This document shows, piece after piece, positions 1 to 34,764 of a stretch of 34,764 bases of DNA. Position numbers and translations under genes: made by a program. The notes below the pieces were generated by a model, which was not told the origin of the DNA, searched no databases, and saw only the letters and a list, made by a program, of their open reading frames with translations. The DNA comes from Bacteroidota bacterium (GTDB taxonomy: Bacteria > Bacteroidota > Bacteroidia > Chitinophagales > Saprospiraceae), in the NCBI GenBank assembly GCA_003045895.1, contig PZPC01000055.1, positions 1 to 34,764 on the forward strand. Direction: 5' to 3'. Each line of letters begins with the position of its first letter. The first letter of the stretch is position 1.

Positions 1-1629
1 AGGACCATTAATTTCCGGATCAGCCCAAACGTTTTCATCAGGCAACCAGAACTTAACGTTTTTAGCAAATAAACCAATGGTCAACGCATCGATCGGCAGT
101 TTGCTGGTCACGCTCCGGGGGAAGGTGTAGCTCAAGCCTACTTCTCTGAGCTTTACGTAGCTGGCATCAATCAGGTGAGAGGTAAATGGTTGTACCCGCA
201 GATAATCGTAGGTGTTCGTTGTTTTGGTATTTTCAACATACTCCCCGTTGATCTCCTGTACGCTGTTGGGTATAACAAAAGGTGCGCCTCGGTTTTCCAA
301 CGACGATAAAGAAGTACCGTTGAATTCCGTCAAATCCTTGGTATAGGAAAGGAATTTGCCACCTTCTTTGAAGTCAAACAGGAAGTTGAACCGGAAACCT
401 TTATAGGTAAGGTCCGAGCCAATGCTGGCCTGCGCACTGTTCTGATCCACGTTGGCATAACTGACCGAGAAGCTACTGGAAATGCGCTCATTCAACTTGG
501 CCGTTGCGGCAAACTTGACCGTATTTCTTTGGTAGTCGGTGTTTTCCAGAATACCCTCTTGGGTGGTATTGGAAAAAGAAGTATAGTAGGTCAGCTTATC
601 CGTACCACCCGACAAATTGATGCCGTTCTGGTAAGTTGCTCCCGTCTTGAAGAAATTCTGCAATTGATCTTCGACCGCATTGTAGGGGCGAGACAAAAAC
701 TCCAGATCGCCATCACCGTCGGCATCTACCGGGCTGGTCCATGGCCGTACCCGGCCATCAAAAGCAGGACCCCATGACCAGTTCTCACCAGAATCAAAGC
801 CTGGAACGGCGGCAAATGGCAAGCCAAATCCCTGACCATACTGGTCTTGGCGCTGCAGCAACACATAAGCCCGCTCCAGCGAAGTAGAGGAAGAAACGCC
901 TACTTTCATTTTACCCTGGCTGGCTTGTCCTTTCTTGGTTGTGATGACCAATACACCAGATGCACCCCGCGAACCGTAGAGCGACGTAGCTGATGGGCCT
1001 TTCAAAACGGTAACGGACTCAATATCCTCGGGGTTGATGTCATTGAAACGGTTGCCGTAGTCGGCATAACCATTCGAACCCGCAGAGTTTTGGTTAGAGT
1101 CTCCACCAGCAGAAGTGGAGTTGTCGATGATGACACCATCTACCACGATCAGGGCGTTGTTGTCACCCGTCAGAGAACCTTCTCCACGCAGTACGATACG
1201 GGTGGAAGCGCCAACAGAACCAGAGCCCGTCGACAATTTTACCCCTGCTACTTTGCCACGCAAAGCTTCCAGGGTATTTTTATTCGGTGCTGACAGGAGG
1301 TCTTCTGAGCCTACTGTTTGGTTGGAGTAGGTCACATTACGTGCATTCCTTTCCAGACCAGTAGCAGAAACGACGATCTCGTCCAGCAGGTTAACAGCAC
1401 TCAGTAAAACAACGTCAACGACAGTTGCTCCACCTACCACAACCGTTTTCGGAGAAAACCCCGTATAGCTGATTTCAAGTTCAGTTGCGTCTTTTGGGAA
1501 AACCAACGAGAATTTCCCGTCGAAATCCGTCACCGTACCAACCGAAGTGCCCTTGGCCACCACCGTCGCACCAATGAGGGTTTCCCCATCGACATCAGTA
1601 ACAGTTCCTGTTATTGTTCGCTGCGCCAT
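1..1629 (-). CDS. SusC/RagA-family TonB-linked outer membrane protein, partial, 5'-truncated and internally deleted (probable pseudogene)
   Basis: Reading the minus strand from an ATG at 1629 gives 543 open codons to the window edge. Residues 5-80 are a carboxypeptidase-regulatory-like domain (starts MAQRTITGTVTDVDGE). About 110-235 is the TonB plug, ending in the SusC/RagA signature LYGSRGASGVLVITTKKG. The last 50 residues (ASYVKLREVGLSYTFP) match the region just before the C-terminus of the family. Known members have about 1000 residues and import glycans or peptides with a SusD partner. Here only about 160 residues separate the plug from the C-terminal region, so most of the barrel is missing; the join is near residues 393-400 (about 430-450). 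The N-terminus is also broken: GLAMAQ looks like the end of a signal peptide, but an in-frame TGA lies five codons before the ATG and no hydrophobic segment precedes it. The family call is firm; function as a receptor is doubtful. Confidence 0.85.
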   Translation of the reverse strand, partial: MAQRTITGTVTDVDGETLIGATVVAKGTSVGTVTDFDGKFSLVFPKDATELEISYTGFSPKTVVVGGATVVDVVLLSAVNLLDEIVVSATGLERNARNVTYSNQTVGSEDLLSAPNKNTLEALRGKVAGVKLSTGSGSVGASTRIVLRGEGSLTGDNNALIVVDGVIIDNSTSAGGDSNQNSAGSNGYADYGNRFNDINPEDIESVTVLKGPSATSLYGSRGASGVLVITTKKGQASQGKMKVGVSSSTSLERAYVLLQRQDQYGQGFGLPFAAVPGFDSGENWSWGPAFDGRVRPWTSPVDADGDGDLEFLSRPYNAVEDQLQNFFKTGATYQNGINLSGGTDKLTYYTSFSNTTQEGILENTDYQRNTVKFAATAKLNERISSSFSVSYANVDQNSAQASIGSDLTYKGFRFNFLFDFKEGGKFLSYTKDLTEFNGTSLSSLENRGAPFVIPNSVQEINGEYVENTKTTNTYDYLRVQPFTSHLIDASYVKLREVGLSYTFPRSVTSKLPIDALTIGLFAKNVKFWLPDENVWADPEINGP

Positions 1630-1743
1630 GGCTAAGCCCCCTCAGTCCCCCTCGCCCACTGCCGTATCGCAATCACCGACATGACTTTTATCACCCCTAA
1701 CAGCCAAAAAAAGGCCCATCTTTCAGAACATTAATATGGTCGC
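1630..1743. repeat. C/G-run repeat-like intergenic segment between susC fragment and hox operon
   Basis: The segment separates two divergent genes but shows no recognisable promoter box. Next to the susC ATG it holds two C runs, CCCCCTCAGTCCCCC at 1637-1651, which look like dispersed repeat DNA rather than the signal-peptide codons expected here. It may mark the breakpoint that removed the 5' end of susC. The repeat nature is inferred from base composition only. Confidence 0.35.
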
Positions 1744-1746
1744 GTG

Positions 1747-3525
1747 ATGAGCAGTCCTTCCACTTTCCCAGGCTACTTTCCGGTAGAGCCGGCCCGGTCG
1801 CAGTTGCTGGCTGAGTTGTGGCAACACCAACTACAAGCGGGGTACATTTCGGCAGCCGCCATCCAGGCGTTGGCCGGGCGGCACCACCTTTCCGCCGTGG
1901 AGGTGGAAGGGGTTGCCTCCTTTTATCATTTTTTCCACCGGCAACCCGCTGGCCGGCACACCATCTACCTCAACAACAGCATCCTGGCAGAACTGCGCGG
2001 CTTCGACCAGCTCCAGGCGGCCTTTGAAACGGCTACCGGGGCGCGGATAGGCACCGTTGACCCCACCGGCACCTTTGGCCTCTTCACCACGCCCTGTATT
2101 GGCCTCAGCGACCAGGAACCCGCTGCCCTCATCGACTTTTACCCGTTCACCCACCTGACGACCGGCAAAGTTCAGGACATTGTGCAACAATTGCAGCAGG
2201 GCGCACGGGCTGCCGACCTCTGCGACCACCCCGCCGACCACATCCGCTACACGCCACCGGCTGGCCGAACGATCTTCTTTGCTCCCTATGCGCGCGGCGA
2301 AGCCATCCGGCAACTCCCCGCACTGGGCCCCGAGGGCGTGCTGGAGCAACTGCGGATCGCAGATCTCAAGGGGCGCGGGGGCGCTTTTTTTCCGACCCAC
2401 AAAAAATGGGCCGCCTGCCGGGCAACCGAAGACGCCCTCAAATTTATCGTCTGCAATGCCGACGAAGGCGAACCCGGCACCTTCAAAGACCGCGTGCTGC
2501 TGCACAGCCAGCCTGGCTCGGTGCTGGAGGGCATGGTCGTTGCCGGCTATACCGTGGGAGCCCGCTACGGCATCCTCTACCTGCGCGGCGAGTACCGCTG
2601 GCTCGCCCCCACCCTGCACGCGGAAATAGCGGCCTTCCGCGCGGCGGGCCTACTGGGTACGAACGTGGGTGGGATGCCGGGCTTCGACTTCGACATTCGC
2701 CTCGAAATCGGCGCCGGCGCCTACGTCTGCGGGGAGGAAACCGCCTTGCTGGAATCCCTGGAAGGCAAGCGCGGCGAACCCCGCACCAAATGGTTCTACC
2801 CGGTCGAGAAAGGCTACCTCCAACGGCCCACCGTCATCAACAACGTGGAAACCTTCGCGGCGGCAACACGCCTGCTCCAACTGGGCACCACCGCCTATCT
2901 ACAGCGCGGTATCCCCGGCTCGGCCGGCACCAAGCTGATCAGCGTGGCCGGCGATTGCCAGCGCCCCGGCATTTACGAAATTGAATGGGGCATGACCGTC
3001 GGCGAATTGCTCGACTTGTGCGGCGCCCAGGATCCTTTCTTCCTCCAGGTGAGTGGCCCCTCGGGCGAATGCATCCCCGCGACCGCAAGCGACCGGCGCA
3101 TTTCGCTGCTCGACTTGCCGGGAGGGAATGACATCCGCTGCGGCGGCTCTTTCATGATCTTCAACCGGGGGCGCGACCTCGTGTCTATCCTCCAGAATTT
3201 TGCCCGCTTTTTCAAACACGAATCCTGCGGCGTATGTACCCCTTGCCGGGCTGGCAACTTCCTCATCGAACGCAAACTGGAACGCCTGCAAAACGGGCTG
3301 GCCGACCGCCACGACCTCGAAGACCTGAAAAGCTGGGGCCACATCATGAAAGCGACCAGTCGCTGCGGGCTGGGTAAAACGGCTACCCATACCCTCGTAC
3401 AAGCCATCGAAAAATTTCCCGCGTACTTCGCCGCCCGCTTTGCCGATACCGACAACAGCATCTACCGGAAATTCGACCTTGCGGCTGCCGTAGCCGATTA
3501 CGAAAAATACAAACCCAAATCCTGA
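1747..3525 (+). CDS. hoxF: HoxEF: NAD-reducing hydrogenase diaphorase subunit, NuoE-like domain fused to NuoF-like flavoprotein
   Basis: FMN/NAD-binding diaphorase subunit of a group 3d bidirectional [NiFe]-hydrogenase; it passes electrons between NAD(H) and the iron-sulfur chain in the cytoplasm. Numbered from a GTG at 1744 (593 residues; the ATG at 1747 is the likelier start), residues 1-165 are a NuoE-like thioredoxin fold and 170-593 are NuoF-like. Visible motifs are the flavin loop GRGGAFFPTHKKW (210-222), NADEGEPGTFKDR (238-250), GAGAYVCGEETALLES (323-338), and the [4Fe-4S] ligands C495, C498, C501 and C541. The NuoE-like part keeps only C118 of the four [2Fe-2S] ligands, as in the Ralstonia HoxF architecture, so it should carry no cluster. 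In the flavin loop, two positions that are usually glycine are F and H. First gene of the operon; its TGA overlaps the next ATG by one base. Confidence 0.95.
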   Translation: MSSPSTFPGYFPVEPARSQLLAELWQHQLQAGYISAAAIQALAGRHHLSAVEVEGVASFYHFFHRQPAGRHTIYLNNSILAELRGFDQLQAAFETATGARIGTVDPTGTFGLFTTPCIGLSDQEPAALIDFYPFTHLTTGKVQDIVQQLQQGARAADLCDHPADHIRYTPPAGRTIFFAPYARGEAIRQLPALGPEGVLEQLRIADLKGRGGAFFPTHKKWAACRATEDALKFIVCNADEGEPGTFKDRVLLHSQPGSVLEGMVVAGYTVGARYGILYLRGEYRWLAPTLHAEIAAFRAAGLLGTNVGGMPGFDFDIRLEIGAGAYVCGEETALLESLEGKRGEPRTKWFYPVEKGYLQRPTVINNVETFAAATRLLQLGTTAYLQRGIPGSAGTKLISVAGDCQRPGIYEIEWGMTVGELLDLCGAQDPFFLQVSGPSGECIPATASDRRISLLDLPGGNDIRCGGSFMIFNRGRDLVSILQNFARFFKHESCGVCTPCRAGNFLIERKLERLQNGLADRHDLEDLKSWGHIMKATSRCGLGKTATHTLVQAIEKFPAYFAARFADTDNSIYRKFDLAAAVADYEKYKPKS

Positions 3526-4793
3526 TGCCAACCTGTAACTTCTGGATCGATGGAAAGCAATACACTGCCGAAGCGGGTACCAACCTCGTGGACGCCGCCC
3601 GGGCGAACGGCATTTTCATCCCTTCGCTCTGCTATTTCCCCCACCTGGACCCACCCCTGGGCACCTGCCGTACCTGCACCTGCCAGATCAATGGCCGCTA
3701 CAACCCGGCCTGCACCGAATCCGTGCGCGAAGGCCTAAAAGTGGAAGTGTATACCCCGGAGCTGGTGGATATGCGCAAGGCCCTGGTGGAAATGATGTTC
3801 GCCGAAGGCAACCACTTTTGTCCGGCCTGCGAGAAAAGCGGCAACTGCGACCTGCAACACATGGGCTACGAACTGGGCATCTCCACCTCGCGCTTTCCCC
3901 ACCTGTTTCAGGACCGCCTGATCGACTACCGCCCCGAGCGACTGGTGCTGGAGCACAACCGCTGCATCAAATGCCGCCGCTGTGTGGAGGAGGTCTTCAC
4001 GGCCGACGGTCACCGGGTGTTCATGTACCTCAACCGGGGCAACGAAACGGTAGTGGGTATCGATTACGAGCAAGCCGCCCGGCTATCCGACGCGGAAACC
4101 CGGCAAGCCGCAAAAATATGCCCCACCGGCGCTATTCTCCTCCGTGGAAAAACCCTGGCGGAACCCTTTGGCAACCGCACGTTCGACCTGCACTCGGTGC
4201 AATCCTCCTACCAACACCCCATCAGCGAGGGCCCGCCGGCCACCCCCCGAAAAAAGAAGACCATCGCCACGGTTTCCCTGGCGGGCTGCTTTGGTTGCCA
4301 CATGTCTATGCTGGACATCGATACCGAATTCCTGGAAGTTGCGGAATTGGTCACCTTCAATAAATCGCCGCTCACCGACATCAAGACCTTCACCCAACGC
4401 TGTGACCTGGGGATCGTAGAAGGCGGCTGCGCCAACGCAGAGAACATTGAAACCCTGCGGACATTCCGCGAAATGTGCGACATCCTGGTGGTCATGGGCG
4501 AGTGTGCCCTCTGGGGCGGCGTGCCCGCGCTGCGCAACACCTTCCCGCTGGGCGAGTGCCTGGAGGAGGCCTACCTGCACAGCCTCACCAGCGAACCCGG
4601 CGAACGCACTATTCCCTACAGCGAAGACCTGCCCAAGATCCTGAACCGGGTCTACGGCTGCCACGAGATCGTCGAAGTCGACTACCTGATCCCCGGCTGC
4701 CCACCCGCCGCCAGTCACATCTGGAAAGTGGTAAAAAGCCTGTTGTGGGGCGGCGACGATTCCCTCTTGTACGCCGAATTCAAATACGATTAA
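3525..4793 (+). CDS. hoxU: HoxUY: fused diaphorase small subunit (HoxU) and hydrogenase small subunit (HoxY)
   Basis: One uninterrupted 422-residue frame joins two proteins that are separate in the well-studied hox systems. Residues 1-225 are HoxU: [2Fe-2S] ligands C36, C48, C51 and C63; a NuoG-like set H97, C99, C102 and C108; and [4Fe-4S] ligands C147, C150, C153 and C199. Residues 226-246 form a Pro/Lys-rich linker (SEGPPATPRKKK). Residues 247-422 are HoxY, with proximal [4Fe-4S] ligands in GCFGC (C255, C258), GECALWGG (C327) and PGCPP (C392). All cluster ligands of both halves are present, so both look functional. The fusion would tether the diaphorase and hydrogenase modules through one chain carrying the whole electron wire. 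The start overlaps the hoxEF stop (TGATG), suggesting coupled translation. Confidence 0.95.
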   Translation: MPTCNFWIDGKQYTAEAGTNLVDAARANGIFIPSLCYFPHLDPPLGTCRTCTCQINGRYNPACTESVREGLKVEVYTPELVDMRKALVEMMFAEGNHFCPACEKSGNCDLQHMGYELGISTSRFPHLFQDRLIDYRPERLVLEHNRCIKCRRCVEEVFTADGHRVFMYLNRGNETVVGIDYEQAARLSDAETRQAAKICPTGAILLRGKTLAEPFGNRTFDLHSVQSSYQHPISEGPPATPRKKKTIATVSLAGCFGCHMSMLDIDTEFLEVAELVTFNKSPLTDIKTFTQRCDLGIVEGGCANAENIETLRTFREMCDILVVMGECALWGGVPALRNTFPLGECLEEAYLHSLTSEPGERTIPYSEDLPKILNRVYGCHEIVEVDYLIPGCPPAASHIWKVVKSLLWGGDDSLLYAEFKYD

Positions 4794-4794
4794 C

Positions 4795-6252
4795 GTGAAA
4801 AAGAAAATAACCATCGACCCCGTCACCCGCGTGGAAGGACACGGCCGGGTAACCATCCACCTCGACGCCCACGGCAAAGTGGAAGATACGTTCTTTCACA
4901 TCGTGGAATTTCGGGGGTTTGAACGATTCATCCAGGGCCACCCCTACTGGGAAGCGCCCGTGCTGGTGCAGCGGCTCTGTGGCATTTGTCCGGTGAGCCA
5001 CCACCTGGCCGCGGCCAAAGCCATTGACCAACTGGTCGGTATCGACCCGGCGGCGCTGTCGCCGGCGGCTTCCAAGCTCAGAAGACTACTCCACTACGGC
5101 CAGATCTTCCAATCCCACGCCCTGCACTTCTTCTACCTGGCTTCCCCCGACCTGCTTTTCGGGATGGACGCCCCGGCAGCAAAGCGGAACGTGCTGGCGG
5201 TAGCCATCGAAAACAAGGACCTGGCGCGCAAAGGCATCCTGATGCGCAAATTTGGCCAGGAGATCATTCACGCCATTGCCGGCAAAAGGATCCACGGGGT
5301 GGCGGCCGTGCCGGGCGGGATGTACAAAACCTTTACGCCGGAAGAAAGGGCCTATTTCCTTGACGGGAAAGACATACCCAATATCCAGACCATGATCACC
5401 TGGACCCAGGAGGTGCTGACGCTGCTCCGTGGATACCACGAAAAAGACCGGAACCTGTTCGACACCTTTGCCCGCTTCCCTTCCGGCCACCTCGGCATGG
5501 TGGACGACCGGGGTAACCTGGAACTCTACCACGGCCGGTTGCGCGCCATCGACAGTACCGGCAACATCACCCTGCCCGACGTGCCGACCGACGACTACCA
5601 GCAGTATTTTTCGGAAGCGGTAGAGCGGTGGTCCTACATGAAATTTCCCTACCTGAAAGCCGTCGGTCGGGAGCGGGGCTGGAACCGCGTGGGGCCGCTG
5701 GCCCGCCTCAATGTCTGCACCGCCATCCCCACGCCGCTGGCCGAGCAGGAACGGCAGGCTTTTTTTGCCTTCTCCGGGCAACCGGTAAACAACAGCACCC
5801 TCTACTCCCACTGGGCGCGCCTGATTGAAATGCTGCACTGCGCCGAAATGATCCAGGACTTGCTCCACGATGAGGAGATGATGAGCACCGACCTGGTGCG
5901 GGAAGGCACCCCCCGGCTTGAGGGCATCGGCATCATCGAAGCCCCGCGGGGCACCCTCACCCACCACTACCAGGTCGACGAGCGGGGCATGATCACCCGC
6001 TGCAACCTCATCGTCTCCACCACCCACAACAACGAAGCCATGAACCGGGCCGTGCGCTGGGTAGCCGACCAGGTGATCAGCGAACAGGGTACCCTCACCG
6101 ATGGCATGCTCAACCAGGTAGAAGTCGCCATCCGCGCCTACGACCCCTGCCTGAGCTGTGCAACGCAAGCCCTGGGCCAAATGCCCCTGCGGGTGGAACT
6201 GTGGAATCACCAGGGAAAAGTAATCGATGAACGCCGCAAAAATGGCTACTAG
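4795..6252 (+). CDS. hoxH: HoxH: NAD-reducing [NiFe]-hydrogenase large (catalytic) subunit
   Basis: Catalytic subunit that splits or forms H2 at the Ni-Fe(CN)2CO centre, paired with the HoxY half of the upstream gene. It has 485 residues, the usual HoxH length. Motifs are RVEGHGR (12-18), RLCGICPVSHH (60-70; Ni ligands C62 and C65) and DPCLSCATQALGQMPL (450-465; C452 and C455). The residue after which the C-terminal peptide is normally cut is His in the family; here it is Gln458. A 27-residue tail after it suggests a protease-matured precursor, and hoxW follows directly. The start is GTG at 4795, one base after the hoxUY stop; it gives the canonical N-terminus MKKKITIDPVTRVEGHG. The end overlaps hoxW. 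Confidence 0.97.
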   Translation: MKKKITIDPVTRVEGHGRVTIHLDAHGKVEDTFFHIVEFRGFERFIQGHPYWEAPVLVQRLCGICPVSHHLAAAKAIDQLVGIDPAALSPAASKLRRLLHYGQIFQSHALHFFYLASPDLLFGMDAPAAKRNVLAVAIENKDLARKGILMRKFGQEIIHAIAGKRIHGVAAVPGGMYKTFTPEERAYFLDGKDIPNIQTMITWTQEVLTLLRGYHEKDRNLFDTFARFPSGHLGMVDDRGNLELYHGRLRAIDSTGNITLPDVPTDDYQQYFSEAVERWSYMKFPYLKAVGRERGWNRVGPLARLNVCTAIPTPLAEQERQAFFAFSGQPVNNSTLYSHWARLIEMLHCAEMIQDLLHDEEMMSTDLVREGTPRLEGIGIIEAPRGTLTHHYQVDERGMITRCNLIVSTTHNNEAMNRAVRWVADQVISEQGTLTDGMLNQVEVAIRAYDPCLSCATQALGQMPLRVELWNHQGKVIDERRKNGY

Positions 6253-6715
6253 GCAACTCCTCCTCGGTATTGGCAACAGCGGCCGGGCCGACGATGGCCT
6301 GGGCTGGGCCTTTGCCGAAGCCTTCTCGGGCCAGACCGATTTGTTTGCCGTAGAACTGCGCTACCAACTGCAGATCGAAGACGCGCTGCTGATTAGCACC
6401 TACCAGCGGGTCGTCATCGTCGACGCTTCGGTCACCGTCTACGACCAGGGCTATTCCTGGTCCCGGTGCCAGCCCCGGCGCACCGACGCTTTCACCACCC
6501 ACCAGCTGGCACCCGCCACCGTCGTCTACCTGGCCCAGGAACTGTACCAATGCACGCCGGAAGTGTATGTGCTCGCCATTTCTGGCGTCGACTGGGAGCT
6601 GCGCACCGGGCTCAGCCCTACTGCTGAGCGGAATCTGGCTAAGGCAAGGGCTTTTTTTGGGGAAAAGTGGGAAGGCGATCGAAATCGGAAGTCGGAGGTG
6701 GGAAGTCGGAAGTAG
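6227..6715 (+). CDS. hoxW: HoxW: hydrogenase maturation protease (peptidase family M52)
   Basis: Nickel-sensing endopeptidase that trims the C-terminus of the HoxH precursor after metal insertion. The frame has 162 residues; GIGNSGRADDGLGWAF near the start, VIVDAS in the middle and TTHQL further on supply the acidic/acidic/His metal-sensing residues of the HybD/HoxW family. A second ATG at 6242 gives a start (MATRQLLLGIGN) closer to the family norm; the overlap with hoxH is then 11 bases rather than 26. The last dozen residues (RNRKSEVGSRK) are encoded by the purine-rich repeat tract that begins here, so the C-terminus is probably an extension into repeat DNA. Last gene of the hox operon; no hyp genes follow. 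Confidence 0.93.
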   Translation: MNAAKMATRQLLLGIGNSGRADDGLGWAFAEAFSGQTDLFAVELRYQLQIEDALLISTYQRVVIVDASVTVYDQGYSWSRCQPRRTDAFTTHQLAPATVVYLAQELYQCTPEVYVLAISGVDWELRTGLSPTAERNLAKARAFFGEKWEGDRNRKSEVGSRK

Positions 6716-6816
6716 CCGCGTGTAAAAATTTGGCAAGTGTAAAAGTGTAAAAACAGAAGTATAAAGGTGTAAAGGGGGAAAAGTGTAAAAACAGAAGTGT
6801 AAAGATGGAAAAGGGG
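6661..6816 (+). repeat. Purine-rich 3' tract, copy 1 (GAAGTCGGA then GTGTAAAA units)
   Basis: A low-complexity tract overlaps the hoxW 3' end. First come GGAAGTCGGAGGTGGGAAG-type units, then repeated GTGTAAAA/GGTGTAAAG units. The purine-rich strand is the sense strand of hoxW. The rest of the gap to 7045 is AT-rich and holds a promoter at 6948-6978; no other gene is visible. See the matching tracts at 10574, 13255, 14101, 19017, 24243 and 30379. Confidence 0.75.
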
Positions 6817-6947
6817 CTCAATTAAATCGTGACTACTCTTTTTTTTAAAAAAAACCAGCCAGCTTTTATTCTTCCCGGGTCTTTAGTTAAGAACCTGATT
6901 CTTGGCGTACAAGCCAGATTATTAGGCGATTTTTTCAATTTCGCGGA

Positions 6948-6978
6948 TTTGTCACCTTAATTATAGCCTTCACTTTTG
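6948..6978 (+). promoter_or_regulatory. Bacteroidetes-type promoter for the GNAT gene
   Basis: TTTG at 6948-6951 and CACTTTTG at 6971-6978 (7 of 8 to TAnnTTTG) are 19 bases apart, the spacing of Bacteroidetes housekeeping promoters. The start codon lies 68 bases downstream. Confidence 0.5.
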
Positions 6979-7045
6979 TGTAGCTAATTTTTTAATTGTT
7001 TCTTCGCCAACGTCTTTAATTTTTATTACTCGCCCCTCTTTCACC

Positions 7046-7555
7046 ATGATCGAAACCAGCCGCCTGACGCTATACCCGCTTACCTACGACCAGCTGGTCA
7101 AATACCAACGCAACGACCTTTCGCTGGAAGCAGAACTACAACTTTTGCCCACCCCCAGGACCGTCTCGGAAGCCCTCCGGGAAGCATTGGAACAGACCAT
7201 CCTGCCCAACGTGGCGGCTAATGCCAACGATTATCTATTCCACACCCTCTGGACCGCCATCCGCAAGGCTGACCGCCAGCTGGTGGGTGATTTGTGTATT
7301 GTGGGTATCCCCAACGCCGCCGGAGAAATTGAGATCGGCTACGGCACCTACCCCGCCTTTTGCAAGCAGGGTCTGATGACCGAAATGGTGGGAGGCATCC
7401 TGCAGTGGGCAGCCAGCCAGCCCGCGGTGAAGGCCGTTGTGGCCTCTACCGACAAAGACAATACCGCCTCCTTTGCGGTGCTGCGGAAGAACCAATTTAA
7501 GCAAGTCAATGAGACCGCTACCCTCTTCCACTGGCGACGGGCGGTAAAAGGTTAG
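7046..7555 (+). CDS. GNAT-family N-acetyltransferase (RimJ/RimL-like)
   Basis: A 169-residue single-domain acyl-CoA-dependent N-acetyltransferase. The N-terminus IETSRLTLYPLT is typical of the Acetyltransf_3 (RimJ/RimL) group. The segment EIGYGTYPAFCKQGLMTEMV (about 90-110) corresponds to strand 4 and the CoA pyrophosphate loop (Q-x-x-G-x-x pattern). The C-terminal stretch VVASTDKDNTASFAVLRKNQF is the usual N-x-x-S-x-x-x-x-x-K helix. The substrate cannot be told from the sequence. It is probably monocistronic, with its own promoter and about 160 bases before the next gene. Confidence 0.85.
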   Translation: MIETSRLTLYPLTYDQLVKYQRNDLSLEAELQLLPTPRTVSEALREALEQTILPNVAANANDYLFHTLWTAIRKADRQLVGDLCIVGIPNAAGEIEIGYGTYPAFCKQGLMTEMVGGILQWAASQPAVKAVVASTDKDNTASFAVLRKNQFKQVNETATLFHWRRAVKG

Positions 7556-7713
7556 GCTAAGGGGTCGGCGAAGAATAACTTTCCCTTCATTTTCTGCCTG
7601 GCTTTGCCCCCCATTGCGTCAAAATCACCTATCTTGTTTAAAGTTGCTGCATCAACAGCTGCTGGTGCATCGGCCACCTGGCAGTTGCTGCTCCTACACA
7701 ATGACCGGTAGGT

Positions 7714-8994
7714 ATGAAAAACACTTTCGACCTCTTCCAGCACATTCCGGACGACCTGACCAAGTTCGTACTCGTCACGGTTTTTGCCTTGCTCATCGGT
7801 TTGGAACAGCGGCGGCACTACCTCAAAGAAGCCGCCGAATCCCGCTTCGGCACCGACCGGACGTTTACCCTCATCGGCATCCTGGGCTTTATCCTGTACC
7901 GCATTGCGCCCAATTCTCTGGCGCCCTTTCTGGGGGGAGGAGCCGCGATCGCAGTGTTGCTGGCCGTCTTTTATTTCCAAAAAATGGCCTTCCAGAAAAA
8001 ATTCGGCATCACCTCCCAGGTCACGGCCCTCATCACCTACTGCCTGGCGCCGCTGGTGTATACCCAACCAGCCTGGCTGGTACTACTCATTGTGGTAGCC
8101 GTGCTGGTGCTGACGGAAATCAAGGAATCGCTTTTTGAATTTTCCCAGAAATTTGACGACAACGAGTTCGTCACGCTGGCCAAATTCCTGGTCATTGCGG
8201 GCGTTATCCTGCCCTTGCTACCCGATCAGGCCATCGCCCCCGAAATCAACGTCACGCCGTACAACTTCTGGCTGGCCATCGTCGCGGTATCGGGCATTTC
8301 GTACCTCAGCTACTTGCTGCGCAAATTCGTGTTTCCCCACGCCGACATCCTCCTGACGGGCATTCTGGGTGGCCTCTACAGCAGCACCGCTACTACTTTT
8401 ATCCTCGCCCGCCAAAGCCGGGAACGCCCCGAGGGGAGCAAAGTCACGGCGGCGATTATCCTGGCTACCACCATGATGTTCGTCCGCATCTGGTTGCTGG
8501 CTTTTCTTTTCAACCGAAATATTGCCTGGCAACTGGCCCCGTCGTTTGGGGTATTCATTGTCGTCTCCGCTGGTATAGCGGCCTATTTCTACCATATCCA
8601 TCCCAACACCTCTGCCGCTCCCCTACCCGTGCTGGCCAACCAGAATCCATTGGAGTTTAAAACGTCGCTGATCTTTGCCCTGTTGTTCCTCTTCTTTGCC
8701 CTGGCTACCGGCTTTGTCAGCACCAATTACGGGGCGCTGGGAATCAAAATTTTGTCCTTCATCGTGGGCGTAACGGATATCGACCCCTTCCTCCTGAACT
8801 TGTTCCAAAGCAAATGGAACATGACCGATGCCGTACTCATTGCCGCGGTGATCAACGCCGTTACCAGCAACAATTTACTCAAAATGAGCTACGGCATAGC
8901 CCTCTGCGACAAAGCCATTCGCTGGCAGTTGGCCGCCGGATTTGGTATCCTGATCGCGCTGGGGATACTGGCCGATTTTATTTTTTATTTTTAA
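7714..8994 (+). CDS. MgtC/SapB-type membrane protein with DUF4010 domain
   Basis: A 426-residue polytopic inner-membrane protein. About the first 150 residues form an MgtC-like unit: LIGLEQRRHYLKEA, then FGTDRTFTLIGILGF and three further hydrophobic helices. The remainder is a DUF4010 membrane domain with about eight more segments, including GILGGLYSSTATTFILARQS and AVINAVTSNNLLKM. The family is widespread; a transport role is often assumed but not established, and magnesium involvement is only by analogy with MgtC. It ends 30 bases before a convergent gene. A TATCTTG motif at 7630-7636 could be part of its promoter but is imperfect. Confidence 0.85.
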   Translation: MKNTFDLFQHIPDDLTKFVLVTVFALLIGLEQRRHYLKEAAESRFGTDRTFTLIGILGFILYRIAPNSLAPFLGGGAAIAVLLAVFYFQKMAFQKKFGITSQVTALITYCLAPLVYTQPAWLVLLIVVAVLVLTEIKESLFEFSQKFDDNEFVTLAKFLVIAGVILPLLPDQAIAPEINVTPYNFWLAIVAVSGISYLSYLLRKFVFPHADILLTGILGGLYSSTATTFILARQSRERPEGSKVTAAIILATTMMFVRIWLLAFLFNRNIAWQLAPSFGVFIVVSAGIAAYFYHIHPNTSAAPLPVLANQNPLEFKTSLIFALLFLFFALATGFVSTNYGALGIKILSFIVGVTDIDPFLLNLFQSKWNMTDAVLIAAVINAVTSNNLLKMSYGIALCDKAIRWQLAAGFGILIALGILADFIFYF

Positions 8995-9024
8995 AGGGTG
9001 CGAGGAAAAGCTTGCCAAGACCCC

Positions 9025-10344
9025 TTATTCCAACAAAGTAAAATCTATCTGCGGCGGTACCCGCAGCCGCTTTCTTTCAAAGGGTGTATCCACAGCAACC
9101 TGGTCGCTCGTAAAACCGCAATTTTTCAAATAAAAACCCTGCCCCTCGGTGCCCCCCGAATAATCCCGCCGGTATCCCTTGCGGGCCGTATCATCGGCGG
9201 TAAAAGTGGCCTGGGTAAGTTCGTGCCAACCCGTATTGGTTTCAAACACCCATTGGTTTTGGTACAACCCTTTGCGGGCATATACGCCCTGCGCGGGGAT
9301 AAAATTCTCTAAAAAGGAATACAAATTCTTGAGATAAGTATGGGTTTGGGGTCTTCTAAACTGGGCAATCAAACTCCATTGATTGATTGCAGGGTCAAAA
9401 AAATAGGCTGAATAGTCTGTATGGCCCTCACCCGTCGGCCGGGCGCCCACCAGAAATCCGTAGGTCACCCCGGTTTTCCAATTGTAGCTTTTAAAGCTCT
9501 GCCCGCCCGACCCTTCATTGCCAAATTCGCCGGTGGTCACCCCCTCGCCTTTTCTCAACAACCTGACTTTGTACGCGGCGGGAATAGCAGTTGGATCATC
9601 GGTCTGGTAAGGGCTCCAGATGGAAAAAAGTATTTTCCTTTCGGTGGCCGAATTCACCTGGATCCCGAAATAGCCCTCCCCAAAACCATTGGCCATGAAA
9701 TAAGACCCTACCACATCCTGATTGGCCGGAATGGTCAGCTGGCTATAAAACCACTCCACCTGGTCGACACCGTCGGGCAAGCCAAAATTCAAGTGAACCG
9801 AAGGGCCTCTGCGCGCAAAATAAAAATCGTCCCTGGCAAACTTTATAGCAGCCGGATTGGCACTGCCCACCAAGAGCTGATCCACATCGGCAAAAACGGC
9901 GCCAGTTCGCTCCCCCCCCGTCAGGTCCACATAATAATAACCAGGATAATCCACCTGGAAATCGCCAATATAGGTATCCCTAAAACCAGTGCCTGTGAGG
10001 GTAATCTCCTGGGAGGTATTCCTAAAATTAAACTTAAGCCGGGAAACACCTGCTGCTACCCTGGCCCTGACCCCCAGGGCTATTGGCCCTGCTTGCGCTA
10101 CATAAAAAAAGGTGCGTATCGTGTGGCTCGGGTTGTTCCAATTGCGAACCCCTTCGGCAGTAACCAGGTTAACTGAAATAAATTCACCATTGCTCATGCC
10201 CCAGGAATTCCCGGCCGTGGGGATCGCAATGTTCAGGTTTGTGCCGGAAGCACCAGGTGTAGTGGTGGTTGCCGGGTTGTAAAGGGTACAGGCACACAGC
10301 AAATTCCAGCAGCAAAGCACGAGGCTAATTCTTGCGTATCTCAT
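9025..10344 (-). CDS. DUF3472 domain lipoprotein
   Basis: A 439-residue secreted lipoprotein. The N-terminus MRYARISLVLCCWNLLCAC is a lipoprotein signal peptide with an LCAC lipobox. Residues about 35-160 resemble the DUF5077 beta-sandwich that often precedes DUF3472. Residues about 185-400 carry DUF3472 hallmarks: GYFGIQVNSATERKILFSIW, GEFGNEGSGGQSF, RRPQTHTYLKNLYSFLENF and FTADDTARKGYRRDY. Members occur in carbohydrate-active gene neighbourhoods of Bacteroidetes, and a sugar-binding role is plausible but unproven. The ATG start follows a TA-rich leader with no clear promoter box. Confidence 0.85.
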   Translation of the reverse strand: MRYARISLVLCCWNLLCACTLYNPATTTTPGASGTNLNIAIPTAGNSWGMSNGEFISVNLVTAEGVRNWNNPSHTIRTFFYVAQAGPIALGVRARVAAGVSRLKFNFRNTSQEITLTGTGFRDTYIGDFQVDYPGYYYVDLTGGERTGAVFADVDQLLVGSANPAAIKFARDDFYFARRGPSVHLNFGLPDGVDQVEWFYSQLTIPANQDVVGSYFMANGFGEGYFGIQVNSATERKILFSIWSPYQTDDPTAIPAAYKVRLLRKGEGVTTGEFGNEGSGGQSFKSYNWKTGVTYGFLVGARPTGEGHTDYSAYFFDPAINQWSLIAQFRRPQTHTYLKNLYSFLENFIPAQGVYARKGLYQNQWVFETNTGWHELTQATFTADDTARKGYRRDYSGGTEGQGFYLKNCGFTSDQVAVDTPFERKRLRVPPQIDFTLLE

Positions 10345-10573
10345 TGGTTAGTAATTTATTAAATCCAAAACAAGGAGTAGGCTACGCGCCGAGCCAGTCA
10401 TTTTTTTTGGGGCCCGCCTGTGCTGGCAAAGTCGTCGCCCGCCCGCCATCCGCGCCAAAGGGGCGTGGCTGCGCAAGCGGTCTCCTGAAGGAGCAGGCCT
10501 GCCCGTTTAGACGCGCGTGACCCTTTGATTGCTGGAGCTGAGTTTTACCCTTCAACGTAAAGATGCGTTAATA
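10345..10573. other. Gene-free GC-rich intergenic stretch with small hairpins
   Basis: No credible gene is present; the 62-codon plus-strand frame here lacks any domain and sits in repeat-like DNA. Small inverted repeats include CGCC/GGCG around 10454-10465 and CTCCT/AGGAG at 10482-10493. At 10554-10569 lies the 16-mer AACGTAAAGATGCGTT, which recurs at 16855-16870. Confidence 0.5.
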
Positions 10574-10650
10574 CGTTTACACCTTTCCCCTTTTACACCT
10601 TTCCACGGCAACGTTTACACCTCTCCCCTTTTACACGTTTCCACCTCCTC
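10574..10650 (-). repeat. Purine-rich 3' tract, copy 2
   Basis: Immediately downstream of the stop of the minus-strand esterase gene. Read on the minus strand it is a run of GGTGGAAACGTGTAAAAGG-type units, so the purine-rich strand is again the sense strand of the preceding gene. Only the GTGTAAA family is present. Confidence 0.75.
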
Positions 10651-12390
10651 CTAATACCTCCACGACCGCAAATCCGCCCCGGCCGGTGCCACTTTGGGCA
10701 GGTCTTCCTTGACCCATTTGGGGATAAACATGCGGTGGTAGCGCAGGCGGCTGATGGCGTTGGGTTGGGTGTGGTCGCCGTTCCAGCAGTGCTCGGCGCG
10801 GTCGCCGTAATCTACTTCGCCGTCGTAGTAGGGGGCGCTGGTTTCCTCCAGGATCTCTTCGGCCAGGTAGACGGCGTTGTTGAGGTAGTAGTTGTCCATG
10901 TCGCCGCAGTAGATGTGAATCTTACCGGTGACTTTGGGGCCCAGCTTGGCCCAGTCGCGCTTCATGATGTAGGCCAGGTCATAATTCTCCTTCCAGTGAG
11001 CTGCCACCGCGGGGTTGATCTCGCCGGTGACCTTGTCCCAGATTCGTTGCGGATACCCGTCGGAGCCAACGGGGCTGTAGACGGCCTCCCAGATGTCCCA
11101 CTGCTGGCCGGAGCGGCTCTTGTCACCGAGCACCAACTCCCGCTGGTTGCCTTCGCGGAGGGTCGACTGGACGTTGCCGAGGTGGTCGCGGTGGGCAGGC
11201 ACTTCGGTCTGCTTGAAATCGCTGGGCAGGAAGTAGGCGTTCTTGCCTTCGTAGATATTGGTCAGGCAGAAGGCGCGAAAGTCGATGGGGTCGGGGCAGG
11301 CAGCGTAGCAGGTGCCGTAGTCGTCGGGGTAGAGCACCTGCACGGCCAGGGCCTCCCAGCCACCGGTAGAGCCCCCGTAGACGAAGCGCGACCAGCCCTC
11401 GCCGATCCCACGAAACTGCTCCTCGATGTAGGGAAGGAGTTCGTAGGTGATGGCATCGCCGTAGGGACCGAGGTTCTCGGAGTTGACGGCGTAGCTGTCG
11501 TCGTAGTAGGGGTTCGCGTGCTGGATTTCGATGGCCAGGACGCGGGGAAAATCATCGCCCGACCACATTTTGTAAAAGTCGTAGGCTTCCTGCTGGACCG
11601 TGCGGTTGTAGCAATCCAGCTGGAAGCGGTCGCTGTACACACAGGGTTCGGTGGTGTCGGCGGGTTCGGTGCGCCAGCCGCCAAAGTCGGCCGGAAAGTG
11701 GCCGTGCATGATGGCCAGGGGGTACTTCACCTCGGGGTGCTCGGCCCAGCCCTTGGGCAGGAGCACGTGGGCGCCCAGGTACATGTCGCGGCCCCAGAAT
11801 TTGCTGAGCCGTTCAGAGCGAATGCGGATGTGCTTTACCCATTCGGTGTCTTCCGGTGGAGTGATGGCCGGAATGGCCCGGTCGAAAGCCAGCGCGTAGG
11901 TCTGGCCTGGGCGGACGTCCAGCTTTTGCGCGGCGTTGAGCAGGTTGCCGGGGGCGAGGTTCCACTGCTGGCCTTCACCGCGGTCCATCGGCAATTTGAC
12001 GGTGTGGCCATCGCTGCGGGTGAAGGTTTCGTATTTGTGCAACAAGACTTGCACGTGGTAGTCGCCGGGGGGGATGTCCGCCAATTTTGCCAGGGGATAC
12101 CCTACGGCATCCGCCGCAAAGGTAAGGGGCGTACCCGGTTGCCAGTCGGTCACGTCCATGCCGAACGCCAGCTGGGTGGTGGGGCCGTCCTCAATCTGGA
12201 AGCGCGGTTCCGCTTCGTCATTTTTTGACAAAAGCAACAACAAACGGCCGTCGAGCGGCCCGTCGGCCAGTGAATCCGGCAGCAAAATTTGAAAAGTGGC
12301 CGAAGTGGCAGGAGCGGTATCCTGGGGAGCGGCACAACTGCCCAGGCCCAGCAAGAGGCCCAGCGCAAAGAAAAAGAGAATTGACTTCAT
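10651..12390 (-). CDS. Secreted esterase-like alpha/beta hydrolase lipoprotein
   Basis: A 579-residue lipoprotein; MKSILFFFALGLLLGLGSC gives a signal peptide and lipobox (LGSC). Residues about 30-190 form a beta-rich N-terminal domain of unknown role. From about 200 it has the esterase-D/feruloyl-esterase fold (PF00756 type): HVLLPKGW, then the nucleophile elbow YGGSTGGWEA with S341, a probable acid in CGDMDN (near 495) and a probable catalytic His in EHCWNGDHTQ (near 537). Substrate is unknown; polysaccharide-linked acyl or phenolic esters would fit a glycan degrader. The minus-strand gene downstream (9025-10344) is 306 bases away, so an operon is uncertain. Confidence 0.8.
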   Translation of the reverse strand: MKSILFFFALGLLLGLGSCAAPQDTAPATSATFQILLPDSLADGPLDGRLLLLLSKNDEAEPRFQIEDGPTTQLAFGMDVTDWQPGTPLTFAADAVGYPLAKLADIPPGDYHVQVLLHKYETFTRSDGHTVKLPMDRGEGQQWNLAPGNLLNAAQKLDVRPGQTYALAFDRAIPAITPPEDTEWVKHIRIRSERLSKFWGRDMYLGAHVLLPKGWAEHPEVKYPLAIMHGHFPADFGGWRTEPADTTEPCVYSDRFQLDCYNRTVQQEAYDFYKMWSGDDFPRVLAIEIQHANPYYDDSYAVNSENLGPYGDAITYELLPYIEEQFRGIGEGWSRFVYGGSTGGWEALAVQVLYPDDYGTCYAACPDPIDFRAFCLTNIYEGKNAYFLPSDFKQTEVPAHRDHLGNVQSTLREGNQRELVLGDKSRSGQQWDIWEAVYSPVGSDGYPQRIWDKVTGEINPAVAAHWKENYDLAYIMKRDWAKLGPKVTGKIHIYCGDMDNYYLNNAVYLAEEILEETSAPYYDGEVDYGDRAEHCWNGDHTQPNAISRLRYHRMFIPKWVKEDLPKVAPAGADLRSWRY

Positions 12391-12501
12391 GTTTTTTCAG
12401 ATTAGTCCGGGTTTGGAATGTACCAGGTAAAGATAATTGTTAAAACGAGAATAAAAAATAACACCAAAAAAGTTACATTATAAATATTTTTAATCAATTA
12501 A

Positions 12502-12531
12502 TTGACACTTTTGTGAGAACGTTGTACTTTG
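12502..12531 (+). promoter_or_regulatory. Promoter for the 12617 gene
   Basis: TTGACA at 12502-12507 and TACTTTG at 12525-12531 are 17 bases apart in strongly AT-rich DNA. The downstream box is one base short of TAnnTTTG. The start codon is about 85 bases downstream. Confidence 0.45.
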
Positions 12532-12616
12532 TAAAGGATTTAAAAAAACACCCAGGCAGGCTCTCCACAAGGGTTACTTACCGTTTTGCGGACTTGCTAA
12601 AATTGAACGTATCCCT

Positions 12617-13246
12617 ATGTTGAAAAAGATGATCCATCGTTTTTGGGCCAAACTCCCCGACAAAGAGCCGCGCCCGCTACCGCAACAGCTAAAAATCTCC
12701 GACTATTTCGGTCGCAGGTTACAGGAGTTCAACCAAGGATTAATAGAGCCGGAGGCCAGTGTCGCCCAGGCGATGCTGCCTCACCTGATCAGGATGGGCT
12801 GCCGCACCCATCCGCCCCGGGAAGCCAAATCCTTTCTCAATCCATCCCTACCGCTGGTCACTCACTCGCACGAATTGCCGCTGCTGAGTACCCAATGGTG
12901 GCGCCTGGTAGAGACTTGTGTCGGCCAAAACAACCTGAACCGCCAATTGCAAAACCAATGCCTCATCAGCAAAGCCAACCTCCCCGCCGCCCGGGGCATC
13001 ATCTGGTTCCACATCCACCTGTTCGGCCCCGCTACGGTGCCCGGCATGCTGCAGTTCATGACCCACTGCCTCAGCCCGCCCCCCCGCTGTCAGGATATGT
13101 CCGTTGAACTGGCCAAAAGTGTCGCCAATATGCTCATCACCCAGGATTATTTCCACAGCTGGGAACGGGAAATCCACTACTACTATCCCCATCTACTAGA
13201 AGGCCAGATTGGCCGCAAATTGCAACGAAGCTGGGCCAGGAAGTAG
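12617..13246 (+). CDS. Hypothetical protein, 209 residues, no family recognised
   Basis: No known domain is recognised. The product has no signal peptide or membrane segment and is basic at both ends (MLKKMIHRFW at the start, GRKLQRSWARK at the end). It has many His and Trp residues and several Cys, including C82, C100 and C114 by rough count, in no recognisable metal-binding pattern. An N-terminal helix and a mid-region (IIWFHIHLFGPATVPGMLQFMTHCL) suggest a small globular cytoplasmic protein. Support for a real gene comes from the upstream promoter, base composition like its neighbours, and a sense-oriented purine tract just after the stop. Confidence 0.6.
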   Translation: MLKKMIHRFWAKLPDKEPRPLPQQLKISDYFGRRLQEFNQGLIEPEASVAQAMLPHLIRMGCRTHPPREAKSFLNPSLPLVTHSHELPLLSTQWWRLVETCVGQNNLNRQLQNQCLISKANLPAARGIIWFHIHLFGPATVPGMLQFMTHCLSPPPRCQDMSVELAKSVANMLITQDYFHSWEREIHYYYPHLLEGQIGRKLQRSWARK

Positions 13247-13254
13247 TCGACAAG

Positions 13255-13408
13255 TGAGGGGAAGGGGTTTCGAAGTCGGAAGTTTTCGAAGTCGGAAGTC
13301 GGAGGGGCTCGAAGTCGGAAGTGGGAGGTGGGAAGGCGGAAGTTTTAGACCGTGTAAAGGTGTAAAAGTGTAAACGTGGCCGAAATCGGAGGTGGGAAGG
13401 CGAAGGTC
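13255..13408 (+). repeat. Purine-rich 3' tract, copy 3
   Basis: Begins nine bases after the stop of the 12617 gene, in sense orientation. It contains several CGAAGTCGGAAG/GTGGGAGGTGGGAAGG units, then GTGTAAAGGTGTAAAAGTG, then one more GAAATCGGAGGTGGGAAGG unit. Both sub-families alternate here. Confidence 0.8.
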
Positions 13409-13526
13409 TGTCCAGGAGAGCATTCGCCTGGAAGTCGCTCTGGCCAAGGTATATTCCAATTCCTTGCCACGTGCTACGGACCCACGACAACCAGACCATT
13501 TACTCCTTTAGGACAGGTTTGGGGCC

Positions 13527-13802
13527 GTGCCGCCCCGCTAACGGCGGGGCGGCACCAGGTCGTCCGCTACTGGCCCTCCTGCGTCGGGCTTCCGCTCCCA
13601 CCCTTCGTCCGATCCTAGGATTGTCGCGGATTGTATCCGCGCTACCATACGCTCAATGCGAGATAAGCGTATGGTAGTTGCTTGCCACGTCTTCAGCGTT
13701 GCTTGCCACGTCTTCAGCGTTGCTTGCCACGTCTTCAGCGTGGCAGGCCACCGCAGTCACAGCCTGCTGCCGATATTTATTCGTAGACAATGTCTACGAA
13801 TA
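13527..13802. repeat. Cluster of perfect inverted repeats in non-coding DNA
   Basis: Four strong hairpins lie within 276 bases. GTGCCGCCCCGC (13527-13538) pairs with 13544-13555 (12 bp, loop 5). CGCGGAT (13625-13631) pairs with 13635-13641 (7 bp, loop 3). CTACCATACGCT (13642-13653) pairs with 13666-13677 (12 bp, loop 12). TATTCGTAGACA (13778-13789) pairs with 13791-13802 (12-bp arms around a single A). There is no coding frame with support. The arrangement looks like stacked dispersed hairpin repeats. Confidence 0.75.
13677..13739. repeat. Three perfect tandem copies of a 21-bp unit
   Basis: The unit GTTGCTTGCCACGTCTTCAGC is repeated without change at 13677, 13698 and 13719. The third copy runs into CGTGGCA, which pairs with TGCCACG of that copy to make a 7-bp, 7-loop hairpin (about 13726-13746). 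There are no unique spacers, so this is not a CRISPR array. Confidence 0.9.
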
Positions 13803-13836
13803 GCGGTGTATCCACAACGCTGAGGTCTTGAAAAAC

Positions 13837-14010
13837 GACCGCAGCGCGGTCAAATTATGTTAGCCCTAACACCGCCAATTCTTTCCGACCCGACCCCAGC
13901 GGGGTCGCACCAAAGGCTATAGGCATTGTGCTATAAACATGGAATCCCTTCAGGATGTAGGGCCGCTGAAGAGGTGGAATTGGGTAATCCTTAGTAAAAA
14001 TACGGGTTAC
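13837..14010. repeat. Hairpin-bearing dispersed-repeat-like segment
   Basis: Two hairpins share the same three-base loop AGC: GACCGC-AGC-GCGGTC (13837-13851) and CGACCCC-AGC-GGGGTCG (13891-13907). A CTTCAG/CTGAAG pair follows at about 13949-13972. The layout resembles a non-coding repeat unit that would be expected elsewhere in the genome. The short plus-strand frame starting at 13939 runs through repeats and is not credible. Confidence 0.5.
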
Positions 14011-14100
14011 TCGCCGGAGGCAGCGCCGGGAAGGATGCTCCCCCCGCCCCCCAAGCAGTCCCAAAATGGGTCGCATGTTTACAGGGAAGGTCACCCGCCA

Positions 14101-14230
14101 CTTACACCTTTCCCCGATCTAAAGCTTCCCACCTCCCACCTCCGACTTCCGATTTCGAGTCACTTCCGACTTCCGATTTCGAGTCCCACTTTTACACCTT
14201 TACCCTCTTACACGTTTCCACCTCTCAATT
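14101..14230 (-). repeat. Purine-rich 3' tract, copy 4
   Basis: Lies just 3' of the minus-strand TonB receptor gene. Read on the minus strand it begins with GGTGGATAATT repeats that continue the last codons of the gene, then GTGTAAGAGGGTAAAGG-type units, then two GAAATCGGAAGTCGGA blocks. The purine-rich strand is again the sense strand. Confidence 0.8.
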
Positions 14231-14240
14231 ATCCACCTCA

Positions 14241-16703
14241 CTAATTATCCACCCGCCCCCGTTCCTCCTCTGAACCCGTCGTGCGGCGGCGGGCATTTTT
14301 CACCCCACTGTTGCCGAAATCACGGGAATAGGAAATTCGAATCACCCGTTCGGCAAAGCCGTACTTGCCGCGGTAGTTCAAATTGATCTCCGGCAGGTTG
14401 CCATTGGTATAAAAGTCAGTTTTAAAGACACTGGCCAGGTTCAGGCGCAGGGTACCGCCTTGCTCCCCGAAGCTTCTTTGCAAACCAATATTAGCATCGC
14501 CGAAAGCTTTGGTCTTCAGCAAGCCATTGACCAGAGGCGACCGGTAAAAGCCCGACACCTCCAGCTTCAGGTCCCAGGGCAGCAGGAACGACTGGGTAGA
14601 ATTGGCCTGGAAGGTAAAACCGGAATTGGTTATCGCTACCTCGTCAAAAACCAGGTAATTCTCCCGCCAGAAACCCGTCAGGTTGTTGCGCATCGACCAC
14701 CACGAGGTCACTTGCCAGGGAAACGACACGTTGCCCGACACGCTCCGCTGAAAATCCAGGTTGAGGGGGGCGTTGATCTGCCGGTTGGTCACCGGATCAA
14801 TCCGGGGCTGGAAACGCGAAATCGCCTGATCAGTATAGCTGTATTCCAACGAGGTAAACCAGGCCTTGAAACGGTAGCCCAGTCGGAAAGCATCGGTATA
14901 GTCGGGTTGCAGCGCGATGTTGCCCGACAGGAGGGTATTGGGGTCGAGAAAGATCACGAAGGGGGCCAGTTGCGTGTAGGCGGGCCGGTTGATGCGGCGA
15001 CTATACGAGGCCTGCAATTGCCGCTCGTTCATAAAATCGCGCGTGAGAAAAACACTGGGAAACCAATTGCCGTACTGGCGATCGATGATATTGGGGTCGG
15101 TAGCCGTCCCTAAATTCGTATCCGTATACTCGTAGCGCAGCCCTGCTTTGACCCCCGTAGTGGGTGTTATTTTCCAGGACAAGGCCGAATAAGCAGCCCC
15201 GATTTGTTCTTCCAGGCCGTAGTTGGCACTGTAAGTCGGATCGGTAACCCAGGTGTCCTGTACCCGGTTTTCCACCAGGAAATTATTGTCGAACTGCGAA
15301 TAAGTCGCTTTCACCCCTATTTCCAGTCCTATTTCAGGGGTAAGGTCTTTGGTAAAATCGGCTTTGGCCACGTAGATATCGATGGGTGTTTCCTTACCGG
15401 CGTGCAGTTGGTTACTGCTGAGCAATTGTCCCGCCGGATTGAAAAAATTATTGACGTAAGTTGTGGGATTGTTGTTCTTGTAGCTGGCGTAATCCAGGTC
15501 GAAAGTGAGGCGGCCATTGCCTGGCAATTCGTGTTGCAGGTTGATATTGGCCAGCCAGCTTTCCCAGTTATTGACCTCCTCATTGTCAATGATGATTTCT
15601 TCTACCAGCTGTTGGTTTTCCAGTTGGCGCACCGTATTGACGGCATCCATCTGCCAGTCGCGCCAGCCCCAGGTGCCCAGCACGCCGAGCACGGTTTTGG
15701 GGGTCAGCTGCACATCCAGTCCCAGGCGGGCGCTCTGGTTTTGGAGCACCGGAAACCGATCGCTGACGTTGTCATTTTCCAGCAAAACCCCGTTCTGTAG
15801 CAGCGCCCGGTAGTTGGTAAACTGCTGGCGGGTATGGTTGTAGTCGCGGCTGTAGTCGCCAAAGAGGTTAATTTTATCCTTGCGGAAATTGAAGTTGAGC
15901 CCGCCGCCCATCTTTTCGTGGACGCCGTAGCCGGCACTCAGGTTGAACGAGCCGTTGAACCCTTCGTCCAGGCTCTTTTTCATGATGATAGAGATGATGC
16001 CACCACTGCCCTCCGCATCGAAGTTGGCGGGGGGCGTGGTAATGATCTCGATGCGTTCGATGTTATTGGCTGGCATGGCGTCCAGCATTTTAAGGATGGC
16101 CTCCAGGGGCAGGCGGCTGATTTTGTTGTTGATCATGATAATCACCCCCGACTTCCCGCTGATGGAGATGTTCTCGGTTTGCCGGTTGACGATTACGCCC
16201 GGCGAACGCTCCAACACCTCCAGCGCCGTGCCGCCGGCTGCCGTCACGCTCTCGGCTACGTTGACCACCAGGCGGTCAATGCGTTGTTCAAAGAGGGGTT
16301 TGCGGGCCACCACCTGCACCTCGGCCAGTTGCAGGCTGTTGGTGGTCATGTGCAGGGTGCCCACCTGATGGTTGGGCGTACCTTTAGCCAGCTGGAAAGG
16401 CGCCGAGAAAAAATCGGTATAACCAATCATGCTGATCCCAATGAGGTAATCACCCGCGGGTACACCCTCGAAACGGAAGGTGCCATTGTCGCTACTCACG
16501 TCCCCCTTTACCAACAAGGAGTCAGCAGGATTGAGCAACATGATGCCCGCAAATGAAAGGGGCTGGTTGGTTTCGTCTAGTACGGTTCCGCTAACCGCAG
16601 TTTGGGAGAGCAGCACGCCGAAAAAGCTACTGCTGAATACCACGCACAGGGCGAAGTTTGATAGGGGACGGGACATTGGTGTGAGTTTTAGTGTAGTGCT
16701 CAT
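14241..16703 (-). CDS. TonB-dependent receptor, outer membrane beta-barrel (OMP_b-brl_3) family
   Basis: An 820-residue outer-membrane protein. A signal peptide (ALCVVFSSSFFGVLLSQ) is followed by a carboxypeptidase-regulatory-like domain (SGTVLDETNQPLSFAGIMLL, about 38-120), a degenerate TonB plug (ALEVLERSPGVIVNRQTENI through IEIITTPPANFDAEGSGGII, about 140-245) and a C-terminal beta-barrel. No SusD partner is adjacent, so this is the SusD-independent type. Substrate is unknown. A second Met at 16676 (MSRPLSNFALC) is an equally good or better start because it sits right before the signal peptide. The barrel length is normal, unlike the SusC fragment at the left edge. The 3' end merges into a repeat tract. 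Confidence 0.9.
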   Translation of the reverse strand: MSTTLKLTPMSRPLSNFALCVVFSSSFFGVLLSQTAVSGTVLDETNQPLSFAGIMLLNPADSLLVKGDVSSDNGTFRFEGVPAGDYLIGISMIGYTDFFSAPFQLAKGTPNHQVGTLHMTTNSLQLAEVQVVARKPLFEQRIDRLVVNVAESVTAAGGTALEVLERSPGVIVNRQTENISISGKSGVIIMINNKISRLPLEAILKMLDAMPANNIERIEIITTPPANFDAEGSGGIISIIMKKSLDEGFNGSFNLSAGYGVHEKMGGGLNFNFRKDKINLFGDYSRDYNHTRQQFTNYRALLQNGVLLENDNVSDRFPVLQNQSARLGLDVQLTPKTVLGVLGTWGWRDWQMDAVNTVRQLENQQLVEEIIIDNEEVNNWESWLANINLQHELPGNGRLTFDLDYASYKNNNPTTYVNNFFNPAGQLLSSNQLHAGKETPIDIYVAKADFTKDLTPEIGLEIGVKATYSQFDNNFLVENRVQDTWVTDPTYSANYGLEEQIGAAYSALSWKITPTTGVKAGLRYEYTDTNLGTATDPNIIDRQYGNWFPSVFLTRDFMNERQLQASYSRRINRPAYTQLAPFVIFLDPNTLLSGNIALQPDYTDAFRLGYRFKAWFTSLEYSYTDQAISRFQPRIDPVTNRQINAPLNLDFQRSVSGNVSFPWQVTSWWSMRNNLTGFWRENYLVFDEVAITNSGFTFQANSTQSFLLPWDLKLEVSGFYRSPLVNGLLKTKAFGDANIGLQRSFGEQGGTLRLNLASVFKTDFYTNGNLPEINLNYRGKYGFAERVIRISYSRDFGNSGVKNARRRTTGSEEERGRVDN

Positions 16704-16977
16704 TGGGTATTAATTTACTAACTGGGTTTATAAAATTATCTTTTTTATTTAACATACCATCCAAAGGATACCTTTTTCACCTTTTTCGTTGCACTGGTGG
16801 TCTGATTAGCGGCAGGTGGATTTTTCTTTTGGCGTTGGGAAGCGGGAACGGCAAAACGTAAAGATGCGTTTTTACGCTAGAAAATGCCGCCCCGGCCAGC
16901 CAACGCCAAACCTCCTGCCAGAACCCACATTACCACAGAAAAAAACGAGTGCCCCTCCATTTCCTCACAATTGCGCG
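16704..16977. other. Divergent intergenic region without a gene
   Basis: Separates the TonB receptor (minus) from the radical SAM gene (plus). The first 60 bases are AT-rich and probably contain the receptor promoter, but no clear TAnnTTTG box is seen on the minus strand. The 16-mer AACGTAAAGATGCGTT at 16855-16870 is shared with 10554-10569 and is part of an imperfect CGTAAA/TTTACG hairpin. Confidence 0.4.
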
Positions 16978-16985
16978 TATCTTTG
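16978..16985 (+). promoter_or_regulatory. -7 box (TATCTTTG) for the YgiQ gene
   Basis: Perfect match to TAnnTTTG, 108 bases before the start codon. No TTTG is found at the usual upstream spacing. Confidence 0.4.
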
Positions 16986-17093
16986 CGTTGTATAACTTTT
17001 AAAAAAAAGTCCCTTTCCTCAATCGGATTTATTTTTCGAACGTTACACAAGTGCATGATTTAAACTTTCTTCCGCCAGCAAAGCTTTTGTTCT

Positions 17094-19013
17094 ATGTTTG
17101 ACGATTCCCGCCCCCTCACCGACTGGCTGCCCATTACCATGAAAGAAGTGGAAATGCGCGGCTGGGACGACATCGACGTCATCCTGGTGTCGGGTGATTC
17201 CTACGTCGACCATCCCGCTTTTGGTACGGCTGTGATCGGCCGCATCATGGAGAGCGAAGGCCTCCGGGTAGCCATCATTGCCCAGCCCAACTGGCAGGAC
17301 GACTTGCGCGACTTCAAGAAATTCGGCCGGCCACGCCTCTTCTTTGGCGTTACCTCCGGCTGCATGGACTCCATGGTCAACCACTACACGGCCTCCAAGC
17401 GGCGCCGCTCTACCGATGCCTACACGGCGGGCGGCGAAGCGGGCTTCCGCCCCGACTACGCCACGGTGGTCTACACCCAAAAACTCAAAGAAATTTACCC
17501 CGACGTGCCCGTCCTCATCGGCGGCATCGAGGCTTCCCTGCGCCGCGTCACCCACTACGACTACTGGGCCGACAAGCTGTTCCCCAATATCCTCACCATG
17601 AGCGGTGCCGACCTGCTGGTTTACGGCATGGGCGAACAACCCCTGCGCGAGATTATTCGCCTGATCGTTCGGGGGGTTCCCTTCGACCGGCTGAATACCA
17701 TCCCGCAGACGGCTTTCCTCCAGGATCGCGAAAGCACGCCGCCACTGAACAAAAACTGGGTGACACTGGAACTGAGCTCGCACGAAAAATGCCTGCGCGA
17801 TAAGACCTCCTTTGCGGCCAACTTCAAACACATCGAGCAGGAATCGAACAAGGTGAACGCCCGCCGCCTCACCCAGGGCGTCGGCGATAACCTGCTGGTC
17901 ATCAATCCGCCCTACCCGCCGATGCTGGAGCAGGAGATCGACCATTCCTTCGACTTGCCCTACACCCGCCTACCCCACCCCAAATACAAAAAACGGGGTG
18001 CGCCACCGGCCTACGAAATGATCCGCTTTTCGGTGAACATGCACCGCGGCTGCTTCGGCGGCTGTAGCTTCTGTACCATTTCGGCACACCAGGGCAAGTT
18101 TATCGCCAGCCGCTCCGAAGAGTCGATCATGAAAGAGGTAGACATCGTCACCAAGATGCCCGACTTCAAAGGCTACATCAGCGACCTCGGCGGCCCTTCG
18201 GCCAATATGTACAAAATGAAGGGCAAGGTGCAGTCCATCTGCGACCGCTGCGTGGCTCCTTCCTGTATCCACCCCGTGATCTGTAGCAACCTCGACACCA
18301 GCCACAAACCCATGACGGAGCTGTACCGCAAGGTAGACGCGCATCCGCAAGTGAAAAAAGCCTTCGTTGGCAGCGGTATCCGCTACGACCTGCTGGTCGA
18401 TGATTACAACAAAAACAACGACGGCAGCATGGATGAGTACCTCGAGCAGGTGGTCACCCGCCACGTCTGCGGCCGCCTGAAAGTAGCCCCCGAACACACC
18501 AGCGACGAGACCCTGCGCATCATGCGAAAGCCTTCGTTCAAGCACTTCCACGCTTTCAAAGACAAGTACGAAGCGCTCAACAAGAAACACGGCCTCAACC
18601 AGCCCCTCATCCCCTACTTCATCTCCAGCCACCCCGGCTCTACCGCCGAGGAAATGGCCAACCTGGCCGCCGAAACCAAGGAGATGGGCTTCCGCCTGGA
18701 ACAGGTGCAAGACTTCACCCCCACCCCCATGACGGTGGCCACCGTGGCCTACTACACGGGGCTGCACCCCTACACCCTCCGGCCGGTATACACCGCCAAG
18801 AGCCCCAAAGAGAAGAAGCAACAACACATGTTCTTCTTCTGGCACAAACGCGAAAACTACCAGGAGATCAAGGAGAAACTCAAGGCCATGGACCGCGAAG
18901 ACCTCATCGAAAAACTGCTCATCGATAAGAAACGCCACCAAAAGCACGAAACTGTCAAATCCCGCCTCGTAGAACGGCAAACGGGTAAGAAGCCGCGGAA
19001 GAAGCGGAGGTAG
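17094..19013 (+). CDS. ygiQ: YgiQ-family radical SAM protein
   Basis: A 639-residue cytoplasmic radical S-adenosylmethionine protein of the YgiQ (UPF0313) family. The N-terminal domain (WDDIDVILVSGDSYVDHPAF, then GGIEASLRRVTHYDYW near 145) is typical of the family. The cluster motif C320-x3-C324-x2-C327 (GCFGGCSFC) binds the [4Fe-4S] centre. FVGSGIRYDLL, GRLKVAPEHTSDETL and PYFISSHPGST follow in the barrel. The C-terminus is Lys/Arg-rich (QTGKKPRKKRR). The reaction of this family is not firmly known. Length is normal and the start agrees with family N-termini. Probably monocistronic. Confidence 0.93.
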   Translation: MFDDSRPLTDWLPITMKEVEMRGWDDIDVILVSGDSYVDHPAFGTAVIGRIMESEGLRVAIIAQPNWQDDLRDFKKFGRPRLFFGVTSGCMDSMVNHYTASKRRRSTDAYTAGGEAGFRPDYATVVYTQKLKEIYPDVPVLIGGIEASLRRVTHYDYWADKLFPNILTMSGADLLVYGMGEQPLREIIRLIVRGVPFDRLNTIPQTAFLQDRESTPPLNKNWVTLELSSHEKCLRDKTSFAANFKHIEQESNKVNARRLTQGVGDNLLVINPPYPPMLEQEIDHSFDLPYTRLPHPKYKKRGAPPAYEMIRFSVNMHRGCFGGCSFCTISAHQGKFIASRSEESIMKEVDIVTKMPDFKGYISDLGGPSANMYKMKGKVQSICDRCVAPSCIHPVICSNLDTSHKPMTELYRKVDAHPQVKKAFVGSGIRYDLLVDDYNKNNDGSMDEYLEQVVTRHVCGRLKVAPEHTSDETLRIMRKPSFKHFHAFKDKYEALNKKHGLNQPLIPYFISSHPGSTAEEMANLAAETKEMGFRLEQVQDFTPTPMTVATVAYYTGLHPYTLRPVYTAKSPKEKKQQHMFFFWHKRENYQEIKEKLKAMDREDLIEKLLIDKKRHQKHETVKSRLVERQTGKKPRKKRR

Positions 19014-19016
19014 GAG

Positions 19017-19062
19017 GAAAGGAAGGTGTAAAAGTGTAAAAGGGGAAAGGTGTAAGTGTGAG
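19017..19062 (+). repeat. Purine-rich 3' tract, copy 5
   Basis: Starts four bases after the YgiQ stop, in sense orientation: GGAAAGGAAGGTGTAAAAGTG and further GGTGTAAG units. It ends 18 bases before the stop of the convergent GH16 gene and is the only sequence between the two. Confidence 0.75.
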
Positions 19063-19079
19063 AGCAAAACATCAAACCC

Positions 19080-21050
19080 CTACCCCCTGACAAACTTCAA
19101 CGTCTGCCCGCCAATCTTCACAAAGTAAATGCCACTGCGAAGCTGCGAGACAGCCAATTCCACCCCCTGTGCATTCCGCGTGTAGGTGACGTTCACCACT
19201 TGCCCATTCACATTGTAAACCACTATCTCTTCCTCCGGCGTCACATTGGTGAGCTGAATAAAATCGGTAGCCGGGGTGGGTGAAATTCCGATGGCTGCCT
19301 GCCGCTTGTTTTCCAAAAAAATCATTGTGGAGTAGTCAAAAGTACCGTCCCTATCCACCTGCCGAAGCCGGTAATAATTGTGGGACAAGGGGCGGTCATC
19401 GACAAACTGATAGGCCCCATTAATGGAATTTCCGCCCGGAACAGTGCCTGTTTTCGCAAAGTGCACCCCATCGAGTGAGCGTTCCACCTCAAAATGAGAA
19501 AAATCAATTTCCCGGGCCGTTTGCCAGGTCAGGTAGTTATTTTTATCCCTGGCCGTTCCCCGAAAATACACCAACGTCAGCGGCAGTGCCGCCGTGCGGG
19601 CAAAGAGGTAGTCGTCCAGGCAATAAGTGCCCAGCTCGTGCCCAAACTGGAGGTTAACATCCGACGTAGCCGTTGCCGGCGCCGTAAAGGTATGGGTATA
19701 CAAAGCCCAGGTATCCGTCAGGGTGTAGCCGTTGCCGGTGTAGTAGGCAAAATCGCCGGCATTGATAATCGCCATCGACATCGTTTTGTTGTTGGCATCG
19801 GCCCTGGCCCAAAACTGGAGGGTATACGACTCCCCACTCACCAGCTCGACACTGCGCGGCGACAGCTGGATATTCCAGGGCTGGGGCCCCAAATTGGTCA
19901 CGTCCACACACATCGCCTTATTCCCGCTGTGTACCTCCGTGGTGCTGATGGCCCAGTTTGCCGCCGCGCCATCAAAAAGATCCGTAAACCACTGGGAAAA
20001 ATCTTCCTCGAAGCCGGGGTTAGGCGCCAGGTTGGCGGTCACACTTACCGGCAGGTTGAGCGTACGCGTGCCACAGGCGTTGGTCAGCACCACGGCCACC
20101 TCGCCGCTGGTCGTGCCCCAGTCGACGGTAATTGTGGGGGTACCGTCGCCGCTGCTAATGGTAGCACCAGTGGGTACCGTCCAGGCGTAGGTGGTACCGG
20201 CAATCGGCGGCACCGCATACGCCGTGCCCGTGGCCTGCGGATCCACCAGGGTCTCCCCGGCGATGGCCAGCGTCGACAACAGCTGGTAGGTTCTCACGTA
20301 GTCCACTTCCAGGGTCTGCGGAAACACGGTCGTCCCGTCGGGGTAGCCCGGCCAGCTGCCACCCACGGCGAGGTTGAAAATAAAATGAAAATCCTGGTCA
20401 AAAGGAAAGATGTAGGCCCCTTCATCTCCGGCATAGTAGGTCAGGTAATGGGTCCCATCCACGTACCAGCGAATCTGGCTCGGTTCCCATTCCACGGCAA
20501 ACGTGTGAAAGGCGCCATCGGCAAAGCTGGCCGGCGAAATATTGACACTGCCACTGGTCTGCCCCTTGTCCAGGTACGAATTGCCGTAGTGGCAGGTGCC
20601 GTACACAATAGAAGTCTGGTGGCCCAGGTATTCCATGATGTCGATCTCCCCGCTCCGCGGCCAGCCGCCGTACACACTGTTGGTGGGCATCATCCAGAAA
20701 GCGGGCCAGATGCCCTTCCCCTGGGGCAGCTTGATGCTGGCCTCCATCTTGCCGTAGGTCCAGTCGCCCTGGTTGATGCTCCGCATCCTGGCCGAGGTGT
20801 AGTCGGCCCCCAGGTACGACTCCTGGCGGGCAATGATCCGCAGCGAGCCGTCGGCCACCGTGGCATTCCGATCCGTATAGTATTGCCATTCATTGTTGCC
20901 CCAGCCACCCGCGCCGGTCTGAAACGACCACTTGGTGTTGTCGATGGCCGTACCGTCAAATTCATCCGCCCAGACCAGGTTGTAGCACTGGGCGTCCAGG
21001 TAATGGCCCAGCGGTAGGAGCAGGCAGAGGAAGGTGAGCGTGATTTTCAT
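19080..21050 (-). CDS. Secreted GH16 endo-beta-glucanase (laminarinase-like) with CBM-like module and T9SS sorting domain
   Basis: The start is set at 21050 (MKITLTFLCLLLPLGHYLDA), which gives a signal peptide and 656 residues; the 55 upstream codons carry no signal-like sequence. Residues 22-265 are a GH16 domain: LVWADEFDG, the catalytic motif E135-I-D-I-M-E140 (nucleophile and acid/base), and FDQDFHFIFNLAVGGSWPG. About 270-350 is a PKD-like domain, and 350-510 a carbohydrate-binding-module-like beta-sandwich (NLAPNPGFEEDFSQW). The last 80 residues are a type IX secretion sorting domain (SGIYFVKIGGQTLKFVRG). Known GH16 enzymes of this type cut beta-1,3-glucans such as laminarin; exact substrate is inferred. 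It converges with ygiQ. Confidence 0.92.
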   Translation of the reverse strand: MKITLTFLCLLLPLGHYLDAQCYNLVWADEFDGTAIDNTKWSFQTGAGGWGNNEWQYYTDRNATVADGSLRIIARQESYLGADYTSARMRSINQGDWTYGKMEASIKLPQGKGIWPAFWMMPTNSVYGGWPRSGEIDIMEYLGHQTSIVYGTCHYGNSYLDKGQTSGSVNISPASFADGAFHTFAVEWEPSQIRWYVDGTHYLTYYAGDEGAYIFPFDQDFHFIFNLAVGGSWPGYPDGTTVFPQTLEVDYVRTYQLLSTLAIAGETLVDPQATGTAYAVPPIAGTTYAWTVPTGATISSGDGTPTITVDWGTTSGEVAVVLTNACGTRTLNLPVSVTANLAPNPGFEEDFSQWFTDLFDGAAANWAISTTEVHSGNKAMCVDVTNLGPQPWNIQLSPRSVELVSGESYTLQFWARADANNKTMSMAIINAGDFAYYTGNGYTLTDTWALYTHTFTAPATATSDVNLQFGHELGTYCLDDYLFARTAALPLTLVYFRGTARDKNNYLTWQTAREIDFSHFEVERSLDGVHFAKTGTVPGGNSINGAYQFVDDRPLSHNYYRLRQVDRDGTFDYSTMIFLENKRQAAIGISPTPATDFIQLTNVTPEEEIVVYNVNGQVVNVTYTRNAQGVELAVSQLRSGIYFVKIGGQTLKFVRG

Positions 21051-21484
21051 GAAGCAAGATTTTAAAGAGACTTGTTCTGCTGGTAAAGGGAGTGGCTCAA
21101 AATACAAAATGTGGTCGTGGTGGGTGAAATTGTGGGCTATAGCGTCAGCTGTAAGCCAATTAAAACAAGGTAAGTGTCGCTTATAGCACAGGTGTCGCCA
21201 GGTCAGCAAGGGCATTCAGCGGTCGTGTTTTCCTTTGCTTGGTTGTTCGCAGTTTACACGGCGAGCAATGGTAGTGGTTTGCCCCGTGCGACCAGTGGGT
21301 CGAAAGCAGTTTCCAGATTCGACAGCTCTGGTGGGGTGCGGGTATGGTTCTTTTGGGGCGCTGGGTAGCCGAGAACGACCCGCAGGGGGGCGCCCCCAAA
21401 GCTATGCCCCCCCACCGCCTCACCCAATCCTCACCGTTAAAAAAATTACCCCCCCTTTAAACTTATGCTAATCCCCGTCTGGAA
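21051..21484. other. Divergent intergenic region with repeat-like hairpin
   Basis: No gene is supported. CAAAATA at 21098-21104 (TATTTTG on the minus strand) may be the -7 box of the GH16 gene. CTTTTGGGGCGC (21350-21361) and GCGCCCCCAAAG (21390-21401) form an 11-of-12 inverted repeat around a GC-rich loop, resembling dispersed repeat DNA. Confidence 0.4.
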
Positions 21485-21516
21485 TTTGCATTTCGCCGCA
21501 GAGGAGTGAATATTTG
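21485..21516 (+). promoter_or_regulatory. Bacteroidetes-type promoter for the 21562 gene
   Basis: TTTG at 21485-21488 and AATATTTG at 21509-21516 (7 of 8 to TAnnTTTG) are 20 bases apart. The start codon is 45 bases downstream. Confidence 0.55.
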
Positions 21517-21561
21517 TAGCTACGACGGCCGACTTCTTCGCCGTGGCCAAGGCATTGCCCC

Positions 21562-22542
21562 ATGAAAAACTACCTCACCCTCCTCCTCCTATTCCTGGCT
21601 GGCTACGGTTCGGCCCAGGATGTCCTCTTGTTCGAAGATGCGCCCAGCCAAACGCTGGTCTACCGCTACAGCAACCTCAGTGGGCCGGCGGCACCGGCCG
21701 TTCGGCAAATGCTTCAATTGCTCGCCCCCCAGCAGCCCGGTCGGGCGGCTTTCAGCTTGAACTACACCTACCAGGCCCGGGTGTTGGAGCAAGCCCAGCA
21801 GCTGAAGATCAAATTCGACTGGCTGGAGCTGACCGTCAGCCACGAACCCCGCCCCCTGGGTTTCCCCTTCGACACGGAACTGCTCCCCGGTGGCGTCACT
21901 TTCCAACTGGAACTGCTGGCCGACGGGGCCGTCGTTGCCACGCAGCAGGTGAGCCAGCCCCTGGGCCAGCGCTTGCCCCACTACGATTTCACCTTCGCGC
22001 CGGTAGCCAGTAGCGTCTTGTACACCCTCCGCACCAGCAACCTCCAGTTTACCTACGGCAGCCGCGAGGTGCTGGCCGTGCAAGCCCGCGTCAGAGCCAT
22101 CGACCTCTACCGCCGCGCCCAGACCGACCTGCTGCGCATCCAGACCGACCTGGCGGCGCTGAGCCAAACGGAACCCCGCCCAGCCGACCTGCCCGCCTTG
22201 AGCACCCAACTGAACAACCTGCAGCAGCAGCTCCGCAACGTGGAGCAGGCCCGTTTCTGGCAACAGCTGGCCCTCGACACCCCCCAGGCCTACGACCCCG
22301 AAGAACTCCTGGCTTTGCGCCAAACCTGCACCGCCGACCTGCAACACCAGCAGCGCTGGCTCGACGACCTCCGCCACAACCTCCACGAGCTGTATTACAC
22401 CCAGGGGGTCGACCTTTACGAGCACGGCCAACCTGGCGCGGCCCGCGAGGCGTTCCGGCAATCGCTGCGCGCCAACGACTGCTACGCACCCAGCCACTAC
22501 TTCCTGGCTTTCCTCGACTTTACTTTGCCGACGGCCAGGTAG
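21562..22542 (+). CDS. Secreted helical-repeat protein of unknown function, N-terminal part (frameshifted)
   Basis: 326 codons, beginning with a signal peptide (MKNYLTLLLLFLAGYGSAQ). A beta-rich region follows (about 20-175), then Gln/Leu/Arg-rich helices likely to form coiled coil or TPR-like repeats (LNNLQQQLRNVEQARFWQQL; DLYEHGQPGAAREAFRQSL). No family is recognised. The TPR-like pattern is cut at YAPSHYFLAFLDF, after which this frame reads LPTAR and stops. The -1 frame at the same place reads RLYFADGQVAAAAQRL and stays open into the next entry. So the true protein was about 890 residues, and a single-base loss near 22505-22520 has split it, in the genome or by sequencing error. Confidence 0.7.
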   Translation: MKNYLTLLLLFLAGYGSAQDVLLFEDAPSQTLVYRYSNLSGPAAPAVRQMLQLLAPQQPGRAAFSLNYTYQARVLEQAQQLKIKFDWLELTVSHEPRPLGFPFDTELLPGGVTFQLELLADGAVVATQQVSQPLGQRLPHYDFTFAPVASSVLYTLRTSNLQFTYGSREVLAVQARVRAIDLYRRAQTDLLRIQTDLAALSQTEPRPADLPALSTQLNNLQQQLRNVEQARFWQQLALDTPQAYDPEELLALRQTCTADLQHQQRWLDDLRHNLHELYYTQGVDLYEHGQPGAAREAFRQSLRANDCYAPSHYFLAFLDFTLPTAR

Positions 22543-22694
22543 CGGCGGCCGCGCAACGCCTCACCAAAATCCTCAACAACTACGATCCCGATCCGCAGAC
22601 GGCCGAAAATGCCCGCCAACTGGCGCAGCGTATCGTCCGCTTCTACCTCGACCAGGGCGCCGTCGCCGTTGCCAACCGGGAGTATCCCGCCGGG

Positions 22695-24242
22695 GTGGCC
22701 CGCTACCGCGAAGCATTCACGTTTAGCCAAAGTATCCAGGGGTTCCGCTTCGGGCAGGCCGAGGCCGAGAGCCGCATCCAGGAGGCCTTCTACCTTGATT
22801 TTAACGACCAGATCGATGAGGTATTGAACCTTTACCGGAACCAATACTACGACCAGGCCCTCCAGCAACTGGATGCTGCCCTGGCGTTTCAAGCCCAGAC
22901 CGGCGTGCGCAGCACCTACGATACCCGTGGCCTGCAGCGCGACCTCGTTCAGGCCGCCCTGACCCAACAAGTGGCCGCCATCAAAGCCGCCCGGCAAGGA
23001 CAGCAGTGGGACGAGGCCCTGCGCCAGGTGGCCGCTACCGAAAGCTTCCTGGCCGCCTACCCCGGCCTGTTGGCCAACACCCTGGCCTTCGAGCAGGTAC
23101 GCGACCAGGTCATCGACGGTAAATACCAATCGCTCTACGCCACCGCCGAAGCCAGCACGCGCAGTAAGCTGCTGGATCAGGCCCTGACCGAAGCCCGGCA
23201 GGCGCGCGAATTTGCGGTTTCGTACCGCTTGCCAGCAGCCGTCCTAAGCCGCAGCGATGCCCAGCTCAGCGGCATCCAGCAGCAGCGTTACCAGCGCTTC
23301 GTGCAGGGTGGCGACCGCGCCCGCGAGCAGGCCGCCTACACCCAGGCCCTGGCGCAGTACGAGCAGGCCCGCCAACTGGAGCAGCAGGAAGCTGGCCTGG
23401 TGGCCGCGCCCCTCCTGGGCAGTAAGATCAAAGCTACGGCCGTCTCGGAAGTGGAGCGGCAATTCGAAACGGTTATGCAAAATGCGGCCTATGACAACGC
23501 CCAACTGCACGGCACCTACCAGGCCCTGCAAGCACTGACCCGCCAGTACCAGCTGGGTGCCGAACCGCGCATCGCGGCCGTCTTCCGGCAGCTGGACACC
23601 CAGTTGTGTACCAATGCCCACGACCGCCTGCTGCCCGAACAGGAGCAGCGCCTGGTCAGCCAGCAGGAGGCTGGTGACTACCTCGCGGCCCGCACCACCC
23701 TGGCCGCCCTGGAAGAATTACTATCCACCTACGCCCATTGCGGCCTCAGCGATGCCAGCCTCCGGATGGTCGAAAACATGGTGGCCGCTTGTGCCAGCTA
23801 CCAGGAAACCCTCGCCGCCGCCCAGCAGGCCGAAGCCCGGCAGCAGTTTGGCAGCGCCATCAAGCAGTACGCAACTGCTGCCCAACAGTACCAAAACCCT
23901 GCCGTGCAGGCTCGCCTGGCGGGGCACCCGGCCTTCCAGCTGTACCCCTACCTGGCCAACCACCCCAACTACCGCATGACCCTGGCCGGCGCCGATTATT
24001 TCCTCAGCCAGCGCCAGCACGACCAGGCCTGGGCCCTGCTCCAGGCGACCATTCGCCAGGGTGTACACCCCAAAGCTACGGAAGCCGTTCAGCAACGCCT
24101 GGGCAGCGCCCTGGCTGTCCGCGACTATTTGGCCGCAGCCAAATGGAAGACGGCCGTCGCCGCTTATGTGGGTAAAAGCGATCGAAAAACCTACCAGACG
24201 ATGTACCAGGCCTTCCGCAAACAGTGGCGGCGGATGGGGTAG
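22695..24242 (+). CDS. Secreted helical-repeat protein, C-terminal part (same gene as 21562, -1 frame)
   Basis: 515 codons from a GTG at 22695, but the same frame is open back to the frameshift near 22510, with convincing protein sequence (DGQVAAAAQRLTKILNNYDP). It is almost wholly alpha-helical and rich in Gln, Ala and Arg, with TPR-like pairs (YRNQYYDQALQQLDAALAFQ; AYTQALAQYEQARQLEQQEA; YATAAQQYQNPAVQARLAGH). No catalytic motif is visible. There is no signal peptide of its own, so as an independent product it would stay in the cytoplasm, unlike the intact parent. Function is unknown; scaffolding or envelope roles are only guesses. Confidence 0.7.
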   Translation: MARYREAFTFSQSIQGFRFGQAEAESRIQEAFYLDFNDQIDEVLNLYRNQYYDQALQQLDAALAFQAQTGVRSTYDTRGLQRDLVQAALTQQVAAIKAARQGQQWDEALRQVAATESFLAAYPGLLANTLAFEQVRDQVIDGKYQSLYATAEASTRSKLLDQALTEARQAREFAVSYRLPAAVLSRSDAQLSGIQQQRYQRFVQGGDRAREQAAYTQALAQYEQARQLEQQEAGLVAAPLLGSKIKATAVSEVERQFETVMQNAAYDNAQLHGTYQALQALTRQYQLGAEPRIAAVFRQLDTQLCTNAHDRLLPEQEQRLVSQQEAGDYLAARTTLAALEELLSTYAHCGLSDASLRMVENMVAACASYQETLAAAQQAEARQQFGSAIKQYATAAQQYQNPAVQARLAGHPAFQLYPYLANHPNYRMTLAGADYFLSQRQHDQAWALLQATIRQGVHPKATEAVQQRLGSALAVRDYLAAAKWKTAVAAYVGKSDRKTYQTMYQAFRKQWRRMG

Positions 24243-24316
24243 CCGGAAAAGGGGAAATTGGAAGTGGGAGGTGTTCAAAACCGGAAGGGGGAAATAGCTG
24301 CGTGTAAGTGGGGAGA
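24243..24316 (+). repeat. Purine-rich 3' tract, copy 6
   Basis: Follows the stop of the helical-repeat gene directly, in sense orientation: GGAAAAGGGGAAATTGGAAG, GTGGGAGGTG, then CGTGTAAGTGGGGAG. It is a diverged mixture of both sub-families. Confidence 0.65.
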
Positions 24317-24354
24317 TTCACTCCAGCTATCGGGTGGCTTGTCCACAATACCAT

Positions 24355-24362
24355 TATCTTTG
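24355..24362 (+). promoter_or_regulatory. -7 box (TATCTTTG) for the MaoC gene
   Basis: Perfect TAnnTTTG match, 44 bases before the start codon; identical to the box before ygiQ. The upstream element is not clear. Confidence 0.4.
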
Positions 24363-24406
24363 GTAGAACTTAGCGCATTTTCAGCAACCCTTCATGTACC
24401 AACATT

Positions 24407-24889
24407 ATGTCCATTACGACCACCCCTTACCAGACGACCTTCGCCAAACTAACCGACCTGAACGAGGCCATTGGCCAGGAAGTGGGCCTGTCCGACTGGT
24501 TCCGTATCGATCAGGAGATGATCAACACCTTCGCCAGGCTTACCGGCGATGAGCAGTGGATCCACGTCGACGAAGCGCGGGCCGCGCAATATTCACCCTA
24601 CGGAACCACCGTCGCCCACGGGTTTATGGTCCTGTCCCTGGCTTCCAAATTTGCCTACGAATGCCTGGCCGTAACGGATGTCGTCATGGGCGTCAACTAC
24701 GGCCTGAACAAGGTGCGGTTTCCCCATGCGACCCCCGTGAATGCCGAGGTCCGTGGCCGGATCTCCCTGCTCGACTATACCGAAATTCCCGGCGGCGGCC
24801 GCTACGTCCTCCACGTGGTATTTGATCTGAAAGGGCACGAAAAGCCCGCCTGTGTGGCTGAATTTGTGGGACAGGTGTATACGGGATAA
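24407..24889 (+). CDS. MaoC-family (R)-specific enoyl-CoA hydratase/dehydratase
   Basis: A 160-residue hot-dog-fold hydratase. The signature FARLTGDEQWIHVDEARA holds the catalytic pair D48 and H53 of the (R)-hydratase group, followed by YGTTVAHGFMVLSL. It probably hydrates trans-2-enoyl-CoA to (R)-3-hydroxyacyl-CoA or does the reverse; the exact acyl substrate is not visible. It is similar in size to single-domain NodN/PhaJ-like proteins. No fatty-acid genes are adjacent, so it is likely a stand-alone unit with its own promoter. It converges with metH across 123 bases that hold only an imperfect ACGCC/GGCGT hairpin near 24973-24998. Confidence 0.88.
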   Translation: MSITTTPYQTTFAKLTDLNEAIGQEVGLSDWFRIDQEMINTFARLTGDEQWIHVDEARAAQYSPYGTTVAHGFMVLSLASKFAYECLAVTDVVMGVNYGLNKVRFPHATPVNAEVRGRISLLDYTEIPGGGRYVLHVVFDLKGHEKPACVAEFVGQVYTG

Positions 24890-25012
24890 GACTGCCCCCC
24901 TCCCGCGGCACAAAGCCACAGGATTCAGGTAAAAGGCTTACCCCCAAACACCCCGTTGTATAAAAAATGCCGGGACGCCGTAGCGAAATACGTGGCGTAA
25001 GCATTGCTTCCC

Positions 25013-28000
25013 TTATTCCCTCACCGAAGCCAGCCACCGTTCGGCTTCCGCGATGGCCATGCCTTTGCGGGTAGCGTAGTCATCTACCTGGTCTTGCTGT
25101 ACGCCGCGCACGGCAAAATAGCGGGCGTCGGGGTGGGCAAAATACCAGCCGCTCACGCTCGACGCCGGATACATGGCGAAGCTTTCCGTCAGCCGGATGC
25201 CGGTGTGTTGTTCGGCTTGCAGGAGTTTCCAGAGGAGTCCTTTTTCCGTGTGTTCGGGGCAGGCCGGGTAGCCGGGTGCCGGGCGAATGCCCCGGTATTT
25301 TTCTTCAATCAGGCTCGCGGTGTCGAGTTGTTCGCCGTGGGCGTAACCCCAGCCTTCCTGGCGTACCCGGGCGTGCAGCATTTCCGTCAGGGCTTCGGCC
25401 AGGCGGTCGGCCAGGGCCTTGAGGAGGATGGCGTTGTAATCGTCGTGTTCGGCTTCGAAGCGAGCCACGTGGGCTTCGATACCGATGCCGGCAGTGGCCG
25501 CAAAGGCACCCAGGTAATCGATCTTGCCACTGTCTTTGGGGGCCAGGTAATCGGCCAGGCACAGGTTGGGGCGGCTGGCAGCTTTGCGGGCTTGCTGGCG
25601 CAGGTGGTGCAGGCGGGTAATGACGCTGCTGCGGGTGGTGTCGGTGTACACCTCAATATCGTCGTCGTTCACGGTGTTGGCCGGAAAAAGACCGATGACA
25701 GCCCGGGCGGTCAGCCATTTTTCATCAATAATTTGGCGCAGCATGGAGCGGGCGTCGTTGTAAAGTTTCTTGGCCTCTACGCCTACGACCTCGTCTTCGA
25801 GGATGGCCGGAAACTTGCCCGCCAGTTGCCAGGAACTGAAGAAGGGCGTCCAATCGATGTATTCGCTGATGGCTTCCAGATCGACCTCGTCGAACACCTG
25901 CAGCCCGGTTTTTTGTGGCACTGGTGGCGTATAGGCTGCCCAGTCAATTTGTAGTTTGTTGGCCCGCGCCTCGGCCAGCGGCAGGTATTGCTTGTGGCTG
26001 GTACGGCCGGCGCGCTGTTCGCGAATCTGCTGGTACGCTTGTTGGGTATCGAGGATGAAGTTACTGCGGGCATCCTCGTCTTCGCCAAGCAGGGAACTGG
26101 CCACAGCTACGGCGCGCGATGCGTCGAGGACGTGGGCCACGGGACCACTGTAAGTCGGCTCGATCTTGACGGCCGTATGGGTTTTGGAGGTCGTAGCGCC
26201 GCCGATGAGCAGGGGAATGGTAAAGTGCTGACGCTCCATTTCCTGGGCCAGGTGCACCATCTCGTCGAGGCTGGGCGTGATGAGGCCACTGAGCCCGATG
26301 ATGTCGACATCGTGCTCGCGGGCGGCCTTCAGGATCGTTGCCGCCGGAACCATGACCCCCAGGTCGATAATGTCAAAATTGTTGCAACCGAGCACCACGC
26401 CCACAATGTTTTTACCAATGTCGTGCACGTCGCCCTTCACTGTAGCCAGAAGGATTTTCCCTTTGGAACTTTTGGCCCCTACGGCTTTTTCTTTTTCAAT
26501 AAAGGGGGTCAGGTAGGCCACCGATTTTTTCATTACCCGGGCACTTTTCACCACCTGGGGCAGAAACATCTTGCCGGCGCCAAAGAGGTCGCCCACGATG
26601 TTCATACCGTCCATGAGTGGCCCTTCGATCACCTGTAGGGGGCGGTCGTAAGCCTGGCGGGCTTCTTCGGTATCCTCCTCGATATAGTCGGTGATGCCAC
26701 GCACCAGTGCGTGAGCCAGGCGTTCCTGTACCGTACCTTCGCGCCAGGAGAGATCGCGTTGTATTTGGCGCCCACCGTCTCCTTTAACGTTTTCGGCAAA
26801 CTCGGTGAGGCGTTCGGTGGCATCTTCGCGGCGATTGAAGAGTACGTCTTCCACGCGCTCCAGCAGGTCGGCCGGAATGTCGGCGTACACTTCAATGAGG
26901 CCGGCGTTGACGATGCCCATGTCCATACCCGCGCGGATGGCGTGGTAGAGGAAAGCCGAGTGCATGGCCTCGCGGATGACATCGTTGCCCCGGTAGGAAA
27001 AAGAGATGTTGCTCACGCCACCGCTGATCTTGGCGCCCGGGCAGCGGGCTTTGATCTGGCGGGTGGCTTCGATAAAGTTGATGGCGTATTCGTTGTGTTC
27101 TTCGATGCCGGTGGCGACGGCAAAAATATTGGGGTCAAAAATAATGTCCTGGGGCGGAAACCCGACCCGGTCGACCAGGATGCGGTAGGCGCGTTCGCAG
27201 ATCGAGACCTTGCGCTCGATGGTATCGGCCTGTCCTTTTTCGTCAAAAGCCATTACCACGGCGGCAGCCCCGTAGCGCCTGACCAGACTGGCCTGGCGGA
27301 TAAATTCGGCTTCGCCTTCCTTCATGCTGATGGAATTCACGATGCACTTGCCCTGCACGGTCTTCAGGCCCGCTTCGATGACCTCCCATTTCGAGGAATC
27401 GATCATAATAGGCAATTTGGCGATATCGGGCTCCGACATGATGAGGTTGAGAAACTGCACCATGGCCTTTTTGCTGTCCAGCAGTCCTTCGTCCATATTC
27501 ACGTCGATGATCTGGGCGCCGCCCTCCACCTGGTCGCGGGCGACGGCGAGGGCTTCGGCCAGTTGGCCGCTCATAATGAGGCGGGCAAACTTGCGGGAGC
27601 CCGTCACGTTGGTTCTTTCGCCCACGTTGACGAAGTTGGTCTCGGGGCGGATCACCAGTGGCTCCAGGCCGCTGAGCATGGTGTAGGGCGAACTGGCGGG
27701 TACCTTGCGGGGAGGCAAGGACCGGACGGCTTCCGCCATAGCGCGAATGTGGTCGGGCGTGGTGCCGCAACAACCACCAATCAGGTTGACAAACCCGCTG
27801 GCCGCAAAGTCGCGGATATAGGTTTGCATTTCGGTTGCCCCCTGGTCGTAGGCGCCAAATTCGTTGGGCAGGCCCGCATTGGGGTACGCGTGCACGTAGC
27901 AGGAAGCCACCCTGGACAGGGCCTCCAGGTGGGGGCGCATCTCCTCGGCGCCCAGCGCACAGTTAAGGCCCACACAGAGGGGCCGCACGTGCATGACGGA

Positions 28001-28687
28001 GATCCAGAAGGCCTCTACCGTTTGCCCGGAAAGGGTACGCCCACTGGCGTCGGTGATGGTGCCGGAGATGATGACCGGCCAGCGTTCGCCCCGCTCCTCG
28101 AAGACGGTCTCGAGGGCAAAGAGGGCCGCTTTGGCGTTGAGGGTATCGAAGATGGTTTCTACCAGGAAGAGGTCGGTGCCACCGTCGATGAGCCCATTAA
28201 TTTGTTCGGTGTAGGACGCGACCACTTCGTCGAAGGTAGTGGCGCGGTAGCCGGGATCGTTGACGTCGGGCGAGAGGGAGAGGGTCTTGTTCAACGGCCC
28301 AATGGCCCCCGCTACAAAACGCGGCTTATTGGGGTTGCGGGCCGTGAAATCCCGTGCCGAGCGCTTAGCAATGGCAGCCGCAGCTTTATTGAGTTCGTAG
28401 ACGTAGGCTTCGGTGCCGTAGTCGGCCTGCGAAATGCTGGTGGAATTGAAGGTATTGGTCTCCAGAATATCGGCACCCGCCTCGAGGTAGGCGCGGTGAA
28501 TTTCCTCCACAATAGCCGGCTGCGTGAGGCAGAGGATGTCGTTGTTGCCTTTGAGGTCCTGGTGCCAGTTGGCTAGTAGGGTACCGCGGTAACCCGCTTC
28601 GTCCAGTTTATAACGCTGAATCATGGTTCCCATGGCGCCATCCAGCACTAAAATACGCTCCGCAAGTAATTCTGCTATCCGATTCAT
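25013..28687 (-). CDS. metH: Cobalamin-dependent methionine synthase
   Basis: A full-length 1224-residue MetH, which transfers the methyl group of 5-methyltetrahydrofolate through cobalamin to homocysteine. Domain order is complete. The homocysteine domain starts [20 protein letters not shown] and has zinc ligands in GLNCALG (about 242) and [11 protein letters not shown] (about 306). The pterin domain has [18 protein letters not shown]. The cap and B12 domain have [20 protein letters not shown] (about 752) with the cobalamin-binding His, plus [11 protein letters not shown] and [14 protein letters not shown]. The C-terminal AdoMet activation domain has [18 protein letters not shown]. The gene is single and divergent from the cytochrome peroxidase gene. 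No cobalamin or SAM riboswitch is recognised in the short leader. Confidence 0.98.
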
Positions 28688-28792
28688 ATCCCGATTGTCG
28701 TAAAAGTTGTAACTTCACCGAATTCTGGCAACGGTGTATCAATGGTATTAGGGGCAAAAAAAACCGTTTTACCCTTTTTGTACCAGCAAGAA

Positions 28793-28800
28793 CAAAGGTA
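28793..28800 (-). promoter_or_regulatory. -7 box (TACCTTTG) for metH
   Basis: Perfect TAnnTTTG match on the minus strand, 106 bases before the metH ATG. TTTC at the -33 position is only a partial match. Confidence 0.45.
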
Positions 28801-28849
28801 GTACATAAGGAGTTGACGAAAGTCACCCCAAAGAAACATTTAAAAATTT

Positions 28850-28857
28850 TACCTTTG
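28850..28857 (+). promoter_or_regulatory. -7 box (TACCTTTG) for the cytochrome peroxidase gene
   Basis: Perfect TAnnTTTG match, the same octamer as the divergent metH box. No clear -33 TTTG is seen. Confidence 0.45.
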
Positions 28858-28945
28858 TCCTTGTAACTAAGTCGTGGATACCCGCGTATACGCCAAATAA
28901 TAAGCTAAAAAGAGCAACAACCCTACTTGAGCTTTGAGAGGTTGC

Positions 28946-28981
28946 GGAACGTCCACTACCAATACGATAGTTGGGCGTTCC
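28946..28981 (+). promoter_or_regulatory. Leader hairpin upstream of the cytochrome peroxidase gene
   Basis: The arm GGAACGTCCACTA (28946-28958) pairs with TAGTTGGGCGTTCC (28968-28981): 13 pairs with one G-T wobble and one bulged T, and a 9-base loop. T runs at 29003-29009 and 29012-29017 follow after about 20 bases. It could be an attenuator or stability element; function is inferred. Confidence 0.4.
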
Positions 28982-29033
28982 TAGTTTATACGACTGCTCC
29001 GATTTTTTTGCTTTTTTGAGAATGATCGATCCC

Positions 29034-30377
29034 ATGTTAAGAAAACGAACACTACTCCTTTTTACGCCAATGTTTGTGCTGTTGGTTGCTTGTGTTAACG
29101 AGCAAACTGCTGACCCATTGGACGTGACGCTTCGCCGTACGATGGCGCGCCTGGCACCCGAACAGGACCTGGCCAATTTCCAGGTTCCGCACCACGCCAA
29201 TCTCAAAGACATTCCCGCCGGCATTGGCAATCCGCTGACCCCCGAAAAGGTAGAGTTGGGCAAGATGCTCTTCTTCGAAACCGCCCTGGGTATCGATGCC
29301 GTCAACCCCAGCGGGATGCAGACCTTTTCCTGCTCGTCGTGCCACGTACCTGCCGCTGGCTTCATGCCGGGTGCATCCCAGGGTATCGCCGACGGAGCCG
29401 AAGGCTTTGGTCTCAACGGTGAAGCCCGCCGCATGCGCACCGATTACAACGAAAACCAGATCGACGCCCAGGGTGCCCGCCCACTGAGCATGATCGGGGT
29501 GGCTTACGTACAGAATTCTATGTGGGCTGGCCGCTTCGGCGCCCGCTTCAACAATGTAGGTACCGAAGCCGTATGGGGCGTATCGGATCCTGCTACCGAG
29601 ATCAATTTTTCTGGCCTGGATGGCCTCGAAGCCCAAAATATCGAAGGTACAATTGCCCACCGGCTGCGGGTGAGTGAAACACTGCTCGACGACCTCGGCT
29701 ACCGGGAGATGTTCGATGCCGCCTTCTACGACTGGCCAGTCAACGCCCGCTACGGACGCGAAGCCATGAGCTTTGCCCTGTCGGCCTACATCCGCACCCT
29801 GATGCCCTACGAGGCACCCTACCAGGCCTGGTTGCGCGGTAACGACGACGCCATGACCGAGCAGATGAAACGCGGTGCCATGGTGTTTTTTAGCGACGGT
29901 GGCTGCTACCGCTGCCACAGCGGACCCGCCCTCAACGGCAACACCTTCCAGGCTGTTGGCGTCAACGACCTCTGCGACGTGGGGGGCTTAGCTACGGGCC
30001 TCAACGACGAACGCAACCTCGGTCGCGGTGGGTTTACCAGGCGGCCCGAAGACATGTACGCTTTCAAAGTACCCCAATTGTATAACCTCAAAGATTCACC
30101 CTTCTACTTCCACGGCAGCAGCCACCATTCGATCCGCGACGTCGTCGAATATTTCAACGCCGGCACCCCCGAAAACCCCCGGGTACCACAGGAGCGCATC
30201 TCGCCCTTCTTCCACCCCCTGAGCCTCACCGAACGGCAAATGGATGACCTGACGGAGTTCATCACCCACGGCCTCTTCGACCCCAACTTGCAGCGCTACG
30301 TACCCGAAAGTGTACTCTCTGGCAATTGTTTCCCCAATAACGACCCGGTTTCGCAGGTGGATTTGGGATGTAACTAG
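29034..30377 (+). CDS. Di-haem cytochrome c peroxidase / MauG-family lipoprotein
   Basis: From the ATG at 29034 the product has 448 residues and begins with a lipoprotein signal peptide (MLRKRTLLLFTPMFVLLVAC, lipobox LVAC at C20). Upstream in-frame starts at 28971 and 29022 would only extend the basic end and are less likely. Two haem c sites are visible: CSSCH at 100-104 and CYRCH at 291-295, with the characteristic LGKMLFFETALG before the first and GAMVFFSDGGCYRCHSGPAL around the second. It should sit in the periplasm facing a membrane and reduce H2O2, or oxidise a partner as MauG does; which is not determinable. It ends with an unusual Cys pair region (LSGNCFPNNDPVSQVDLGCN). Confidence 0.9.
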   Translation: MLRKRTLLLFTPMFVLLVACVNEQTADPLDVTLRRTMARLAPEQDLANFQVPHHANLKDIPAGIGNPLTPEKVELGKMLFFETALGIDAVNPSGMQTFSCSSCHVPAAGFMPGASQGIADGAEGFGLNGEARRMRTDYNENQIDAQGARPLSMIGVAYVQNSMWAGRFGARFNNVGTEAVWGVSDPATEINFSGLDGLEAQNIEGTIAHRLRVSETLLDDLGYREMFDAAFYDWPVNARYGREAMSFALSAYIRTLMPYEAPYQAWLRGNDDAMTEQMKRGAMVFFSDGGCYRCHSGPALNGNTFQAVGVNDLCDVGGLATGLNDERNLGRGGFTRRPEDMYAFKVPQLYNLKDSPFYFHGSSHHSIRDVVEYFNAGTPENPRVPQERISPFFHPLSLTERQMDDLTEFITHGLFDPNLQRYVPESVLSGNCFPNNDPVSQVDLGCN

Positions 30378-30378
30378 T

Positions 30379-30422
30379 TAGGTGGAAAGGTGGAAAAGGG
30401 GAAAGGTGGAAAAATGGAAAGG
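30379..30422 (+). repeat. Purine-rich 3' tract, copy 7
   Basis: Directly after the stop of the cytochrome peroxidase gene, in sense orientation: AGGTGGAAAGGTGGAAAAGG and similar units. Here GTGGAAA replaces GTGTAAA. Confidence 0.7.
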
Positions 30423-30470
30423 TAAGTATCGGTTAAATGCCGTATACTTGCTAAAACACAAAAAACACCT

Positions 30471-32273
30471 ATGAAAAAATTGATCCTCCTTTTGCTGGCT
30501 GTCTTATCGCTGGCACCCAGCCGTGCGCAAACCGATGCGCGACTCACCGGATTAGAAAAAGAACTCGACGCCATTCTGGAAGCCACCAAAGCCGCCGGAT
30601 TTGCCGTGGCCGTCGTGGATGGGGATCAGGTAATTTATGCCAAGGGGTTTGGTTACCGGGATTACGAAGCCAAAATTCCGGCAGATGCGAATACCCTCTT
30701 TGCCATTGGTTCCAGTACCAAGGCCTTTACCTCGGCCATCCTGGGGCAGTTGCGCCAGGAAGACCAATTGTCTTTTGACGATAGCCCCCGGAAATATGTA
30801 CCGGACTTAGCATTCTATAATGATGAGATGAACAACAACATCATCATCCAAGACCTGATGTGTCATCGCACGGGTCTGCCTCGCCATGATTTTTCGTGGT
30901 ACCTCTTTCCCACCACCGACAAGGATAGCCTGTTGCAGCGGGTGGAACACCAGGAACCGTTTACCGGTGTCCGGCAGCAATGGTACTACAACAACTTCAT
31001 GTTTCTGGCGCAGGGGGTGATCGCGGAGCGCATTACTGGGAAAAGCTGGGAAGACAACATCCAGGCCCGTTTCTTCGCTCCCCTGGGGATGACCCGCTCC
31101 AATACCAGCATTGCGGCTTTGGAGAAAAGCCCAAATGCGGCTTTGGGGTATGAACTGAAGGAAGACAGCATCATCCGCAAAATGGATTATTACCACATTG
31201 CCGGCATGAGCCCGGCCGGAAGCATCAACAGCAGTGCGAATGAGATGGCCAATTGGCTGATCACCTGGATCAATAAAGGAAAATTTAAGGGCCAGGACAT
31301 CTTACCCGAAAGCTATATCAATGAAGCGATGAGTTCGCAAATGGTCGCCGGTCCGGGCTTGCCCGATGACGAATTTCCAGATATGCACCTGGCCAACTAC
31401 GGTTATGGCTGGTTCATTTCCTCTTACCGGGGCCATTACCGCGTTGAACACGGGGGCAATATTGATGGCTTTTCGGCCAGTGTTGCCTTTTTTCCCAGCG
31501 ACAGCATCGGAATTGTGGTGCTGGCCAACCAGAATGGCTCAACGGTTCCTGCCCTGGTCAGAAATACCGTGGCCGATCGCCTGCTGGGAACGGAGCAAAC
31601 AGACTGGGCAAAACGCTTTGAGGAGCGCCAGGAAAAAGCCCAGAAAGAAACAGCCGAAGCCCAGGCTGAAAAAATAAATTCGGCCACCGCCAACACGACC
31701 CCATCCCACATTTTGCAAGCCTACACCGGCGCGTATTCGAATCCTGGCTACGGCGAATTTCATATCACCAATCAAAACGATTCTTTATTTGCCAACTTCA
31801 AACTGAAAAAACTGTATCTCAAACACGTACATTATGATGTTTTCCAACCCTTCGAGCTGACTGAAAACGGAGTCGACTCGACGAATACGGGTCCGTTGCG
31901 ATTCAACTTCCTGACGAACGATGGCGGAGAAATTGCCCTGGTAAAAGCAAACATAGAACCCGCGCTGGATCATCCCGTTGAGTTCAGGCACCAGCCCAAT
32001 ATGATCAAGGTCGACCCGGCCACTTTAGCCCGCTACATCGGTGACTATGAGTTGGCGGGAACGACCATCAAGGTGTACCTTAAAAACGAAGATACGCTGT
32101 ACCTTTTTGTGGCCGGACAACCCGAATACGAATTGCTGGCAACCGGGCCCCATAAGTTTTCGTTCAAGACCCTGGAAGGATTTAAAGTTGAGTTTGAGCA
32201 AGCTGCTGACCAGTCGATTGATACCATGATCCTCATCCAACCCAATGGTACTTTCAGAACGACGCGCAAGTAG
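30471..32273 (+). CDS. Secreted serine hydrolase, beta-lactamase class C / penicillin-binding fold, with DUF3471-like C-terminus
   Basis: A 600-residue exported enzyme with signal peptide MKKLILLLLAVLSLAPSRAQ. The catalytic domain (25-380) has the S81-x-x-K84 motif (IGSSTKAF), a Y-x-N motif in WYYNNF (171-176) and HGG at 327-329 (VEHGGNIDGF), which together mark the class C beta-lactamase/esterase fold. A Lys/Glu/Ala-rich linker follows (about 385-410), then two lipocalin-like repeats: about 418-500 (YTGAYSNPGYGEFHITNQND, DUF3471-like) and 520-600 (YIGDYELAGTTIKVYL). Members act as esterases or D-aminopeptidases; activity on beta-lactams should not be assumed. A weak box TATACTTG lies at 30443-30450. 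Confidence 0.9.
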   Translation: MKKLILLLLAVLSLAPSRAQTDARLTGLEKELDAILEATKAAGFAVAVVDGDQVIYAKGFGYRDYEAKIPADANTLFAIGSSTKAFTSAILGQLRQEDQLSFDDSPRKYVPDLAFYNDEMNNNIIIQDLMCHRTGLPRHDFSWYLFPTTDKDSLLQRVEHQEPFTGVRQQWYYNNFMFLAQGVIAERITGKSWEDNIQARFFAPLGMTRSNTSIAALEKSPNAALGYELKEDSIIRKMDYYHIAGMSPAGSINSSANEMANWLITWINKGKFKGQDILPESYINEAMSSQMVAGPGLPDDEFPDMHLANYGYGWFISSYRGHYRVEHGGNIDGFSASVAFFPSDSIGIVVLANQNGSTVPALVRNTVADRLLGTEQTDWAKRFEERQEKAQKETAEAQAEKINSATANTTPSHILQAYTGAYSNPGYGEFHITNQNDSLFANFKLKKLYLKHVHYDVFQPFELTENGVDSTNTGPLRFNFLTNDGGEIALVKANIEPALDHPVEFRHQPNMIKVDPATLARYIGDYELAGTTIKVYLKNEDTLYLFVAGQPEYELLATGPHKFSFKTLEGFKVEFEQAADQSIDTMILIQPNGTFRTTRK

Positions 32274-32280
32274 CTGTCGC

Positions 32281-32347
32281 CCAGGCCCCCATCGGCCTGG
32301 TTGGTGAAAAGAAATTAGGGAGCTGTTCCATTTTTCACCGGAACAGC
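32281..32347 (+). terminator. Two consecutive hairpins after the serine hydrolase gene
   Basis: CCAGGCC (32281-32287) pairs with GGCCTGG (32294-32300). GCTGTTCC (32322-32329) pairs with GGAACAGC (32340-32347). They start 8 bases after the stop and lie before the next promoter. Neither has a following T run, so classical intrinsic termination is uncertain. Confidence 0.4.
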
Positions 32348-32390
32348 CAAAGAACGATTACCACCCGCCTTACACTACTGGACAATTCAC

Positions 32391-32398
32391 TACCTTTG
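32391..32398 (+). promoter_or_regulatory. -7 box (TACCTTTG) for cysQ
   Basis: Perfect TAnnTTTG match, 69 bases before the cysQ start and identical to the boxes in the metH divergent region. It probably also serves the glycosyltransferase gene. Confidence 0.45.
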
Positions 32399-32467
32399 TC
32401 GGAGCCCCCCTAAAGCTCCTTTTACCCACCAGGGCTAATATACTCCCATAAAACCAAGCAACGATCC

Positions 32468-33250
32468 ATGACAAATCTTAAAACCCTCGTTCAGGAAGTA
32501 AGTGCGATTGCCCGCGCCGCGGGAACCGAAATTATTCGCATTTACGAAGACGAGACGGGTTTTAGTATCGAATACAAAGCCGACGACAGCCCCCTGACCC
32601 GCGCCGACCAGGCCGCCAACGCGGTGATTGTAGCGGGACTGGAACAGCTGACTTTCCAGGCACCCATCATTTCGGAAGAAAACAAGCAGGTGGCTTACGC
32701 CGACCGCAAAGATTACGACTACTTCTGGATGGTAGACCCCCTCGATGGCACCAAAGAGTTCATCAAACGCAACGGCGAGTTCACGGTCAACATCGCCCTG
32801 GTCAAGCAGCACAAAGTGGTGCTGGGCGTGGTGTACGTGCCCGTGACCGGCGAGCTGTTCTGGGCGGCTCACCTGCTGGGCGCTTACCGCGTAGCCAACG
32901 GGCAGGAGCAACGCCTCCAGGCAGCCACGTTTAGCCTGCGTGAACCGGGCCTGAAAGTAGTGGCCAGCCGCAGCCACCTGAACGAAGGTACCCAGGCCTT
33001 CATCGACCAGCTCAATCAGCCCGAACTGGTCAGCAAGGGCTCTTCCCTCAAACTGCTGCTGGTAGCGGCGGGCGAGGCGCACCTCTATCCGCGCCTGGCA
33101 CCCACCATGGAATGGGATACCGCAGCGGCGCAAATTGTCGTTGAAGAAGCCGGTGGCCGGGTGCTGCAAGCCGGCACAGAAGATCCGGTAGTGTACAACA
33201 AACCCAACCTGCTGAACCCGCACTTTGTGGTGTCGGGAGTGGTGAAATGA
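32468..33250 (+). CDS. cysQ: 3'(2'),5'-bisphosphate nucleotidase
   Basis: A 260-residue Mg-dependent phosphatase of the inositol-monophosphatase superfamily. It hydrolyses 3'-phosphoadenosine 5'-phosphate to AMP and so clears a by-product of sulfate assimilation. Metal-site motifs are all present: DSPLTRADQAAN (about 38-49), IISEEN (66-71), VDPLDGTKEFIKRNGEFTVN (about 92-111) and EWDTAAAQIVVEEAGG (about 217-232). The GTKEF variant of the DGT motif separates CysQ from plain inositol monophosphatases. No sulfate genes are adjacent. The glycosyltransferase gene starts 25 bases later, so the two are probably cotranscribed. Confidence 0.95.
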   Translation: MTNLKTLVQEVSAIARAAGTEIIRIYEDETGFSIEYKADDSPLTRADQAANAVIVAGLEQLTFQAPIISEENKQVAYADRKDYDYFWMVDPLDGTKEFIKRNGEFTVNIALVKQHKVVLGVVYVPVTGELFWAAHLLGAYRVANGQEQRLQAATFSLREPGLKVVASRSHLNEGTQAFIDQLNQPELVSKGSSLKLLLVAAGEAHLYPRLAPTMEWDTAAAQIVVEEAGGRVLQAGTEDPVVYNKPNLLNPHFVVSGVVK

Positions 33251-33275
33251 TTCATCAACAGCTAATTTTACGCCA

Positions 33276-34049
33276 ATGTCTCACCCCCTCTCCGTTATCG
33301 TAACCACCTACAACGAAGCCGACCACATCGGCCGCTGCCTGGCCAGTGTGCAGGGCCTGTCGGACGATGTGCTGGTGGTAGACAGCTTCAGTACCGACGC
33401 GACGGTGGCCATCGCCCACACCCACGGTGCCCGGGTAGAACAGCGCCCCTACCAGGGGCCGGCCGAGCAGAAAAACTGGGCCATCCCCCAGGCCCGCCAC
33501 GAATGGGTGCTCCTACTCGATGCCGACGAAGTAGTGACCCCCGATCTGCGGGACGAGCTTACCCAGCTGCTCGCCAACGACGTGCCCCCAGCGGCTGCGG
33601 CCTACTGGATTGGGCGCAACAACTATTTCCTCGGCCAGCGCATCCGCTTCAGTGGCTGGCAAGGCGACCGCGTCGTGCGCTTCTTTCACCGCGACCGCGC
33701 CCGCTATGCCGACGTGCAGGTTCACGAGGAGATCATCACCGACGGCCTGCCAACGGGTAGCCTCCGGGGCCGGCTGGAACACTACACCTTCCGCAACCTG
33801 GACCATTACCTGGACAAGACCCGCCGCTACGCCCGCTGGTCGGCACAAGATCACGCGGCGCGCACGCCCCGGGTGGGCTATTACCACCTGTGGGCCAAAC
33901 CGACCTTCCGCTTTTTTAAACACTTCGTCATCCAACAGGGATTCCGCGACGGCAAGGTGGGCTTCATCGTCAGCGCCATCATGGCGTGGGGCGTATTTTT
34001 GCGGTACGCTTACCTGGCCGGGCAGCAGCGCCAGAGGCCTGCCGGATAG
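33276..34049 (+). CDS. Family 2 glycosyltransferase (WaaE/KdtX-like, lipopolysaccharide core type)
   Basis: A 257-residue GT-A-fold enzyme. The N-terminus LSVIVTTYNEADHIGRCL is the nucleotide-sugar-binding start. WVLLLDADEVVTPDL (about 75-89) contains the metal-binding DxD-like motif. GWQGDRVVRFFHRDRARYADVQVHEEI (about 128-154) is typical of the WaaE/KdtX group that adds glucose to lipopolysaccharide inner core. The C-terminal segment FIVSAIMAWGVFLRYAYLAG is hydrophobic and probably membrane-associated. Donor and acceptor cannot be read from the sequence. Likely second gene of a cysQ operon. Confidence 0.9.
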   Translation: MSHPLSVIVTTYNEADHIGRCLASVQGLSDDVLVVDSFSTDATVAIAHTHGARVEQRPYQGPAEQKNWAIPQARHEWVLLLDADEVVTPDLRDELTQLLANDVPPAAAAYWIGRNNYFLGQRIRFSGWQGDRVVRFFHRDRARYADVQVHEEIITDGLPTGSLRGRLEHYTFRNLDHYLDKTRRYARWSAQDHAARTPRVGYYHLWAKPTFRFFKHFVIQQGFRDGKVGFIVSAIMAWGVFLRYAYLAGQQRQRPAG

Positions 34050-34103
34050 CCAATTTCGAGCACTTCCTTAGCGTCGAAAAAGGAGCAGGTATCAGCTGAC
34101 CAA

Positions 34104-34268
34104 CTACTTCGTATTCAATTTACTGTGCTGGTACCCGTACAGATAATAGATACTAATACCCGTCCCGATGATGGTCCCCACACCCATCATGGTCAGTTCG
34201 AAAACACCCCGCGATTTTTTGAGTTTGGAGGTACTGGCTTCTAAAAGGAGGGCGGGTTTAATTTTTTT
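34104..34268 (-). pseudogene. Remnant of an APC-family amino-acid permease: both ends kept, middle lost
   Basis: The minus strand reads KPALLLEASTSKLKKSRG, then VFELTMMGVGTIIGTGI, which is the N-terminus and first helix of cationic-amino-acid-type APC permeases. It runs at once, in frame, into SIYYLYGYQHSKLNTK and a TAG at 34104-34106. That second stretch matches the extreme C-terminus of the same family (…YFLYG+KHSKL). A normal permease has about 400-500 residues between these two parts; here there are none. There is no Met before KPALLL: an in-frame TAA precedes it in an A run at 34262-34270. It is clearly non-functional. Confidence 0.65.
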
Positions 34269-34764
34269 TTAGACGAATGGAAAGCAAGAAAAAAAAGGGC
34301 CGCCCACTTTTTATCAGGGCGCCTCCCCTCCTGCGTCGGGGCCGCTCCCTTCTGGGCTCGCTATTCGCTCGGTGCTGCGCACCCAGCCCGCCAGGCAGCT
34401 GGCGCGGGCCCATCGCCAGGCCAGGAAGGGTAAGCACTGCTTTGTGCCGCCGCGTCGCTGTGGCAGAGCCCCCCGGGGTTGTCGAATGATAAAAACACTT
34501 TATACAAACAGTAGATTTTCCCCTAAAAGGTAGTTATCGCTGCGTGGTATCTCCGCGTAAACATCAGGGAAGCGTGCCTTTAGGTACGCGATATCGGTAG
34601 AAAATTGTTTTACCGATTGATTAGCCGTGCCGTAAGTACGGCATATGCCTGCGTACTATTGATTTAGATGCCGTACCTACGGCACGGGAAGCACCCATTT
34701 GGCCCTTTTCTAATCGGGATGGGTAGGCGGCCGAAGCCGCCGTCCCCCCCACACCACCCGGCAT
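34269..34764. other. Gene-free, repeat-rich right edge
   Basis: The 70-codon frame at 34277-34489 is GC-rich, Arg/Pro-laden and has no domain; it is rejected as a gene. The segment 34324-34350 shares a CCTCCTGCGTCGGG...CCGCTCCC core with 13574-13599. Beyond 34490 lie inverted repeats, the largest at 34625-34687, and a GGCGGC-CGAA-GCCGCC hairpin at 34726-34741. Confidence 0.5.
34625..34687. repeat. Long inverted repeat built of two small palindromes
   Basis: The 20-base arm at 34625-34644 (CCGTGCCGTAAGTACGGCAT) pairs with 34668-34687 at 19 of 20 positions, across a 23-base spacer. Each arm is itself a 7-2-7 palindrome (TGCCGTA/TACGGCA). The form is that of dispersed non-coding palindromic repeats. 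Confidence 0.75.

Follow-up and report, generated by a model that had tools for sequence, protein, structure and literature searches.

Organization of the hydrogenase locus

The window (the whole 34,764-nt stretch analyzed, contig PZPC01000055.1 of the Saprospiraceae assembly GCA_003045895.1, a draft genome of 161 contigs) contains hydrogenase genes in the order hoxF-hoxUY-hoxH-protease, after which comes a GNAT acetyltransferase gene. The features are as follows:

1747–3525, + strand: hoxF, diaphorase subunit whose FMN/NAD domain is preceded by a HoxE-like domain at the N-terminus, a Ralstonia-type single chain (alternative start, GTG at 1744)
1792–2196, + strand: HoxE-like domain inside hoxF (alignments; Pfam PF01257)
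3525–4793, + strand: hoxUY, fused HoxU-HoxY of 422 aa (open reading frame, Pfam, solved-structure matches, alignment)
3537–4187, + strand: HoxU part of hoxUY, approximately residues 5–221 (Pfam; ligands in 61/61 fused rows)
4188–4250, + strand: linker of hoxUY, residues 222–242, 21 aa (gap between HMM envelopes)
4251–4790, + strand: HoxY part of hoxUY, residues 243–422 (Pfam Oxidored_q6; ligands in 61/61 fused rows)
4795–6252, + strand: hoxH, [NiFe] large subunit (RLCGIC and DPCLSC motifs)
6227–6715, + strand: HoxW-like hydrogenase maturation protease (TIGR00072), overlapping hoxH

An earlier note on this DNA had read the interval 1747–6715 as a NAD-linked hydrogenase, which stands, but the interval also takes in the maturation protease gene. 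The three-chain composition proposed there is borne out at the gene level only, with HoxF, HoxUY and HoxH as the structural genes. The protease scored 58.4 bits against TIGR00072 (cut-off 47.45) and matched no Pfam family at 0.001, and HypD, HypE and HypF are present in the same genome.

The hoxUY gene is one open frame, free of stops, with Pfam domains Fer2_4 (residues 5–75), NADH-G_4Fe-4S_3 (84–123), Fer4_Nqo3 (142–204) and Oxidored_q6 (255–405). Its closest solved chains are 5xf9_B (query residues 6–223) and 5xf9_C (234–422), both labelled NAD-reducing hydrogenase. Every one of the 16 ligands that had been listed for this frame was found: three sets in the HoxU part (C36, C48, C51, C63; H97, C99, C102, C108; C147, C150, C153, C199), which, judging by the family, bind one [2Fe-2S] and two [4Fe-4S] clusters, and the [4Fe-4S] ligands of HoxY (C255, C258, C327, C392). 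All 16 are invariant in the alignment of 61 fused rows, which includes three near-copy pairs (>95% identity, one pair identical). The linker is far less conserved in sequence, with a mean pairwise identity of 0.126 (~13%; residues 224–243) versus 0.616 for the HoxU part and 0.686 for the HoxY part, and its variable, Lys/Pro-rich composition suggests that it is probably exposed. Linker length has a median of 22 residues and a range of 20–48, with 60 of the 61 rows at 20–26. No reported Pfam or NCBIfam model covers the entire chain, and its score with the NCBIfam HoxU equivalog is 170, below the cut-off of 333, so HoxUY proteins may be poorly named.

An AlphaFold2 model of the HoxUY chain alone, built from 142 rows, reached a pLDDT of 88.5 and a pTM of 0.82, a value that is no proof of the HoxU-HoxY interface; parts of it correspond to 5xf9_C (TMt 0.92) and to 5xf9_B (TMt 0.79). 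An initial model, for which 25 close rows were used, was of low quality (pLDDT 56.9, pTM 0.38).

Assignment to group 3d and comparison with known enzymes

Large subunits of group 3d [NiFe]-hydrogenases have an N-terminal RxCGxC and a C-terminal DPCxxC metal-binding motif, the latter closed by His (or Arg) in most [NiFe] enzymes, a feature that is not specific to group 3d. Both motifs are present in the window's HoxH (RLCGICPVSH and DPCLSCAT), with Gln directly after DPCLSCAT in place of the closing His. Of 111 rows, 104 could be read at this position and 7 could not; the residue is His in 89 and Gln in 15, and Gln is a subclade trait. The large subunit is closest to group 3d enzymes as judged by solved-structure matches rather than by HydDB classification, its top match being 5xf9_D at 518.6 bits (7t2r_D, 460). 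HoxF(E) and HoxU, which make up the diaphorase module and are homologues of NuoE/F and the N-terminus of NuoG, are encoded in one operon with the hydrogenase. In the available text of the HydDB paper, a HoxH of Phaeodactylibacter xiamenensis is assigned to group 3d (PMC5037454); we found the fusion in a Phaeodactylibacter MAG (L039), a genome other than that of P. xiamenensis.

HoxF contains the Pfam domains 2Fe-2S_thioredx (residues 17–151), Complex1_51K and NADH_4Fe-4S, and its closest solved chain is 5xf9_A. Its HoxE-like domain retains one of the four Cys that align with the ligands of separate cyanobacterial HoxE, taken to be those of the C-x4-C and C-x3-C pattern; HoxF of Cupriavidus necator H16 retains two of four. 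With one ligand Cys kept, the [2Fe-2S] cluster is probably missing from this domain, and a HoxE-like HoxF N-terminus lacking the full ligand set is a Ralstonia-type trait. Fusion of HoxE to HoxF had been noted as part of the condensed architecture; the HoxE-like domain does lie within HoxF, but the joining is not new. The window's HoxF is homologous over its full length to the 602-aa single-chain HoxF of C. necator (46% identity over 583 columns), so that HoxE-F joining is the normal state of this type, and the portion available of PMC3189943 likewise describes Ralstonia-type HoxF as a single chain. The Ralstonia type has HoxU and HoxY as two chains; the window's enzyme departs from it by their union in one frame.

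The same relation emerges from individual enzymes. HoxFUYH of Hydrogenophilus thermoluteolus (PDB 5XF9), the top solved match for HoxF, HoxU, HoxY and HoxH, also carries the HoxE-like domain on HoxF, but its HoxU (5xf9_B, 242 aa) and HoxY (5xf9_C, 189 aa) are separate chains. The soluble hydrogenase HoxFUYH(I2) of C. necator H16 (pHG1) shares the order hoxF-hoxU-hoxY-hoxH-protease and a HoxU 48% identical to ours, whereas its hoxU and hoxY are separate, with a 4-nt overlap in different frames, and the next gene encodes a cyclic-nucleotide-binding-domain protein (presumably HoxI) where the window has the GNAT acetyltransferase. Cyanobacterial HoxEFUYH (locus L095) has homologous subunits but a separate HoxE with ligand Cys and separate HoxU and HoxY. 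In [FeFe]-hydrogenase HydA (for example CpI, group A6), a HoxU-like FeS module, which the HoxU region of our chain matches, and a hydrogenase domain share one chain, but there is no [NiFe] small subunit and the whole-chain Foldseek rmsd to HoxUY is ~20. The catalytic domain of HydA is an unrelated H-cluster domain; tethering in HoxUY would parallel the joining of a HoxU-like module to that domain.

Bifurcating HydA, of which 7t2r_A is an example, can also have a HoxU-like N-terminus, which raises the question of a ferredoxin-linked bifurcating enzyme rather than a simply NAD-linked one. We regard this as very improbable: NiFe-HydABCSL enzymes are marked by an extension of HydA and by a HydC whose [2Fe-2S] is intact, neither of which was found at the locus, the HoxU part stopping at about residue 221 and continuing into HoxY, and three of the four cluster Cys are missing from the HoxE-like domain. 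The top solved matches also all come from the 5xf9 enzyme, termed non-bifurcating in the accessible part of PMC8880783. Taken jointly, a group 3d NAD-linked [NiFe]-hydrogenase, a fused HoxUY chain and a physical tether between the two domains make a reading that we hold with good confidence. By analogy with its relatives, the enzyme is predicted to convert H2 to NADH.

Distribution of the fusion

A search for single proteins covering HoxU and HoxY, which the earlier note had suggested, found the fusion in 26 of 199 genomes of the family (including the window's), with separate hoxU and hoxY in 3. Among the best 80 of 584 named loci, 30 were fused, 49 split and 1 cut, the fused ones including the isolates Ginsengibacter hankyongi, Lutibacter citreus, L. 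agarilyticus, Winogradskyella alexanderae, Lutimonas halocynthiae, Pontibacter ruber and Botryobacter ruber. The family, named and third locus sets overlap, and their counts are not additive. Since the named scan covered the best 80 of 584 loci, further independent fusions may exist at lower identity. Matches at 1e-20 occurred in 104 of 72,556 plasmid records, all below 60% identity; among the 40 of these 104 that were listed, 4 covered at least 80% of the query, each over two annotated genes. The note's author knew of no described HoxUY fusion, and our literature search, in which most matches were judged on less than the full text, likewise found none.

In a draft genome, loss of a stop, or an indel, near 4190–4270 through assembly or sequencing error might be suspected. 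The chance of this is negligible, because the same fusion recurs in independent assemblies, namely those of the family genomes and of named isolates from several families, and is carried by relatives at 79% and 77% identity; we therefore rule out an assembly artefact.

Origin of the fusion

Our HoxH tree (111 rows) showed two changes of state, one giving a large, mainly Bacteroidota clade and the other three Woeseiaceae, both fused groups with support of 100/99. From this tree we dropped loci duplicating the window or a named locus (L032, L033, L116, L117, L119), loci with HoxH in two frames (L030, L031, L097, L101, L034) and loci that had a HoxH of <300 aa or in which U and Y were not both present (among fused loci L015, L017, L022 and L027); it carries a long-branch warning for C. 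necator, Lichenicola and others. A single clade of all fused rows was rejected on HoxH (p-AU 0.00148), a value weakened because the group submitted to the test was already visible on a quick tree (110 rows; L105 additionally dropped, L117 and L119 kept). The UY tree (128 rows; same exclusions except that L034 was kept, with L018 and L088 dropped) also showed two changes of state, with an SH-aLRT of only 85 for the large fused clade. A single origin of the fusion is thus rejected on HoxH by the AU test, and the UY tree agrees in the number of changes. The 52 Bacteroidota-type fused rows form one side of a single branch in the HoxH tree, and no reversion to separate genes was seen among the rows sampled.

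Split genes point to how the fusion may have come about. Among split pairs that scored at least 195 for HoxU, 26 of 38 have U and Y in a shared frame, and 16 of these 26 have one stop between domains that lie 18–25 codons apart (median 22); the remaining 12 pairs have U and Y in different frames. Spacing extended up to 85 codons over all 63 split pairs counted (excluding pairs >60 nt apart or overlapping by >200 nt, HoxU scores ≤140, U frames ≥330 aa, duplicates and L097). Since linker length matches the spacing of split hoxU and hoxY, and 16 of 38 pairs are in frame and one stop apart, the fusion likely arose by loss of a stop codon. The stop of hoxU, with hoxY following in frame, would have been lost twice, at the base of the mainly Bacteroidota clade and in the Woeseiaceae.

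Possible consequences of the tether

By family resemblance, the NiFe site of HoxH would split H2, electrons would run from the [4Fe-4S] cluster of HoxY through the three HoxU clusters to HoxF, and the FMN of HoxF would reduce NAD+. A tether of 20–26 residues would bridge the HoxU-HoxY contact in this path and set the two domains at 1:1; it could also hold the diaphorase and hydrogenase halves together, favor assembly and preclude a free HoxFU pool. By inference, the tether would make the enzyme more stable or easier to assemble, and the fusion may keep the enzyme halves from separating. That unfused halves can come apart, as the earlier note stated, applies to some enzymes: in the text available from the sources, the Synechocystis enzyme readily splits into HoxEFU and HoxYH (PMC7363133) and the halves of the Rhodococcus opacus enzyme dissociate easily, but the R. 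eutropha soluble hydrogenase stays intact (PMC3189943).

HoxU and HoxY neighbor each other 1:1 in this enzyme family with or without a fusion, and the fusion might be real yet neutral, its product folding with assembly, stability and electron flow unchanged. Just two gains were found, and linker sequence is not conserved. The unfused C. necator enzyme is moreover described as stable (PMC3189943, available portion), so a tether is unnecessary for stability in general. Set against neutrality are the two independent origins, the narrow range of linker length, the lack of any sampled return to separate genes and the placement of all 52 Bacteroidota-type rows behind one branch; on balance we consider a neutral fusion a real, if somewhat doubtful, possibility. 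It is improbable that HoxY (or HoxU) is also freed by an internal start or proteolysis, leaving an ordinary four-chain form as the working enzyme. The probably exposed linker would allow for this, and 29 of the 61 fused rows carry an ATG within the linker or up to the fourth codon of Y (the only start-type codon in the window's linker is a GTG), but 32 rows lack an ATG there, 14 lack ATG, GTG and TTG alike, and linker length is kept in all rows but one. An internal start is therefore not a conserved feature, which rules it out as a general route to free HoxY.

The most far-reaching interpretation is that two lineages independently made a tethered three-chain group 3d enzyme, under selection for assembling as one and for an unbroken path from H2 to NAD+, with no free diaphorase, and that the His-to-Gln change in HoxH of the window's subclade marks a distinct functional class; we offer it tentatively, as rather unlikely in this full form. 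The novelty in an otherwise known Ralstonia-type enzyme is the HoxUY fusion, which marks, at the level of gene structure, a large group 3d subclade made up mainly of Bacteroidota. Dissociation of the kind described for Synechocystis and R. opacus (PMC7363133 and PMC3189943, as available) bears on the role of free HoxEFU in cells, and it is also relevant to the use of soluble hydrogenases as NADH regenerators. A natural, widely conserved HoxUY tether offers a ready scaffold in this respect and permits comparison of tethered and untethered forms of the same enzyme.

The fused gene and its operon

The hoxUY frame at 3525-4793 (+) runs uninterrupted through 422 residues and carries both sets of Pfam domains, so the earlier note's reading of a single HoxU and HoxY frame stands:

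hoxUY residues 5-204, + strand: HoxU-type domains (Pfam)
hoxUY residues 255-405, + strand: Oxidored_q6, the [NiFe] small subunit domain (Pfam)

All 16 cluster ligands listed in that note are present. In comparison to solved structures of the NAD-reducing hydrogenase of Hydrogenophilus thermoluteolus (PDB 5XF9), residues 6-223 resemble positions 13-230 of 242 in 5xf9_B (HoxU), and residues 234-422 resemble positions 3-189 of 189 in 5xf9_C (HoxY). Judged by its sequence, HoxUY is two almost complete proteins joined end to end. Its neighbors (hoxF, hoxH, and a maturation protease gene) lie on the + strand as well, each gene abutting or overlapping the next, in a genome of 5.57 Mb and 161 contigs (99.84% complete by estimate; the window is contig C152).

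Across 61 fused rows from 60 loci (with three near-copy pairs, one of them identical), each of the 16 ligands was identical in 61/61. Mean pairwise identity was 0.616 in HoxU and 0.686 in HoxY but 0.126 in the linker, the pattern, at the level of sequence, of two working domains with a free spacer between them. The linker had a median length of 22 residues and spanned 20-26 residues in 60 of the 61 rows; in the remaining protein (locus L027, 728-2083) it is 48 residues long and contains Asn-Asp-Gly repeats, compared to about 22 residues elsewhere.

AlphaFold2 modeling of the window HoxUY gave a pLDDT of 56.9 and pTM of 0.38 with 25 close sequences, and 88.5 and 0.82 with a 142-row input that took in separate HoxU and HoxY relatives. 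In the latter model the linker was lower (pLDDT 74 at residues 221-230 and 65 at 231-240). A Foldseek search with the HoxUY model returned 5xf9_C at the top (target TM 0.92), followed by the HoxU chains of 5xf9 (0.79). The high pTM suggests, though it does not prove, that the two halves have a defined relative placement.

Distribution and novelty

The search for single HoxU-HoxY proteins proposed in the earlier note returned them in the window's family and in named isolates. In the family set, 76 of 199 genomes (the window's own included) had a match at 0.001, and half-HMMs (one per half) classified the fetched loci as 26 fused and 3 split; the remaining matches were short and for the most part covered HoxU within longer frames; they probably represent NuoG or other relatives. 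The phylum set had matches at 1e-30 in 89 of 395 genomes, and 30 fetched loci comprised 7 fused (the window among them), 17 split, and 6 with the HoxU part only. Of 584 relatives in named genome contigs, the 80 best comprised 30 fused loci (seven from named isolates), 49 split, and 1 cut by a contig end. These three sets overlap one another. Recurrence of the fusion in independent assemblies indicates that it is neither chance nor error.

Fusions of neighboring subunits are common in evolution. No paper in the literature searched, which takes in few subscription journals, described HoxU and HoxY fused as one protein; in PMC2674450 and PMC4918915, "HoxUY" denotes a pair of separate cyanobacterial genes.

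Origin of the fusion

A HoxH tree built from 55 fused and 56 split rows (111 in total, with Cupriavidus necator H16 and Lichenicola added from plasmids) had two changes of state between fused and split. The 52 fused rows of Bacteroidota/Balneolota/Chlorobiota type formed one side of a branch (support 100/99), as did the three from Woeseiaceae (100/99). A single fused clade was rejected on this tree (log-likelihood difference 76.8, p-AU 0.00148), though the AU p presumes groups named beforehand and the tested group was already visible on an earlier quick tree. That quick tree (110 rows) had the same two changes; on it, HoxH of a Phaeodactylibacter MAG (L039) grouped with two same-family genomes, which makes Saprospiraceae, as GTDB defines it, the probable family of the window. 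Two changes were needed as well on a UY tree (128 rows; U and Y domains concatenated, linker removed), which placed Woeseiaceae with split Sideroxydans, Nitrosomonadales, and gammaproteobacterial rows (support 100) and supported the large fused clade at 85. Both the HoxH and UY trees were flagged for long branches, which counts against the two-change result.

Among 63 split neighboring U/Y pairs (spacing up to 85 codons), 40 kept both genes in one frame, interrupted by one or more stops, and in 26 a single stop codon separated the frames. When only the 38 pairs scoring at least 195 for HoxU were counted, these numbers were 26 and 16, and the domains of the 16 one-stop pairs lay 18-25 codons apart (median 22). 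This gene anatomy suggests that hoxU probably lost its stop codon and ran on into in-frame hoxY, yielding HoxUY; such a loss would explain both the ease of fusion and the linker length.

Possible consequences of the tether

In a HoxUY chain, contact between the diaphorase and hydrogenase halves would become intramolecular, and this functional reading of the tether is likely. The earlier note had stated that the halves of such enzymes can come apart, which holds for some: Synechocystis HoxEFUYH falls apart readily into HoxEFU and HoxYH (PMC7363133), and the Rhodococcus opacus soluble hydrogenase (SH) dissociates easily, while that of Ralstonia eutropha does not (PMC3189943). The same paper reports that activity was halved when the SH halves were supplied in trans, and its authors name less efficient assembly as a possible cause. 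Since the R. eutropha enzyme is stable even without a fusion, a neutral fusion is a serious rival to intramolecular contact as the meaning of the tether. An internal start that would still release HoxY was rejected as a general feature: around the linker, 14/61 fused rows lacked a start-type codon and 32/61 lacked ATG (present in 29/61).

HoxF and HoxH

Window HoxF is 46% identical to C. necator HoxF over 583 columns. Of four Cys in separate cyanobacterial HoxE that we take to be cluster ligands, the HoxE-like domain keeps one in window HoxF, versus two in C. necator HoxF. The earlier note had named a HoxE-F fusion alongside HoxUY; given this homology and two papers, which describe R. eutropha HoxF as resembling an Nqo1 and Nqo2 fusion without cluster N1a (PMC3189943) and HoxF of the non-bifurcating hydrogenase as the counterpart of two fused subunits, without the cluster (PMC8880783), it is an already-known state.

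Window HoxH has the NiFe motifs, and its best solved match is 5xf9_D. Its C-terminal motif (HoxH at 4795-6252) closes with Gln (DPCLSCATQ), not His. In other hydrogenases this residue sits at the protease cleavage site and coordinates a metal. It could be read in 104 HoxH rows (7/111 were unreadable), of which 15 have Gln and 89 have His; the Gln rows, which include the isolate Ginsengibacter hankyongi, reflect a single change on the HoxH tree. In a Flammeovirgaceae MAG (L034, 6260-7719), HoxH is split over two overlapping frames, probably by an assembly frameshift.

Genome context

The window's genome encodes HypD, HypE, and HypF, two COX1-type oxidase genes, and a second [NiFe]-hydrogenase, of membrane type with a b-type cytochrome:

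L148 7345-13312 (contig C115 of the window's genome): membrane-type [NiFe]-hydrogenase small subunit, large subunit, b-type cytochrome, and protease

The genome fits an aerobe that would pass electrons from H2 both into the membrane chain and onto NAD+. At L148 the hydrogenase is followed by a protein that scores above threshold for the "type III sulfide quinone reductase, selenoprotein subtype" model, and by a DsrC/TusE-like protein.

Among the best 80 of 584 named loci, the nearest HoxUY relatives (79% and 77%) were in MAGs labeled Flammeovirgaceae and Cyclobacteriaceae; fused relatives in the window's own family had 52-67% identity. HoxUY was absent from the two same-genus genomes shown (only a weak 31% match in G155, none in G062). 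With its nearest relatives in other families and no HoxUY in these two genomes, the window hox operon may have been acquired horizontally. The 121 bases upstream of hoxF occur once in the genome. At 1-1629 (-), the window carries a TonB-dependent, SusC-like receptor gene cut by the contig end; by our own reading its frame has an ATG near 1629 and apparently no signal peptide.

Gene order varied in two named species: Lutibacter citreus (L050, 1208-7730) has F-F-UY-H, and Winogradskyella alexanderae (L051, 1460-9298) has F-UY-F-UY-H, with two tandem HoxF-HoxUY copies ahead of one HoxH and the 16 ligands complete in both UY copies.
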